Shown: piece by piece, positions 1-54,289 of the stretch
Layout: every line of letters begins with the position of its first letter
How positions within the stretch are numbered: the stretch's first letter is position 1
Origin: a virus
Reading direction: 5' to 3' (one strand)
Virus record (IMG/VR): IMGVR_UViG_3300027969_004149
Location: 1-54,289 of that record
Length of the DNA: 54,289 bases
Position numbers and translations under genes: made by a program
The notes under the pieces: generated by a model
Told to the model about the DNA's origin: nothing
The model's database searches: none
Seen by the model: the letters and a program-made list of their open reading frames with translations, nothing else

Positions 1-2
1 TA

Positions 3-875
3 GAAGTTGTATTTTGGACCAATCCTAATATCGGACTTACTCCACAGGACCCAGAAATAGTAGACTATTGGTGCGAATTGTACCGAACTCATCCTACCTG
101 TCCTAGATTAATACAACCACAATGGTCAAAGAACAAAAAAGAATTAGTATACAGGCTTGTAGAAAAGTTTTTAGATGCAGGAGTGATCAACGAATTTAAA
201 GTAGATCTGCAAGACCTCGACCCAGTGGTGTTGGATTACATAGAAAGACCAGAGATGCCGTGGATTGAGCATAAACCATTATTAGCTGAAATGGTCAACA
301 GATATTACGAAAAATATAATGTACACGACACTGAAGTTCAAATATTTTTTATTTGGGGATTGCCTGGTCAGACTTTCGAAAATATGAAACGAAATATGAT
401 CGAAAGCGGAACTATAGGTGCTAGGGCACATACATTTTTGTTTGAAATATTGCCCAATACTCCGGCAGCAGATCCTAAATATATCCAGAGATTTAATTTA
501 AATATCAAAGAAATTATTATCAAAGGTGACCCAATTACCACAGTTATTTCTAGTTCTACTATGGACATCAAGGAATGGTTGACTGGCACCATAGCCTACT
601 ACCTACATAAAAGCATGGTACAGAAATTCTATTGGAAAAAAGTTATTGGCAGGGAAGCTACTTATTTTAAAAACTTTTATAAATTTCAAAAAGTAATAGA
701 TTCCAGTTATGAGCATTTCTTACAGACCAACGTGGTTCAGATTGTTGATAATGGAAGTCCCTATGATTTCAAAGTATATGTCACTGAAAACTTGGAATAT
801 CTTTATGAACTATTCTACGAAGAAAAACTCAACAACCAACTAACATCAACTGATAATCATTCGTTCTCGCTGTAG
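3..875 (+). CDS. B12-binding-type radical SAM protein, C-terminal part (5' truncated by window)
   Basis: The reading frame is open from the first bases of the window, so the gene starts upstream and only about 290 C-terminal residues are seen. About residue 118 of the fragment there is an FFIWGLPGQTFENM segment, matching the LGLP.ET..T segment of the complete B12-type radical SAM protein at 38120-40045. This places the fragment after the radical SAM core; the CX3CX2C cluster site would lie outside the window. The stop codon falls inside tRNA-Arg. The substrate is unknown. The family call is inference from this one motif and the general likeness to the full-length paralogue. Confidence 0.6.
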   Translation, partial: EVVFWTNPNIGLTPQDPEIVDYWCELYRTHPTCPRLIQPQWSKNKKELVYRLVEKFLDAGVINEFKVDLQDLDPVVLDYIERPEMPWIEHKPLLAEMVNRYYEKYNVHDTEVQIFFIWGLPGQTFENMKRNMIESGTIGARAHTFLFEILPNTPAADPKYIQRFNLNIKEIIIKGDPITTVISSSTMDIKEWLTGTIAYYLHKSMVQKFYWKKVIGREATYFKNFYKFQKVIDSSYEHFLQTNVVQIVDNGSPYDFKVYVTENLEYLYELFYEEKLNNQLTSTDNHSFSL

Positions 876-940
876 TTCAATGGATAGAACAAGACACTCC
901 TAAGGTCAAGATCTCAGTTCGATCCTGGGCAGCGAGACCA
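866..940 (+). tRNA. tRNA-Arg (anticodon CCT)
   Basis: The acceptor arm CTCGCTG/CAGCGAG is fully paired, followed by discriminator A and an encoded CCA. The D-stem is GTTC/GAAC and the T-arm is CTCAG-TTCGATC-CTGGG. The anticodon loop CTCCTAA gives anticodon CCT (codon AGG). The anticodon stem is weak: only its middle three pairs are standard. The tRNA begins inside the last codons of the upstream radical SAM gene, whose stop codon it contains. Confidence 0.82.
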
Positions 941-944
941 TAGA

Positions 945-951
945 GTAAATA
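945..951 (+). promoter_or_regulatory. Putative T4-type late promoter (GTAAATA)
   Basis: GTAAATA lies 7 bases before the ATG at 959, with no Shine-Dalgarno sequence between. It matches the TAAATA core seen before many other cassette-leading genes in the window and resembles the T4 late octamer TATAAATA. Confidence 0.5.
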
Positions 952-958
952 CTAGGCT

Positions 959-1552
959 ATGTTAAAAGAACACTTGTTGCCATCAAAATTTGAAAATTTT
1001 ATAAGAGCATGGACCATCGACGATTGTTCTATCTGTGACGAAATCATAGATTACTTTTATCAAAATGAAAAAACCGAGGGCGGGCTAATGACTGCTACCG
1101 GACGTGTTGAAGTCAACAAAGAGTACAAAGACTCTGTGGATTGTTCTTTTGATGCGTCAACGGATCTCGGTAAACGATATATCGGTGAACAGTTACGGTC
1201 AGTGACTGACGAATATGTAAAAAGTTTTCCGGCAGTCAATGATTACAGCAGATGGGGTGTGGTTGAACCTGTTCATATAAAATTCTATCAGCCCGGTGCA
1301 GGATATCATGCATTTCATACCGAACGTAGTTCTGCAACCTATCCTATAAACAACAGACATCTTGTTTTTATGACCTATCTAAATGATGTGTCTGACAGCG
1401 GTGAGACTGAATTTTTACATCAAGGAATTAAAATCAAACCTCAAAAAGGGCTAACAGTGATTTGGCCAGCAGACTGGACTTACACTCACCGAGGCATAAC
1501 CAGCTTGACACAAAACAAATATATTATAACAGGATGGTATAGTTTTTTTTAA
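959..1552 (+). CDS. 2OG-Fe(II) dioxygenase, prolyl-4-hydroxylase-like
   Basis: A 197-residue protein with a double-stranded beta-helix dioxygenase pattern. A proximal iron-binding H-x-E sits in GYHAFHTER, followed by LVFMTYLNDV and SGETEF strands typical of prolyl 4-hydroxylase-like proteins, and a distal His in YTHRGI. The acidic ligand is Glu rather than the usual Asp. These enzymes couple 2-oxoglutarate decarboxylation to hydroxylation; the substrate here is unknown. First gene after tRNA-Arg, behind a TAAATA motif, and followed 4 bases later by the next dioxygenase-like gene, so probably co-transcribed with it. Confidence 0.8.
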   Translation: MLKEHLLPSKFENFIRAWTIDDCSICDEIIDYFYQNEKTEGGLMTATGRVEVNKEYKDSVDCSFDASTDLGKRYIGEQLRSVTDEYVKSFPAVNDYSRWGVVEPVHIKFYQPGAGYHAFHTERSSATYPINNRHLVFMTYLNDVSDSGETEFLHQGIKIKPQKGLTVIWPADWTYTHRGITSLTQNKYIITGWYSFF

Positions 1553-1556
1553 TCAT

Positions 1557-2183
1557 ATGACTAATACAAACAAATTTTCAATATTACCGCTATTTCCGAC
1601 CACCCTTGGTGCTGTGACTGTATCTGAAGATTTCAGCAATCTTGAAAAGATCAAAGAGTTTGCATACACTGACATTACCAGTGATGAAAGTTTTAATTCT
1701 TTTAAAACTGAAGACAATCAATTACTATCAAATTTTCCAAAAGAAAAAGAAATACTGCTGTCATATTTTAATAATTTTAAAAATGATATTCTAGCATTGA
1801 ACGACAACGAATTTGCTATTTCGTCATCCTGGGCCACCCGTGTAGGACAGAATGGATTTTGTCAGCTACACGATCATAAGAATTCTTTTTACAGCGGTGT
1901 ATTATATCTTGACAGCGTTAATGCTGGCGGTGACATCTTATTTCAAAATCCACTCACAACAGGATCCTTTTTAGTAAATCCGGTAGAATGGAATACATTT
2001 AATTTCGAAACATATCAACTGACACCCGAAAAGAATCTATTAATTTTATTTCCAAGCTATCTGAAACATAGAATCAACAAATACCTCGGTGCTGAATTTC
2101 GATATTCGATAGCATTTAATATTGTGCCTATCGGTAAGTTTGGAAGGGGTGATTCGATAGTCAACTATCAATTAATCGAATAA
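1557..2183 (+). CDS. Putative 2OG-Fe(II) oxygenase (2OG-FeII_Oxy_5 type)
   Basis: A 208-residue protein. The core FCQLHDHKNSFYSGVLYLD, then GGDILFQNP, then LLILFPSYLKHRINKY, then RYSIAFNIVPIG is the pattern of the 2OG-FeII_Oxy_5 (TIGR02466-like) family common in marine phages. That family shows an HxH-containing segment followed by a distal His and Arg. Function in any phage of this kind is not established; hydroxylation of a phage or host target is the usual guess. The stop overlaps the next start as TAATG, indicating coupled translation. Confidence 0.75.
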   Translation: MTNTNKFSILPLFPTTLGAVTVSEDFSNLEKIKEFAYTDITSDESFNSFKTEDNQLLSNFPKEKEILLSYFNNFKNDILALNDNEFAISSSWATRVGQNGFCQLHDHKNSFYSGVLYLDSVNAGGDILFQNPLTTGSFLVNPVEWNTFNFETYQLTPEKNLLILFPSYLKHRINKYLGAEFRYSIAFNIVPIGKFGRGDSIVNYQLIE

Positions 2184-2851
2184 TGATCACACCTTACGCC
2201 ACAGAAGAATTATTAGAGATTAATGATTCCTGCAATCCGTATTTTGTTAATGGGGTTGTGGTTGTAGATGATGTCTATAAAAACTATGAAAAATTACACA
2301 GTATGTTACAAAACATGCCTGTGTCGAGATGGAAGACATCAAGCAGCAGTAAAAATTTTACAGAGTATTACGATTGTAGAGCTACTCTAGCGTCCCCGTT
2401 TGTTGAAAAAGAAAACACAGCTATCATAAAATTAATCAAACATCTTATTAAAGAATACTTCGATCAAGATAACACTACTCTTGAAAAAGAAAGTTCAATT
2501 TTAGATTTTGGATTTTATAAGAATATCAAAAAAGATGTTCCTAAATTTTTACAACATTTCCCTCACAAGGAAACATCATTTAATTGTTTAATATACATAG
2601 ACAAAATTTGTTCAGGTGGTACAGCGTTGTTCGATATCGATGATCATATCACTAATCAAGAACATGTACATGTGTTGTGTGATATCTCAATGTATCCGAT
2701 AGAATTAATTAGAGCCAAACCAAATCGTCTAGTTATATTTCCGGGTAACAGGTATCATGGAGCATTTATAGAAGATCACAATCTATATGTCGACCATTGG
2801 AGAATTGTACAACTAATGTTTTTTAACAATAACAAAATTGATAATGTTTGA
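2183..2851 (+). CDS. DUF6445-like putative dioxygenase-fold protein
   Basis: A 222-residue protein with a degenerate dioxygenase layout: FPHKETSFNCLIYIDK, then GGTALFDIDD, then RLVIFPGNRYHGAF near the end. This resembles the 2OG-FeII_Oxy_5/DUF6445 group, in which beta-helix strands and the late P(G/S)xxxH are kept but the first iron motif is less clear. It may be catalytically altered. It starts at the TAATG junction with the preceding gene and overlaps the next gene by 8 bases. DUF6445 is my recollection of the family, not a search result. Confidence 0.6.
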   Translation: MITPYATEELLEINDSCNPYFVNGVVVVDDVYKNYEKLHSMLQNMPVSRWKTSSSSKNFTEYYDCRATLASPFVEKENTAIIKLIKHLIKEYFDQDNTTLEKESSILDFGFYKNIKKDVPKFLQHFPHKETSFNCLIYIDKICSGGTALFDIDDHITNQEHVHVLCDISMYPIELIRAKPNRLVIFPGNRYHGAFIEDHNLYVDHWRIVQLMFFNNNKIDNV

Positions 2852-3416
2852 TAACTTCAAATTTATGCCAGATTCAAATAAAATCCTAGTAGGAACAATG
2901 CCTAATGAAATTTTTTTAGAGATATCTGAATTTGTCAAGCATTGTAGAAAAGTCAAAGATCATCCCTTAGGCAGTCTTCGAAATCATTTAAATGGCGGAG
3001 AAAATAGTTATCAAATATCAATTCCAAAACCGTTGATAGAAGAATCTTTTTTATTTCCGTATCTAATTAAATTAGGTGAACATTTTTTGAGACTACAAGG
3101 CATAGAAATCGGTGAGGAAAAAAGAAAGGTGAGATTGAGATCAACTCATAATCATTTTGATGGGTACGATTGCTGGATCAATTTTACAAATAAAAATGAC
3201 AATAATCCCTTTCATACACATCTAGGTAGTTTATCTGGAGTAATTTATTATTCCAATCAAGATAACTGTCCTACTATCTTTGAGGGCGATGTTAAATATT
3301 TCGGTAAAGAGCAAGAAATTGTAATCTTTCCTTCTACGTTAAAACATTGTGTTGAAACACATGTCAGCGACAATGAACGAATTACTTTGAGTTTTAATTT
3401 AGATTATACAGGATGA
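2844..3416 (+). CDS. Putative 2OG-Fe(II) oxygenase (2OG-FeII_Oxy_5 type)
   Basis: About 190 residues. PFHTHLGSLSGVIYYS is the HxH/strand element, followed by EIVIFPSTLKHCVETH with the distal His, and RITLSFNLDY. I chose the ATG at 2844; an upstream in-frame TTG at 2838 is less likely. The start overlaps the preceding stop by 8 bases. This is the last gene of a four-gene dioxygenase-like run (959-3416) that ends just before tRNA-Gly. Substrate unknown. Confidence 0.72.
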   Translation: MFDNFKFMPDSNKILVGTMPNEIFLEISEFVKHCRKVKDHPLGSLRNHLNGGENSYQISIPKPLIEESFLFPYLIKLGEHFLRLQGIEIGEEKRKVRLRSTHNHFDGYDCWINFTNKNDNNPFHTHLGSLSGVIYYSNQDNCPTIFEGDVKYFGKEQEIVIFPSTLKHCVETHVSDNERITLSFNLDYTG

Positions 3417-3418
3417 AC

Positions 3419-3492
3419 GCGGGGTTAGTTTAATGGCAAAACAGCAGATTTCCAATCTTCGGTCGAGAGTTCGATTCTCTCACTCCGCTCCA
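3419..3492 (+). tRNA. tRNA-Gly (anticodon TCC)
   Basis: The acceptor arm GCGGGGT/ACTCCGC (one G-T pair) is followed by discriminator T and an encoded CCA. The D-stem is GTTT/AAAC, the T-arm GAGAG-TTCGATT-CTCTC, and the anticodon loop TTTCCAA gives TCC (codon GGA). One C-T mismatch sits in the anticodon stem. It starts 2 bases after the preceding dioxygenase-like gene. Confidence 0.9.
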
Positions 3493-3500
3493 AGGACACT

Positions 3501-4076
3501 ATGCAGGTAGTAGATCAAACACAGCTTGTTCGCAAATTCAACTTCAGAAGTGTTATCACTGAGCAAGATGATGCTGTGGCCTGCAACATTATCAAGGGCA
3601 TTATTGCTGACGGCAATTACTTTACCAACAGTCCCAAGTTTCAAACCAAAGAAAATATTTTTGCTAGACCAGAACCTGTATGGCTGAAATATCGTATGAG
3701 CTTTATGTTCAGCCTATTCATGTATCTGGGCCGCGAAGTCAAAGTATCCGACATGATGGCTTGGAGTTTTATGACCAATCTCCAGGGTGCCGAAGATCGT
3801 GAAAAACTATGGCACAATCATTGGCATCCAAAAAATCCCAATAGTAAAATGTTCAGCGGCATATACTACCTGCATATTCCCGATGATGTCAAAGATCGAG
3901 ATTACTGTGGCACGGAGATAGCACCAAATGGTGCAGAGCAGGATGGTAAGTATTTCATCACCCCCACGCCAGGTCATTGGATCATATATCCCAGTGAAAC
4001 GTGGCATCGTCCGGGTATCGTACAAAGCAATCAATATCGATTTATATTGGCAGCAGACATAGAAGTGAATGTCTAA
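3501..4076 (+). CDS. Putative 2OG-Fe(II) oxygenase-like protein
   Basis: A 191-residue protein with a histidine-rich segment KLWHNHWHPKN followed by SGIYYLHIPDD, then GHWIIYPSETWHRPGIV and a final RFILAADIEV. The order (His cluster, YYL strand, late P-S-x-x-W-H-R-P-G) is that of phage dioxygenase-fold proteins. Which residues bind iron is uncertain because several His are adjacent. A short AAGGA lies just upstream, immediately after tRNA-Gly. It overlaps the SGNH hydrolase gene by 8 bases. Confidence 0.65.
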   Translation: MQVVDQTQLVRKFNFRSVITEQDDAVACNIIKGIIADGNYFTNSPKFQTKENIFARPEPVWLKYRMSFMFSLFMYLGREVKVSDMMAWSFMTNLQGAEDREKLWHNHWHPKNPNSKMFSGIYYLHIPDDVKDRDYCGTEIAPNGAEQDGKYFITPTPGHWIIYPSETWHRPGIVQSNQYRFILAADIEVNV

Positions 4077-4764
4077 TGTTTTGATAATCGGTGACAGCTG
4101 GGGAGTTCCAAATTACCCATCATCGTACCACGGAGATTTCGAACGTGTTCACATAGGTGATCCTCCCGAAATACACATTGAATTTTTACTTCGAAATCTC
4201 GGACACACAGTAGTCAATTGTTCAATTAATGCCAAGGGGAATTTAACCAGTATCTTAAAAGGCATTGAGCATGTTCGATCAAATCCAGTGGATTGGATCG
4301 TTTGGTTCCATACTGAAATGCTACGTGATTCTTATCTAAATGGGCTAAACAAAACCTATTATAAAATCAGTGAGTTACAAGAATCGATTTCGGAAATAGT
4401 ATATAAAAAATTTCAAGAACTAAAACAAATCAGCGGTGCTAGATCTATTGTGATCGGCGGTCAGGCTCCGGTATTAGATAGTTTTTATAAGTACACCTCG
4501 GCAGACCATGTCAAGCAAGATTGGCGCGGAGAGATTTTAAATCGCGAATTTCCAATAGTGCATTCAATATGCTCTCTTGATCTTTTAGACAGTCCCTATT
4601 GTACAGATACCATAGAAGACAAATTGAGGCTGCTAGATCAGCATAAAATTATTTTAGATGCAATGTCCGAATCCTCTGACTTTCCGGATCGATGTCACCC
4701 CGGTCAGCGGCCCCATGCAGAATTGTGTGTATGGTTAGAAAAAATTATTGGCTCCTATAGTTAA
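4069..4764 (+). CDS. SGNH/GDSL-type hydrolase
   Basis: A 231-residue protein. The N-terminal VLIIGDSWG contains the GDS nucleophile block (Ser10). NCSINAKGN about residue 50 fits the Gly/Asn oxyanion blocks. The C-terminal DRCHPGQRPHAE (Asp207, His210) is the D-x-x-H block that completes the catalytic triad. Enzymes of this fold cleave esters, often acetyl or acyl groups on sugars or lipids; the target here is unknown. The last codons and the stop lie inside tRNA-Thr. Two further SGNH-like proteins occur in the window (29600 and 44528). Confidence 0.78.
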   Translation: MSNVLIIGDSWGVPNYPSSYHGDFERVHIGDPPEIHIEFLLRNLGHTVVNCSINAKGNLTSILKGIEHVRSNPVDWIVWFHTEMLRDSYLNGLNKTYYKISELQESISEIVYKKFQELKQISGARSIVIGGQAPVLDSFYKYTSADHVKQDWRGEILNREFPIVHSICSLDLLDSPYCTDTIEDKLRLLDQHKIILDAMSESSDFPDRCHPGQRPHAELCVWLEKIIGSYS

Positions 4765-4824
4765 ATGGCATAACGCATCCTTGGTAAGGATGTATTTCAA
4801 GTTCGATTCTTGGTTGGAGCACCA
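4752..4824 (+). tRNA. tRNA-Thr (anticodon GGT)
   Basis: The acceptor arm GCTCCTA/TTGGAGC (one T-T mismatch) is followed by A and an encoded CCA. The D-stem is GTTA/TAAC, and the anticodon arm CATCC-TTGGTAA-GGATG is perfectly paired and gives GGT (codon ACC). The T-loop is TTCGATT. The tRNA overlaps the end of the SGNH hydrolase gene by 13 bases. Confidence 0.93.
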
Positions 4825-4825
4825 C

Positions 4826-4854
4826 TTGACAACATTCAAATAAGACTGTATAAT
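4826..4854 (+). promoter_or_regulatory. Sigma70-like promoter, TTGACA-17-TATAAT
   Basis: A perfect -35 (4826-4831) and a perfect -10 (4849-4854) are separated by 17 bases. The -35 begins 2 bases after tRNA-Thr. Transcription would start near 4861, upstream of an AAGGAG ribosome site (4867-4872) and the ATG at 4878. Likely an early or middle promoter read by host RNA polymerase. Confidence 0.88.
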
Positions 4855-4877
4855 TAAGTAATACGCAAGGAGCTCTT

Positions 4878-5339
4878 ATGGATATTCAAGTTATGGCAAG
4901 GAAAAGTATCAGCAAAGTGCTGGTTGAAAATTGTCTACAGTTGTTTCGAAATGAATTGAAATTGCAGAACAGTCGGTATTCACTGATAGTTGTTCCTGAA
5001 AGAGGAATGAGTGTTAAAGACGGTATCCGAGGTAGTGTATTTAAATTAGGGCCAACTGTTATAGGCATGAGCATAGACACTGCCCTTGACACAGAAAGAT
5101 TGATCATTGCTCTAGCACATGAAATGGTGCATGTCAAGCAGTATGCTCGAGGTCAAATCACTCATGGAAAGAATCTCAACAGCAAGTTTTGGATGGGCAA
5201 GAAATTCCGAGGTCATTATTATGATCTGCCTTGGGAAGTAGAAGCCTTTAGCAAAGAACGAGTGTTAGCCAACAAGATTTTTAAAATCATAGACAAGGCA
5301 GACGCTCAATTAAAATCAAAGAAAAATGTCAAAAAGTGA
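4878..5339 (+). CDS. SprT-like zinc metallopeptidase domain protein
   Basis: A 153-residue protein with the zinc-protease helix [17 protein letters not shown] at residues 81-85 gives two His ligands and the catalytic Glu. A downstream PWEVEA about residue 118 supplies a plausible third Glu ligand. The start is fixed by an AAGGAG site behind a perfect promoter. It overlaps the IF-1 gene by 14 bases, so the two are probably translated together. Protease activity is likely from the motif; the target, phage or host, is not visible. Confidence 0.75.
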
Positions 5340-5544
5340 TCTTATAGAATTAACTGGTGAAGTTGAAGAAGTGTTACCTGGCAACATGTTCAGGGTCAAG
5401 GTAGATAACCTACCTAACATTCTTACCTGCTATACCAGTGGTAAATTAAAACAGCACAAGATAAAAATTATCTTAGGCGATAGAGTTAAAATTGAAGTAA
5501 GCCCATATGACCTAACTAAAGGTCGTGTGACATATAGGTTATAA
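5326..5544 (+). CDS. infA: Translation initiation factor IF-1
   Basis: A 72-residue protein, the same length as bacterial IF-1, aligning end to end with E. coli IF-1 as I recall it. Shared landmarks are GxVxExLPxNMFRV (here [14 protein letters not shown]), the [11 protein letters not shown] segment, [17 protein letters not shown] and the C-terminal aromatic/basic tail. It is one OB-fold that would bind the A site of the 30S subunit during initiation. It overlaps the metallopeptidase gene. Such a factor could bias host ribosomes toward phage mRNAs; that role is inference. Confidence 0.93.
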
Positions 5545-5554
5545 GGAAAATATC

Positions 5555-6004
5555 ATGCCACAGATTCAAAACGTATCATTGAGTGCTGTAGCCAACGGCC
5601 ATCATTTTGATGCAGGTGAGAACTCTATGCTGATACAGATAGTTAATGCACCAGAAGATCTTCCTGTTCCAAAATATAAATTCAAAGAAACACATCAATT
5701 TTGTTTTCTTGATGTTGAGAAAGATCATCAAAGCGATGACCCCACTGAAAAGTGCAGTCCCGAGCAGGCCGCAGAGCTTGTTCGGTTGTTGCAACACGCA
5801 TTAGAAAATCGCATGCAGGTAGTGGTACATTGCCATGCAGGTATTTGTCGCAGCGGGGCAGTTTGTGAAGTTGGCGTTATGCTGGGGTTTGATGACACCG
5901 AAGTTTTCCGTAGACCTAATTTGCTGGTCAAACATCTCATGATGAAAACATTGGGCTGGACCTATGATGAAAATGAAGACCGCACTGACAACAGAGTAAC
6001 CTAA
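5555..6004 (+). CDS. Dual-specificity/tyrosine phosphatase-like protein (copy 1)
   Basis: A 149-residue protein with the cysteine-phosphatase signature HCHAGICRSG (His92, nucleophile Cys93, Arg99). A candidate general acid lies upstream in the FLDVEKD segment about residue 55. The enzyme would remove phosphate from tyrosine or another phosphoester, probably in the host cytoplasm. The leader TTATAAGGAAAATATC before the ATG is almost identical to that of the next gene, showing that the duplication included the ribosome site. Part of the early operon that starts at 4878. Confidence 0.8.
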   Translation: MPQIQNVSLSAVANGHHFDAGENSMLIQIVNAPEDLPVPKYKFKETHQFCFLDVEKDHQSDDPTEKCSPEQAAELVRLLQHALENRMQVVVHCHAGICRSGAVCEVGVMLGFDDTEVFRRPNLLVKHLMMKTLGWTYDENEDRTDNRVT

Positions 6005-6023
6005 CGATTATAAGGAAAATATC

Positions 6024-6584
6024 ATGCCATGGATTCAAAACATAGGTTTAGGCGATATCAAAAAAGGATTTCACATTGATCCTGGCACAAATGCCATGTT
6101 GATTCAAATTGTTGATCCAGATATGGAGTTTCCTATACCTAAGTATTCTTTCAAAGAAATCCATCAATTCCAATTCTTAGACATTGAAGAAAAAGACTTT
6201 GCCCTAGAAGAAGCCATGCGGTGTAGTCAAGAGCAGGCCAACGAGCTTGTTAGACTGTTGCAACACGCACTAGAGCAGAGAATGAATGTTATAGTTCATT
6301 GTCACGCTGGCGTTTGCCGCAGCGGTGCTGTTTGCGAACTTGGTGTTATGCTAGGGTTCGGAGACACTGAAGTATTTCGTAGTCCTAATCTGCTGGTCAA
6401 ACATCGTATGATGAAAGCCCTAGGTTGGACCTACGATCCGGATGAGCCGCACAGTATCAATGGTGTAACAACTGAGTTTGGAATTATTCTCCCCAAGGAG
6501 ATAGAGTGGGCCAATGACAACGAAAAAGTTTTTGTCTTGGCCGCTGAACGCAGAGCACGTAGAGAAAGAGAAGGTGACATATGA
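6024..6584 (+). CDS. Dual-specificity/tyrosine phosphatase-like protein (copy 2)
   Basis: A 186-residue tandem paralogue of the preceding gene. HCHAGVCRSG lies at the same positions (Cys93, Arg99), and the flanks LVRLLQHALE and PNLLVKH.MMK.LGWTYD are conserved. It carries about 35 extra C-terminal residues that are rich in charged amino acids. Both catalytic residues are intact in both copies, so they may differ in substrate rather than one being dead. It overlaps the next small gene (ATGA junction). Confidence 0.8.
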   Translation: MPWIQNIGLGDIKKGFHIDPGTNAMLIQIVDPDMEFPIPKYSFKEIHQFQFLDIEEKDFALEEAMRCSQEQANELVRLLQHALEQRMNVIVHCHAGVCRSGAVCELGVMLGFGDTEVFRSPNLLVKHRMMKALGWTYDPDEPHSINGVTTEFGIILPKEIEWANDNEKVFVLAAERRARREREGDI

Positions 6585-6772
6585 TTAGATTAAATATATT
6601 TGAATTGAACAAAATTAAAAAAATCTGTGAGGAAGTTGGTACAGAATACTTTACGCTAGAACAAGATAATAGTTCTGGTATTGGCAGTGTTCTTACATTC
6701 ACCTACGAGACAGAAATCGCAGATTATCCTGCTAGAGTATCTATCGAAGTATCCGGAGTGGAGAGTTGGTGA
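6581..6772 (+). CDS. Small hypothetical protein (63 aa)
   Basis: No family recognised. The start overlaps the upstream stop (ATGA), indicating coupled translation with the second phosphatase. The N-terminal half is Ile/Lys/Leu rich and could be helical; the C-terminal half alternates hydrophobic and polar residues like a beta sheet. It is the last gene before the terminator at 6791. Confidence 0.6.
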   Translation: MIRLNIFELNKIKKICEEVGTEYFTLEQDNSSGIGSVLTFTYETEIADYPARVSIEVSGVESW

Positions 6773-6790
6773 TTGTGGCATTTCTACAAC

Positions 6791-6825
6791 ACCCCGTTGA
6801 TTTTGGTTGACGGGGTTTCTTTTTG
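6791..6825 (+). terminator. Rho-independent terminator
   Basis: The stem ACCCCGT (6791-6797) / ACGGGGT (6810-6816) can extend by three weaker pairs toward a TTTTGG loop and is followed by TTTCTTTTT. It ends the early operon 4878-6772. Its 3' arm contains the -35 element of the next promoter. Confidence 0.85.
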
Positions 6826-6835
6826 ACGCTATAAT
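6807..6835 (+). promoter_or_regulatory. Sigma70-like promoter, TTGACG-17-TATAAT, leaderless geometry
   Basis: The -35 TTGACG (6807-6812) and the -10 TATAAT (6830-6835) have a 17-base spacer. The -10 ends only 6 bases before the ATG at 6842, so the transcript would start at or next to the initiation codon. The -35 is embedded in the terminator stem. Confidence 0.75.
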
Positions 6836-6841
6836 AATGGT

Positions 6842-7042
6842 ATGATACAAGTAAAAAGCAAAACAAAAACAAAGGAATTTGAAACCCTAGATCTAGCAAT
6901 GACGTGGGCCAAGAACGTGAATGAGTTCGTTACTATCACAGTTAACGGAATGGAAATAGTAGGACGATTTGGAGCAGACAGCATTGTTGACGGCAAGTGC
7001 CCGGACGGTGTTGACTACACCTGGAGAAAACGTAGAATTTAA
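6842..7042 (+). CDS. Small hypothetical protein (66 aa)
   Basis: No family recognised. Composition is Lys/Thr-rich at the N-terminus (VKSKTKTKEF) with a VTITVNGMEIVGRFGADS segment that looks beta-rich. There is no Shine-Dalgarno sequence before the ATG, and the promoter -10 ends 6 bases upstream, which fits a leaderless mRNA. Followed 15 bases later by the metallophosphoesterase, whose own ribosome site is strong. Confidence 0.6.
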   Translation: MIQVKSKTKTKEFETLDLAMTWAKNVNEFVTITVNGMEIVGRFGADSIVDGKCPDGVDYTWRKRRI

Positions 7043-7057
7043 AGAAAGGAGGGCAAG

Positions 7058-7648
7058 ATGCCTAGTGTATTTTTAGTAAGCGACACGCACTTTGGACACA
7101 CCGGTGTTTGCCGCTTCACACGTAACGATGGTGTTACAAAACTTCGCCCATGGGACTCAGCAGAGGAAATGGACGAAGCGATGGTCAAGGCGTGGAACGA
7201 ACGGGTCAAGCCCACTGACAAAGTCTACCATTTGGGTGACGTTGTTATTAACCGCAAAGCATTGGGTATTATGCGTAGGTTAAACGGTGACAAGGTGTTG
7301 ATCCGTGGTAATCACGATATCTTTAGGGACAACGACTACCGCGAACACTTTAGAGAATTACGTGCATATCATGTTATGAACGGAATGATCTTAAGTCATA
7401 TTCCTTTACATCCGGAATCGTTGGGTCGGTTTGGTACTAACATACACGGGCACACACACGCTAATCGTGTTATGTTACCCGGGTTTGGTGGTAAGATCAC
7501 TGACATAGTAGATACTCGTTATCACTGCGTTTGCGTAGAACAAACCCCTGATTTTGCTCCTATTTTGTTTGAAGACGTTATAGCACGTATTGAAGCAGAA
7601 GGCGGGAGCATAGGTTTCAAGAACGGAAACGGTTCTATAGCAGATTAG
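7058..7648 (+). CDS. Calcineurin-like metallophosphoesterase
   Basis: A 196-residue protein with all metal-binding blocks of the family: SDTHFGH (Asp9, His11), HLGDVV (Asp61), RGNHDIF (Asn85, His86), a His about 114 in ILSHIP, and HGHTHAN (His130-134). A dinuclear metal centre for phosphodiester or phosphomonoester hydrolysis is expected; small phage members of this fold often act on nucleotides or RNA ends. A very strong AAGGAGGG site (7046-7053) precedes the ATG. Followed directly by transcription-stopping hairpins. Confidence 0.88.
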   Translation: MPSVFLVSDTHFGHTGVCRFTRNDGVTKLRPWDSAEEMDEAMVKAWNERVKPTDKVYHLGDVVINRKALGIMRRLNGDKVLIRGNHDIFRDNDYREHFRELRAYHVMNGMILSHIPLHPESLGRFGTNIHGHTHANRVMLPGFGGKITDIVDTRYHCVCVEQTPDFAPILFEDVIARIEAEGGSIGFKNGNGSIAD

Positions 7649-7684
7649 GACGTAGTCCTATTTTAGCGCCGGCCCCAAGGCGCT
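7646..7684 (+). repeat. Two consecutive hairpins after the phosphoesterase gene
   Basis: Hairpin one is TAGGAC-GTA-GTCCTA (7646-7660), beginning at the stop codon and followed by TTTT. Hairpin two is AGCGCC-GGCCCCAA-GGCGCT (7665-7684). With the terminator at 7701 they form three stem-loops within 80 bases. They may act as serial terminators or as 3'-end protection of the early transcript. Confidence 0.6.
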
Positions 7685-7700
7685 TATAAATGAGGGCAAA

Positions 7701-7726
7701 ATAGCACCTTCGGGTGCTATTTTTTT
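7701..7726 (+). terminator. Strong rho-independent terminator with TTCG loop
   Basis: The perfect 8-bp stem ATAGCACC/GGTGCTAT closed by the stable TTCG tetraloop is followed by a run of T (7720-7726). It separates the early-type operon from the late tail-fibre-like gene. Confidence 0.93.
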
Positions 7727-7750
7727 GACTCTGCGTTCTGATATCAGCGG

Positions 7751-7758
7751 CATAAATA
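7751..7758 (+). promoter_or_regulatory. Putative T4-type late promoter (CATAAATA)
   Basis: CATAAATA differs from the T4 late octamer at one base. It lies 32 bases before the ATG at 7791, leaving room for a leader carrying the AGGAG ribosome site at 7779-7783. Confidence 0.7.
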
Positions 7759-7790
7759 TATATGGTAGAACAATTCCAGGAGTTATAGAT

Positions 7791-9185
7791 ATGCCGTTAC
7801 AGATTCGCAGAGGCACCGACGCAGAAAGATTAGCAATGACACAGCCGCTAGCACAGGGCGAGCTGTTATTTGTTTCAACCCCAGGGGCTGAAAGATTATA
7901 CATCGGGAATGGTACAACATTAGGTGGTGTTCAAATCACCGGGTATACCAACGAAGATGCACAAGATGCCGCAGCTCAACTTTTCAGCAGCGGCACACAC
8001 ACCGGAATTACCTTTACATACAATGACGTAGCAGCCAGTATATCAGCTGTGGTCGATTTAGCTAATTATCAAGGCACCATAGGAGCAACTTCTTTTAAAG
8101 GATCTATTGTAGCTGACGATTCTACTTTATTAGTTGACGGAATTTCTGGAAGAATTGTTGGCCCAGTGTTTTCCAATGTTGTTGGCAATGTTACGGGAAC
8201 CTTAACTGGTAATGTTGTAGGTAATATTACCGGAGTAATAACAGGTACTGCAGGATCAACTATTACAGGTACGCTAACTGGAAGTTTATTAGGCACCAGT
8301 AGTGGACTGCATACCGGTGATGTAAAAGGTTCGATTTTCGGCGATGATTCTTCAATCATGGTGGACGTTATTGATAGAAGTGTATCTGCTAAAACAATAA
8401 TAGTTACAGATACTCTAGGTGGAGCTACTACGCACACTATTCAAGGAAATATCAACGACCTGTTTATAGGTACCGCAGCCAGTCCTACTTCAGTATTCAT
8501 GAATCTGGACACATCTCAAGAAGGTCTAATGCTAAGAGGTGTAACCACAGGAGGTGCTGGAGATCAACCGGTGCTGTCTTTTAGAGCTGCCAGAGGATCT
8601 ATAGCTTCTCCTACTATTGTTCAAGATTTAGATTCATTAGGATTAATAAGTTTCGACGGATGGACCGGTAACACAGGTACCCCTACTGGACACGCGAAAG
8701 CATCATTTATTGGTTCGTCTGTAGACGATCTATCAATTGTATCAGGTGATGCTACGATCGCTGCAACATTAGTTATGGGAAGTTATGCTGATACTGGCAC
8801 AGATGATTTATTTTATATGTTCAAAGGCGGAACCTTTTCAGCTTCTGCAATTGGATATCGCACAGGGTTTGGTGGAACAGTTACTCAAGGTACCAACAAG
8901 GCCACAGGTGTTACATTAAATAAAATCTGCGGACAGATAACACTCAATGCTGCATTGCTGGCTGCTAACACTACTGTTACGTTTACGCTAACCAACAGCA
9001 AAATAACTGCCGAGGATCATATATTAGTAACACATGTCAGCGGAGGAACACTAGGCGCATATGGAGTTGGTGGAATAGTTCCAGCGGCCGGCAGTGCTAC
9101 TCTCTACGTGAGAAATCTAACCAGCGGTGGGTTAAGCGAGGCTATTGTTTTAAAATATACTGTATTTTTAAGTGCTAATTCGTAA
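7791..9185 (+). CDS. Tail-fibre-like virion protein with Mtd-type N-terminal domain
   Basis: A 464-residue protein. Residues 1-50 (LQIRRGTDAERLAM, GELLFVSTP, LYIGNGTTLGG) match the Mtd_N-type domain that attaches receptor-binding proteins to phage tails. Two KGSI..DDS...VD repeats (about residues 103 and 179) flank a Gly/Thr/Val-rich VGNVTGTLTGNVVGN repeat. Residues about 265-330 (RGSI..P..V, DSLG.I.F, A.FIG..VDD) recur in the virion-type protein at 33093. The ATG at 7791 has an AGGAG site; an in-frame TTG at 7725 lies inside the terminator and was rejected. Its 3' end overlaps the convergent sulfotransferase gene by 18 bases. Confidence 0.82.
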   Translation: MPLQIRRGTDAERLAMTQPLAQGELLFVSTPGAERLYIGNGTTLGGVQITGYTNEDAQDAAAQLFSSGTHTGITFTYNDVAASISAVVDLANYQGTIGATSFKGSIVADDSTLLVDGISGRIVGPVFSNVVGNVTGTLTGNVVGNITGVITGTAGSTITGTLTGSLLGTSSGLHTGDVKGSIFGDDSSIMVDVIDRSVSAKTIIVTDTLGGATTHTIQGNINDLFIGTAASPTSVFMNLDTSQEGLMLRGVTTGGAGDQPVLSFRAARGSIASPTIVQDLDSLGLISFDGWTGNTGTPTGHAKASFIGSSVDDLSIVSGDATIAATLVMGSYADTGTDDLFYMFKGGTFSASAIGYRTGFGGTVTQGTNKATGVTLNKICGQITLNAALLAANTTVTFTLTNSKITAEDHILVTHVSGGTLGAYGVGGIVPAAGSATLYVRNLTSGGLSEAIVLKYTVFLSANS

Positions 9186-9785
9186 AGAATATTTGAAAGC
9201 ATCTATATCACGTTCGTGTAATTTAGCAATTAATTTAATACTCTGATCGTTGAAATAGTTTTTAAATTCCCAGTGATCGTATTCACTAATGTCAGGCAAA
9301 GGAATATTGCATTTTAGATATTCCTTTATCTTTTTAAAGTCTTGTTCTAAATTTTCTGCTTTACAGACAAAATCAACGTGCTCATCGTTCACGTGAATAA
9401 AATCTATTTGATTGGTAAATCGAGTAAACCATCGAGGAAAATTAAATTCTATTTCTGGGTTACAGTAATCTGCAACCCATTCGTTGATAGGTTTCAAATC
9501 TAATAGAGTTTGATTGTTCCAATCTAACCAATAGCCTTCTGTGCTGACTTTACGATACAAGCTGTACACACGCTGCCAGGGATTTCGTACCACACTCATG
9601 GTTTTAGCATAGGGATAATGTTCTTTTATCATACCCAAGTGAGGGTGATCAATCATCCACGGATCGGTATCACTAACATTGAAATTAGGTTTGAGCCAAT
9701 CTGAAATAATTTTCTTCATGGCCATGCCTGTGCGGGGAACATGCACGTATGCTAACGAAGGACGACTGATATAAAAAGTACCCAT
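9168..9785 (-). CDS. Sulfotransferase-family protein
   Basis: About 205 residues. HVPRTGMAMKK (about 14-24) corresponds to the 5'-phosphosulfate-binding loop, and VVRNPWQRVYSLYR (about 65-78) to the 3'-phosphate-binding R-N-P-x-x-R-x-x-S segment, of PAPS-dependent sulfotransferases (Sulfotransfer_2-like). It would move sulfate from PAPS to a hydroxyl or amine of an unknown acceptor. I chose the ATG ending at 9785, which overlaps the desaturase stop as TAATG; an upstream in-frame start would lie inside the desaturase gene. Third gene of the minus-strand operon that starts at 11166. Confidence 0.78.
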   Translation of the reverse strand: MGTFYISRPSLAYVHVPRTGMAMKKIISDWLKPNFNVSDTDPWMIDHPHLGMIKEHYPYAKTMSVVRNPWQRVYSLYRKVSTEGYWLDWNNQTLLDLKPINEWVADYCNPEIEFNFPRWFTRFTNQIDFIHVNDEHVDFVCKAENLEQDFKKIKEYLKCNIPLPDISEYDHWEFKNYFNDQSIKLIAKLHERDIDAFKYSLRIST

Positions 9786-10555
9786 TATTTTATTTTTATC
9801 AACTGTATTAATCTTCCCATTAGATCCCACTCCCACCACTTCTCTCCGGAGTGCCAACGAACACCGTGTGCATGATGATTATTGTGCCATCCGTCACCGA
9901 GGCTAACAATATTCGCTAGCCAACTGTTGGTACTTCGATCATTGGTTTCGTGATTTCTATATCCGTGCCCGTGTCCTAACACGTTCACTACTCCTATCAG
10001 ATGTACAGTCATGCTGGCTGGAACCACATATACAAATAACCAAAGCAACGGGTCTATTACAAATAAAATCAAGGAAAACACAAAAATTATTTTAAAATAA
10101 TGTTTAAAAATAAACTTATGCGTGGGGCTTCTCATAAGGTCTTTGACATAGGCCACAGGTATGTGTGGTATGTTCCAATCATATCCCCACCATACTTTTA
10201 ATGCTTGCATCCAATTCCATTTACCGTTGATATAAGGACTGTGTGGGTCTCCGTCTTTGTCCGATGCTGCGTGATGCTGACGATGTAATGCTACCCAACT
10301 GATAGTAGGCCCTACTGTGGATATCACTGAAATGTAACTCAGAGTTGTTTCTAACCATTCATATGTCTTGAAACTTCTGTGTGTGAGTAGTCTATGCAGT
10401 GTGATCACCGAACTGATAGGCCCGATAACTAGCCATGCTACTAATGCTATCATCAGCAACCAATACTGTTGAGTGATCACAGCATACACAATAGATGGCA
10501 AGGCCACAATATGATTAAAAGTTTGTAGCAGTCTAATTTTTGAATCTAAATTCAT
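9785..10555 (-). CDS. Membrane fatty-acid desaturase (acyl-CoA delta-9 type)
   Basis: About 256 residues with the three histidine boxes of the di-iron membrane desaturases: HRLLTHRS (54-61), HRQHH (91-95) and HNNHHAH (224-230), plus a Gly/His-rich LGHGHGYRNH. Several hydrophobic segments (VYAVITQQYWLLMIALVAW, IIFVFSLILFVIDPLLWLF) indicate membrane insertion. Family members introduce a double bond into an acyl chain using oxygen and an electron donor. The ATG ending at 10555 overlaps the upstream stop (ATGA). It lies between an unknown gene and a sulfotransferase. Confidence 0.88.
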   Translation of the reverse strand: MNLDSKIRLLQTFNHIVALPSIVYAVITQQYWLLMIALVAWLVIGPISSVITLHRLLTHRSFKTYEWLETTLSYISVISTVGPTISWVALHRQHHAASDKDGDPHSPYINGKWNWMQALKVWWGYDWNIPHIPVAYVKDLMRSPTHKFIFKHYFKIIFVFSLILFVIDPLLWLFVYVVPASMTVHLIGVVNVLGHGHGYRNHETNDRSTNSWLANIVSLGDGWHNNHHAHGVRWHSGEKWWEWDLMGRLIQLIKIK

Positions 10556-11166
10556 TTGCCCTCCGGCAGCATATTCCATTCTTGATCATTGATAATGATA
10601 GGATTCCAATTTTCAAAAGCACGTTCACTGATATTTCTATAGACAAAATTTTGCCAACATTTTTGTACCGGCCACGGACAGGTTTGTATGTACCCAACCC
10701 CGTGCTGCCATTGATGATCACTAGCTGTGTCCATGTGCTGCTTCCAAATATCCCACCAACGTTTTCCACCTCTTGGTCTATTCTGCATGGTTATTAAATA
10801 GCACTCAAAGTTATTGTCTGCAATAAGTCGATCAATCAAACTACAGGTTACTCTAAACCCGTCAGTCATATCAGTGTGTGTCATACGAAACTCAGGAAAA
10901 GTATACAAACGATTAATCATTTTAGCTACATTGGACGGATATCTTTCATCATTGAAAACTCCCCCCATAACCATGGGCTTTCCTGTGCTAACTTGATACA
11001 CCACACCATACCCGTGGTGATCTTCTATTCTTAAATTGTCCTGAGTATAATTATATCTGAGCCAATTATTTTCCTCAAGGCATTGTTTTCTAACCTGTTC
11101 AAACTCATTATTAGATTGGTAGTACACAACTATGTGTGTGTCTTTTAAATCGTATCTGCTGTACAT
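10552..11166 (-). CDS. Hypothetical protein, possibly GNAT-like
   Basis: A 204-residue protein leading the desaturase/sulfotransferase operon. It shows strands such as GYGVVYQVSTGKPMVMGGVF and an aromatic-rich C-terminal half (GKRWWDIWKQH, CPWPVQKCWQ). The order of strands and the loop after the GGVF strand faintly recall an N-acyltransferase fold, but no diagnostic acyl-CoA loop is clear. No Shine-Dalgarno sequence; a TAAATA motif ends 7 bases before the ATG. Function unknown. Confidence 0.7.
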   Translation of the reverse strand: MYSRYDLKDTHIVVYYQSNNEFEQVRKQCLEENNWLRYNYTQDNLRIEDHHGYGVVYQVSTGKPMVMGGVFNDERYPSNVAKMINRLYTFPEFRMTHTDMTDGFRVTCSLIDRLIADNNFECYLITMQNRPRGGKRWWDIWKQHMDTASDHQWQHGVGYIQTCPWPVQKCWQNFVYRNISERAFENWNPIIINDQEWNMLPEGK

Positions 11167-11173
11167 AGAAAAT

Positions 11174-11180
11174 TATTTAC
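11174..11180 (-). promoter_or_regulatory. Putative T4-type late promoter, minus strand (GTAAATA)
   Basis: GTAAATA on the minus strand lies 7 bases before the ATG of the 10552-11166 gene, with no ribosome-binding sequence between. It forms half of a divergent promoter pair with the plus-strand motif at 11181. Confidence 0.5.
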
Positions 11181-11187
11181 TTAAATA
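11181..11187 (+). promoter_or_regulatory. Putative T4-type late promoter, plus strand (TTAAATA)
   Basis: TTAAATA lies 17 bases before the ATG at 11205, leaving an AAAGGA ribosome site in the leader. It directly adjoins the divergent minus-strand motif. Confidence 0.5.
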
Positions 11188-11204
11188 TTTCAAAGGACGA
11201 GTAC

Positions 11205-11834
11205 ATGCTGGCTAATGCCGTAACTAGATTAAATTTTTCCGTGAAACTGGATTCTCTGAGAGAATATTATCACACGTTGGTCAACGAGTACGATCAGTTG
11301 AAATGGTGCTGGGATAGACACGGAAATGAAATCACACAAGAATGGCGTGAACGTATGATGCTGGATCAAAGCACACTGCTGCCTTATGGTTGGGCCATAC
11401 AAAGCAATTTGGTTGATCCTAAAGTTCCTTGCCCCCCTTATAACATCAGCACACACCCTAGGTGTGAATATCGTAACACTGAACTGGCCTTTGGATTGGT
11501 AACTACACTACAGACTTTGATGCCTTATACATATCGATGGAGTTTGGTTGTACAGCCAGCTGGAGGAAAAGTTTCAAGGCATGTGGATCAAGGAGACGAA
11601 TACACCGGACATATTCCAATATATGAAGCAAAACAATCAGTATTCAAATTCTGGGATCTAGAAGGCAATAGAAAAGATTTCACTATGTCAGCCGACGGCG
11701 GTGTTTATTTGGTAGATACCATAATAGAACACGAAACAGAAAACTACGATGTTGATGACAGAGTAGGTCTAGTTTTTAGATTTAAGAGAGACATGTTACC
11801 TGAATTGTTAAAACTGCAAGGTCAAATATCTTGA
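11205..11834 (+). CDS. 2OG-Fe(II) dioxygenase, aspartyl/asparaginyl beta-hydroxylase-like
   Basis: A 209-residue protein. WSLVVQPAGGKVSRHVDQGD carries the H-x-D iron motif after a typical strand. GGVYLVDTIIEHETENY holds the distal His, and RVGLVFRFKR the 2-oxoglutarate-binding Arg. This is the layout of the small Asp/Asn beta-hydroxylase-like proteins that recur in this window. First gene of the plus-strand operon 11205-15173. Substrate unknown. Confidence 0.75.
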   Translation: MLANAVTRLNFSVKLDSLREYYHTLVNEYDQLKWCWDRHGNEITQEWRERMMLDQSTLLPYGWAIQSNLVDPKVPCPPYNISTHPRCEYRNTELAFGLVTTLQTLMPYTYRWSLVVQPAGGKVSRHVDQGDEYTGHIPIYEAKQSVFKFWDLEGNRKDFTMSADGGVYLVDTIIEHETENYDVDDRVGLVFRFKRDMLPELLKLQGQIS

Positions 11835-12469
11835 CTGTAATTTACACACCCATCGATATCGAGTTTGACATGCCTGCCGAACAAGAAATCATTGATTGGT
11901 TTCATGCTAATAAGATCACTGATACAGACTATTGGGAATATGAAGAGGGCAGACACGAATGGTGTTATGTTGCCCTACGCAAAGAACCCAGCAACTGGCA
12001 CACATACGAAGCATGGCTAGACTGGGCTAAAGAAAGAAAGCCTATAGACGATGCTGGATTGGTATTTCATCCAGGATTTGAAGAAGCATTTCCTGGATTA
12101 GCAAAGTGTGTGCGTGAGTTACCGTTTGATCAAATTGGCACCAGCGGCTTTATCATGCAGATAGGAACTATTCCTCCTCACAAAGATGCATTTTATGATA
12201 TCGCCGAACCACGAAGGTATGTGATATATGTCACCGATCCTGCATACAATACATTTCATTTTGTACATAACGGTAAAAAGATATGGCCTGAGATAGATCC
12301 TAAATATCGTTGTTTTGCATTTAACAACACTGACGTGGAACATGCTGCTGATCCTACTAACAGAACCAAGATATTGTTAAGCACAGTTGGTATAATGAAT
12401 AAAGAAAAACACGAAGCATTACTACAGCGTAGTATAGAAAAGTTTACAGATAAAGTTATACGAATATGA
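11831..12469 (+). CDS. Putative 2OG-Fe(II) dioxygenase-fold protein
   Basis: About 212 residues if translation starts at the TTG at 11831, which overlaps the preceding stop as TTGA; the next ATG would remove 13 residues. IPPHKDAFYDI carries H-x-D, and CFAFNNTDVEHAADPTNRTK carries the distal His and Arg. The insertion HFVHNGKKIWP is shared in spirit with other phage members. Co-transcribed with the preceding hydroxylase-like gene and the kinase-like gene that follows (ATGA overlap). Confidence 0.68.
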   Translation: MTVIYTPIDIEFDMPAEQEIIDWFHANKITDTDYWEYEEGRHEWCYVALRKEPSNWHTYEAWLDWAKERKPIDDAGLVFHPGFEEAFPGLAKCVRELPFDQIGTSGFIMQIGTIPPHKDAFYDIAEPRRYVIYVTDPAYNTFHFVHNGKKIWPEIDPKYRCFAFNNTDVEHAADPTNRTKILLSTVGIMNKEKHEALLQRSIEKFTDKVIRI

Positions 12470-13155
12470 AATTAAACTACTACTGGAATGGTGTGCCGGG
12501 TATAGGATTATGTAGAAACAATTTAATTTATACCAGTCTAATGTCCGATGATAAGAAAACATTTGTCCAATGGTATTATAACGATCCTGAATATCACAAG
12601 GGGCAGAATGAGGTAATTGATCCTAGCAAGATGGAAGAAAAATGGTTGCGAGAAGTTAACTATCTAACACAGATGCGTAACCGTTATCCTGAGTTAATTC
12701 CTAAAATCATCCTAATAGAATTAGATGCGAAAAAACTTTATTTAGAAGTTGACGGTGTAGATTTCTGGAACAGAGCAGAGTGCAGTATTGACAACTATGA
12801 TAAAGTATTACCAGACTGGCAAGATCAAATGTTAAACATAATTCAAGCGCATAAGTCACTAGGGTTATATAAGTTTAGTATGCACCCTAGCAGTTATTTT
12901 ATAGTAGACGGCAAATTAAAAAGTATCAACTATTTTTTTACATATGCAGCTCATGAAGGTCCTATCAGTATTGCAGATCACGCCAGCCATATCTACAGTA
13001 CTAGACAAGACATAATGCGTACACAAATAGAACAGATGGGATTAAGTTGGGATAAACCAGAATCATTAAAGACACTACAGATGCTGTGTTTTGAAAGTTT
13101 TAGAACAAATTATCCAGATGAATTTATAAACAAGGCCAAGAAAATTTATGATTAA
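12466..13155 (+). CDS. Protein-kinase-like fold protein, probably with degenerate active site
   Basis: A 229-residue protein. WLREVNYLTQM about residue 60 resembles the alphaC helix with its Glu. KKLYLEVDGVDFW resembles the hinge. YKFSMHPSSYFIVDGKLKSINYF resembles a catalytic loop plus metal loop, but the usual HxD and DFG/IDF acids are absent or altered. The family call is inference. If right, the protein would be a pseudokinase or bind a nucleotide without normal transfer. It overlaps its neighbours on both sides (ATGA, then 8 bases), inside an oxygenase/radical SAM operon. Confidence 0.55.
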   Translation: MKLNYYWNGVPGIGLCRNNLIYTSLMSDDKKTFVQWYYNDPEYHKGQNEVIDPSKMEEKWLREVNYLTQMRNRYPELIPKIILIELDAKKLYLEVDGVDFWNRAECSIDNYDKVLPDWQDQMLNIIQAHKSLGLYKFSMHPSSYFIVDGKLKSINYFFTYAAHEGPISIADHASHIYSTRQDIMRTQIEQMGLSWDKPESLKTLQMLCFESFRTNYPDEFINKAKKIYD

Positions 13156-14383
13156 TAAAAAAGAATTGTTAGAGTCTAAACACTTCTGCATCTTACCTTT
13201 TATTAGTTCTCGTGTTTGGCATAGCCTAGTGGTGCCTTGCTGTATTAATCATGACGAAATATTTGGCATTAGTACTCAGCAATCTCTAGATGAGATTTAT
13301 TCAAATAACAATACAAAATTAACAAGTTTTCGTAAACAACTGTTGAATGGTCCGACGTTGCCCAACAGCTGTTCGAGATGTAGTGATTGCGAACAATCTA
13401 ATGTTACTAGCTTGCGACAATCTGCTAATCAAAAATGGTCACACACATTTGATAAATTAGAATTCAATGATACGGGTGATTTAAAAGAAAATAAATTTTA
13501 CCTATGGGACGGAGTTGGCTACAGTAATCTATGCAATCTAAAATGTAGGATGTGCCCTAGCTACCTTAGCTCACGTACACGAGAGGAAGAAGTAGCTAAT
13601 GGAATCGGTACTAAATCTATTTCTCCGATGCAGCAGGCATTCTTAGACAAGCACAATCTTAAAGGTGATCCCAATGAAATACTAATTGAATCATTCCGAG
13701 ACATTGATCTTTTCTATAAATTCTTTGATCAACATGTTGAATTTATAGAAGAAATTAAATTCGAAGGCGGTGAGCCTATGATGATGGAACAACATTTTCG
13801 AATATTGGAATTACTAATAGAAAAAAATAAAACTAATATTAGATTACAGTATAATACTAATATGACCCGTCTAAAATTTAAACATTATAATATTTTAGAT
13901 CTTTGGAAAGAATTTAATTCAGTTACTGTACAAGTAAGTTTAGATGCTGTCGGTGAACAAAATTATTATATAAGACATCCATCAAATTGGTTAGAAATAC
14001 TTGAAAATATCGATCAGGTAAGGAAAGAATGTCCACACGTGGGTTTGAGTATATATACGACTATACAAATACTAAACTGTTTTGCTGCTAGCAAGTTACA
14101 CGATTGGTGCAACAACAACAATCTCGAACATAGGTTTGTATTTCTTAAACACCCGTCTTGTATGAGTTTATATACCCTACCTAACAGTTACAAAGAACGG
14201 GTCAAACAGCATTGGGAGAGATACGAATCAAATACCGAAGTGGATGGATTTTTAAGGATGATGTGGGTCAACGATAATTCAAATGAGATTACTGAATTTT
14301 TAACAACTATAGAAGAGAGAGATAAAATTAGAAACGAATCGTTGTTAGCGACCTTTCCAGAATTTAAGGAATTATATGATTAA
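13148..14383 (+). CDS. Radical SAM protein with twitch/SPASM-type extra Cys
   Basis: A 411-residue protein. The radical SAM cluster motif CNLKCRMC (Cys129, 133, 136) follows a GVGYSNL strand. FEGGEP (about 206-210) is the SAM-contacting GGEP. An N-terminal segment FCILPF...VVPCC and then CSRCSDCE (residues 75-81) supplies extra Cys for auxiliary clusters or zinc. Such twitch-type proteins are related to peptide- and sugar-modifying SPASM enzymes. The same architecture recurs at 18960 and 23190. Start ATG at 13148 overlaps the kinase-like gene by 8 bases. Confidence 0.85.
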   Translation: MINKKELLESKHFCILPFISSRVWHSLVVPCCINHDEIFGISTQQSLDEIYSNNNTKLTSFRKQLLNGPTLPNSCSRCSDCEQSNVTSLRQSANQKWSHTFDKLEFNDTGDLKENKFYLWDGVGYSNLCNLKCRMCPSYLSSRTREEEVANGIGTKSISPMQQAFLDKHNLKGDPNEILIESFRDIDLFYKFFDQHVEFIEEIKFEGGEPMMMEQHFRILELLIEKNKTNIRLQYNTNMTRLKFKHYNILDLWKEFNSVTVQVSLDAVGEQNYYIRHPSNWLEILENIDQVRKECPHVGLSIYTTIQILNCFAASKLHDWCNNNNLEHRFVFLKHPSCMSLYTLPNSYKERVKQHWERYESNTEVDGFLRMMWVNDNSNEITEFLTTIEERDKIRNESLLATFPEFKELYD

Positions 14384-15173
14384 AGGTATTAACAACCAGC
14401 CATACATTGATATGACTCCATACCTTGACATGGATACATTTGATCATTTACAACCCGAAATACTTCGAGGTTTTGCAGATGCTCGAGAATTTGCCAAAGA
14501 AGGCACATGGATGAAGCCTGCTTTTAAAATAGAAGACATGAGTTATATTCCAAATTGGAAACCTATCTACAAAGCAATAGAAGAATTTTTAGCATTACCT
14601 GACGATAATCCTATCAAACAGGGCGGCATTGATCTATATAGAGACTTCCAGGATTTTACAGTACGCAATAGATTTACCCGATACATTAAAATGGCCATGG
14701 GAGCATACGATCCTTACATTTATTACTTCCTGTGGGAACAGGGCAGTTGGGATGATCGAAGTGCTACTAGAAAACTCACGCCCGAAGCCGCCCATTTTCC
14801 AGGAACAGTTGCGTGGGTAGAAAACTTAATCACCTCAGGAATATTTGAAAATATCGGACGAGTAATATTCTTTCATTGTGAAGCGGGTGGCGTTCCTTTT
14901 GAGCATAGAGATTTGGACGGCGAAAAAGGATTGCAACAAGGATATACCGATAATGTAAACGAGTTCATACACATACGACCGAACACAAAGAAACCTTTTT
15001 ATTTGTGGGATCCAGAAACTAGGAATCATACCTACATCAATAGTCGTGCTGCATGGTGGAATGATCAAGACTGGCACGGCGGTAATGCTACCATGGAACA
15101 GAGCTACGGATTACGTATCGATGGTAAATTTACAGAAGAATTTAAATTACTTATAGCCAGTAAAGGTCAATAA
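14376..15173 (+). CDS. Putative 2OG-Fe(II) dioxygenase
   Basis: A 265-residue protein, the longest of the dioxygenase-fold proteins here. RVIFFHCEAGGVPFEHRDLD contains H-x-D. KKPFYLWDPE and then AAWWNDQDWHGGNATMEQ carry the distal His, and YGLRIDGKF a candidate 2-oxoglutarate Arg. The N-terminal 140 residues have no recognised domain. It overlaps the radical SAM gene by 8 bases and is the last plus-strand gene of its cassette; its 3' end overlaps the convergent gene by 27 bases. Confidence 0.7.
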   Translation: MIKGINNQPYIDMTPYLDMDTFDHLQPEILRGFADAREFAKEGTWMKPAFKIEDMSYIPNWKPIYKAIEEFLALPDDNPIKQGGIDLYRDFQDFTVRNRFTRYIKMAMGAYDPYIYYFLWEQGSWDDRSATRKLTPEAAHFPGTVAWVENLITSGIFENIGRVIFFHCEAGGVPFEHRDLDGEKGLQQGYTDNVNEFIHIRPNTKKPFYLWDPETRNHTYINSRAAWWNDQDWHGGNATMEQSYGLRIDGKFTEEFKLLIASKGQ

Positions 15174-15692
15174 AAACTTAGGTGCCAATCCTACATTAGA
15201 CCCTGCATGCCAAGCGTGTAAATCAGCGTATTGATATATGCTACCTTGCTGTTCCATATAGTATGCATCGTCGGCTGTGACAAATACATGTCCTGCTGAG
15301 GGCTTACTTAAAAAACAAAAATATCTCACAAGTGTGCCTAGTTGTTCGTGTTCTTTTTCCCAAGGATTAATATCCCAATGCCACGGTGTGCATTTGCCTG
15401 GCCTTATTTCACTGACCCAACACATCAACGGTTTAGCATTAACTGCCATACTAATAACAAGTTCATAGTTTTTGTGAAAATGTACACCTGATTGATAGTG
15501 GCGATACTCTACAGTATGCTCATCATAGCCTACAGATTTTAACATTTCAGTTTGATTAAGGTATTCGTTGTAGTATGGATTATCTTTAGGTAGTTCCATG
15601 TGACCGTGACTAGGTTCAACTGTATGGGTGCTGATCTCTGTAATTAAACTTTCACATAGCGGGGCAGTAAGTGTAGATACATAAAGTTTCAT
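15147..15692 (-). CDS. Putative 2OG-Fe(II) dioxygenase
   Basis: A 181-residue protein. GKCTPWHWDINPWEKEHE carries H-x-D. YFCFLSKPSAGHVF is a beta strand followed by a turn typical of the fold. YQYADLHAWHAGSNVG carries the distal His, then FLLTFTGYK ends the protein. Translation is coupled to the upstream gene (ATGA overlap at 15689). Second of two minus-strand dioxygenase-like genes. Confidence 0.7.
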   Translation of the reverse strand: MKLYVSTLTAPLCESLITEISTHTVEPSHGHMELPKDNPYYNEYLNQTEMLKSVGYDEHTVEYRHYQSGVHFHKNYELVISMAVNAKPLMCWVSEIRPGKCTPWHWDINPWEKEHEQLGTLVRYFCFLSKPSAGHVFVTADDAYYMEQQGSIYQYADLHAWHAGSNVGLAPKFLLTFTGYK

Positions 15693-16354
15693 AATAGTGA
15701 AAACTCCGCTGGCAAAATACTGTTAAACAGATCTAATTTATTTTTTTCTATATTAAACTTTACTGTGATGGGTGAATATGAAAAATTGTTTATATAACCC
15801 AACTTGTTTGCATGGTTAAGCCACGGGCTCAATGTATTGTCAAATATAAATCTAGCATCGTCGGTGTTAGATACAGTCGAAGATAGTGCTATCTCTACCG
15901 GATCTAATAGTTCATTCTTTTTTAGTAAATGTCTGACTACCAATTGTACTCTAGCACATCTACCAAAATTAGTAGCGGTGTGTAGTAGTCCGGCATTCAT
16001 GTTATACCAAATGCCATCCTGCTCAAGCGGAAACATCTGTTCTCTAACTAAATCTATAAGATAACATGCTTCACCTTGTATGTTAAGATGATATCTGTCG
16101 TCTATATCTGCATGAGTTTGATAACATTGATTATGATCTAAAATAATAATTCTTGCTTCGCCTTTGATCACAGGCAGCGAATTGTAAAGAGTCTCCCAAA
16201 CAGTGCCTCTATATTCATCCTTTAAAACCCACGGATCATAAAAGAAGTTACCAGTGGGTTGATTGATAGTGGTTTTCATTTTATCGTGTATCAATCGGTT
16301 GCGTGCCTCTTGAAAAAAAGATGTATCGACTGTATAATTTGTTTTGGATAGCAT
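15689..16354 (-). CDS. 2OG-Fe(II) dioxygenase, Asp/Asn hydroxylase-like
   Basis: A 221-residue protein. ARIIILDHNQCYQTHADIDD holds the H-x-D motif. GIWYNMNAGLLHTATNFG carries the distal His, followed by RVQLVVRHLL. The C-terminal third is of unknown function and Asn/Leu-rich. A TAAATA motif ends 5 bases before the ATG on the minus strand, and no Shine-Dalgarno sequence is present. Confidence 0.72.
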   Translation of the reverse strand: MLSKTNYTVDTSFFQEARNRLIHDKMKTTINQPTGNFFYDPWVLKDEYRGTVWETLYNSLPVIKGEARIIILDHNQCYQTHADIDDRYHLNIQGEACYLIDLVREQMFPLEQDGIWYNMNAGLLHTATNFGRCARVQLVVRHLLKKNELLDPVEIALSSTVSNTDDARFIFDNTLSPWLNHANKLGYINNFSYSPITVKFNIEKNKLDLFNSILPAEFSLL

Positions 16355-16359
16355 GGAAA

Positions 16360-16366
16360 TATTTAC
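16360..16366 (-). promoter_or_regulatory. Putative T4-type late promoter, minus strand (GTAAATA)
   Basis: GTAAATA on the minus strand lies 5 bases before the ATG of the 15689-16354 gene. It is the minus-strand half of a divergent promoter region. Confidence 0.55.
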
Positions 16367-16381
16367 CCTTTAAACCATGCA

Positions 16382-16389
16382 TATAAATA
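16382..16389 (+). promoter_or_regulatory. T4-type late promoter, exact octamer TATAAATA
   Basis: The exact T4 late consensus octamer lies 4 bases before the ATG at 16394. There is no room for a ribosome site, so a transcript initiated here would be leaderless or would use a downstream start. Confidence 0.68.
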
Positions 16390-16393
16390 TTTC

Positions 16394-17053
16394 ATGGACA
16401 TTATAGACCAAGCAACAGAGATACTTAGAAAACCCATCGGTTGGATAGAGCTTGATATTGAGTTTGACCTTGATGCGTGGCAGCAAGAAGCAGCACAAGC
16501 TCAACCATTTTTGGTAGAACACCGAGAAGGTGACGGACACGAAGGTTGGCGTAGCTGTTGTCTTCACGGTATAGATTGGGATAAAACTGGTCATTGGTCT
16601 CGGTATGACAACGTCGAATCAGATTTAATTTATCGATGGACCAAGGTGTCGCAGCTCACACCCTGCATCACTGAATTTTGGAAAACATTTCCCACTGAAA
16701 GATTTGCCAGATTGCGATTCATGGAGTTGGCAGCAGGTGGTCATATAGCGGCTCACAACGATTCCCCAGGGGGAGTAAAGAACACAGAATTTGACATGAT
16801 GGATCACATGATTCCGATCAACGTAGCAATAACACATCCCAAAGATTGTAATATGCAGTTAGAGGGATACGGTACTGTACCTTTCTCTAAAGGGAAAGCA
16901 TTCATTGTTAACATCACAAATACACATTCAGTTATAAATCACAGCGATCAACCCAGAATGCATATGATCGCTCATTGCGTTATAGGTAACAAGAAAAAAG
17001 AATTTGCAGAATTAGTTGTTCGAAGTTATAATAAACAAAATGAACGTAGTTAA
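16394..17053 (+). CDS. 2OG-Fe(II) dioxygenase, Asp/Asn hydroxylase-like
   Basis: A 219-residue protein. RLRFMELAAGGHIAAHNDSPG carries H-x-D about residue 120, and NITNTHSVINHSDQPRMHM the distal His and Arg. The insertion TEFDMMDHMIPINVAITHP lies between the two iron motifs. The first gene of a plus-strand cassette that runs to 22305. Its last 14 bases overlap the next gene. Confidence 0.75.
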   Translation: MDIIDQATEILRKPIGWIELDIEFDLDAWQQEAAQAQPFLVEHREGDGHEGWRSCCLHGIDWDKTGHWSRYDNVESDLIYRWTKVSQLTPCITEFWKTFPTERFARLRFMELAAGGHIAAHNDSPGGVKNTEFDMMDHMIPINVAITHPKDCNMQLEGYGTVPFSKGKAFIVNITNTHSVINHSDQPRMHMIAHCVIGNKKKEFAELVVRSYNKQNERS

Positions 17054-18248
17054 ATTTCAGAATTTTAAGAAACCTATAGTATTTTGTATAGTTGATAATA
17101 CACATATCTATACCAGTGAATGGTCAAAAGAACTGATTAAAAATGTATCCGACTTTACTATTTCAAATACATTTTCAAAAGGATACGATATATTGCAGGG
17201 GCAAGATGAGGATGCACTATTACAGATAGCCTGTGATCAAAAATATCAAGCTGCTGTAATATTCTCTACTGGTACAGAATTTATCAACGGTGATAGTTTC
17301 TATAATGAGATAGAAAAACTACATAAAGAAAAAGTGTTTATCGCAGGCCACATTTTAGATCGAGCAGATGCATATTATGAACTGCATCATCAATGCTACT
17401 ATATTGACCTAGACATATATCAACAGGTGGGAAGCCCTCGAATAGGAAAACAACAGTTAGGTATTAAACATCGCAAAATAAAACCTCGGCGCAGTAGTGA
17501 TAATATACACGATGATTATACTCCAACGTGGGTGTCTGGTGGCGAAGATGAAACAGACTATAATCACAAAATGCATGGACATAATGTATTAAGTGTAGCA
17601 TTTGATCGTGAAATTTCTGTAGTGGTATTTGACAATAATATACGTCAACATAAAAAACATTATTACCCAGAAAACCAACAGGAATTTATAAATCATATAC
17701 AATGGGCATACCAAAGGTTTAATTTTTGTTCAACAGAGTTTGTGCATACCAATCATACCGAGAATATCAACTTTCAAAATCAAGTGTTTGAACAGTTTTT
17801 TGTGCCGGCCAGTGGAGCATGGTGGCAAACTATGGTTAATAAATCAAAGCCAGTTACTGTGGTGATCTATGACTATAATCAAAAGGCCTTGGACTATTGG
17901 GAAATTCATAAACCGAACATCCCTAATGTCACTTATGTGTTTTTAAAAATAGATCTACTCACAGACATATATGATTTCAATCACTTTGATAAGGCACTAC
18001 CTACCTTAATAAATTTATCAAACATCTATGCCTATGAAGCCACTAGTATTTTATACAGTCTAGAGCAGAGATTATTCAAAGAAAATGCAATGATCACGAC
18101 TATTAAAAATCACTTTTCATCTGCAACTATTAATTTTTCATTGCGGGCATCTACCGGATTTACCGATAGTAATTTATATCATGATATTTCTACAATAGAC
18201 ATTCAACAACTGGTTAAGCCTACATGGCATTGCAAGGACTGGCTATGA
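17040..18248 (+). CDS. Unknown two-domain protein (402 aa)
   Basis: No family recognised with confidence. The N-terminal half (PIVFCIVDNTHIYTSEW, AAVIFSTGTEFINGDSF, FIAGHILDR, CYYIDLDIYQQVGSPRIG) alternates strands and helices like a nucleotide-sugar transferase domain. The C-terminal half opens with PVTVVIYDYNQKALDYWE, like the first strand of a Rossmann or methyltransferase fold. Both readings are inference. The ATG at 17040 overlaps the preceding hydroxylase-like gene; the stop overlaps the QueC-like gene (ATGA). Confidence 0.7.
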   Translation: MNVVKFQNFKKPIVFCIVDNTHIYTSEWSKELIKNVSDFTISNTFSKGYDILQGQDEDALLQIACDQKYQAAVIFSTGTEFINGDSFYNEIEKLHKEKVFIAGHILDRADAYYELHHQCYYIDLDIYQQVGSPRIGKQQLGIKHRKIKPRRSSDNIHDDYTPTWVSGGEDETDYNHKMHGHNVLSVAFDREISVVVFDNNIRQHKKHYYPENQQEFINHIQWAYQRFNFCSTEFVHTNHTENINFQNQVFEQFFVPASGAWWQTMVNKSKPVTVVIYDYNQKALDYWEIHKPNIPNVTYVFLKIDLLTDIYDFNHFDKALPTLINLSNIYAYEATSILYSLEQRLFKENAMITTIKNHFSSATINFSLRASTGFTDSNLYHDISTIDIQQLVKPTWHCKDWL

Positions 18249-18970
18249 ACCATCATAATATAGATAACTGTCTTGTACCCTTTGATCACTCATGGGAAAA
18301 TATAGCCATCAGCGTAAGTGGTGGTGCTGACAGTGCGCTGTTGGCCTATCTGATTTGCGACCTAGCCAAAGACCACAACGTCACCATACACATTATTAAC
18401 CATGTGCGTTGTTGGAAGACAAAGCCCTGGCAACAAGATAACGCCAATGATGTATATAATTGGTTGTTCCAAAGATTTTATCACACCAAGTTTGTTCGGC
18501 ATACAAACTTTATAGCACCTGAATTAGAATACGGTGATGTTGGGCCGATTCTAACAGACGAATACGGTAAAAAAGTCAGCGGTGATAATATACAACAACG
18601 TGCATATGCAGAATTTGTTTGTCACAAATACGATATCAATGCATACTACAATGCAGTCACTAGAAATCCAATAGCAGTTGATCTCGGAGGCATGGAAGAA
18701 AGAAATATTGATGCCAATGATAGTAATCAACATCTTAAAATTATGAAGCACATGGATCGATGGGCTATTCATCCTTTTAGATTTGTAGATAAAAGTTGGG
18801 TTATCTCACAGTATAAAAGACTGGAAATTATAGACCTTTTAGAACTTACTAGAAGTTGTGAAGGCACGTTTGAAGAAATAGATTTTACAAATTATACCAA
18901 AGGACAATATGTTCCAGTTTGCGGAGAATGTTTTTGGTGCAAAGAAAGAAGGTGGGCCATTGATCAATAG
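18245..18970 (+). CDS. QueC/ExsB-like PP-loop ATPase
   Basis: A 241-residue protein. The PP-loop ISVSGGADSALLAY (SGGADS about 25-30) binds ATP for adenylation. At the C-terminus RSCEGTF followed by VCGECFWCKERRWA supplies four Cys (about 205, 226, 229, 232), the zinc knuckle typical of 7-cyano-7-deazaguanine synthase. The family makes preQ0 from 7-carboxy-7-deazaguanine. The middle of the protein differs from what I recall of QueC, so another amidating or thiolating role is possible. A QueD-like gene lies at 51878. It overlaps its upstream neighbour (ATGA) and the next start. Confidence 0.7.
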   Translation: MNHHNIDNCLVPFDHSWENIAISVSGGADSALLAYLICDLAKDHNVTIHIINHVRCWKTKPWQQDNANDVYNWLFQRFYHTKFVRHTNFIAPELEYGDVGPILTDEYGKKVSGDNIQQRAYAEFVCHKYDINAYYNAVTRNPIAVDLGGMEERNIDANDSNQHLKIMKHMDRWAIHPFRFVDKSWVISQYKRLEIIDLLELTRSCEGTFEEIDFTNYTKGQYVPVCGECFWCKERRWAIDQ

Positions 18971-20222
18971 CAAAACATTTTGTATGCATCCTTTCACAGG
19001 ATTAGCAACACGCGAAGACGGCGCTGTTAAAGTCTGTTGTCGAAGCCATCCTATTGGCTTTATTCAAAAAAACACTCTTGAACAAATTTGGAATAATGAT
19101 ACCATGCGCCGAATTCGCACTCAAGTTTTGTCCGGAGAGCGTCCTCCCGAATGTGCGCCTTGCTTCGCATTAGAAGATCAAGGAGTCGAAAGCCTGCGTC
19201 AAAGACATATCAACGGTGTTATACCAGAAGCTCGTATTAATCTCTACCCCAAAGCGTTAGCCGAGTTACATCCAGAAATGACCATGCCTTTTAACTTTCC
19301 TACCATGGAAATTAAATTAAACAATCTATGCAATTTAAAATGTCGCATGTGTAATCCCATGGACTCAACCAGCTGGAATGATTGGCAAGAAGTAGAACAG
19401 CATTACGAAAAAGAAGATAATTTTTTAGTAAAAAAGATCATAGACTTAAATCTCAAGAACAAGCCGTTCTTAGATAGTTTTGTAGATACGCCTAATTGGT
19501 GGGAAAGTTTTGAAAAACTATTGCCTTACTTTAGACGTGTAGAGTTCGCTGGTGGTGAACCCCTGATGGATCCTACACATTATAAAATTTTAGATATGCT
19601 TGCTCCGTATGGTAAGGATATAGAAATTAAGTACGCTACTAACTTGACCATGTTGGGCAAGAGCGACAGAACTGTGTGGCAGTATTGGCCTAAATTTAAA
19701 AGTGTTGCTGTTAATGTGAGCATAGATGGTATAGGAAGCAGTTATGAATACATTCGAGGAAATGCATCATGGGCTGAATTAATCAACAATATAAAACAGA
19801 TACAGACAATTCCCAATGTAAGTCGAATAGTAGGAGCGGTGGCTGTACAGGTCAGCAACATTTTAATTTTAGATAAAATGATAGAATATTTTTTAGACGA
19901 TTTAGGGATTGTGTTTTATACCAATATGGTAAATTACCCCAAAGTGTTGTCACCGCAGGTGTTACCTAAATATCTAAAAATACTAGCTATAGAAAGATTA
20001 CAGAATGTAATGCAACGTGTAACAGATTTTAAATACGTTAAAGAAAATCCTATTTTATTAGATATTACTCTTGGTCAGATTACCGGTGTAATTAATTTTT
20101 TAGAAGCCAACGACCAAAGCGACCTATGGGAAGAATGCATAGATTTTAATAAAAAATTAGATGCTACTAGACAACAAAGTTTTGTATCTAACACACCGGA
20201 GTTTAAAAGATATGTTCCTTGA
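18960..20222 (+). CDS. Radical SAM protein, twitch/SPASM type
   Basis: About 420 residues from the TTG at 18960, which has an AAGG site just upstream. An ATG at 18909 would add 17 residues encoded inside the QueC-like gene. CNLKCRMC (about 124-131) binds the SAM cluster; FAGGEPL gives the GGEP motif. N-terminal FCMHPF...VKVCCRSHP and CAPCFALE supply extra Cys as in the 13148 and 23190 proteins. The likely role is radical modification of a peptide, sugar or carrier-bound substrate. It overlaps the next gene by 11 bases. Confidence 0.83.
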   Translation: MINSKTFCMHPFTGLATREDGAVKVCCRSHPIGFIQKNTLEQIWNNDTMRRIRTQVLSGERPPECAPCFALEDQGVESLRQRHINGVIPEARINLYPKALAELHPEMTMPFNFPTMEIKLNNLCNLKCRMCNPMDSTSWNDWQEVEQHYEKEDNFLVKKIIDLNLKNKPFLDSFVDTPNWWESFEKLLPYFRRVEFAGGEPLMDPTHYKILDMLAPYGKDIEIKYATNLTMLGKSDRTVWQYWPKFKSVAVNVSIDGIGSSYEYIRGNASWAELINNIKQIQTIPNVSRIVGAVAVQVSNILILDKMIEYFLDDLGIVFYTNMVNYPKVLSPQVLPKYLKILAIERLQNVMQRVTDFKYVKENPILLDITLGQITGVINFLEANDQSDLWEECIDFNKKLDATRQQSFVSNTPEFKRYVP

Positions 20223-20781
20223 TTATAAAAAATATCAACATTGGTCATTGATTGACGAAATATTAATTCTAGCACAACAAGAATTAACAGTATTTCTAGC
20301 CAACAAGACTCCGTACGATATGGCCGACTACAAATGGTTTGAAAAACAATATGGTCATCCAATGGGACCGAAGGTGTGGAATTGGTATGCAGTTCCTAAT
20401 TTACGGGCAAGTCAAGAAACTGAGTGGAGTGATTTATTACCACAGCTGACACAAAAGGCAAAGTCTTTGCCGGGAATAGTTAATTTCAGCGTAAATGCTA
20501 TCGCACCAGGAGGTGAAGCTCCCTTTCACAGCGACTACGACTATGACATGCGCATTGATCTATCTAAATCAAACAAGGTATATGTCATATTAATTGGAGT
20601 TAATATTCCAGATGTTCCTGTAGACAAATGTGGGTTCCAGTTAGGTGATGAAAAAATAAAATTTAGTACAAATGATATTGTTGCGTTCGATGGAGGTATC
20701 ACACACGGTTCATGGAATTTTACTGACCAGTGGCGCTATACCATAAATATGGATATAAAACAAGAAGAGTGGAACCTATGA
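20212..20781 (+). CDS. Putative 2OG-Fe(II) dioxygenase, Asp/Asn hydroxylase-like
   Basis: About 189 residues from the ATG at 20212. VNAIAPGGEAPFHSDYDYD contains H-x-D; DIVAFDGGITHGSWNFTD carries the distal His, followed by WRYTINMDI with the Arg. The insertion between motifs includes VYVILIGVNIP. Translation is coupled to the radical SAM gene upstream and to a similar dioxygenase-like gene downstream (ATGA). Confidence 0.74.
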   Translation: MFLDYKKYQHWSLIDEILILAQQELTVFLANKTPYDMADYKWFEKQYGHPMGPKVWNWYAVPNLRASQETEWSDLLPQLTQKAKSLPGIVNFSVNAIAPGGEAPFHSDYDYDMRIDLSKSNKVYVILIGVNIPDVPVDKCGFQLGDEKIKFSTNDIVAFDGGITHGSWNFTDQWRYTINMDIKQEEWNL

Positions 20782-21401
20782 CATCTGTCTGGAAAGATCC
20801 GACAAAATACAAAGACTACGATAAACTGTGGCCATTGGTTTCGATGGCTAAAAAGATCGTGGTCGGCGATGACGGCTATCCTATAAACATAGAAAAAATC
20901 AACGATCAATACAAAGGTTTTTATTTAAGAAAAGACAGACCAGAAAATCCCATCAAATGGAATGCCATAACAGTGTATCAACGATTGCCTGACTTTCAGT
21001 TTATTGCTGATAAAATAGATCAAAGATATACTTTGCTCAAAAACGAATTTGAAAAAATAGAAACCATCACGCAGGTAGTTATAAATTATATCGGACCTCA
21101 GTCAATTACTCCATTACATAGTGATAGCAAAACTTATAAAGGGTCTGGTCAAGACTATATTGGTGGCGTTATGGCCAACGGTGTTGTTGCTCCCACATAT
21201 CAAATAATGATAGGTCTTTGGATCCCACCTTTTGACAATGATGAGATAGGATTAGAATTCCCTGGACACGGTTTTAAAACATGGAAGACCGACGAGGCAC
21301 TAGCATTTGATGGTGCTTACGATCATCAAGGATGGAACAGAACAGATTTTACAAGAGTGTCACTGTTCATTGACGTATTAAAAAGTTCTGTAGATGAATA
21401 A
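20778..21401 (+). CDS. Putative 2OG-Fe(II) dioxygenase, Asp/Asn hydroxylase-like
   Basis: About 207 residues from the ATG at 20778. VINYIGPQSITPLHSDSKTY has H-x-D; EALAFDGAYDHQGWNRTDF has the distal His, then TRVSLFIDVLK. It resembles the preceding gene in layout (ALAFDG / IVAFDG before the distal His), so the two probably arose by duplication. The stop overlaps the following radical SAM gene by 8 bases. Confidence 0.74.
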   Translation: MTSVWKDPTKYKDYDKLWPLVSMAKKIVVGDDGYPINIEKINDQYKGFYLRKDRPENPIKWNAITVYQRLPDFQFIADKIDQRYTLLKNEFEKIETITQVVINYIGPQSITPLHSDSKTYKGSGQDYIGGVMANGVVAPTYQIMIGLWIPPFDNDEIGLEFPGHGFKTWKTDEALAFDGAYDHQGWNRTDFTRVSLFIDVLKSSVDE

Positions 21402-22305
21402 AATAACCAGTGTATGGCCTCACCAGGATCAAATCAAAGTAGAATGGAACCTTGGTAAACGCTGTAACTACGATTGCAGTTATTGTCCCTCGGAAATACA
21501 CAATAATTTTAGTCCGCACACAGATATTAACATTCTAGAATCAACTGTAGATAAACTGTGTGAACTAGGGAAACCGTTGCGTATTAGTCTAACTGGAGGA
21601 GAACCGTGTGTTCATCCAGACATCGAGGATTTATTAGAATACTTCAAACGTAAAGACGTGTTCTGGGTTAACTTAACTACTAACGGCACTAGGGGATATA
21701 GGTGGTATCTTGAAAATGAAATATTCTTCAATCATCTTGTGTTTAGCCTGCACTTTGAACAAGATTGGACACGTATATTTGATACGATTTTAAAATTCTA
21801 CGACAGCACTGAACAAGACTTTTTTGTCAACATCATGGCTCATCACAAATATATGCACAATGTAAAAGTTGTTGTTAAAAAGTTTGATGAGATCGGAATC
21901 AAATATGCTATTCGTAGAATCCGATGGACCGAAGGTGACCATAATGTGTTCGATGATTTAAAATATGACGGCAAAGACCTAGAATGGATTTTAAGTCATG
22001 ACGCTACTGCGAAGCCTAATGTGCGTATCGATGACAGCGAAATTATGCACAGCAACGATGTAATTAAACTTCACAAGAATCAATTCAAAGGGTGGAGCTG
22101 TAATGCAGGGTTAGAAAGCCTTATGATTAATTGGGATGGAGAAGTGCATCGTGCTACCTGTAGAGTCGGCGGCAGCTTAGGTAATATCTATCACAACACA
22201 TTTAAACCAGTTACAGAACAGATTATCTGCACTAGAGACAATTGTACCTGTGCAGCAGATATACCATTAACAAAATTTAGAAATGTGAGTGTCAGGTTGA
22301 CATGA
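21394..22305 (+). CDS. Radical SAM protein with C-terminal Cys-rich domain
   Basis: A 303-residue protein. CNYDCSYC (Cys24, 28, 31) and SLTGGEPC (GGEP about 68-71) form the radical SAM core, with TTNGTRG typical of the next strand. The C-terminal region GWSCNAG.ES..INWDG, ATCRVGG and CTRDNCTC resembles a short SPASM domain able to hold an auxiliary cluster. The minus-strand gene at 22267 has the same C-terminal pattern, so they are convergent paralogues with 39 bases of 3' overlap. Confidence 0.85.
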   Translation: MNKITSVWPHQDQIKVEWNLGKRCNYDCSYCPSEIHNNFSPHTDINILESTVDKLCELGKPLRISLTGGEPCVHPDIEDLLEYFKRKDVFWVNLTTNGTRGYRWYLENEIFFNHLVFSLHFEQDWTRIFDTILKFYDSTEQDFFVNIMAHHKYMHNVKVVVKKFDEIGIKYAIRRIRWTEGDHNVFDDLKYDGKDLEWILSHDATAKPNVRIDDSEIMHSNDVIKLHKNQFKGWSCNAGLESLMINWDGEVHRATCRVGGSLGNIYHNTFKPVTEQIICTRDNCTCAADIPLTKFRNVSVRLT

Positions 22306-23193
22306 ACAATCATTTTTTGGACATATCACAGAATTCATCCCATTGAGTTCAACTCCGCATGATCCTCTAATAGTACCGTCGTGATTTATTACTATGGATT
22401 CGGCACCTAGCATACAACTCCATCCTTTAAACTTGTTCCAATTATTGAGTATAATCGTATGAGGCTTTGCAACCTTGGCTACATTGTTGTCAAATAATAC
22501 AACACTCTGGTGTAATTTAAAATCATCAATGTGTTTCAACAATCTATCACTGGACGGAATACGTTTTATACTACTTTCTAGGTAGGCTATTTGTTCTGTG
22601 TTATAGCAATCGACACCACGACCCGGAGCATCGACAATTTCCTTGGTTTGTATTATCCAAGGATACTTGCTAGTCATCATGACATTCACTGCGTCAACAC
22701 ATTTATTCCAATTTTTAAAATCCATTAGAACAAGCGTTGTAACTTTAAGTTCTTTTTCATATAGAAAATCAGCGACAGCACAATGATGTGCTAGATCAGC
22801 ATATTCATTATGAAAACTTAATGTAACATCATCAAAATAAAGATAATTATTTTTCCACCATTCTAATGTTCTAGATCCGTTAGAGACCAGTGTGATAAAA
22901 ACATTATGAGTTTCTTTTAATTGTTTGCAGAAGTGTTCTAGCTTTGGCCATAGTGTAGGTTCGCCGCCGCCGGATATAGTCAAATGGAATTTTGTTTTTC
23001 CTGCCTGCTTGTATTGATCAAATACATTCCTAAAATTTGCCAGGATAGCATCAACGTCTTTAGGGTATCTAAAATTTCCATCGTGTGTACCTGGCCAACA
23101 ATAAGAACAGTTAAAATTACAAATGTCAGTCGGGAAGAATCTAACCTGTAATAGGTCGTTATCTTGGGTTGATATAATTTTAATTGGAATCAT
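22267..23193 (-). CDS. Radical SAM protein with C-terminal Cys-rich domain
   Basis: A 308-residue paralogue of the 21394 protein. CNFNCSYC (Cys25, 29, 32), SGGGEP (about 74-79), LVSNGSRT, and the C-terminal GWSCMLGAESIVINHDG, SCGVEL and CPKNDCSCQ elements. It is the third gene of a minus-strand run of three radical SAM genes (25566 to 22267) with overlapping stops and starts. The short auxiliary domain suggests modification of a larger substrate; identity unknown. Confidence 0.85.
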   Translation of the reverse strand: MIPIKIISTQDNDLLQVRFFPTDICNFNCSYCWPGTHDGNFRYPKDVDAILANFRNVFDQYKQAGKTKFHLTISGGGEPTLWPKLEHFCKQLKETHNVFITLVSNGSRTLEWWKNNYLYFDDVTLSFHNEYADLAHHCAVADFLYEKELKVTTLVLMDFKNWNKCVDAVNVMMTSKYPWIIQTKEIVDAPGRGVDCYNTEQIAYLESSIKRIPSSDRLLKHIDDFKLHQSVVLFDNNVAKVAKPHTIILNNWNKFKGWSCMLGAESIVINHDGTIRGSCGVELNGMNSVICPKNDCSCQPDTHISKFC

Positions 23194-24491
23194 AAAGTTT
23201 TTAGTTCTGGGAACACATCAGTATAGCATGTTCCTCGAACACTATCGGTGGTGGTTAGATAATCAAGTAACGTTGGAATCTTGTTAGACCAATCCTCAGA
23301 TTCCATATAATTTATCAACCCCTTCCATCTTGTTAGCCCATAAGGGTTATTTACAAACTCAGTGTTGGTCATATTGCTGTCACAAAAATGATCAATACGA
23401 GTTTTTACTTTATCTTTTAGGTGTTTAGGCAACACTCGCACATTTAGATAGCTAGGCAAGTAAACTAGATGTGTTCCGATCAGGCCGGCACCGTAGGGGG
23501 GCAGATTAATCTTTTTAAAGTTTTTACTTTCTTTCCAATGCACCAAGTCCGGAATAGTCAACACATTCATTAGCTGTACGGCACAGGCAATATTGACAAT
23601 GATATTGTCTGGTGTATCGTCCAGTCGTTCTAAATTTGAAACTACGTTGTCCCATTTACTAGGATAACGAATATAATCGTTGCGTTCTTCTAATGCGTCT
23701 ATGCTGAAATTGAACTTAACTTGTTTAAAGTGTGACCATAATTCAAAAAGTTTCTCAGGTAATTCTAATCCATTGCTGTTGTATCGAAGCACACAATTTT
23801 CTGCATTGCCTGTTTCGACCATGAATTCTAATATTTTATAATGCTCCGGAATCAACAAAGGCTCGCCACCTGCAAAATATAATTCTTTAATAAACGTTGC
23901 CTGCTGTTTCATTTCATTAAGAAATCTGCCGTTTTGATACCACGTGTAATCTCTATTACGATCATCCCAATGTTGATCTTTTATTAATTCTAGGGTTTTA
24001 TATTTGGGATATTGTAATTTCCATTCTTTGATCCAAGAACTGCTGTCGTGCGGACTGCACATAATACATTTAAGTTGACACAAATTTCCTAATCGTAAAT
24101 CAAAATAGGGAATACTAACTGGCAAGGATCCGTCTTGTTCGGTGGTAGCAACGATGGAATCGATATCTAGCCGTTCCTTCCAGACCACAGTCTCCCATTG
24201 TCTCTTACTAACAATACCTTTAGATTCTTCTTCAAAACATTTAGTACAACTAACAGGAATCTCATCATTCATCATTTGTAAACGAGTTGCCTTCATTTGA
24301 GGCGAGTTCCATATTTCTTCTATAGAATAATCTCGTAGATTCATAATATGGCCATCCTGAATGACCAGTCCAGATTCTTTGGAATCTACAACGCCAGCAC
24401 CAGATGCATTAGCTGTGCAACATAATCTAACATCACCGTTAGGCCTAGTCGCTAGATGTATCCAAGGAAGGGCACAAATAGTATTAGACAT
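23190..24491 (-). CDS. Radical SAM protein, twitch/SPASM type
   Basis: About 433 residues. CQLKCIMC (about 138-145) and FAGGEPL give the SAM core. N-terminal ICALPWIHLATRP..DVRLCC and CTKCFEEE supply extra Cys, matching the twitch proteins at 13148 and 18960. The ATG ending at 24491 overlaps the upstream stop by 8 bases. Middle gene of three consecutive radical SAM genes. Confidence 0.84.
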   Translation of the reverse strand: MSNTICALPWIHLATRPNGDVRLCCTANASGAGVVDSKESGLVIQDGHIMNLRDYSIEEIWNSPQMKATRLQMMNDEIPVSCTKCFEEESKGIVSKRQWETVVWKERLDIDSIVATTEQDGSLPVSIPYFDLRLGNLCQLKCIMCSPHDSSSWIKEWKLQYPKYKTLELIKDQHWDDRNRDYTWYQNGRFLNEMKQQATFIKELYFAGGEPLLIPEHYKILEFMVETGNAENCVLRYNSNGLELPEKLFELWSHFKQVKFNFSIDALEERNDYIRYPSKWDNVVSNLERLDDTPDNIIVNIACAVQLMNVLTIPDLVHWKESKNFKKINLPPYGAGLIGTHLVYLPSYLNVRVLPKHLKDKVKTRIDHFCDSNMTNTEFVNNPYGLTRWKGLINYMESEDWSNKIPTLLDYLTTTDSVRGTCYTDVFPELKTL

Positions 24492-25566
24492 CAAATTTTG
24501 TAACTTCTAAGAATTGATCCGTGCATCGACTTATCTCTACTTCTTGATGAATCCCGCACGATCTAGAACATATGATATTTTTATTTTGTCCTGACCACAT
24601 ATCATTCCATATGGTTTGGTAGGCATCGCTATCAACTATGTTTTTTATCGATCGTTTAAACGTGTTTACTTCGCCTAAAATATCAACCATTTGTTGATGC
24701 TGTTGTTGTATTTTTTTTCTAACAGCAAATGCAGCATCGTCGGATATGTGTGTATAAGGAGTATTGGCCAACCAGCAACACGCAAATAAATCACCATGCG
24801 CATCTATGTAAATTTCTTTGGTTTCTAATACCTGACATTTTATTTGTGAATCTGCAACTATTTTTTCATAATTTTCTATAGTTTTTCTATCTATGAATTT
24901 CATAGGAGTGTCTGTTGGCGGCTCTACGAAATGCATGATGCTGCCTTTTTTATCAACCACCTTTACTGCAGGTTCTAATATAAATCTGCTACTTTCTTTA
25001 TGATGAAAACTTTCAAATCCCAACTGTTGACTTAGCAATCTAGCCTGTTCTATTTGATGCTGATTGTGTTTGAATCTGATAAATGCCCATTGAGCTTTAC
25101 CCCCGGCACCTATAAAAGCCTTGGCGTTAGCAATGACATTCTGGTAGTTGACTCCTACTCTATATAAGTGGTTGGTATCTTCTAATCCATCTATGCCAAA
25201 CACCACCAAATGATTATCTGGTAATGCGCGAGCTAGATCTTTCCACCATTGCGGTTTGCGCATGCCACCATTGGTGTGTATATGAATCTGTACTTGACTG
25301 TTGATCTCCTTGGCGTATTCGCACATTTGAATAATATTGTTATTCATAATAGGATCACCAAACGTACCACAAAAATAAAACCCATGTAACTGTTGCAACA
25401 CCTCAGAGGTCATCACTGTCTTGAATTCTTCTAAGGTCCAATCATTGATTTTAATCAATGGGTTATCTAATCCGCCGTGAACATTGCGAGAACACATAGG
25501 GCAACTGGCTTGACAATTATTGGATATTTCTAAGTGTATTTGACGAAGATTTGAAAATTTAAACAT
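24484..25566 (-). CDS. Radical SAM/SPASM protein
   Basis: A 360-residue protein. CQASCPMC (Cys18, 22, 25) lies almost at the N-terminus; FGDPIMN replaces the usual GGEP. The C-terminal region KCQVL...IYIDAHGDLFACCW and ICSRSCGIHQ fits a SPASM domain that would hold a further Fe-S cluster. First gene of the minus-strand trio. A TAAATA motif ends 7 bases before the ATG and there is no ribosome site. Substrate unknown; SPASM relatives often act on peptides. Confidence 0.85.
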   Translation of the reverse strand: MFKFSNLRQIHLEISNNCQASCPMCSRNVHGGLDNPLIKINDWTLEEFKTVMTSEVLQQLHGFYFCGTFGDPIMNNNIIQMCEYAKEINSQVQIHIHTNGGMRKPQWWKDLARALPDNHLVVFGIDGLEDTNHLYRVGVNYQNVIANAKAFIGAGGKAQWAFIRFKHNQHQIEQARLLSQQLGFESFHHKESSRFILEPAVKVVDKKGSIMHFVEPPTDTPMKFIDRKTIENYEKIVADSQIKCQVLETKEIYIDAHGDLFACCWLANTPYTHISDDAAFAVRKKIQQQHQQMVDILGEVNTFKRSIKNIVDSDAYQTIWNDMWSGQNKNIICSRSCGIHQEVEISRCTDQFLEVTKFDV

Positions 25567-25573
25567 CTTACGG

Positions 25574-25580
25574 TATTTAA
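25574..25580 (-). promoter_or_regulatory. Putative T4-type late promoter, minus strand (TTAAATA)
   Basis: TTAAATA on the minus strand lies 7 bases before the ATG of the radical SAM trio. Divergent from the plus-strand motif at 25623. Confidence 0.5.
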
Positions 25581-25622
25581 CACAATTATATTAGCACATT
25601 TTTAGTCGTGGCTTTGCCTTTT

Positions 25623-25630
25623 GATAAATA
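25623..25630 (+). promoter_or_regulatory. Putative T4-type late promoter (GATAAATA)
   Basis: GATAAATA lies 26 bases before the ATG at 25657. The leader holds a clear GCAGGAG ribosome site (25643-25649). Confidence 0.62.
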
Positions 25631-25656
25631 CTTGACCGACCTGCAGGAGTATTACA

Positions 25657-26331
25657 ATGATTACAGAAAACACATTCGATGCTAAAGATATTAAAAAAGC
25701 TATTATAAAAAGCCAACATTGCCAACGGAATTGGGATCTCTCTAAAGACATACCCCAAGAGCATCTTGAAATACTCAAGACTTCTATCACACAGGCTCCT
25801 AGCTTACAGAATGTTGCTTTTTACAAAATACATTGGATACAAGATCGAGAAACAATAGAAAAAGTACACGAGTGTACTCACGGTGCTCCGTATAGAAAAA
25901 CCAAAAAAGGAATATTAGTCGACCCTAATCCCAAAGAAGATGATCATTTGTACGACATGGGAGATACTACTCAATCGCAGGTGTTGGCAAATCTTGTAGT
26001 AGTATTTGAAGAATATTACAATGTAGAAGAATATTTTAAAGAAAAACGCATAGAAGACAAACCTAAAGACTTCGATAAACATGTAGCAGTGGGTATTGCT
26101 TCTGGTTATCTTAACCTCACTGCTAACCTTTTAGGTTATGAAACAGGTTGCTGTATCTCTATGAAACACGACGAATTGAAAAAAACTCTAGACATGCAAG
26201 GAAAACCGTTATTAGTAATGGGAGTCGGTTTTAAACAACAAGGTGTTAGTCGTAGATTGCATCACACAACCCCTGAAATAAAATATCCAACTAATCCAAG
26301 ACAAGAAATTCCAGTAGTTGATTATCAGTAA
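25657..26331 (+). CDS. Nitroreductase-family flavoprotein
   Basis: A 224-residue protein. The N-terminal SQHCQRNWDLSKDIP, then LEILKTSITQAPSLQN, is the FMN-binding opening of nitroreductase-fold proteins (R-x-x-D, P-S-x-x-N). AVGIASGYLNLTANLLGYETGCC matches the buried helix region, and LLVMGVGF the closing strand. The family uses NAD(P)H and FMN to reduce nitro groups, quinones or enones; some members oxidise heterocycles in natural products. Linked by TAATG to a dioxygenase-like gene. Confidence 0.75.
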   Translation: MITENTFDAKDIKKAIIKSQHCQRNWDLSKDIPQEHLEILKTSITQAPSLQNVAFYKIHWIQDRETIEKVHECTHGAPYRKTKKGILVDPNPKEDDHLYDMGDTTQSQVLANLVVVFEEYYNVEEYFKEKRIEDKPKDFDKHVAVGIASGYLNLTANLLGYETGCCISMKHDELKKTLDMQGKPLLVMGVGFKQQGVSRRLHHTTPEIKYPTNPRQEIPVVDYQ

Positions 26332-26930
26332 TGCAAGTATATCATCAAGATATTGTAATTACTAAATTACAAGAAATTCAGAATCGATATTGTAATCACA
26401 TGCCTGATGTAGAATCAGGGGAAACTGAAATAATCGATTTTGATAAAGAAAGCGAAGACGCACAATGGATAACACAAAACATACTTCCAGATATCGAAGC
26501 ATATACCGGGAAGAAACATACGTTTCACCGAGCAGTATTGTTTGGCCAAGGCCCTAAAAGTTTTCAACCTGAACATATTGATGGTTTCTGGCCGCCCAAG
26601 GACGATGCAATTATTTGGTCATTAAACATTCCGATTACAAATTGCGAACAAGGGGAAATGATATGGTATGAAGGAGACTTTACAGTATCTCCAAAACCCA
26701 ACTCTCCTGAGTACGATTCTGGATTTAGGCCCAGTCATCGTACAAACGTAAAACTACTTAATTCGCTCGACTTAACTTGGGTCGGAGAACGTAAAATTAA
26801 AGATCGTATTATTGTAAATCAACCTACTATTGTTAAAGTTGACATTCCTCATCAAGTGGTGAACGCCAGCAATCAAGTACGCAAGTTATTAGCAGTAAGA
26901 GTTAGTCCGAATCTCATAATGCAGCAGTAG
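26331..26930 (+). CDS. Putative 2OG-Fe(II)/cupin-fold oxygenase
   Basis: A 199-residue protein. SFQPEHIDGFWPP has H-x-D; WSLNIPITNCEQGEMIWYEG is the following strand pair; IVKVDIPHQVVNASNQVRK carries the distal His and Arg. It shares the pattern (R/S)xN(I)P....T.. and V..PH.V with the 45343 protein beside acpS. The start forms TAATG with the nitroreductase stop, suggesting the two act on one substrate. Confidence 0.7.
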   Translation: MQVYHQDIVITKLQEIQNRYCNHMPDVESGETEIIDFDKESEDAQWITQNILPDIEAYTGKKHTFHRAVLFGQGPKSFQPEHIDGFWPPKDDAIIWSLNIPITNCEQGEMIWYEGDFTVSPKPNSPEYDSGFRPSHRTNVKLLNSLDLTWVGERKIKDRIIVNQPTIVKVDIPHQVVNASNQVRKLLAVRVSPNLIMQQ

Positions 26931-26943
26931 GAAACCACTCTCC

Positions 26944-26951
26944 GATAAATA
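26944..26951 (+). promoter_or_regulatory. Putative T4-type late promoter (GATAAATA)
   Basis: GATAAATA ends 4-7 bases before the two possible ATG starts (26956, 26959) of the first GNY-family gene. No ribosome site is present. Confidence 0.6.
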
Positions 26952-26958
26952 TTTTATG

Positions 26959-27651
26959 ATGTATATCGGCAACTATTTCGATTGGATTAAACCAAATTGG
27001 CTCAATGAAGTCATCACGCATCCCGGGTTTGAGATGCCCAAGCATAGTCTACGCAACGAAGCAAGATTCAACCCAATACTCAAATCATATCTCAAGGATG
27101 TAGATAAAGTATTATCCCAACAAGAATATGATCAACTTATCATCGAACTTGATGCAATGGATTCAAATGATAATGTTGTAAGGCATGCCAGGATTCATGC
27201 AAACTACCTCGATCCCAAGAGAAATTTAGACGAAGAATACGGCATGTACCATGATGCAGGCTACGATGTTTGGGCCGATCATTTTAGATTGATGGAAAAA
27301 TTTGATGTCAGCTTTGATATCCTAGAAGATCCTCCTCCTTTCTTAGATTGGAAGGGTAAACATATCACATGGTGGTTCAGCAAAATGGATCCTGGTCACG
27401 TCATGCCCATGCATATAGACAAAGCAGATCCTAATATAAAAATTCACAAGTATTGGATGCCGTGGACTGACTACGAAAAGGGCCATATTTTTATGGTCGA
27501 AGATCGCGTCATCACTGATTATCGAGCCGGTGATGTTTTCATGTTCGACAATCCCGGAGCATGGCACGGTGCTGTAAATATAGGTCATAGTCCGCGAGCA
27601 ATACTACAGATAACTGATTATAAAATTTCAAGAAACTTAGATATTGTATGA
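26959..27651 (+). CDS. GNY-family 2OG-Fe(II) dioxygenase, paralogue 1
   Basis: A 230-residue protein and the longest of five related genes. It opens MYIGNYFDWIKPNW. The iron motif lies in WWFSKMDPGHVMPMHIDKAD, then YWMPWTDYEKGHIFMVED and AGDVFMFDNPGAWHGAVNIG with the distal His, and PRAILQI with the Arg. I preferred the second of two adjacent ATGs because all paralogues begin M-x-x-x-GNY. An insertion of about 60 residues after residue 30 is absent from paralogues 2 and 3. ATGA overlap with the next copy. Confidence 0.78.
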   Translation: MYIGNYFDWIKPNWLNEVITHPGFEMPKHSLRNEARFNPILKSYLKDVDKVLSQQEYDQLIIELDAMDSNDNVVRHARIHANYLDPKRNLDEEYGMYHDAGYDVWADHFRLMEKFDVSFDILEDPPPFLDWKGKHITWWFSKMDPGHVMPMHIDKADPNIKIHKYWMPWTDYEKGHIFMVEDRVITDYRAGDVFMFDNPGAWHGAVNIGHSPRAILQITDYKISRNLDIV

Positions 27652-28166
27652 AATATCTAGGTAACTATCGAGACTGGATCCAACCATCGTGGATAGATAA
27701 TATTTTATCAGTGACTGGATTCGGAGCTCCTAAAGATTTTAATATAGATAAAGAAATTTCTATTGGTCAAAGATCCACCATGCACGAATCAGAAAGAAAA
27801 GTTTATGAGGTGTATGGTACAGACAAGATTTTTTTCTATCTATTAGAAAGTCAATGTCTAAACTTTGACATACAACCACCGTGGTTAACAGAAAAATTCG
27901 ACTGGTGGATAACAAAAATGATGCCGGGACAATTCATACCTATACACAGCGATGGTCCTAAACATTTAAAAGGTAAAAGATATTGGATGCCTTTGTTAGA
28001 CTGGGAGCCGGGGCACATCTTTCTATATGAAGATGTTAGTATTACCAAATATACCGCAGGGGATCTTTGGGAATACGAGGACAGTTTGGCCCCCCATGGA
28101 GCAATTAACATAGGGAATAACATTAGATTGATATTGCAAATTAGTACCTTTGGAGATCATAGATGA
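27648..28166 (+). CDS. GNY-family 2OG-Fe(II) dioxygenase, paralogue 2
   Basis: A 172-residue protein opening MKYLGNYRDWIQPSW. MMPGQFIPIHSDGP has H-x-D, YWMPLLDWEPGHIFLYED is conserved, and LAPHGAINIG has the distal His. Stop and start overlap the flanking copies as ATGA on both sides. Confidence 0.78.
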   Translation: MKYLGNYRDWIQPSWIDNILSVTGFGAPKDFNIDKEISIGQRSTMHESERKVYEVYGTDKIFFYLLESQCLNFDIQPPWLTEKFDWWITKMMPGQFIPIHSDGPKHLKGKRYWMPLLDWEPGHIFLYEDVSITKYTAGDLWEYEDSLAPHGAINIGNNIRLILQISTFGDHR

Positions 28167-28666
28167 AATTTGTAGGAAATTATGCAGAAATAATTCAACC
28201 TTCTTGGATAGAAGAACTGTTATCCAAGGACGGACTGTTTAGACCCAGAGACGGGAAAAAACCAGATACAGCAGAGATGCACAACGAATATAAGCTGGCT
28301 ATGGATGCTGGATATGATTCCAACGGAATCTACTTTCAGATGTTTGATAAGAACAATGTGTCGTTTGAAGTAACTCCTCCTTGCGGGGATAGTCCGAACT
28401 TTCACTGGTGGATAACAAAACTGATGCCGGGAAATTTCATGCCTATGCACAAGGATCCACATACTATGTACGAAAAAAACAGCAGACGGTTTTGGATGCC
28501 TCTCCAGGATTGGGCACAAGGCCATATTTTTGTATACGAAGATGAAGTGATCACAAACTACAAAGCAGGGGATGTATACGTATATCAGGATGCTCAGGCA
28601 TTACACGGCGCAGCCAACATCGGATTAACTCCGAGATTAGTATTACAGTTTAGTACACATGACTGA
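28163..28666 (+). CDS. GNY-family 2OG-Fe(II) dioxygenase, paralogue 3
   Basis: A 167-residue protein opening MKFVGNYAEIIQPSW. LMPGNFMPMHKDPH has H-x-D, FWMPLQDWAQGHIFVYED follows, then AGDVYVYQ and ALHGAANIG with the distal His, and PRLVLQF with the Arg. Overlaps the ParB-like small gene by 8 bases. Confidence 0.78.
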   Translation: MKFVGNYAEIIQPSWIEELLSKDGLFRPRDGKKPDTAEMHNEYKLAMDAGYDSNGIYFQMFDKNNVSFEVTPPCGDSPNFHWWITKLMPGNFMPMHKDPHTMYEKNSRRFWMPLQDWAQGHIFVYEDEVITNYKAGDVYVYQDAQALHGAANIGLTPRLVLQFSTHD

Positions 28667-29057
28667 AATTGCTATCACTGATGTTGTAGATGTAGAACAT
28701 GCCTTAGATTCTATGATTGTTTATTTTAGATCAAGGTATGATGACAAAATCTGTACCGAAGAATTTATCAGAAACTACGGAAAATATCAACCATACAGTT
28801 ATAAATTTATTGTAAAAGATCGAGCTGTGATCAATCCCACAGTGTCTGAGGATTTTTTTAAAACTACCAACACCATAACTTTAGAAGATTGCCTAAATTT
28901 AAATTACACCGCCATAGATCTGATGATCAGCGAAGATAAAGTTCATAGAGTTATAAATGGTCAACACAGAATTTTACGCATATTGTGGCAGTGCTTAAAT
29001 AATCACATCGATATAAACAAAATAAAAATTAAATGTACTATTAAGGAATACGCATAA
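28659..29057 (+). CDS. Hypothetical protein with a ParB/sulfiredoxin-like segment
   Basis: A 132-residue protein inside the GNY array. The C-terminal half VHRVINGQHRILRILW resembles the G-x-H-R segment of ParB/Srx-fold proteins, where a loop binds a nucleotide; the rest is unassigned. This is a weak, single-motif call. It overlaps paralogue 3 by 8 bases and is separated by one base from paralogue 4, so it is part of the same transcript. Confidence 0.55.
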   Translation: MTEIAITDVVDVEHALDSMIVYFRSRYDDKICTEEFIRNYGKYQPYSYKFIVKDRAVINPTVSEDFFKTTNTITLEDCLNLNYTAIDLMISEDKVHRVINGQHRILRILWQCLNNHIDINKIKIKCTIKEYA

Positions 29058-29058
29058 T

Positions 29059-29610
29059 ATGAAATTCATAGGAAATTACAGTGACTGGCTCAAACCTGAA
29101 TGGGTCAAATACGTTCTCGAAAACGATGGTAAAGAAATGCCGAAGTGGGAATTCCAAGAAAACGGAATCCTTGATGCAATAGCACGAGGTGAACGTGCTG
29201 AGTTCTGCGAATTTCAAAAAAAATATGAAGAAGTAGGATACCGACATGACTCGTTGTTGTACTATGTATTTGAACAGGACAACTTTCCTTTTGAATTAAC
29301 ATTACCACCATTTGTAGATTTAAAACCCAACCAAGGAGCATATTGGAATCTTTTCAAATACAAACCCGGACACCTATTGCCTATTCACAGTGATAGAATT
29401 CCTAAATTCGAAAAAAATTGTGTTAGATATTGGATGAGTTGGTTAGACTGGCAGGATGGACATATATTAGTATATGAAAACACTATGGTGGCTGACTACA
29501 AGGCAGGTGACACTTTTATATTTCCTAATCCGTTCGGAGTTCACGGTGCTGCAAATATAGGCCTCACTACAAGGATCTCTTTTCAGATTACTGTGTTTGA
29601 TGAAGCCTAA
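29059..29610 (+). CDS. GNY-family 2OG-Fe(II) dioxygenase, paralogue 4
   Basis: A 183-residue protein opening MKFIGNYSDWLKPEW. YKPGHLLPIHSDRI has H-x-D, YWMSWLDWQDGHILVYEN follows, then AGDTFIFPNPFGVHGAANIG with the distal His, and TRISFQI with the Arg. Overlaps the SGNH-like gene by 11 bases. Confidence 0.78.
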   Translation: MKFIGNYSDWLKPEWVKYVLENDGKEMPKWEFQENGILDAIARGERAEFCEFQKKYEEVGYRHDSLLYYVFEQDNFPFELTLPPFVDLKPNQGAYWNLFKYKPGHLLPIHSDRIPKFEKNCVRYWMSWLDWQDGHILVYENTMVADYKAGDTFIFPNPFGVHGAANIGLTTRISFQITVFDEA

Positions 29611-30382
29611 ACTTTATATCTTTGGTTGCAGTTATAGTATAGGAGAAGAACTTCTCTTAGATGAAATACAACAACTAAATCAGCTGAGGCTGGATACTGC
29701 ACACGACCCTAGGATCTTTTTTCATGCACTTGAAAAAGACACAGAACTATCTAGACAATACCAATCACTGATAGCTAAACAAAAAATATTATCTTGGCCA
29801 AATCTGTTGGCTAGTATGATGAATATGGATTGTATAAACCTAGCAGAAAGTGGTAACAGTCTCGATAAGATGCTTTATCAAATTTCTATTACAGAATTTA
29901 ATAGCAATGATATGATAATCGTTGCCTTAACCAATCCTTATAGATCCATGTACTTCAGTGACACTGCTAAATCATTTCAACTACCTAGTTTAGTCTGGCC
30001 TGTAAAAGACCGATTACTTGGTGTTGGAGCCAACGGTGATTTAGACTATGTTGTCGGTAAAGAAGAAGACAAGGCTATTCTAAAATGGTTTAATGATGAC
30101 CGTGTGATATGGGATCAGATAAAAAATCTTTCAATGTTAGGCTATCTACAAAAGTCTTTAAATCTTTTTGTGGTTCCGGCAATGTCTCGAAAAACATTTG
30201 AATTAAAAAATTATAACTGTCCAGTGTTATTAGATTTATATAATAATTTAGAAAAAACATTGTGCATCACCGATAAAAATCTTGACGAGTTTATAGTAAC
30301 TAGAATGCCTTGGGGGCATCCCGACAAGCCCGCACACACTGCATATGCCGAACATTGTTATGAAATATTGCGGCAACTATAA
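29600..30382 (+). CDS. SGNH-hydrolase-like protein
   Basis: A 260-residue protein. LYIFGCSYSIGEE corresponds to the nucleophile block (GxS; Ser about 11), INLAESGNSLDKML to the Gly/Asn blocks, and the C-terminal GHPDKPAHTAYAEHCYEIL to the D/H block, with His within PAHTAYAE. It resembles the 44528 protein in length and in an acidic N-terminal insertion (DPRIFFHALE versus DPRVYIDHIQ), so they are probably paralogues. The ATG at 29600 was chosen over an adjacent TTG. Confidence 0.68.
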   Translation: MKPKLYIFGCSYSIGEELLLDEIQQLNQLRLDTAHDPRIFFHALEKDTELSRQYQSLIAKQKILSWPNLLASMMNMDCINLAESGNSLDKMLYQISITEFNSNDMIIVALTNPYRSMYFSDTAKSFQLPSLVWPVKDRLLGVGANGDLDYVVGKEEDKAILKWFNDDRVIWDQIKNLSMLGYLQKSLNLFVVPAMSRKTFELKNYNCPVLLDLYNNLEKTLCITDKNLDEFIVTRMPWGHPDKPAHTAYAEHCYEILRQL

Positions 30383-30926
30383 ACATCTCATTAAACCGCA
30401 TTGGATACAATCAATACTTGAAAGCAAAGGTACATTGATTACTCCGTTTCACGACTACGTAGACAATCCAGCATTAGCAGCTGCCCTTTTGAAACAACGA
30501 TATATTCCAGAAAGAGTCAATGCTAAAAATCAAGAACAACAGAACCTGTTTCTGTCTGGAGTCTATGACAGTAATTTAATTATGGCTGAAATGTTTACGG
30601 CAGATAACTTACCGTTTGAACTCGATCTTGGCGAACTGAATAGATTTCTCATAGGTGATTGGTGGATTATTAAACAGATGCCCGGACAATATATGCCTAT
30701 ACATAGAGATACTGCCAAGCCAGTAAAAAATAATCACAGATTTTGGTTTCCGTGGGCAGACTACGAGCCTGGTCATGTTTTTTTACATCAGGGAAAATTC
30801 ATAGATAATTACAGTGCAGGAGACCTTTTTCAATACAACGAAGATGATGATCTTCATGGATCAGTTAATCTTAGTCTAACTCCAAGAATAATAATGCAAA
30901 TTAGCGAACACGTGATTACATGCTAG
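30360..30926 (+). CDS. GNY-family 2OG-Fe(II) dioxygenase, paralogue 5
   Basis: A 188-residue protein opening MKYCGNYKHLIKPHW. QMPGQYMPIHRDTA has H-x-D, FWFPWADYEPGHVFLHQG follows, then AGDLFQYNEDDDLHGSVNL with the distal His, and PRIIMQI with the Arg. The ATG at 30360 fits the family start; an upstream in-frame start at 30345 would add five residues. Overlaps both neighbours. Confidence 0.78.
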   Translation: MKYCGNYKHLIKPHWIQSILESKGTLITPFHDYVDNPALAAALLKQRYIPERVNAKNQEQQNLFLSGVYDSNLIMAEMFTADNLPFELDLGELNRFLIGDWWIIKQMPGQYMPIHRDTAKPVKNNHRFWFPWADYEPGHVFLHQGKFIDNYSAGDLFQYNEDDDLHGSVNLSLTPRIIMQISEHVITC

Positions 30927-31714
30927 ATAAATTAAAAACAGAATTAATATTGGACTGGAGACAGTGGGTTGACCATTTTGATAAATTTGTAGGAAACAAT
31001 CCCAGAGACCCAGAAGAAAAATTGTGGCAGTATCGACATCATCAAGACTATTGCACATGGATGATCAATGACGAAAATATCTGGACTATAAGTTATCAAT
31101 ACGTGCATTGTTTAGACGAATCTGGAAAAATGTTTTGCTTACAATCCGATGTGGCAAGTAAAAGAACATCTCTAGAAAACTATCAAACAATATATCAAGC
31201 AGCAGATAAAAATCATTTACCGATATTAAATCACAAAAAAATCATCGACGGTGATCTTCTTTACACAGAATTTTCTAGTCCGCAAAACTGTTTAGGATAT
31301 CCGCCGGCGTATAATCTCATCGAGATCATGACTAAAAGTCAAAATGTCTCAGAAGAGTTTATAGCGTATCTAATAAAAATAATTGATGCTCACTATTGGT
31401 TAGTGGAACTGTGTTTAAAATTAGATTTGCCTTTCTACGAAAATCATCATGTGCTGGTAAATCATTTTTTATATCAAGACGAAATTTATTTCAAAGACAC
31501 GTTATTTTATTTCACATCAGAAAACAGACAGGAAATTGAAATGATAGCACATAGTTGGATGACCACCCTTGACGGGTTTAGAAGAGCACAGGGAATAATT
31601 AGTGCCTATAGATCGAGAGATGATGCTTCCGAAGAAACTGTTAAAGAAATATATCAAGCAATTGATAACTTAATCGATTATTCTTATACAAAATGTCAAA
31701 AATTAAAGAATTAA
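30920..31714 (+). CDS. Hypothetical protein (264 aa)
   Basis: No family recognised. It is rich in aromatic and acidic residues (WRQWVDHFDKF, EKLWQYRHHQDYCTWM). The middle contains FIAYLIKIIDAHYWLVELCLKLDLPFY followed by HHVLVNHFLYQDEIYFKD, faintly reminiscent of a kinase-like C-lobe (helix, loop, then a D-containing strand). That reading is speculative. It overlaps the fifth GNY gene by 7 bases and the next small gene by 22 bases. Confidence 0.65.
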   Translation: MLDKLKTELILDWRQWVDHFDKFVGNNPRDPEEKLWQYRHHQDYCTWMINDENIWTISYQYVHCLDESGKMFCLQSDVASKRTSLENYQTIYQAADKNHLPILNHKKIIDGDLLYTEFSSPQNCLGYPPAYNLIEIMTKSQNVSEEFIAYLIKIIDAHYWLVELCLKLDLPFYENHHVLVNHFLYQDEIYFKDTLFYFTSENRQEIEMIAHSWMTTLDGFRRAQGIISAYRSRDDASEETVKEIYQAIDNLIDYSYTKCQKLKN

Positions 31715-31908
31715 ACAGTGTTATCAAGCATTGGCAAAATGACGAAGCTGTGATTTCTCTTGAAACTAATTTTTATATTTTCAGAGAGGCCCAAGGTACA
31801 GGCACCGAGCTATACTACGACTTTACTATATGGGAATGGAATTCCCATATCATTAAAATTTTAGAGGTAGGTGTGCATCCGGAAGCCCCAGCCGACCGTG
31901 AACAATGA
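31693..31908 (+). CDS. Small hypothetical protein (71 aa)
   Basis: No family recognised. The start lies inside the preceding gene, and the last 56 bases are antisense to the end of the methyltransferase gene. It contains an aromatic segment ELYYDFTIWEWNSH and a Pro/Glu tail. Small size within a radical SAM/oxygenase region invites the idea of a modified peptide, but there is no leader/core pattern to support it. Confidence 0.5.
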   Translation: MSKIKELNSVIKHWQNDEAVISLETNFYIFREAQGTGTELYYDFTIWEWNSHIIKILEVGVHPEAPADREQ

Positions 31909-32518
31909 CATTTTTTAATGTGTTGAATCTGCCCACTACGATCTCTACACTTAAATTATAATCACCGACCTGTTGTTTTATTTCTTCTTCGGTGAACGCT
32001 GCTAATAGACTGTTGTAAAAATCTTGTTTGAAACTTTCAGGGTCATTCTCTGCATACTGCTCTACAATCAGACGAGCCTGCGATTCTGATTCAGGTCGCA
32101 ACATATCTGTCACTAGAACGTTGCTTCCTAGTCTACAAACAATTTTCCAAAACTCTTCGGGGTCGTGTTGGTGATGCAGTGTATTAGTAGAAATAACAAC
32201 ATCAGCAGCGTCACGTATGTTTTCAAATTGAGAACAAAACAGTTGAATAGGCTGATCTATAACACGTTGTCGAGCAAGATCGATCATAGGTTGACTACCA
32301 TCATATCCGGTAATAGCTAAACTAGGGTAAACTCTACTGAGTGCTGAGATGTATTCCGCTGGGCCGCAGCCGAGATCTATCACTGATCCTGTGGCGATCG
32401 ATACATATTCTTCCCATTGTTTCAGAAAAGCTTTGATGCTGTATGACTTGTCTCCTTGCTGAAATGCCTCTACCTGCTGCGAGGAACACATTAATTCTGG
32501 TTCGATGGTTCTGCGCAT
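31853..32518 (-). CDS. Class I SAM-dependent methyltransferase
   Basis: A 221-residue protein. VIDLGCGPAEY (about 46-56) is motif I, ITGYDGSQPMIDLAR motif II with the acidic residue, and ADVVISTNTLHHQHDP motif IV/post-motif. The C-terminal half is a cap of unknown specificity. It overlaps the upstream dioxygenase-like gene by 28 bases and the convergent plus-strand small gene by 56 bases. Acceptor unknown. Confidence 0.82.
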   Translation of the reverse strand: MRRTIEPELMCSSQQVEAFQQGDKSYSIKAFLKQWEEYVSIATGSVIDLGCGPAEYISALSRVYPSLAITGYDGSQPMIDLARQRVIDQPIQLFCSQFENIRDAADVVISTNTLHHQHDPEEFWKIVCRLGSNVLVTDMLRPESESQARLIVEQYAENDPESFKQDFYNSLLAAFTEEEIKQQVGDYNLSVEIVVGRFNTLKNVIVHGRLGLPDAHLPLKF

Positions 32519-33096
32519 ATATTTGTTCCTATCATAACTCTGTCTTGCCCCTGGTTAGGCAAAGTTTTATGATTCAACCAGCCTGGAAATATTATTAAAT
32601 CCCCACTCTCCCCATCTATCTGTTGTTCAAATAGTGTATGGTAAGTGTTTTTGTCTATGTGATAAGGTTGATGTTTCAATAATGTAGATAGCGGATTTTC
32701 GTAAACTATATTTCCTATTCCGGATTTTTTACAAAGATAAAAACTAGAGGTCATGACTCTCGGTGCATGATTATGGAGATCAATAAACGAATCGGATTTG
32801 TAGATGTTGCACCACATTTCAATTACTTTAGGTTTGAAATAAGCATCATATCCTATGTCTTTCCAATATATTGCAGCATGTTGTTCTATGAACAATTTTA
32901 TTTCTTCGAACTCTGGTAGCATATGCAGATCTCTTCGATCCACATAGGTACAAACTCCCTCGCCACGCATGGATCCCTGATTGTTTGATTTCACAGATTC
33001 GAAGTCGATAATATTATAGAGATTGTCAACTATAGAATCAAGGTCGCCTTGATATTGTGTTTTATAAATTTTAACAGGAAAAAGATCAATTATCAT
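32491..33096 (-). CDS. Putative 2OG-Fe(II) oxygenase (2OG-FeII_Oxy_5 type)
   Basis: A 201-residue protein opening MIIDLFPVKIYKTQY, the usual N-terminal strand of the 2OG-FeII_Oxy_5 family. FIDLHNHAPRVMTSSFYL carries the HxH segment; IVYENPLST and DLIIFPGWLNHKTLP follow with the distal His, then RVMIGTNI with the Arg. ATGA overlap with the virion-type gene upstream. A virion gene and this enzyme in one transcript could mean that a structural protein is its substrate; this is inference. Confidence 0.76.
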   Translation of the reverse strand: MIIDLFPVKIYKTQYQGDLDSIVDNLYNIIDFESVKSNNQGSMRGEGVCTYVDRRDLHMLPEFEEIKLFIEQHAAIYWKDIGYDAYFKPKVIEMWCNIYKSDSFIDLHNHAPRVMTSSFYLCKKSGIGNIVYENPLSTLLKHQPYHIDKNTYHTLFEQQIDGESGDLIIFPGWLNHKTLPNQGQDRVMIGTNICAEPSNQN

Positions 33097-34145
33097 TTTT
33101 TTAAAGCGTATGCAGGTATTGCATACTCCTCTCCGTTTAGGTTAATTTTTACGTATCTAATCTTGTTAAAATCTAACACAAACACAGCATTATCTACAGT
33201 GTCTAAATTTAAATTTAATTCTTGATTTACTTCTAGGCCATAGTAGGCATACAACTGCCCATCATTAGATATCTTTACCCTACAGGTAGGAGGACCAAAG
33301 GGTGTATCTCTTGTAACCCAATTCATACTCACAGGCACGAATCCCTTTTCAGGAACTCCGTCGATGATTGCGGTCTGTGCCATACCCCATTCCCAATCTT
33401 GAGATTCGCAGGGCTTTGCCAACCAGTCAAACGCAAATATAAAATCTCCTTGTTTGCAAGGTTTAGGTTCAGCAGGGGTTCCTCTCCATCTAGTAAACGC
33501 CATCCAGGATGCTTGTGTGCCGTTGTCGTCAAAGCTGTCTATTCTTAAACTTGGCTGTTTGAAATTTCCTTGATGCTGTATCTTTACAGCAGTGCTTTTT
33601 GTGTTTATAGTCAAAGGAAAATCATAATCATATCGGCATCCGCCGCCGGTGCCATTAAGAAAACTTTGATTTGTACCTTCCCATTCAGGTGTGTGGTTAG
33701 AGCCGTAGTCTATAACAATGCTGCCGTCTTTGATAGTTAATAGATTTTTTTCTTCTGGATCAAATGATTTGAATTGAGGAGCAATAATAGTACCGTCTGG
33801 TGCTATAGTTACAAACTGCTCCTTGGATATTCCTGAACAAGACCCTAACACCAAGGAAGCTGCAACTAAATCTTTACCCTCTAGAGCCGACTTGTCATCA
33901 ACATAAGCTCCAATGAAAGCTGCATTTACAAACGGATCTACTTTACCATCTGTGTAAGCATTAAACTTTATTACTCCTAAGCTATCTTTGTTATGAACAA
34001 CTTTGGGATTCTCAATACTGCCTCGACTGGCAGCTAATCGCAGGGAAGGTTGCTTACCAAAAAGACCGTTAGTAATACCTTGTATTGTTAAAGGAGTGGC
34101 AGAACTATCACCTTTGATTGTGATTTCAATTTGTTCATTGTTCAC
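33093..34145 (-). CDS. Tail-fibre-like virion protein
   Basis: A 350-residue protein from the GTG ending at 34145. Residues about 35-103 (RGSIENP..V, DSLGVIKF, AAFIGAYVDD, AASLVLGS) repeat the module at residues about 265-330 of the 7791 tail-fibre-like protein. A second, looser copy follows at PSLRIDSFDDNG. The GTG overlaps the AGGAG sequence, so it cannot be served by it. An in-frame ATT ending at 34169 would give N-terminal SQNQILGV and has a GGAG 9 bases upstream; see findings. First gene of a minus-strand trio with a dioxygenase and a methyltransferase. Confidence 0.75.
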   Translation of the reverse strand: MNNEQIEITIKGDSSATPLTIQGITNGLFGKQPSLRLAASRGSIENPKVVHNKDSLGVIKFNAYTDGKVDPFVNAAFIGAYVDDKSALEGKDLVAASLVLGSCSGISKEQFVTIAPDGTIIAPQFKSFDPEEKNLLTIKDGSIVIDYGSNHTPEWEGTNQSFLNGTGGGCRYDYDFPLTINTKSTAVKIQHQGNFKQPSLRIDSFDDNGTQASWMAFTRWRGTPAEPKPCKQGDFIFAFDWLAKPCESQDWEWGMAQTAIIDGVPEKGFVPVSMNWVTRDTPFGPPTCRVKISNDGQLYAYYGLEVNQELNLNLDTVDNAVFVLDFNKIRYVKINLNGEEYAIPAYALKK

Positions 34146-34229
34146 TCCTAAAATTTGATTCTGAGAAATAATTGTATACTCCGGGGATATGAATAACTAC
34201 TTATACAATAATAATCTATTAATAAGACA

Positions 34230-34835
34230 ATGCGACTAGACATTTCACCAATACGTAACAATCTATCAAGCCTTCAATTGACGTTAAACAGCCCAAAAAG
34301 TATTGTGATAGAGCAACTTGAAAAAGAAAATTGGATTGAACATAAAGAATCCAAGGTCAAAGCTAACAACGGGCATGATAATAGATCAGTGTTACCGCAA
34401 CCACAAAGTCCTGTGTTGAAAGATCTTCTGGCTTTTATCAGTTCAGATACAGTTAAAAGACAAATAATTGCACAACTGTATCGAGACTTTCCTCATATTA
34501 GTTCGTTATGGGAGGGGTGGTCTCAGGATCAAATGAACACCCATACTGTTTGGGGCGGACAATTTTTAAAAGACAATCCAGGTTTTTATTTAGAAACACA
34601 TCTAGACACAAGATTGCAAGTGGCAACTGGCCTAATATATCTCAATGACACTGATGATGTCGACTGGTCTACATTCTATTACACCGACAAATCCAAGACA
34701 GATGAGTTAAGAATTTCCAATAACTTCGGGCAAGGTGTACTACATATTAATGATCATGATACTTGGCATGAGGGATACAATAGAACAAACAAGGATAGGT
34801 ACTTAATGATTGTAGGGTTGCTAATAAATGTCTAA
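34230..34835 (+). CDS. Putative 2OG-Fe(II) dioxygenase
   Basis: A 201-residue protein. GFYLETHLDTRLQVATGLIYL carries H-x-D with the next strand. GVLHINDHDTWHEGYN carries the distal His, followed by RYLMIVGLLI. The segment TGLIYLNDTDD resembles prolyl-hydroxylase-like members. Divergent from the virion-type gene at 33093 and coupled by an 8-base overlap to the next gene. Confidence 0.75.
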   Translation: MRLDISPIRNNLSSLQLTLNSPKSIVIEQLEKENWIEHKESKVKANNGHDNRSVLPQPQSPVLKDLLAFISSDTVKRQIIAQLYRDFPHISSLWEGWSQDQMNTHTVWGGQFLKDNPGFYLETHLDTRLQVATGLIYLNDTDDVDWSTFYYTDKSKTDELRISNNFGQGVLHINDHDTWHEGYNRTNKDRYLMIVGLLINV

Positions 34836-35253
34836 AGATTTAAAATTTTGGATTGATGAATTAATCAAACCAAGAACAGAACTAGGAAACTTACCAGTCT
34901 GTCCTTTTGCCAAAGGCGTCGACTTCGATATAGTAGAATCGTCCGGCGAGGATATCGTACCGCCTGCTGAAGATTTTGAACTTGTTGTGTATATGTTACC
35001 AGAAGATATTACAGTAGATCAAATAAATCATCTATCCGAAAAATATAATCAACAATATCCTGATATTATTTTTCTACCCGACCATAAAGATAGAAAAACT
35101 TTCATTAATGGTGTACAAACTAATAATGGCAAACACAATCTTTTACTATGTCAATTACGATCACGATTAAAAATAGCTAGAGACAAATTGAAAAAAAGCA
35201 ATTACTATAGCTATTGGACTGAAGACTACCTTAAAGAAATATTAGATCATTAA
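34828..35253 (+). CDS. Conserved hypothetical protein (141 aa), LPVCPFA motif
   Basis: A 141-residue protein. The N-terminal WIDELIKPRTELGNLPVCPFAKG recalls the L-x-x-CPFA opening of DUF1415-like proteins, seen also in other phage proteins paired with oxygenases, but the rest does not fit clearly. Acidic, with a basic C-terminal helix (RSRLKIARDKLKKS). It overlaps the dioxygenase-like gene by 8 bases; its last 4 bases overlap the convergent dehydrogenase-like gene. Confidence 0.6.
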   Translation: MSKDLKFWIDELIKPRTELGNLPVCPFAKGVDFDIVESSGEDIVPPAEDFELVVYMLPEDITVDQINHLSEKYNQQYPDIIFLPDHKDRKTFINGVQTNNGKHNLLLCQLRSRLKIARDKLKKSNYYSYWTEDYLKEILDH

Positions 35254-35753
35254 TCTAATTTCAAACAGGTCAGTTCTAATACAGTATATCCTTGAGAATT
35301 CTCTATTGTGCTGACAGCAAACTCGGCCCATTTAAAAAAAGTTTGATCATCATTTTCATGAACACCAGTTTTAAGTAACGTCAATGAAGGATATCGATGT
35401 CTCATAAGACATTGCCAATGAGCAGTTTCTAATTTTCTTTTATTATCAAGATTTTCTGATGTTTTGTCTAAGAATAAAGTGTTAATGGAACTAATGTTTA
35501 CGATACGTTTGTTAGGTGTACCTTCCCAAATATTCCAAACATCATTGAGTAAATTAATCTGATCGAAAGATGTATTTACAAATGTGTCACAATCAATTAT
35601 TGCCTTTACTGCATTCTTTCTTTGCTCTGAATCAGAGAGGTCGAATCCCGTAGCACGTGAGATGCCCACTATCGAATAACCTAAATTAGAATATGCGGCA
35701 GACATGGCTCGACCGACTGGGCCAAGATGGGCAGTGATAGCTACTGTTTTCAT
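35250..35753 (-). CDS. Short NAD(P)-binding dehydrogenase/epimerase-like protein
   Basis: A 167-residue protein. ITAHLGPVGRAMSAAYSNLGY is a Rossmann loop with a degenerate Gly pattern. GISRATGFDLSD resembles the second strand, DTFVNTSFDQINL the third, and RIVNISSINTLF the Ser strand. The usual Y-x-x-x-K is not obvious, though KRKLETAHWQCL sits near that place. At about two-thirds of the usual SDR length it may be a trimmed or non-catalytic form. Confidence 0.62.
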   Translation of the reverse strand: MKTVAITAHLGPVGRAMSAAYSNLGYSIVGISRATGFDLSDSEQRKNAVKAIIDCDTFVNTSFDQINLLNDVWNIWEGTPNKRIVNISSINTLFLDKTSENLDNKRKLETAHWQCLMRHRYPSLTLLKTGVHENDDQTFFKWAEFAVSTIENSQGYTVLELTCLKLD

Positions 35754-35759
35754 TAAATA
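35752..35759 (+). promoter_or_regulatory. Putative T4-type late promoter (ATTAAATA)
   Basis: Plus-strand ATTAAATA lies 30 bases before the ATG at 35790, with AAGGG as a possible ribosome site. It overlaps the start codon of the minus-strand gene, so the two divergent promoters cross each other. Confidence 0.48.
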
Positions 35760-35772
35760 TTTCGCAAAACAT

Positions 35773-35778
35773 TATTTA
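35773..35778 (-). promoter_or_regulatory. Putative T4-type late promoter, minus strand (TAAATA)
   Basis: Minus-strand GTTAAATAA lies 19 bases upstream of the ATG of the 35250-35753 gene. Confidence 0.45.
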
Positions 35779-35789
35779 ACAAGGGCATT

Positions 35790-36872
35790 ATGAGTATCTA
35801 TACAAATTGGGATCCGTTAGAAGAAGTCATTGTAGGAAACTGCAATACTGAAATACCATTAGATTGGAATATTGAATCAGAAGCACGACCTTTAATAAAT
35901 CGAATATTACAAGAAACCAAAGAAGATTTAGATAATTTAGCAAAAATCTTACAAGGCCTAGGAGTGAAAGTTCATAGACCTATACCTAATCGATTCCCAG
36001 AGAAAATAGAACTACCGACATTTAGTGTGTTCTATGCTACTAATCCTATCGTTCCGAGAGATCAATATCTAGCCTATGGTAATACCATCTATCAAACATA
36101 TACCAGTATGCCTGATAGATACTTTGATTCATTTAATTACTATGAAATATTCAAATCTCTATACGATCAAGGATATAATTGGATCAGCCAGCCGCCGCCG
36201 ATGATTAACAACTTCGAAGGAAAGAAATGGTTTGTTGACGGCCCAACGATTTATGGAGAAGATTACAAAGACAAGGTGCTGTGGCATGCTGCTACTATGT
36301 ATAAGTGTGGTGATGCATTGATAACTAACAACGCAGGCCCGGGGTCGCAAGCAGGATTAGAGTGGATGAAAAGAAATATCGATGCAGACATTGTTTACAA
36401 CCATGATACAAAGGTTAATAACTGGGGACATATCGATCACGGTTTTTATATGGTCGATGATAATACAGTGTTATGCATGGATCCAAGTTGGGTTCCGATT
36501 TGCCTGCGTAATAAAAACATCATCGACCTATCAGGAAAGTTTGAAAAATTTCCGTACCAAGATTTTATAAAGCAAACTAAACAAATTCGTTCTAAAGATC
36601 ATGTGTCATTAGAATGGTTAAATGTTTGGCTACAAGAATGGAAAGGATATGCTCAAGATGTTGCGTTTGAAACTAATGTGTTAGTGGTAGACTCACGCAA
36701 TATCATTTGCTCTGCCGTTCAGCCCGAAGTGTTTGCTATGTTATCTAAAATTGGAATAACCTGTCATGTAGCTTCTATTAGACACGCACTGTTTTGGGAG
36801 GCCGGAATTCATTGCCTTACGTTGGACCTAAAAAGAAGAGGTAATAAAAGATCTATTGTCGAAAAGAACTGA
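35790..36872 (+). CDS. Amidinotransferase-family protein (glycine amidinotransferase-like)
   Basis: A 360-residue protein. WDPLEEVIVGN (7-17) opens the family; IVPRDQYLAYGNTIYQ (87-102) matches the P-R-D....GN.I segment of arginine:glycine amidinotransferase; GHIDHGF (213-219) supplies the catalytic His; GIHCLTLDLKRRG carries the nucleophile Cys342. The family moves an amidino group from arginine to an amine, or deiminates arginine, through a Cys adduct. Convergent with an aminotransferase (20-base overlap), which could supply or consume the amine. Confidence 0.85.
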   Translation: MSIYTNWDPLEEVIVGNCNTEIPLDWNIESEARPLINRILQETKEDLDNLAKILQGLGVKVHRPIPNRFPEKIELPTFSVFYATNPIVPRDQYLAYGNTIYQTYTSMPDRYFDSFNYYEIFKSLYDQGYNWISQPPPMINNFEGKKWFVDGPTIYGEDYKDKVLWHAATMYKCGDALITNNAGPGSQAGLEWMKRNIDADIVYNHDTKVNNWGHIDHGFYMVDDNTVLCMDPSWVPICLRNKNIIDLSGKFEKFPYQDFIKQTKQIRSKDHVSLEWLNVWLQEWKGYAQDVAFETNVLVVDSRNIICSAVQPEVFAMLSKIGITCHVASIRHALFWEAGIHCLTLDLKRRGNKRSIVEKN

Positions 36873-38049
36873 TCAATCTTGTTTTTAATTTATTAAAATA
36901 CTCTGCATCTGCATTTAAAGGTATCATTAACAACAAATGATCAAGCGAAGGAGTCCACAGCCCAGCATTAAGTCCGTTTTTATAATAAACTTTTTCTTGG
37001 GTTAGTGGGGTATCTATATCAAATAGCAATCCGTAATTTCTATAATCGAAAATAATTTTTTCATGCTTTAATTCTTCCATTATACTGATAGCATTTGTTA
37101 ATATTGCATTAAAATTATCAAGATGATTTTCTTTTTCTAGAACGTCTATGTACTTTTGTGTACAATAGATTCCACTTAAAGAAAAAGAATAGGTAAACCC
37201 ATAACTTAAAAATCCGTGTTTTACTACTTCGTTGATTCTCTCAGATACTAAACATGCACTTAACGGAAAATATCCTCCTGAGAAGGCTTTACCTGAAGTA
37301 AAAATATCTGGTGCGAAACGTTTATCAAATCCAAAGAATGTACCTGTCTTGCCGCCACCGGTGGCAATGTCATCATAGATTAACACCACATCTTTTTCTT
37401 TGCACAAGAGCTGTAATCTATTCCAAAAAGTATCGCTAAACCGTTTCAAACTATTTGACCATGAGCAGGGTTCAATTATTATACACGCTGCTTGAGAACT
37501 ATGAGATTCAATGTCATTTAAAATTTCGTCTTCTGATTGTTCTCTGTCAATCTGAATACAGAATGGATGCGGAGTCATGCTAGCAGCCATAAAATTCATA
37601 TTACCTATACTAGACGATAAATGTGTACTACCATGATAAGAATTTTGTATTCCTAATATATGATGCCTTTTTTGTTCTTTACATTTATGATATAGCATTG
37701 CAATCTTCACAGCACCTTCCACAGCATCGCTTCCGGATAAAGCAAATACAGATCGGTACCCGCCACTTAATTCATATAGTTTCTCTGTCAAGTCGATCAC
37801 AGACTGGTTAGTAGACATATACTCACCGCTCACAAAAGGGTTTTCTAACATCTTTTGATTTACATAATTTATAAAATCATGTCTATCAAACCCAAGCAAA
37901 AAAGCTCCACCGTTTCCTAGACTAAGATCTATAATTTCTCGATCATTTTCTATAAATCCAAATTGAGTATATTTCTGTATTTTTCTTGCCTTAGAGTGAT
38001 CTGCGTTTTCGTTGAACGGAAAAAGCAATTTTAAATTTTGATTGGTCAT
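36853..38049 (-). CDS. Class III PLP-dependent aminotransferase
   Basis: A 398-residue protein. FALSGSDAVEGAVKIA is the phosphate-binding loop, GIQNSYHGSTHLSS the pyridine-stacking segment, VVLIYDDIATGGGKTG holds Asp226, and TSGKAFSGGYFPLSA holds the PLP lysine, Lys254. Class III enzymes act on omega- or alpha-amines and amino sugars or isomerise glutamate semialdehyde; specificity cannot be told. Its 3' end overlaps the amidinotransferase gene, and the pair forms a convergent cassette. Confidence 0.87.
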   Translation of the reverse strand: MTNQNLKLLFPFNENADHSKARKIQKYTQFGFIENDREIIDLSLGNGGAFLLGFDRHDFINYVNQKMLENPFVSGEYMSTNQSVIDLTEKLYELSGGYRSVFALSGSDAVEGAVKIAMLYHKCKEQKRHHILGIQNSYHGSTHLSSSIGNMNFMAASMTPHPFCIQIDREQSEDEILNDIESHSSQAACIIIEPCSWSNSLKRFSDTFWNRLQLLCKEKDVVLIYDDIATGGGKTGTFFGFDKRFAPDIFTSGKAFSGGYFPLSACLVSERINEVVKHGFLSYGFTYSFSLSGIYCTQKYIDVLEKENHLDNFNAILTNAISIMEELKHEKIIFDYRNYGLLFDIDTPLTQEKVYYKNGLNAGLWTPSLDHLLLMIPLNADAEYFNKLKTRLISSFRQ

Positions 38050-38093
38050 AATTTTTCTTTAAGAAGGCAAACTTGTTTATTTAATTTGCAGGG

Positions 38094-38099
38094 TATTTA
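38094..38099 (-). promoter_or_regulatory. Putative T4-type late promoter, minus strand (TAAATA)
   Basis: Minus-strand CTAAATACC lies 44 bases before the aminotransferase ATG. A second TTAAATAA at 38078-38084 is 28 bases before it, so which one is used is not clear. Confidence 0.4.
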
Positions 38100-38105
38100 G
38101 CTATC

Positions 38106-38113
38106 GATAAATA
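38106..38113 (+). promoter_or_regulatory. Putative T4-type late promoter (GATAAATA)
   Basis: GATAAATA lies 6 bases before the ATG at 38120 with no ribosome site between. Confidence 0.6.
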
Positions 38114-38119
38114 TCGTAA

Positions 38120-40045
38120 ATGAAAAAAGTCTATTTAATACAGGCAGAGATTACTTCTGGCCCGTCCAATGAACACTATCTGCCGTTTTCAGTAGGCTGC
38201 ATATGGGCGTATGCTAACCAGTTCAGTGATATTCAAAGCAATTTTATGTTGGCGGATGTGATTTGGAAACGTGAGGGACAGCAAGATGTGTTGGATAAAA
38301 TAAAAGATCCTGACATAATAGGCTTTAGTACCTATGTTTGGAATCACAATTGGAATCTTACGTTAGCTAAAAAAATCAAACAACGATGGCCTGATTGTTT
38401 GATAGTGTTCGGAGGCCCTAGTATTAATGAAAGTTGGCTGACACATGATTTTATAGACGTTGCTATGTTCGGCGAAGGTGAAATGGCGTGGGCAGATCTT
38501 TTAAGAAAGTATATCAACAAGGAACCAATCGACCGCTATTGGAATAATCCTAGACAACAGGATATAGCAGAATTTCCTAGTCCGTATACTGCAGGATTTT
38601 TTGACAAAATTATAAAAGAAAATCCAGATATCAGCTGGTATATGATGATCGAAACCAATCGAGGGTGTCCTTATCACTGCACATTCTGCGGATGGGGTGC
38701 AGATTATCTTAATAAATTAAAAACGTTTAACCTAGAAAGAACCAAGGAAGAAATGGATTGGGCAGTGACTAACAACATTCATTGGTTGTTTGTTATTGAT
38801 CCGAACGCAGGCATATTAAAAGAACGTGACGTTGAGATCGCATGGATGGCTAGACGTGCTATTGAGGATCCCGTGAGTAAAATTCGTAGAGTCACATTCA
38901 ATCATGCCAAGAATCTCAATGAAGCCTGTTTTGAAATAGAAAAAATAATACAAAAATGGACCTATGGATTAGAAATGGCTGTGCAAAGTATGAACGTGCC
39001 TACTCTAGAAGCCAGCAAACGAAATAACATGGGAATGAATAATCTAGAACGTGCCTATGCGCTGTGTCAAAAGCATGGTATAAGATACTATACCGAATTG
39101 GTGTTAGGACTTCCTTTAGAAACTAAAGAAACATTTATCAACGGACTGTTCACTATCATGAAACTAGGACAACACGATTCAGTGAAGACCTATCCCTGTA
39201 CAGTTATTCCTAATTCAGAAATGGCCAGTGAAGAATATCAAACCCGCTACGGGATAAAATTAATACATCCACGAGACATGTACAGATCTAAAGAAGAAAG
39301 AATATGGGATGAGGAAGATCAAAGCTGGGAAGACATCGCTATGGTTAGTGCTACAAATACTATGAGCAGTCAAGATATGGCAGATACATTATCTTATCAT
39401 TGGATGTTGGCACAGTTTCATTATTCTGGTGTCACTCAGTTAACTTCTAAATATCTATATCACATGCATAACATAGAATATAGAGATTTTTATGACCGAC
39501 TATACCAATATCTCAAACAAGATACACTAGGCAAAGCATTAATAGATTCTGTTGAAGAAATCTTGACAAATTATTTTATACATGGTGAAGTTCCCAATGA
39601 AGAGCGATATCATAATGTGGTTGCATTGACTCTGCCCGAAACATATAAATTAAACTATATCGTAGAAAACAAGAAACATTTTATCAACTTGGGCTTTGCT
39701 GTAGGAGAAAGTTTTAGAGAAATAGAACCCAGTATTGTAGACTTACAAACAGCATTGATGAAAGACGATAGTCAAACTTATCCTCACAAGATCTATTCTA
39801 TCATAGACATCGATAGATGGGTCTATGAATTCAGCGAGTACGAGATACACAAACATGACCCAGTAAGTCATATGCATGATCAAATGTATACCAAGTTTCT
39901 TATGAAAACTGATATTGTTAACATTAATAATCCATACCAACACCAAGACGTTGAGGATACGTATGATGGTAATAAAATTGCTGCACACGCAACTATTCCT
40001 ATTATCCCTATTGCCAGCACAACAGCAGACGGAAGAATTTTATGA
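38120..40045 (+). CDS. B12-binding-domain radical SAM protein
   Basis: A 641-residue protein. Residues 1-130 form a Rossmann-like cobalamin-type domain (GFSTYVWN, LIVFGGPSINE, MFGEGE), but without the D-x-H-x-x-G that would bind cobalamin base-off. RGCPYHCTFCGWG (Cys183, 187, 190) is the cluster motif, then ELVLGLPLETKETF typical of B12-type enzymes. The last 200 residues are a family-specific extension. These enzymes methylate or rearrange unactivated carbons. The truncated gene at position 3 is a relative. ATGA overlap with the next radical SAM gene. Confidence 0.87.
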   Translation: MKKVYLIQAEITSGPSNEHYLPFSVGCIWAYANQFSDIQSNFMLADVIWKREGQQDVLDKIKDPDIIGFSTYVWNHNWNLTLAKKIKQRWPDCLIVFGGPSINESWLTHDFIDVAMFGEGEMAWADLLRKYINKEPIDRYWNNPRQQDIAEFPSPYTAGFFDKIIKENPDISWYMMIETNRGCPYHCTFCGWGADYLNKLKTFNLERTKEEMDWAVTNNIHWLFVIDPNAGILKERDVEIAWMARRAIEDPVSKIRRVTFNHAKNLNEACFEIEKIIQKWTYGLEMAVQSMNVPTLEASKRNNMGMNNLERAYALCQKHGIRYYTELVLGLPLETKETFINGLFTIMKLGQHDSVKTYPCTVIPNSEMASEEYQTRYGIKLIHPRDMYRSKEERIWDEEDQSWEDIAMVSATNTMSSQDMADTLSYHWMLAQFHYSGVTQLTSKYLYHMHNIEYRDFYDRLYQYLKQDTLGKALIDSVEEILTNYFIHGEVPNEERYHNVVALTLPETYKLNYIVENKKHFINLGFAVGESFREIEPSIVDLQTALMKDDSQTYPHKIYSIIDIDRWVYEFSEYEIHKHDPVSHMHDQMYTKFLMKTDIVNINNPYQHQDVEDTYDGNKIAAHATIPIIPIASTTADGRIL

Positions 40046-41211
40046 ACTTAATTGGCTTTAATAATTCTAACATAAACAGAATGTTAGAATCTATTGCAGG
40101 AAAGCATCTACTGCCCACTGTGTCTCTGTGTCATCATTGCCATAGACATATTCCAGCATGGCGATATGAGAAAGACAACAAAGTTTACATGGTAAAGAGT
40201 TGTGCTATTCACGGCATCAGCCATCACCTAATCGAAAATGATTATGAGTTCTACTCGGGGCTATACTATACACAAGATAATCCCAAATACAATATGAACG
40301 GTGGAGTGCTTATAGAAGGCAGCGATAGATGCAATCTAGAATGTCCTCACTGTTATCATTTGCCAGACAATGACGTCAAGGATCCTTCTATTGAAGAATT
40401 GGTTAGACAAGTACTAACTATGCCATTAGGTGATCCAGACGGCGTTCATCGTATTATACTTGCTGGTGCAGAGAGTACTCTCAGACGAGATTTTCCAGAA
40501 ACTGTGGCTGCTATACGAGGACTGCACCCGGATGTTCATGTCAGTGTACTAACCAACGGTATCAGATTCAACGACAGCGATTTCTGTAGACGCAGCGTAG
40601 AAGCCGGATTGCATGCTGCCAACATAGGACTAAATCATCCTGACTACATTAACAATGAAACTGTGAGAAGAAAACAAATTACTGCCATAGAAAACATGAT
40701 GAAGGAAGATGTTTCTGTAGGATATATTGGATACACTATGGTGGGATTCCACGAACTAGATTATATACTAAATGAAATTTGGACTAATGGTTGGACTCCC
40801 AAAACTTTCAGGATCAGACTAGGAGCCGAGATTGGTAGAAATGCCACTACTGAAGTCTCTACAGTTAGTGATTTATATAAAGCTGTTGAGCAATGGTGCC
40901 TTGTTCGAGAAATACCTTTTAGTAGAATCATCGAAGCAGACAACAACATATACCATGTGATGGTCGAAATGGGGGATAAATGTTTGCGATTGATCAACTG
41001 GTGTGATGAAACCAACATTGACATGGAAGAATTGCGGAGTGGTCCGTGGTGCAATTTTGTGCCTGACGGGATTACAAATTTTCTACATCAGGTCATCCGC
41101 CGAGACATATGGAAAAACAAAAGTATACCATTACCCGATGCACCGCCTCAGCGATATTTGTTAGCCAGACATCCTACAAAAGATCCTCTGGATCTTCTTA
41201 ATCTACTTTAG
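40042..41211 (+). CDS. Radical SAM protein of Tes/MJ0619-like type
   Basis: A 389-residue protein. Before the SAM core there is a rubredoxin-like segment CHHCHRHIPAW (Cys30, Cys33), then KVYMVKSCAIHG (Cys54, His57), as in the tetraether-lipid synthase/MJ0619 group. The cluster motif is CNLECPHCY (97-104); LAGAEST replaces the GGEP-type motif, and VLTNGIRF follows. Known relatives join or modify lipid chains and other unactivated carbons. Coupled to the B12-type enzyme by ATGA, so they may act in sequence. Lipid specificity is inference. Confidence 0.8.
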   Translation: MNLIGFNNSNINRMLESIAGKHLLPTVSLCHHCHRHIPAWRYEKDNKVYMVKSCAIHGISHHLIENDYEFYSGLYYTQDNPKYNMNGGVLIEGSDRCNLECPHCYHLPDNDVKDPSIEELVRQVLTMPLGDPDGVHRIILAGAESTLRRDFPETVAAIRGLHPDVHVSVLTNGIRFNDSDFCRRSVEAGLHAANIGLNHPDYINNETVRRKQITAIENMMKEDVSVGYIGYTMVGFHELDYILNEIWTNGWTPKTFRIRLGAEIGRNATTEVSTVSDLYKAVEQWCLVREIPFSRIIEADNNIYHVMVEMGDKCLRLINWCDETNIDMEELRSGPWCNFVPDGITNFLHQVIRRDIWKNKSIPLPDAPPQRYLLARHPTKDPLDLLNLL

Positions 41212-41802
41212 TTGCTTGCCGATTATCATAAATCGAGTATACAAAGGCAATTCAAGTTCACCTGCCCAATATATTTCTTCTAAATGGCATTGTTCTTTAA
41301 ACTGTTCTAGAGTGTTGGCAGTACGAACGTGTTCCGGAATATCATAGTTGTTGCTTTGTAGTATCAATAAACTACTATAAGGCATACCACTTAACCATAG
41401 ATCGTATTGGTCTTGTGTGATATGTTCACAGCTGGTATTGATAACAACGTCGGCATCGCTGCGTATTTCACACATGTCTGCGGTAACTGCATGAAACTTT
41501 CCTACCATTTCTTCAATCTTGTTCATGTTGATGGCAATAGGTTTGCAGATAGGATCAATGTCAATGCTACGAATGTTAAGTATTGGAACGTCGCTTTGAA
41601 ATAGCATACTGGCTAACACACCGACCCATCCACCGTGAATGTCCACTGTAACAAATTTCTTTACATGGGTACGAAGATTTGTAATCAACCACTCTTTACT
41701 TGTAAGCTGACCTGACCAGAATGCATCCATGGTTCGCATGGGATCTGGACTTTGGCGGATAGCCTGCATCCAATGATGTAAATGTTCAGTGTTTATTTGC
41801 AT
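41203..41802 (-). CDS. SAM-dependent methyltransferase-like protein
   Basis: A 199-residue protein. KKFVTVDIHGGWVGVLASMLF resembles motif I with D-x-H/G-G, SIDIDPICKPIAINM motif II, and ADVVINTSCEHI motif IV. The glycine pattern is not the classical GxGxG, so activity is uncertain. It overlaps the upstream radical SAM gene by 10 bases on the minus strand and the convergent Tes-like gene by 9 bases. Confidence 0.68.
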   Translation of the reverse strand: MQINTEHLHHWMQAIRQSPDPMRTMDAFWSGQLTSKEWLITNLRTHVKKFVTVDIHGGWVGVLASMLFQSDVPILNIRSIDIDPICKPIAINMNKIEEMVGKFHAVTADMCEIRSDADVVINTSCEHITQDQYDLWLSGMPYSSLLILQSNNYDIPEHVRTANTLEQFKEQCHLEEIYWAGELELPLYTRFMIIGKQLK

Positions 41803-42773
41803 TTGGGTATTTTGCTATCTGCTGAACTTACACAACTTTCTGTAACACACGATCGAGATTGAGAAAATAATTTAAAACCCTCGGTTAAGGTTCCTAATGG
41901 TGCATCATGACAACTATAGCTTCGTTTTACTTCATCACCTCTTATTATAACACTTTGATAACCAGCATTGCAATTCCAATCTTTAAATTTATTAAAACCA
42001 AATGCATTAAATCGTTCTGCTTGATCAAACAGATATTCCTTTCCATCTACATCATACAAGGCTATTTGATAAGTGTCTTCACCATTTGCACGTTGCGGAA
42101 ATCCTGTTTGCATTTTATTAATCATGTCATCGGTGTATCCATCGACAATCGAACTAGCTGTAGGATCGCTTTGAGGTTTAAGTGTTACATTGATTCCGCG
42201 AGCATGAAAACGTTCCATTCGAGCATACAGTTCGTCAAATTTTGCTGGCACCATTACTTGATTAATAGTAACGTGTACTAGTTCATATTGTAACTGTAAA
42301 CACTTGTCGCCAAATTCTTGTTCTTTGGCAAACTCATCATGAAAACTGGCAGTAATACTTCTGCGTTGCAACAATGCAGTATTGGCACACCACGTGTTCC
42401 ACCATTTGCTACCTGGACTTAGGTTGGTGGTCATATGTACACTCTGATACTCAGATTCCAATTCGTCTAGATGCTTTACCAAGTCTGGTAATTGTTTATA
42501 AGCAGTTGGCTCACCTCCGCTGAACGACCAATGAAACTGGTTAAACCCATTAGCTCGTGCTTGACGCTTAATCTCGTCTACTGTAGATTTATATACTTCA
42601 AGCGGTTGGTGATCTATTCGGTCACTGCGAGCATAGGGCCAGCAGTATGAACAGTTATAATTACAGAAGCGGCCCAAGATCCAACTGGTAGAAAACAATG
42701 GGCGATGCAACATAGTACGCTGTCCAAATCTTACTATGCGGTCAAAAGGTATCTTGGTGAAGTCGTGCGTCAT
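41793..42773 (-). CDS. Radical SAM protein with C-terminal Cys-rich segment
   Basis: A 326-residue protein. WILGRFCNYNCSYCWPYARS (Cys37, 41, 44) and WSFSGGEPTAY (GGEP about 86-89) form the core, with HMTTNLSPG next. The C-terminal region DWNCNAGYQSVIIRGDE, SYSCHDA and CVTESCVSS matches the auxiliary domain of the 21394 and 22267 proteins, making three members of one subfamily. First gene of a two-gene minus-strand unit with a methyltransferase-like gene. Confidence 0.85.
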   Translation of the reverse strand: MTHDFTKIPFDRIVRFGQRTMLHRPLFSTSWILGRFCNYNCSYCWPYARSDRIDHQPLEVYKSTVDEIKRQARANGFNQFHWSFSGGEPTAYKQLPDLVKHLDELESEYQSVHMTTNLSPGSKWWNTWCANTALLQRRSITASFHDEFAKEQEFGDKCLQLQYELVHVTINQVMVPAKFDELYARMERFHARGINVTLKPQSDPTASSIVDGYTDDMINKMQTGFPQRANGEDTYQIALYDVDGKEYLFDQAERFNAFGFNKFKDWNCNAGYQSVIIRGDEVKRSYSCHDAPLGTLTEGFKLFSQSRSCVTESCVSSADSKIPKCK

Positions 42774-42783
42774 ATTCTGACAG

Positions 42784-42790
42784 TATTTAA
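42784..42790 (-). promoter_or_regulatory. Putative T4-type late promoter, minus strand (TTAAATA)
   Basis: Minus-strand TTAAATA lies 10 bases before the ATG of the radical SAM gene at 42773, with no ribosome site. Confidence 0.48.
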
Positions 42791-42836
42791 CTACAAAAGC
42801 CTTGACCTTTTGCGTTTACGGTTATATACTGTATAA

Positions 42837-42945
42837 GTGGTCGTGAGTGGAACTTGGTATACCTCCGGTCCGTTGTGAAACGCATTTGGGCAAGGGCACC
42901 GTCTTAGACATCGCTTTGTAGGTTCGAATCCTACCGACCACACCA
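42837..42945 (+). tRNA. Atypical tRNA-like gene, 109 nt, isotype unassigned
   Basis: The acceptor arm GTGGTCG/CGACCAC is perfectly paired with discriminator A and an encoded CCA. The T-arm GTAGG-TTCGAAT-CCTAC is perfect, and a Leu-like D region GTGGAACTTGGTATACC follows TG at positions 8-9. The element is about 22 bases longer than even a long-variable-arm tRNA. The middle (42866-42917) has no regular 5+7+5 anticodon arm; it contains CGTT-GTGA-AACG, CGGT...ACCG and GTC-TTA-GAC pairings instead. It could be a tRNA with an insertion, a degenerate copy, or a tRNA mimic. Confidence 0.5.
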
Positions 42946-42987
42946 ATTACTACGATAAGTAGAATAACATAACTTAAGGAAAACATT

Positions 42988-43185
42988 ATGTCAAACACAG
43001 TAGAACAATTAAAAACAGCAATGGAAGAATTCCTATCAGAGGATGCCAAATTCGCCGCTGGCAATAATGCCGCAGGTACTCGGGCTCGCAAGGCTCTTCA
43101 GGAAGTAGGCAAGGCAGTTAAAGCTCGCCGCAACGAAATCACAGAAGAAAAAAATGCCCGCAAAGAAGCAAAAACAACAGCCTAA
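42988..43185 (+). CDS. Histone H1-like (Hc1-type) DNA-binding protein
   Basis: A 65-residue basic protein. AGNNAAGTRARKALQEVGK matches the N-K-x-A-G-T-R-A-R-K segment of the Hc1-type bacterial histone-like family, which is also found in phages. The N-terminus is acidic and helical; the C-terminus is Lys/Ala/Glu rich. A good AAGGAAA site precedes the ATG. Probable role in DNA binding or compaction. It overlaps the next gene by 32 bases. Confidence 0.72.
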   Translation: MSNTVEQLKTAMEEFLSEDAKFAAGNNAAGTRARKALQEVGKAVKARRNEITEEKNARKEAKTTA

Positions 43186-43636
43186 CTACAACTCGGACAC
43201 CGTGACCATAGATAGCAGCTATGGTGCGGTGCCTTATGAAACTATCATAGGCGGCAGTATGGGAACTGATACCATCACACTCAATAACACTCTGTGGTCT
43301 GGCGGATCAATAACATCACCTTACATCTACACTACTAACGTGACTAGTGGGGCTGGTACATATAATTGGAATAATACCTCATTGACCAACGGTAGTAGCA
43401 CCGTTCACATCGATGCAGACGGCCTTACTATGAAGGAAGGTGCTGATATCAAAATTGGCGGTAAGAGTCTAACCAAAGCCATAGAGCACATTGAAGAACG
43501 GTTGGGTATTCTAAATCCCAATCCGGCACTAGAAGATCGTTGGGAGCAGTTAAAAGAACTGCGTCAGCAATATGTAGAGATGGAACGAGATCTTCTCGAA
43601 AAAGAGAAGTTGATGAAGATTTTAAAGGAAGCATAA
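43154..43636 (+). CDS. Probable virion structural protein (160 aa)
   Basis: A 160-residue protein of three parts. A Ser/Thr/Tyr-rich N-terminal half (SSYGAVPYETIIGGSMGTD, TDTITLNNTLWSGGS) looks like small adhesin or collar proteins. HIDADGLTMKEGADIKIGGK recalls phage fibre or baseplate modules. The C-terminal LEDRWEQLKELRQQYVEME is a strong coiled coil. It starts inside the H1-like gene and its stop forms TAATG with thyX. A structural role is inference from composition. Confidence 0.62.
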   Translation: MPAKKQKQQPNYNSDTVTIDSSYGAVPYETIIGGSMGTDTITLNNTLWSGGSITSPYIYTTNVTSGAGTYNWNNTSLTNGSSTVHIDADGLTMKEGADIKIGGKSLTKAIEHIEERLGILNPNPALEDRWEQLKELRQQYVEMERDLLEKEKLMKILKEA

Positions 43637-44301
43637 TGAATGTTCGATTACTCAGCTATAGTCAACCCACCCAGGAATTTGCAGACCTTGGCATCGCAGA
43701 TGCACAGGAACTCATTGCGTATTGCGCCCGTGTCAGCAATCCCTCCAATCAACTCAACACAGACACATCAGAAAAACTTATCAGATACTTGGTCAAACAC
43801 CAACACTGGTCACCACTCGAAATGGTCTCTGCCTGTATCGAAATCACTACAACTAGAGATATTGCTAGACAAATCTTGCGTCACCGAAGTTTCAGTTTCC
43901 AAGAATTTTCTCAACGCTATGCTGATCCAACGAAAGATCTCAATTTTGTTACAAGAGAAGCTAGACTTCAAGACCCCAAGAACAGACAGAACAGTGTCGA
44001 AGTTGATGATCAACTGTTACAAAATGAATGGTACCGTGCTCAACAACGAGTCATCTATGCTGCCAAACGAGAATATGAATGGGCTATTGCTAACGGCATA
44101 GCTAAGGAGCAGGCCCGTGCTGTATTGCCCGAAGGACTTACAGAAAGCAGATTATATATGAACGGTACATTACGTAGTTGGGTACATTTTATTGAACTGC
44201 GTTCAACAAACGGCACACAGAAAGAACATCAAGAAGTTGCTGTTGCCTGCGCTAAAGTTATTGCAGAAATATTTCCTATGACTACGGATTTGACAGGATG
44301 A
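43636..44301 (+). CDS. thyX: Flavin-dependent thymidylate synthase ThyX
   Basis: About 222 residues from the ATG at 43636. The ThyX signature LRHRSFSFQEFSQRYA (81-96; RHRxxSxxExSxR) is intact. ARAVLPEGLTESRLYMNG and LRSTNGTQKEHQEVA are the other conserved blocks. It makes dTMP from dUMP using methylene-tetrahydrofolate, NADPH and FAD, supplying thymine for phage DNA. The start forms TAATG with the preceding stop; an ATGA junction joins it to the ACP gene. Confidence 0.95.
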   Translation: MNVRLLSYSQPTQEFADLGIADAQELIAYCARVSNPSNQLNTDTSEKLIRYLVKHQHWSPLEMVSACIEITTTRDIARQILRHRSFSFQEFSQRYADPTKDLNFVTREARLQDPKNRQNSVEVDDQLLQNEWYRAQQRVIYAAKREYEWAIANGIAKEQARAVLPEGLTESRLYMNGTLRSWVHFIELRSTNGTQKEHQEVAVACAKVIAEIFPMTTDLTG

Positions 44302-44531
44302 GCACTTTAGAGAAATTAAAAATTATTGTTGAAAAAGAATCTGCTCGTTCATTAGAAGATGATGAAATTAGTAGTACTTGGGAAGAACTAGATTTAGATA
44401 GTCTCTCTATGATTTCAGTTTTGCGAGATGTAGAGGACGAATTCAAAATTGTTCTTGAATACAATATATTCAAAGATCATAAAATTACCTGTATCAATGA
44501 TTTTTCGGAATACATAGATAAAAAATTATGA
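44298..44531 (+). CDS. Acyl carrier protein
   Basis: A 77-residue acidic protein with the carrier motif LDLDSLSMI: Ser35 is the 4'-phosphopantetheine attachment site. The spacing and the helix II sequence after it (SVLRDVEDEFKIVL) fit the four-helix ACP fold. It would carry an acyl, amino-acyl or polyketide-type chain as a thioester. The gene sits between thyX and an SGNH hydrolase, with acpS three genes on, all with ATGA overlaps, so carrier and activator are co-produced. Confidence 0.9.
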   Translation: MSTLEKLKIIVEKESARSLEDDEISSTWEELDLDSLSMISVLRDVEDEFKIVLEYNIFKDHKITCINDFSEYIDKKL

Positions 44532-45346
44532 TTGAAAAATTTATTGTATTTGGTTCTTGTCATACAGCCGGAGTTGAATTGTGGTCTGATAAAACCATTC
44601 CCGACTATTCAAATATGGATCCGTTAATTGCCGCAGTTAGATCAGATCCTAGAGTTTATATTGATCATATTCAAAATGGTAAATTTAACAAAGATATTCC
44701 TGAACAGATAGAATATGAAACAAATAATTCGTGGGTTAACGCATTAAGAGATCATTTTCCTAATACTGAAGTTATCAATACTTCAGTGGCGCAGAGTAAT
44801 TTGAAGAATTTCTTAAAAGCATCAACCTATTTTTTACAAAATCAAATTGATAAAACATCAACCTGTATTATTATAGAAATAACTGAGCCTACTGGAATTA
44901 CTGTGTGTCAAGACAACATGTTAAAATATGGTAGCAAACAACACTTAGGGTTTTATTTTGATGAACACCAGGCCGAGTTGATGAATTCGTATCTCGACTC
45001 TTATGAGAGTGCAAGATACAGAGCTTACCTAGATATAGTTTTTCTTTATAATTTAATTGGCAATCTAAGAAATCAAGGATACAATGCTCAATACTTCATG
45101 TGGAACCGAACTCCTTGGACTCGGTTGTTGAGTAGCACTGATCCAATCAAGATGTTTCAACCACAAAGCAATGACACCGACATGTTTGATAAATTGTTTC
45201 ATGAATTTTTACAAAATTCTCTAATCACTGTCGAACAGGAAACTGAAATAAAACAAATTCCCTTGTTGCCGCATGGACATATGCGACTTGAGGCACACGC
45301 ATTATTAGGTAAATTTATCAGTAAACGAATTATGGAGATAGTATGA
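44528..45346 (+). CDS. SGNH-hydrolase-like protein
   Basis: A 272-residue protein. FIVFGSCHTAGVE carries the nucleophile block (GS; Ser about 10), INTSVAQSNLKNFLKA the middle block, and LPHGHMRLEAHALLGKF the C-terminal His block. Beside an acyl carrier protein it could act as an acyl-ACP thioesterase or an acyl transferase to a hydroxyl; that is inference from position. Paralogue of the 29600 gene. ATGA overlap on both sides. Confidence 0.65.
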   Translation: MIEKFIVFGSCHTAGVELWSDKTIPDYSNMDPLIAAVRSDPRVYIDHIQNGKFNKDIPEQIEYETNNSWVNALRDHFPNTEVINTSVAQSNLKNFLKASTYFLQNQIDKTSTCIIIEITEPTGITVCQDNMLKYGSKQHLGFYFDEHQAELMNSYLDSYESARYRAYLDIVFLYNLIGNLRNQGYNAQYFMWNRTPWTRLLSSTDPIKMFQPQSNDTDMFDKLFHEFLQNSLITVEQETEIKQIPLLPHGHMRLEAHALLGKFISKRIMEIV

Positions 45347-45885
45347 AGCTATGGTCGTATTTTGATGTACCGAATTGGGAAGATATGAGAGATCGTATCA
45401 ACCAAAGGTGGGCCGACGAATATCCCAGAATGAAGATGCTAAATTATTTCCCTAATCATGTAATATACGAAACTGTTCCAGATTTAAAAGATTGGTTAGA
45501 TTCTCAAGGCATAACAGTGTCCGGGTTTGGCATTTTTATTTTTCAATACAATACCACCGATAGCAAAGTGCATGTGGATATTGGAAATCCCACAAACTAT
45601 AGATTTAATATTCCATTAATGAATACCGATACCAGCCATACTGAGTTTTTTGAAACTGTTTGGGATAAAGGTGTAGACATTCAGAATTTAGATGCCACAG
45701 AAGATTCACCGGTTAGGGAATGGGAGTACGGCGACGAGGGCACACTGCTCGACGGGTTTGTATTAAACCAACCGGCTATATTACACGTGAGAGTACCTCA
45801 CAGAGTTAGAGTCACCGAAAACAAACCAAGAATTTGTTTGACTGCTTGTCCGATTTCCGACAGTCAATTGTTGAGATTTTTATGA
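45343..45885 (+). CDS. Putative 2OG-Fe(II)/cupin-fold oxygenase
   Basis: A 180-residue protein. FGIFIFQYNTTDSKVHVDIG has H-x-D; YRFNIPLMNTDTSHTEFFE is the next strand pair; AILHVRVPHRVRVTENKPR carries the distal His and Arg. It resembles the 26331 protein (NIP....T and V..PH.V). Between an SGNH protein and acpS, it may hydroxylate a carrier-bound chain. ATGA overlap with acpS. Confidence 0.7.
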   Translation: MKLWSYFDVPNWEDMRDRINQRWADEYPRMKMLNYFPNHVIYETVPDLKDWLDSQGITVSGFGIFIFQYNTTDSKVHVDIGNPTNYRFNIPLMNTDTSHTEFFETVWDKGVDIQNLDATEDSPVREWEYGDEGTLLDGFVLNQPAILHVRVPHRVRVTENKPRICLTACPISDSQLLRFL

Positions 45886-46181
45886 TAGGCATTGATATTA
45901 CTGCGATTAAGAGATTTAAAAAATCCACTGAATCGTTAGCAACAAAAATATTAACCCCAGACGAGATGTTAGAATATAATGCGGTGAAAAATAAAGCAAA
46001 TTATCTAGCAGGAAGATGGGCTTGTAAGGAATCTGTATTCAAAGCTACAGGCCTAACTAATGTAACAGTATTATCGGATCCTAACGGTAAACCATACGTT
46101 AAAGATCATCGAGATATCATGGTCAGCATAAGTCACGATCAGTCTTATGCAGTAGCAATGGCTGTTCAAAAAAACGTTTAA
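45882..46181 (+). CDS. acpS: Holo-[acyl-carrier-protein] synthase
   Basis: A 99-residue protein from the ATG at 45882. MIGIDITAIKRF (Asp5) and GRWACKESVFKATG (Glu50) are the two metal/CoA-binding blocks of AcpS; ILTPDEMLEY and MVSISHDQSYAVAMAV are the other signatures. It transfers 4'-phosphopantetheine from CoA to the carrier Ser, presumably Ser35 of the ACP encoded at 44298. It is slightly shorter than E. coli AcpS. Confidence 0.9.
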   Translation: MIGIDITAIKRFKKSTESLATKILTPDEMLEYNAVKNKANYLAGRWACKESVFKATGLTNVTVLSDPNGKPYVKDHRDIMVSISHDQSYAVAMAVQKNV

Positions 46182-46184
46182 AAA

Positions 46185-46565
46185 ATGGAAGAACTTAATA
46201 AATTTTGTCAAAACTACGAAGTGCGTGTTCTAAACGATTCCAAGCGTAGGGCACGGTATCATCCTCCTAAGTTTTTCACAGACCCTTGTCGTGCTGATCT
46301 TATTCGCAATGACATCATAGAGTACGAAACCGAAAAAGTCTATACAGTAGAAATACCCGAAGGTAGACTTCGCACTCTAGTCGAAATGGAACGTAGGTTC
46401 TTTAACTATGTTGCACATCACGACAAGCCGATTGACATGTTTCAAACACTTATGGACAAGGAACGTGAAGAAGCTCATTATAGAAATACCAATCAAGCTG
46501 TTAAAAAAGCCTACGAACAGTATTCGATTATGCTTAACCTAGCAGGATATCAAAAAAAGTTTTGA
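46185..46565 (+). CDS. Hypothetical protein (126 aa)
   Basis: No family recognised. A charged, largely helical protein with YEVRVLNDSKRRARYHPP near the N-terminus and VEMERRFFNYVAHHDKP in the middle. It lies 3 bases after acpS and ends just before a strong promoter, so it is the last gene of the thyX-acpS unit. Confidence 0.65.
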   Translation: MEELNKFCQNYEVRVLNDSKRRARYHPPKFFTDPCRADLIRNDIIEYETEKVYTVEIPEGRLRTLVEMERRFFNYVAHHDKPIDMFQTLMDKEREEAHYRNTNQAVKKAYEQYSIMLNLAGYQKKF

Positions 46566-46582
46566 TTCATTTTGAATAGATA

Positions 46583-46611
46583 TTGACAGGTTTATAGAAA
46601 GATAGTATAAT
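46583..46611 (+). promoter_or_regulatory. Sigma70-like promoter, TTGACA-17-TATAAT
   Basis: Perfect -35 (46583-46588) and perfect -10 (46606-46611) with a 17-base spacer, in the intergenic gap. The leader contains a TAAGGA ribosome site before the ATG at 46648. Confidence 0.9.
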
Positions 46612-46647
46612 TAAGTTGTTCAGCAGAATAATCATTAAGGAATAAAA

Positions 46648-47487
46648 ATGCGTAGTCATTATTGGACGATTGGAAAATTTGCAGATTGGCTTCGTGGTAC
46701 GCCAAAGCTCAAGTGTGGCACCAGTGAAGAATGGGATGCTTGGTACACTGAAGCGGCAAAAGCACATCCTATTCGTTATTGGATTGCTGAAGAAGGTCTT
46801 GATCACCTACAAAAATTTGTCTACTACATACCGGATAAACTAAATGATGTTCGCTACTATATTAATAACCGCTGGGTTTCTCACAGTCATGCTCTTACCG
46901 CACATCCTCGAGACATCAAACCGGGTGCTTGGAGTGATGTCGGCAGTCGCTTTCTTCCTTGCCTCTTCAATGAGCTTGTGGACTTTGTTGAAATAGAACA
47001 AGCATGGCATCACTGTATGTGGAGTGATGAAGCCAAGACTGAATTTGAAGTGCCGTGGTGGCGCAAGGGTTGGCTACGACTACGTACTTGGCGCAGTCCA
47101 GAAGCAGGCATGGAATATCTCAAATGGGCTAGTGAACTTACTGTAGGCGAAGATATGGGAGTAGCAACTGATGGCAAAGGCTACGGCGAACCAACTTATC
47201 AAGCCAAGGCCGCTAAGGAAATTATCGAGCTTTACACTTGGTGGACTGTGACTTATCGTGCTCGTCCTGATCCCTATGATGCCAGTGGCTGGACTGCTCA
47301 CTGTGAAGCTATGCGAGTAAAGTATCCTGGCAGTTTCTTCTCTAGTCTAAACAGCAAGGATGCTGAAGACAGGAAAGCCAGCGACAAGGCTCATAAACTT
47401 CTTACCAAGATTGAAAAGGCTTATGAAGCAGAAGATGAAGCCATGATGATTCGTCTTATTAAAATTCGCGAAAGTCTTTGGACATGA
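46648..47487 (+). CDS. Conserved phage protein of unknown function (279 aa)
   Basis: A 279-residue protein rich in Trp and Tyr. WTIGKFADWLRGTPK, RYWIAEEGLDHLQ and PCLFNELVDFVEIE are blocks that I recall from hypothetical proteins of T4-like phages of marine bacteria. No catalytic motif is seen. First gene behind a perfect promoter, so early expression is likely; it leads the 46648-48780 operon of small proteins. Confidence 0.78.
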   Translation: MRSHYWTIGKFADWLRGTPKLKCGTSEEWDAWYTEAAKAHPIRYWIAEEGLDHLQKFVYYIPDKLNDVRYYINNRWVSHSHALTAHPRDIKPGAWSDVGSRFLPCLFNELVDFVEIEQAWHHCMWSDEAKTEFEVPWWRKGWLRLRTWRSPEAGMEYLKWASELTVGEDMGVATDGKGYGEPTYQAKAAKEIIELYTWWTVTYRARPDPYDASGWTAHCEAMRVKYPGSFFSSLNSKDAEDRKASDKAHKLLTKIEKAYEAEDEAMMIRLIKIRESLWT

Positions 47488-47488
47488 T

Positions 47489-47710
47489 ATGAGCATATCA
47501 GATCAACACGAACACTGTATTGAAGATTTGTATGCCAAGTATCTACAGTTCACGGCTGTGATGTTGGAAGACTACAAAGATATAGAAATAGCCGGTGTCA
47601 TGATCACACAGGCGCTCAGCATGTATAGAACTGTGTTACCAGAAGAAGATTATCAACGCATGGTAAAAAGCATATATGAAAGAAGAAATGATGTCAACAC
47701 CTTCGACTGA
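47489..47710 (+). CDS. Small hypothetical protein (73 aa)
   Basis: No family recognised. Helical, amphipathic and acidic (ALSMYRTVLPEEDYQRMVKS). One base separates its ATG from the preceding stop, so it is part of the early operon. Confidence 0.62.
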   Translation: MSISDQHEHCIEDLYAKYLQFTAVMLEDYKDIEIAGVMITQALSMYRTVLPEEDYQRMVKSIYERRNDVNTFD

Positions 47711-48041
47711 ACTCGAGCCACAGACTCCGGCGGAAGGACTACTTAAACGCAACAACTACGGCGATGCAATCACCTATCAAGTCACTTGCGAATGTCACGA
47801 CGCCAATCACGATCACAATGTTTGGGTCGAAGCAGACGATCATCGAGTGACTGTTACTACTTACACCACACAAAAATCCAAATGGTGGAGTCTAAATCGT
47901 TGGCAGACTATTTGGATTCTGCTAACCAAAGGTTATGTTGAGTATGAAGCCAACATCATTATGACTGAACAGCAGGCATTGAACTACGCAGAAACACTGA
48001 AGAAAGCAATTAAAGATGTCAAAAATTTCAAGCAGTCCTGA
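47691..48041 (+). CDS. Conserved phage protein of unknown function (116 aa)
   Basis: About 116 residues. The chosen ATG at 47691 has AGAAG 5 bases upstream; ATGs at 47676 and 47688 are in the same frame. ITYQVTCECHDANHDHNVWVE is a Cys/His-rich strand segment and WWSLNRWQTIWILLTKGYVE is aromatic and possibly surface-exposed. No function known. Overlaps the preceding and following genes. Confidence 0.65.
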   Translation: MSTPSTELEPQTPAEGLLKRNNYGDAITYQVTCECHDANHDHNVWVEADDHRVTVTTYTTQKSKWWSLNRWQTIWILLTKGYVEYEANIIMTEQQALNYAETLKKAIKDVKNFKQS

Positions 48042-48567
48042 ACGGCATACCTTTCAATTAGAAGGTGCCAAGCGTCGAGCTGCGATTGAGGGCGAAGAAG
48101 TCCCAGAGTTTTACGAAAACTTTTGGAAAACTGCCAAAGAACAAGATGCGGAAAATCTTTTAGATCCAGAGTGGCAAAAGAACAACATGCAATATGATCT
48201 TCGCAGTACCTCATGGATCTGTGACAAGGCCAAAGCCAGTGACGGATATGCTCAAAATATCTATGCGGCCATATGCAACAATGACTTTGTCAAATTGGAA
48301 GTTGTGCCTATTCTTAGACAAGATCCGGACAGAGATTTCTGGAGTGCCTCCTGGAGAAGTGCCGGCGGTATTGTAGCTGACATGCTGGAAAAAGGTGACT
48401 ACATCGATTGGTACTGTTCAGGCATGGGTGAAGGGTTGGGTAATGGTGATCCTGATCATGTTAAAGGATATGTACCGGAAGGTTGCATTACCGACGAGAT
48501 CCGGAATGATCTCCAACGTCTTGGCTGGGCAATCGTGCCTGGTGGAGATTGGGAAAAATTTACTTAA
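48016..48567 (+). CDS. Conserved phage protein of unknown function (183 aa)
   Basis: A 183-residue protein with the pattern MQYDLRSTSWICDKAKAS, YAQNIYAAICNN, SWRSAGGIVADM and GDYIDWYCSG. I recall this from many T4-like phages of marine bacteria, and it supports the phage assignment. Role unknown. It starts inside the preceding gene. Confidence 0.78.
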   Translation: MSKISSSPERHTFQLEGAKRRAAIEGEEVPEFYENFWKTAKEQDAENLLDPEWQKNNMQYDLRSTSWICDKAKASDGYAQNIYAAICNNDFVKLEVVPILRQDPDRDFWSASWRSAGGIVADMLEKGDYIDWYCSGMGEGLGNGDPDHVKGYVPEGCITDEIRNDLQRLGWAIVPGGDWEKFT

Positions 48568-48585
48568 GGAGATTGTGTTAGTATC

Positions 48586-48780
48586 ATGAACTTTGAACTA
48601 TACGAAGTTTGGGCAGTGGATGAAGCCGGTCACGAAGAATTGGTAGAAACCACCAGCAGTAGGAAAGAAGCGTTAGAAATAGCAGAAGCCAATCTTGGAT
48701 TGGGTGTTATGGAAGCCATTGTGTATCAAGAAGATGAGAATGGCGACTTGCATGAAATCAAGCGATTTGGACATGGTTGA
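48586..48780 (+). CDS. Small hypothetical protein (64 aa)
   Basis: No family recognised. An acidic 64-residue protein (ELYEVWAVDEAGHEELVE). An AAGGAG site precedes it at some distance. Its last codons contain the -35 element of the next promoter. Confidence 0.68.
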   Translation: MNFELYEVWAVDEAGHEELVETTSSRKEALEIAEANLGLGVMEAIVYQEDENGDLHEIKRFGHG

Positions 48781-48805
48781 CAAACTCGCAGTTTGGTGCT
48801 ATAAT
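48777..48805 (+). promoter_or_regulatory. Sigma70-like promoter, TTGACA-17-TATAAT
   Basis: Perfect -35 (48777-48782) and perfect -10 (48800-48805), 17-base spacer, overlapping the stop of the preceding gene. The leader has ACAGGAG before the ATG at 48837. Confidence 0.9.
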
Positions 48806-48836
48806 ATATGTATTGTTTAACAACAGGAGTGACTCT

Positions 48837-50012
48837 ATGGTAACCAAACTAAAAAAAGCAAGTATTGCTATCCGCCAAAATAAAGGACGTGATTTAAGTC
48901 CAAAATGGGATGACCACGAAACCTTCACTGCTGATGAATTTAGTCGACACTTCCGGATGGCTATGAGTTATTATCGTTTGGAAGCCAGCGCCAAAGAACT
49001 CAAACCCAAAGTTATTAATTGGATGAGCAGCCAGAACTATCCAAAAGATGTTATCAAAGCATTCAAAGATACTAAAGACAATCGTTGCGGCGCAACCGTA
49101 GGCGCTATTGCTGCTAACCTACTTAGAGGTATGCCTTCGGTCAGAGCAGACTTCAATGAGGGTCGTAACACCGCAGAATGGTTAAGCAAGTCTATTGCCA
49201 AGATCATCGACGAGGGCAAGCACGACGAAGTTGAACTTGAGGAAGGCGCAGTAGAAATCAAACCCGCTGTATATACTCCCAGCATTCAAGAACGACTGCG
49301 TGAAGTTGCGCTAGGAATGACTGAAGAAATTGAAGATGCCATTGAAGCGTTTCAAACAGATCCTGAATCTTTTGATCCAAAAGCATTTAAACTTTTAAAT
49401 CTACTGAGGGGTCGTCAGGCCAAGGCTGCTCACGCTCGTGTCATTAAAACATTATACACTCGAAACTACGAAGAATTAGTAGAAGCGGCCACTACCAAAG
49501 ACGAGCAGTTGAAAGAAGGGTATGCTCATTTGAGCAAGGCCAATCTGAAGAAGATTACACTGTTCTACAGCGAAATCCTTTCAGCCTGTGATATGCTGGC
49601 ACAAGAAGCCAAGGTCAATAAAAAGCCTCGTGCCAAGAAGCCCACCGACAAAGCCAAAGTTGTGGCCAAGATGAAGTATCTCAAGCAGGACGAAAAACTT
49701 AAATTGGTTTCTATCAATCCGCAAGATATCATCGGTACCAAAGAACTGTGGATCTACAATGTCAAATCACGTAAATTGGGCAAGTATGTGGCTGCTGAAT
49801 TCAACGATCTTGCAGTCAAAGGCACCACAGTTATTGGTTTTGATTCAATAAAAAGCGTTCAGAAAACCCTGCGCAAGCCGGAAGAACAGCTCAAAGAGTT
49901 CAAGGCTGCAGGCAAGGTACAGTTACGCAAGTTCTTAGATGATATTAAAGCTGTGGATATCAAACTCAACGGTAGGATCAACGAAGATACAGTGTTGTTA
50001 AAAGTACAATAA
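48837..50012 (+). CDS. Conserved phage protein of unknown function (391 aa)
   Basis: About 391 residues. The ATG at 48837 is fixed by its AGGAG site and by the promoter upstream; an in-frame TTG at 48777 lies within the promoter. Largely helical and charged, with a basic linker KKPRAKKPTDKAK about residue 270 and a C-terminal beta region (LKLVSINPQDIIG, KELWIYNVKSRKLG). The basic linker suggests nucleic-acid binding; no enzyme motif is seen. Monocistronic, ended by the terminator at 50035. Confidence 0.8.
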   Translation: MVTKLKKASIAIRQNKGRDLSPKWDDHETFTADEFSRHFRMAMSYYRLEASAKELKPKVINWMSSQNYPKDVIKAFKDTKDNRCGATVGAIAANLLRGMPSVRADFNEGRNTAEWLSKSIAKIIDEGKHDEVELEEGAVEIKPAVYTPSIQERLREVALGMTEEIEDAIEAFQTDPESFDPKAFKLLNLLRGRQAKAAHARVIKTLYTRNYEELVEAATTKDEQLKEGYAHLSKANLKKITLFYSEILSACDMLAQEAKVNKKPRAKKPTDKAKVVAKMKYLKQDEKLKLVSINPQDIIGTKELWIYNVKSRKLGKYVAAEFNDLAVKGTTVIGFDSIKSVQKTLRKPEEQLKEFKAAGKVQLRKFLDDIKAVDIKLNGRINEDTVLLKVQ

Positions 50013-50034
50013 CAAAGTAAATTCTCAGTAAAAA

Positions 50035-50056
50035 GCGGGCAGACGCCCGCTTTTTT
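50035..50056 (+). terminator. Rho-independent terminator
   Basis: The perfect stem GCGGGC-AGAC-GCCCGC is followed by TTTTTT (50051-50056), 23 bases after the stop of the 391-residue gene. Confidence 0.94.
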
Positions 50057-50063
50057 GTTCATA

Positions 50064-50071
50064 GATAAATA
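50064..50071 (+). promoter_or_regulatory. Putative T4-type late promoter (GATAAATA)
   Basis: GATAAATA lies directly after the terminator and 7 bases before the ATG at 50079, with no ribosome site between. Confidence 0.65.
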
Positions 50072-50078
50072 CATTACT

Positions 50079-51167
50079 ATGAGCAATGTCAATAATTTAT
50101 TAGCCGCACTGGGCGATGAAATCAACTCAATCGCACAAACCGCCGCCCCAGATGTCAAAGAAATAGCACGAAAAATGCCTGCACGATCCCTATCAGGGGA
50201 TCACATATCCGGGGGTAAAATTCATAATTTCGCCAGCACCGGTATCACAGATACTGCTGTAAAAACTCAGCTTACTGTAAACAATGACGGTGTTACTGTT
50301 AAGAATCTGTTTGTAGAAAACATAGATAATCTCACAGTTGCCGGCACCCTCAAAACTAAAATACTAGTAGTTGATGAAATTAGAGCCGACATCAAATTTG
50401 AAAAAGATGTTCCTATTGTATTCTCAGGTGACACAATTGATGGCAAAGGATTGTTGTGGAGTGGTCAAGGGTATACCAAACAATTTATATTCAACTCTAA
50501 TCCAGATAGATTTTTTGTATCTGAACACATAGATCTAGCAAAAGGTAAAAGTATCACTATCAATAATATCAAAATTATTGATGAAAAAGAACTAGGTCCT
50601 ACTATTACAAAAAGTAATCTAAGAGAAGTTGGGCATCTAAAAGGACTTATAGTAGATGGCGGATTATCTGTAGGGCAGTTTATGGTGTTTGATGTCAACA
50701 CCAGTAGACTAGGACTAGGCACAGACAATCCTAACTCTGCGTTTAGTATTGTTGACGACGGAGTTGAACTTGTACTAGGTGCCAAAGACACAGTTAAAGC
50801 ATTTATCGGAACGTTTGCCGCACACGATCTAGAATTAGGCACTAACAATACAGCAGGTATAAGTCTACTAGCGGGTGGCAATATTGTTATAGGTAATCCC
50901 AATTCAGGGTATCATAAAGTATCAGTAATGGGATTGGTGGGTATAAACACTCAGACTCCTGATCAACGCAGTGCTCTACATGTCAACGGTGCACTGAAAT
51001 TCAACGACAAGTTACACTTTAGCTCCAATGCTGCTCCCACAATGAACTCTTATACCAAAGGTGATATATGTTGGAATGACAATCCACAGGCCGGCAAACA
51101 TGTTGGATGGGTATGTGTGCAGTCAGGTAACCCTGGCATATGGAACGGATTCGGTAGAATCGATTAA
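50079..51167 (+). CDS. Virion/tail-fibre-like structural protein
   Basis: A 362-residue protein from the ATG at 50079. The N-terminus (LAALGDEINSIAQTAAPD, ARSLSGDHISGGKI) is followed by beta-repeat regions with LTVNNDGVTVKNLFVENI, LGLGTDNPNSAFSIV and VGINTQTPDQ...LHVNG. The last two are the 'G-I-x-T-x-x-P' repeats of phage fibre and tail-spike C-termini. The late promoter and lack of any enzyme motif agree with a structural role. TAATG junction with the next gene. Confidence 0.78.
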   Translation: MSNVNNLLAALGDEINSIAQTAAPDVKEIARKMPARSLSGDHISGGKIHNFASTGITDTAVKTQLTVNNDGVTVKNLFVENIDNLTVAGTLKTKILVVDEIRADIKFEKDVPIVFSGDTIDGKGLLWSGQGYTKQFIFNSNPDRFFVSEHIDLAKGKSITINNIKIIDEKELGPTITKSNLREVGHLKGLIVDGGLSVGQFMVFDVNTSRLGLGTDNPNSAFSIVDDGVELVLGAKDTVKAFIGTFAAHDLELGTNNTAGISLLAGGNIVIGNPNSGYHKVSVMGLVGINTQTPDQRSALHVNGALKFNDKLHFSSNAAPTMNSYTKGDICWNDNPQAGKHVGWVCVQSGNPGIWNGFGRID

Positions 51168-51760
51168 TGCCTCGAGCATTGGTAATTGGCAATGGCGAAA
51201 GTAGACGCCATGTTGATATCAGTACATACACCGATCATGTTCTTATAGGATGCAATGCCATACACAGAGATCTCAATGTCAATCATTTGATCTGTTGTGA
51301 TCGTAGAATGGCCGAAGAAGCTGTAAACAATCCCAATACCGAAGACACAGAAATCTATGTGCGTGATCATTGGCATCACTACTTCAGAAAAATAAGAAAA
51401 AACAAAAACATCAATCTTCTACCCGAGGTACCTACTCGAGGTGAATTAAAAAAAGATCAGGGCGAACATTGGGGCAGTGGTGGATATGCTGTGCTGTTGG
51501 CTGCTGTGTTAGGTCACCAAGAAGTCACAATGATCGGATTTGATCTGTATCCAATTGATCATAGTGTGAACAACATCTACAAAGGCACAGTGAACTATGC
51601 TAGAACAGGCGCTCAGGCAGTAGATCCCAGCTATTGGGTCTACCAGATTGGATCAGTATTCACGTACTATCCCAATACAACATTTGTGATCTATAATAAA
51701 CAGGGCTGGAAGATGCCTCAAGAATGGCAAAAAAATAATGTGGAATTCATTGCGTTATAA
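51167..51760 (+). CDS. MptE/DUF115-like Rossmann protein
   Basis: A 197-residue protein. ALVIGNGESRRHVDISTY, then VLIGCNAIHRDLNVNHLICCDRRM, is the opening of the DUF115/MptE-like group (6-hydroxymethylpterin diphosphokinase-like or sialyltransferase-like Rossmann domains). EHWGSGGYAVLLAAVLGHQEVTM matches the second conserved block, and MIGFDLYP follows. The substrate could be a pterin or a nucleotide sugar. TAATG overlap with the fibre-like gene suggests expression with virion genes, which favours a glycan role. Both readings are inference. Confidence 0.65.
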   Translation: MPRALVIGNGESRRHVDISTYTDHVLIGCNAIHRDLNVNHLICCDRRMAEEAVNNPNTEDTEIYVRDHWHHYFRKIRKNKNINLLPEVPTRGELKKDQGEHWGSGGYAVLLAAVLGHQEVTMIGFDLYPIDHSVNNIYKGTVNYARTGAQAVDPSYWVYQIGSVFTYYPNTTFVIYNKQGWKMPQEWQKNNVEFIAL

Positions 51761-51778
51761 ATAGAAACATAGTATACT
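51750..51778 (+). promoter_or_regulatory. Sigma70-like promoter, TTGCGT-17-TATACT
   Basis: A weaker -35 (51750-51755) and the -10 TATACT (51773-51778) are 17 bases apart, upstream of the QueD-like gene. The spacer contains an exact late octamer, so early and late signals overlap here. Confidence 0.55.
51756..51763 (+). promoter_or_regulatory. T4-type late octamer TATAAATA
   Basis: The exact T4 late consensus overlaps the stop codon of the MptE-like gene and lies within the spacer of the sigma70-like promoter. It could add late expression of the QueD-like gene. Confidence 0.5.
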
Positions 51779-51810
51779 ATTACAATACACACAGTAGCAC
51801 AGAGGACTCT

Positions 51811-51939
51811 ATGGCATCATCCCTCTTTAAACACTCTGCAGTCATCAAACTTGCTACCTACAAAAAGGAGACTAGAGATGGCAAAATATCTTTCAACAAA
51901 AACTTACGGCAACGACCGCGGACTTTCATGCTGTTTTAG
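51811..51939 (+). CDS. Possible 42-residue upstream ORF overlapping the QueD-like gene
   Basis: An ATG at 51811 with an AGAGGA site 8 bases upstream opens a 42-codon frame that ends at 51939, 62 bases inside the QueD-like gene and in a different frame. It begins MASSLFKHSAVIK and is Lys/Arg-rich. It may be a real small protein or a leader that couples ribosome flow to the QueD-like start. No homologue recognised. Confidence 0.35.
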   Translation: MASSLFKHSAVIKLATYKKETRDGKISFNKNLRQRPRTFMLF

Positions 51940-52402
51940 ACAGTGGAAAAGTACACATTCACATTGCTCATTGCTACACGGATACTCAATCGGTATCAAA
52001 TTAATTTTCGAATCAGAAACACTAGATGACCGCAATTGGGTCATGGACTTTGGCGGACTCAAAGCATTTAAAGAGTGGAGTGAGTGGCAATTCGATCACA
52101 CCACTGTAATGGGCAGTGATGATCCTCATCTTCCAAAGTTCAAAGAACTGGCCAAGTTGGGCAAGCAAGCAGAAGGCGGTGTACTGGATCTACGTGTTGT
52201 AGAAGCAGTAGGTTGCGAAAAGTTTGCTGAGTTAGCTTACCGAACTATGAACGAAATCCTAGAAGCATATAAACAAGGTCGTGGTTGGACACATCCAGAT
52301 GGTCGTGTATTTGAAGCACGTTATCCTGTTGGTCAAGGTGTTAAACTTCGTAGTGCTGAAGTATTTGAACATGCTGGCAACTCGGCAATTTATGAGGCCT
52401 AA
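51878..52402 (+). CDS. queD: 6-carboxytetrahydropterin synthase-like (QueD/PTPS family)
   Basis: About 174 residues from the ATG at 51878, which has AAGGAG upstream (51864-51869). THSHCSLLHGYSIGI matches the catalytic Cys and HGH zinc region of QueD (Cys30, His34), but the second His of HGH is Tyr36; His27 and His29 could substitute. WQFDHTTVM matches the catalytic Asp-His segment, and EVFEHAGNSAIY the C-terminal Glu. QueD converts dihydroneopterin triphosphate toward preQ0. With the QueC-like gene it suggests a 7-deazaguanine route, though other steps are not in the window. Confidence 0.75.
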   Translation: MAKYLSTKTYGNDRGLSCCFRQWKSTHSHCSLLHGYSIGIKLIFESETLDDRNWVMDFGGLKAFKEWSEWQFDHTTVMGSDDPHLPKFKELAKLGKQAEGGVLDLRVVEAVGCEKFAELAYRTMNEILEAYKQGRGWTHPDGRVFEARYPVGQGVKLRSAEVFEHAGNSAIYEA

Positions 52403-52560
52403 TGAAAAGGCTTTGGCGTTTATGGGCTAAAGCACTAGGTGAAAAATCAGGTGCTACTGATCGAGAAGCTGATTCAGTAGCACTTGTTCGTACAGTTATT
52501 GTACTAACCTATATCATCACAAACCTGTTTATTATTGCTGGTGTCATCAGACATTGGTAA
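52402..52560 (+). CDS. Small membrane protein (52 aa)
   Basis: The ATG at 52402 overlaps the QueD-like stop as TAATG. A basic N-terminus [15 protein letters not shown] is followed by an acidic linker and one membrane helix ([18 protein letters not shown]). I recall a closely similar small protein, starting [14 protein letters not shown], in T4-like phages of marine bacteria. Its role is unknown; an inner-membrane position with the N-terminus in the cytoplasm is likely. Confidence 0.8.
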
Positions 52561-52568
52561 ATAATAAT

Positions 52569-53414
52569 ATGCGTACATTTAATATTAACCAACTCGCTAT
52601 CGGTAACAAATTACCCTTTGTTCTCATCGCTGGCCCGTGTCAAATAGAAAGTCAGGACCATGCAGAAGATACCTGTGCTAGGCTTATTGCTATCACAGCA
52701 TTGCTTGGTATCCCGTTGATCTATAAAAGTAGTTTTGATAAAGCCAATCGTTCTAGCATTTCTACCAAGCGTGGAGTAGGGATCAAAGAAGGACTTGATA
52801 TTCTCAATTCAATCAAGCACAGTTTCGGAGTGCCTGTGTTAACAGATATTCACGAATCGTGGCAGGCAAAGGAGTGTGCAGAAGCTGGCATCGACATACT
52901 ACAAATTCCAGCATTCCTATGTAGACAAACTGATTTATTATTGGCTGCTGGAGAAACTGGCTGTGTGATTAATGTCAAGAAAGGTCAATTTCTTGCACCC
53001 CACGATATGAAAAATGTTGCAGCAAAGATTGCTTCAACTGGCAATGAACGTATTATGTTATGCGAAAGAGGATACACTCATGGATACAATAACCTTGTGG
53101 TGGACATGCGCAGTCTACCTATCATGGCAAGCACTGGCTATCCAGTGGTCTTTGATGCCACACATTCTGTTCAACAGCCTGGGGGAATGGGAGAAAGATC
53201 TGGAGGAGATAGGACCATGGTCCCGTACTTGGCGAGAGCTGCTATAGCCACAGGATGTGTATCAGCCCTGTTCATGGAATGCCACGAAGATCCAGATAAC
53301 GCACCCAGCGATGGCCCTAACATGATCAAGTTAGATGATCTCTCAGAAATATTAGAACAATTGGTTGCCATAGATGGAATTGTCAAAAGAACAACGCCAA
53401 CAAGCCAAGGCTGA
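52569..53414 (+). CDS. kdsA: 3-deoxy-D-manno-octulosonate 8-phosphate synthase
   Basis: About 281 residues from the ATG at 52569, near the 284 of E. coli Kds[13 protein letters not shown] (N-terminal AGPC), [89 protein letters not shown] and [19 protein letters not shown] are all KdsA blocks. It condenses arabinose 5-phosphate with phosphoenolpyruvate to KDO-8-phosphate, the LPS inner-core sugar. It points to a Gram-negative host and a role in envelope or glycan change during infection. Confidence 0.95.
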
Positions 53415-54180
53415 AAAACGAGCTGCCAAAATGGCAGCACGTGGTGAATACCCAGACCTAGTAGTGCCTTCAGATCCCAACGATCCTATCACTGTGCTGT
53501 GTGTGAGATTCGGCAACAAGTACGGCCGTGAATATGTAGAACGTTTGCGCAATATGGTTTCAAGGCATCTCACAGTACCTTACGAATTTGCTTGCCTCAC
53601 TGACGATCAACACGACATCCCCGGAGTGAGAAAAATATATCAACCAAATGCCAACTATGCCAGAGGATGGTGGCACAAGGTACATATGTTTGATTCTAAA
53701 TTGCCTCTCAGAGGGAGAATACTTTATCTCGATCTTGATGTGGTCATACATGCCAACATGGACAAGCTCACTGGATATCATCCTACCAACTTCATAGGTA
53801 TCCACGATTTCAATAGAAAATTTTATCCGTCGTGGAACTATCTCAATAGTTCGGTGTTGGCATGGACCCACGGAACACAGAGTCACATCTATGAGCAGTT
53901 CAAACAAAAGCCCTCAGACGCACAACGTCTTCAGGGAGATCAAGATTGGATTTGGAAATTATGCAAAGATAAGATTAAATTCTGGCCTAAAGAATGGATC
54001 ATGAGCTATAAGTGGGAAATACGTAGCAGAGATGAGCTTACTGTTGCACATGGCGGAAGACAATTCAAAACTGTTCGAAACGATATAAGACCGCATCAAG
54101 AATGCAGTATAGCTGTGTTCCACGGGGAACCAAACCCGCAGGACGTTCAGGACAAATTTGTCGTTGACAACTGGCAGTGA
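53374..54180 (+). CDS. Glycosyltransferase-like protein with DxD motif
   Basis: A 268-residue protein. After a basic 30-residue N-terminus, [27 protein letters not shown] and [10 protein letters not shown] lead to [11 protein letters not shown], whose D-x-D (Asp120, Asp122) binds the metal-nucleotide sugar of GT-A glycosyltransferases. [11 protein letters not shown] and [10 protein letters not shown] follow as in GT8/DUF-type relatives. The start lies 41 bases inside kdsA, so the two are co-translated. Acceptor and sugar unknown; the kdsA neighbour suggests a surface glycan. Confidence 0.78.
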
Positions 54181-54192
54181 TGATGTTATACT
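54164..54192 (+). promoter_or_regulatory. Sigma70-like promoter, TTGACA-17-TATACT, leaderless geometry
   Basis: TTGACA (54164-54169) inside the end of the glycosyltransferase gene, 17-base spacer, TATACT (54187-54192). The -10 ends 6 bases before the ATG at 54199, exactly the spacing seen at 6835/6842. Confidence 0.75.
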
Positions 54193-54198
54193 TGTAGT

Positions 54199-54289
54199 AT
54201 GACATTTACCACACATCAAAGTCAAGTTCGTACAATCAAACGAGGCGATCCCCGTTTTCGTATTGTTGACAAAGTTATAACCTGTGATA
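54199..54289 (+). CDS. Partial CDS running off the window end
   Basis: An ATG at 54199 opens a frame with no stop for 30 codons to the window end (MTFTTHQSQVRTIKRGDP...). No family can be assigned from this length. No ribosome site; the promoter -10 ends 6 bases upstream. Confidence 0.5.
   Translation, partial: MTFTTHQSQVRTIKRGDPRFRIVDKVITCD

Follow-up and report, generated by a model that had tools for sequence, protein, structure and literature searches.

A putative mobile cassette links a phage acyl carrier protein and its phosphopantetheinyl transferase with SGNH-fold and oxygenase-like partners

Four genes in an uncultured virus, encoding an acyl carrier protein (ACP), an SGNH-fold protein, a putative 2OG-Fe(II) oxygenase, and an AcpS-type phosphopantetheinyl transferase (PPTase), appear from comparison of related contigs to constitute a horizontally exchanged accessory cassette, with two insertion positions in three lineages. 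The window, by which we mean the entire 54,289-nucleotide stretch analyzed here (IMG/VR record IMGVR_UViG_3300027969_004149), is a linear virus record representing a 54-kb fragment. We consider it slightly better than an even chance, roughly 55%, that the mobile cassette runs a small ACP-dependent acyl-modification pathway during infection. Phage ACPs have been noted for years while lacking a function; where one shares a unit with its own activator, a Cys-type SGNH protein, and an oxygenase, the problem is reduced to a reaction that can be tested. The cassette further provides an entry point to the many 2OG and SGNH genes that remain unexplained in large aquatic phages.

The cassette lies directly 3' of thyX, the stop of which overlaps the ACP start, and 4-bp ATGA overlaps at 44298, 44528, 45343, and 45882 join thyX-ACP-SGNH-2OG-AcpS (Table 1). 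All four open reading frames and overlaps that a preliminary description of this DNA had placed after thyX are present. thyX itself is a conserved backbone gene, found in nearly all of about 60 related contigs. Downstream, a perfect sigma-70 promoter, kept in the related contigs L003 and L017, sets gene 46648 apart from the predicted cassette transcription unit. The window has three perfect TTGACA/TATAAT pairs with a 17-base spacer, whereas shuffled sequence would be expected to give 0.10.

Table 1. Features of the cassette locus and of other parts of the window
Feature	Position	Strand	Evidence
thyX (flavin-dependent thymidylate synthase)	43636..44301	+	Pfam Thy1, E 6.8e-45; PHROG 85
ACP, 77 aa, DLDSLSM with phosphopantetheine Ser35	44298..44531	+	PF00550; PDB ACP match
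SGNH-fold protein, 272 aa, Cys11 and His251	44528..45346	+	AF2/Foldseek, motif
Putative 2OG-Fe(II) oxygenase, 180 aa, H77-x-D79...H153...R163	45343..45885	+	Motif; hhalign
AcpS-type 4'-phosphopantetheinyl transferase, compact, 99 aa	45882..46181	+	PF01648; AcpS 1f7l alignment
W46185, conserved backbone gene, marks insertion site	46185..46565	+	Comparison of related contigs
Perfect sigma-70 promoter TTGACA-17-TATAAT upstream of gene 46648	46583..46611	+	
Two further perfect TTGACA/TATAAT promoters	4826-4854; 48777-48805	+	
Fatty acid desaturase	9785-10579	-	PF00487, E 2.1e-19
KDO-8-phosphate synthase KdsA	52554-53414		412 bits
PTPS/QueD-like gene	51851-52402		

The carrier and its activator are the most securely assigned members of the cassette, and the preliminary description had called both clear. 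That reading holds for the ACP, which matches the Pfam PP-binding profile at E 6.9e-6 (26.7 bits, above the curated cut-off of 20.8) and the PDB ACP 8gsa at E 4.7e-8. Conservation of the carrier serine had been proposed as a check, and in the alignment Ser35 and the surrounding WEELDLDSLSM are invariant in all three cassette lineages. The protein scores under every NCBIfam cut-off for fatty acid synthesis (FAS) ACPs and is thus not an ordinary AcpP. Pick-up of an ordinary host FAS gene was ruled out on this score and because fab genes are not adjacent. A 90-bp tract of the ACP core (44388-44478) shares 98% DNA identity with L003 amid surroundings of about 70%, which points to recombination.

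The AcpS likewise stands as described, scoring 50.5 bits against PF01648 (E 2.4e-13; cut-off, 25) and 64 bits against TIGR00556 (cut-off, 45). It aligns to the solved AcpS 1f7l at E 2.9e-11 with D5, E50, and H85 retained, the first two of which we take to be the Mg-binding Asp and Glu, and is shorter than that structure by one loop of about 8 residues and another of about 4. Its 48.6 bits against TIGR00516 (acpS) fall below the equivalog cut-off of 59.8; it is therefore a divergent, compact family member, for which we claim no orthology to the housekeeping AcpS. A broader AcpS profile that included Bacillus subtilis AcpS recovered no further viral loci.

Relatives of the locus comprised about 60 related IMG/VR contigs, and a scan with W46185 yielded 61 viral loci. 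Roughly 55 of the contigs carry the backbone of W43154, thyX, W46185, W46648, and W47489 with the cassette absent. In the window and L002 the cassette sits between thyX and W46185; it directly follows thyX in L007, the contig ending within AcpS. In L003, L004, and L018 it lies between W46185 and W46648, a position shared by L010, which is cut within the SGNH gene. The alternative in which W46185 moved and the cassette stayed in place was rejected, as the cassette-free order thyX-W46185-W46648 dominates among the relatives. The ACP-SGNH-2OG-AcpS order is fixed, with the 4-bp overlaps, across three diverged lineages, so that the search of viral genomes for this gene order suggested at the outset did find it again (L003/L004/L018 and L007).

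Substitution rates indicate that the copies are constrained. Between the window and L007, dN and dS are 0.13 and 1.9 for the SGNH gene and 0.07 and 1.4 for the 2OG gene. Against L003, dS is saturated for both and about 4 for AcpS, compared with 0.16 to 0.93 for neighboring genes. The grouping is not due to chance, as the four genes keep their order in L003/L004/L018 and in L007 while dN is low and dS is high or saturated. Relative to L003 the cassette is far more diverged than its flanks, which suggests that the block was exchanged. Wherever dN and dS can both be computed, dN is much the lower, and by this measure the cassette genes are under purifying selection. Carrier and activator, described earlier as sharing one operon, thus belong, with two probably catalytic partners, to a conserved unit that is inherited as a whole.

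Across 50 whole records, PF01648 was confined to the four cassette carriers and PF00550 to these four, the truncated L010, and G041, a co-occurrence of ACP and AcpS that is an association rather than proof, since the records are fragmentary and not independent. G041 encodes an unrelated ACP; after it come an uncharacterized gene, a gene with a weak PLP-aminotransferase match, and one for a 2OG protein, and AcpS is absent. This 2OG protein belongs to the cassette 2OG subfamily and lies 1.1 kb past the ACP; ACP-2OG proximity therefore recurs. In the related phage L086 (8156-10099), the ACP context, second to that of the cassette, has the ACP ahead of a 104-aa protein, a PLP-aminotransferase-like protein, and a 2OG protein, with AcpS absent, and there glycosyltransferase-, nitroreductase-, and carbamoyltransferase-like genes (recognized by eye) follow.

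The slots of relatives hold other cargo, including KdsB-like, tryptophan halogenase, cupin, FkbM-like methyltransferase, and other genes, the halogenase assigned by Pfam and the rest by eye. The KdsB-like genes of L058, L064, and L070 occupy the cassette slot or lie close to it. The halogenase (PF04820) occurs between W46185 and W46648 in L058 (7734-9233; E 1.8e-99) and in L042/L044 (7735-9237), in each case adjoining a conserved small membrane-like protein.

The SGNH-fold protein has no Pfam or NCBIfam profile matches, and its placement comes from motif, model, and relatives. Its AF2 model (pLDDT 58, pTM 0.61) found E. coli thioesterase I/TesA and GDSL esterases as best solved matches in Foldseek, the TesA match (E 2.6e-3, probability 1.00) being at fold level only, with 11% identity. 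Viral matches to the same model were better, with E values down to 4e-6, and several are named SGNH_hydrolase. All three lineages share the block I sequence FGSC[HN][TS]AG, which places Cys11 at the nucleophile position, so that the catalytic Ser is replaced in 3/3 cassette members; block V keeps His251 (GH), and the Asp of Asp-x-x-His is absent. ACP-unlinked SGNH-type proteins, both in the window (29600 and 4069) and in L100, L099, L070, L027, and L053, read GCS or GDS, i.e., Ser, and in the motif alignment Cys at this position is limited to ACP-linked members. Profile comparison with the SGNH-like proteins of the window was not significant, and kinship with them is drawn from motif and alignment. 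The protein shares a local GSC motif with the GSCFA family (PF08885) and gave no Pfam match to it at E ≤ 1. A search of bacterial genome contigs for relatives of the SGNH protein and AcpS returned none that passed.

Of the earlier name SGNH hydrolase, the fold is probable and the activity uncertain, the label being doubtful because Cys11 occupies the place where SGNH enzymes have Ser. From its motifs, acyl transfer seems as likely as hydrolysis, and Cys11 could also be structural, or the protein noncatalytic.

In 2OG oxygenases, an HxD...H arrangement forms the Fe(II) triad and a distal Arg binds 2OG. H77, D79, H153, and R163 of the third cassette protein reproduce this triad and distal Arg and are among just nine invariant columns in an alignment of eight divergent relatives. 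The H-to-R spacing is that of the Asp_Arg_Hydrox proteins of the window, and hhalign relates the protein to the one encoded at 26331-26927 (E 2.9e-4). Profile searches of Pfam, NCBIfam, and PDB gave no matches, and the AF2 prediction reached a pLDDT of 36. Its description as a dioxygenase-fold protein draws on the Fe/2OG motif and on its relatives, and the fold itself is putative.

The remainder of the window is rich in putative tailoring enzymes, with 2OG-Fe(II) oxygenase and Asp/Arg hydroxylase-like genes very densely interleaved with radical SAM genes at 959-35753. The desaturase, which has two homologues in L086, could act on acyl chains, and any tie to the ACP cassette would be conjectural. 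Related phages with similar radical-SAM, 2OG, and desaturase genes lack the cassette, and the suggested supply of its intermediates to other tailoring enzymes of the window is unsupported. Among the scanned proteins of the 54-kb fragment, Pfam gave no match for adenylation (AMP-binding), ketosynthase, MBOAT, or malonyl-transferase functions. "Self-contained" was therefore too strong a term; as no loading enzyme was found among these proteins, the ACP would have to be loaded by the host or by a product encoded outside the fragment. As to that host, the nearest cultured relatives of ThyX are in Methylophilales phage Melnitz and Limnohabitans phage DC31 (66.7%), which together with the KDO-8-phosphate synthase suggests a Gram-negative, perhaps betaproteobacterial, host.

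In the pathway that we favor, AcpS would add phosphopantetheine to Ser35 of the ACP, and the holo-ACP would be charged with an acyl group from the host, through fatty acid synthesis or an acyl-ACP synthetase. Alternatively, an acyl-CoA may serve AcpS as the direct donor of acyl-phosphopantetheine. Oxidation, most likely hydroxylation, of the acyl chain on the carrier, or else of the acceptor, would then fall to the 2OG-Fe(II)-type enzyme, and the SGNH protein would use its candidate active-site Cys to take the acyl group off the ACP and pass it to an acceptor, or would release it. Both the order of these reactions and transfer in preference to hydrolysis are proposed here; as a guess, the product or acceptor might be a component of the host envelope or of phage glycans. 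Counting against the pathway, no loading enzyme or ligase is seen, although the record is a fragment, the SGNH and 2OG proteins have no Pfam support, and the cassette is present in three lineages only. A more specific version, that a Cys-nucleophile SGNH enzyme transfers a 2OG-hydroxylated acyl group from the AcpS-armed phage ACP to a host or virion target, as a Dlt- or PipG-like viral acyl decoration, is tentative and less likely than not.

Other readings of the four genes were weighed against this pathway. The ACP might be a decoy or modulator of host fatty acid metabolism, which, armed by its own AcpS, draws CoA-derived phosphopantetheine or acyl groups away from the host ACP, with the SGNH protein acting as a TesA-like thioesterase that releases free fatty acids, so that no new product is made. 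The Foldseek result for TesA fits, as do other phage ACPs that are without obvious pathway partners; TesA has Ser, however, where the cassette protein has Cys, and the likeness is confined to the fold. Such a decoy could do without an oxygenase and an AcpS of its own, but the four genes were kept together in three lineages, and we judge this account unlikely.

That four unrelated small accessory genes with separate roles have simply met in a hypervariable slot is harder still to credit. The variety of cargo in relatives would agree with it, and SGNH and 2OG relatives are also found elsewhere without an ACP, but diverged copies agree in gene order and in overlaps although they sit at two insertion points, and AcpS is confined to cassette carriers among the whole records, both of which argue otherwise. 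FkbH-type enzymes transfer a glyceryl group to ACP through an enzyme Cys thioester, and by analogy the SGNH protein might load the ACP, the 2OG enzyme modifying a small acyl unit destined for phage or host surface glycans. The position next to an ACP and the conserved Cys of the SGNH-like fold are compatible with such loading, as are KdsA and a weak GT8-like glycosyltransferase match in the window and the KdsB-like genes in the same slot of relatives; Pfam and NCBIfam scans found no HAD-phosphatase domain or FkbH match, and we hold this the least probable of the readings considered. The acyl-modification pathway thus remains our preferred interpretation.

Comparison with known systems tempers one part of the preliminary description. 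An ACP together with its synthetase, which had been thought unusual in a phage, was reported in 2010 by Sullivan et al. from cyanophages P-HM1 and P-HM2, the genomes of which also carry two asparaginyl beta-hydroxylases and a taurine dioxygenase (PMC3037559). Like the cassette, these T4-like phages pair an ACP (T4-GC457, PP-binding above cut-off) with an ACPS (T4-GC500, PF01648), and MED4-213 likewise has both. In P-HM1, however, about 22 kb separate the two genes, and neither is flanked by an SGNH/2OG unit, whereas the cassette is compact. The P-HM1/P-HM2 ACP and PPTase are 158 and 152 aa, against 77 and 99 aa here, and tblastn found no match between the cassette ACP and AcpS and these counterparts. 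Phage-borne ACPs are common and have been treated as auxiliary metabolic genes, as with R6L, R22Y, R16F, and the Roseobacter prophage fabG-acpP-fabF (PMC5463345, PMC11705849, PMC10152775, PMC8224337). The passages describing these lone ACPs mention no synthetase and, unlike the cassette, no SGNH/2OG partners. Among the cultured phages of INPHARED, the ACP, SGNH protein, and W46648 had no match, and AcpS matched three unannotated Enterococcus/Listeria phage records and the sfp of Acinetobacter phage MD-2021a at 32 to 36% identity. The pairing of an ACP with its own PPTase is therefore known, and it is the compact four-gene cassette that is unmatched in that collection.

In the dlt system for D-alanylation of teichoic acids, DltC is the dedicated carrier protein and works with the SGNH-superfamily transferase DltD, an arrangement that the cassette resembles. 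DltD is listed as an SGNH family (PMC9487903). The cassette differs in having Cys instead of Ser, no DltD match, an additional oxygenase and AcpS, and neither DltA adenylation nor DltB MBOAT counterparts among the scanned proteins of the fragment. In pseudotetraivprolide biosynthesis, the dioxygenase PipE hydroxylates, and the SGNH-family protein PipG, in which Cys47 is important, is needed for O-acetylation (PMC12828459). PipG (GSCFA-SGNH), which acts after a dioxygenase, resembles the putative SGNH protein of the cassette in bearing a Cys, although PipE and PipDFG belong to a large NRPS/PKS cluster and act on a released peptide, and the cassette SGNH protein lacks a Pfam GSCFA match. While we claim membership in neither the GSCFA nor the Dlt group, PipE with PipG and DltC with DltD may be regarded as the nearest functional parallels to this viral cassette.
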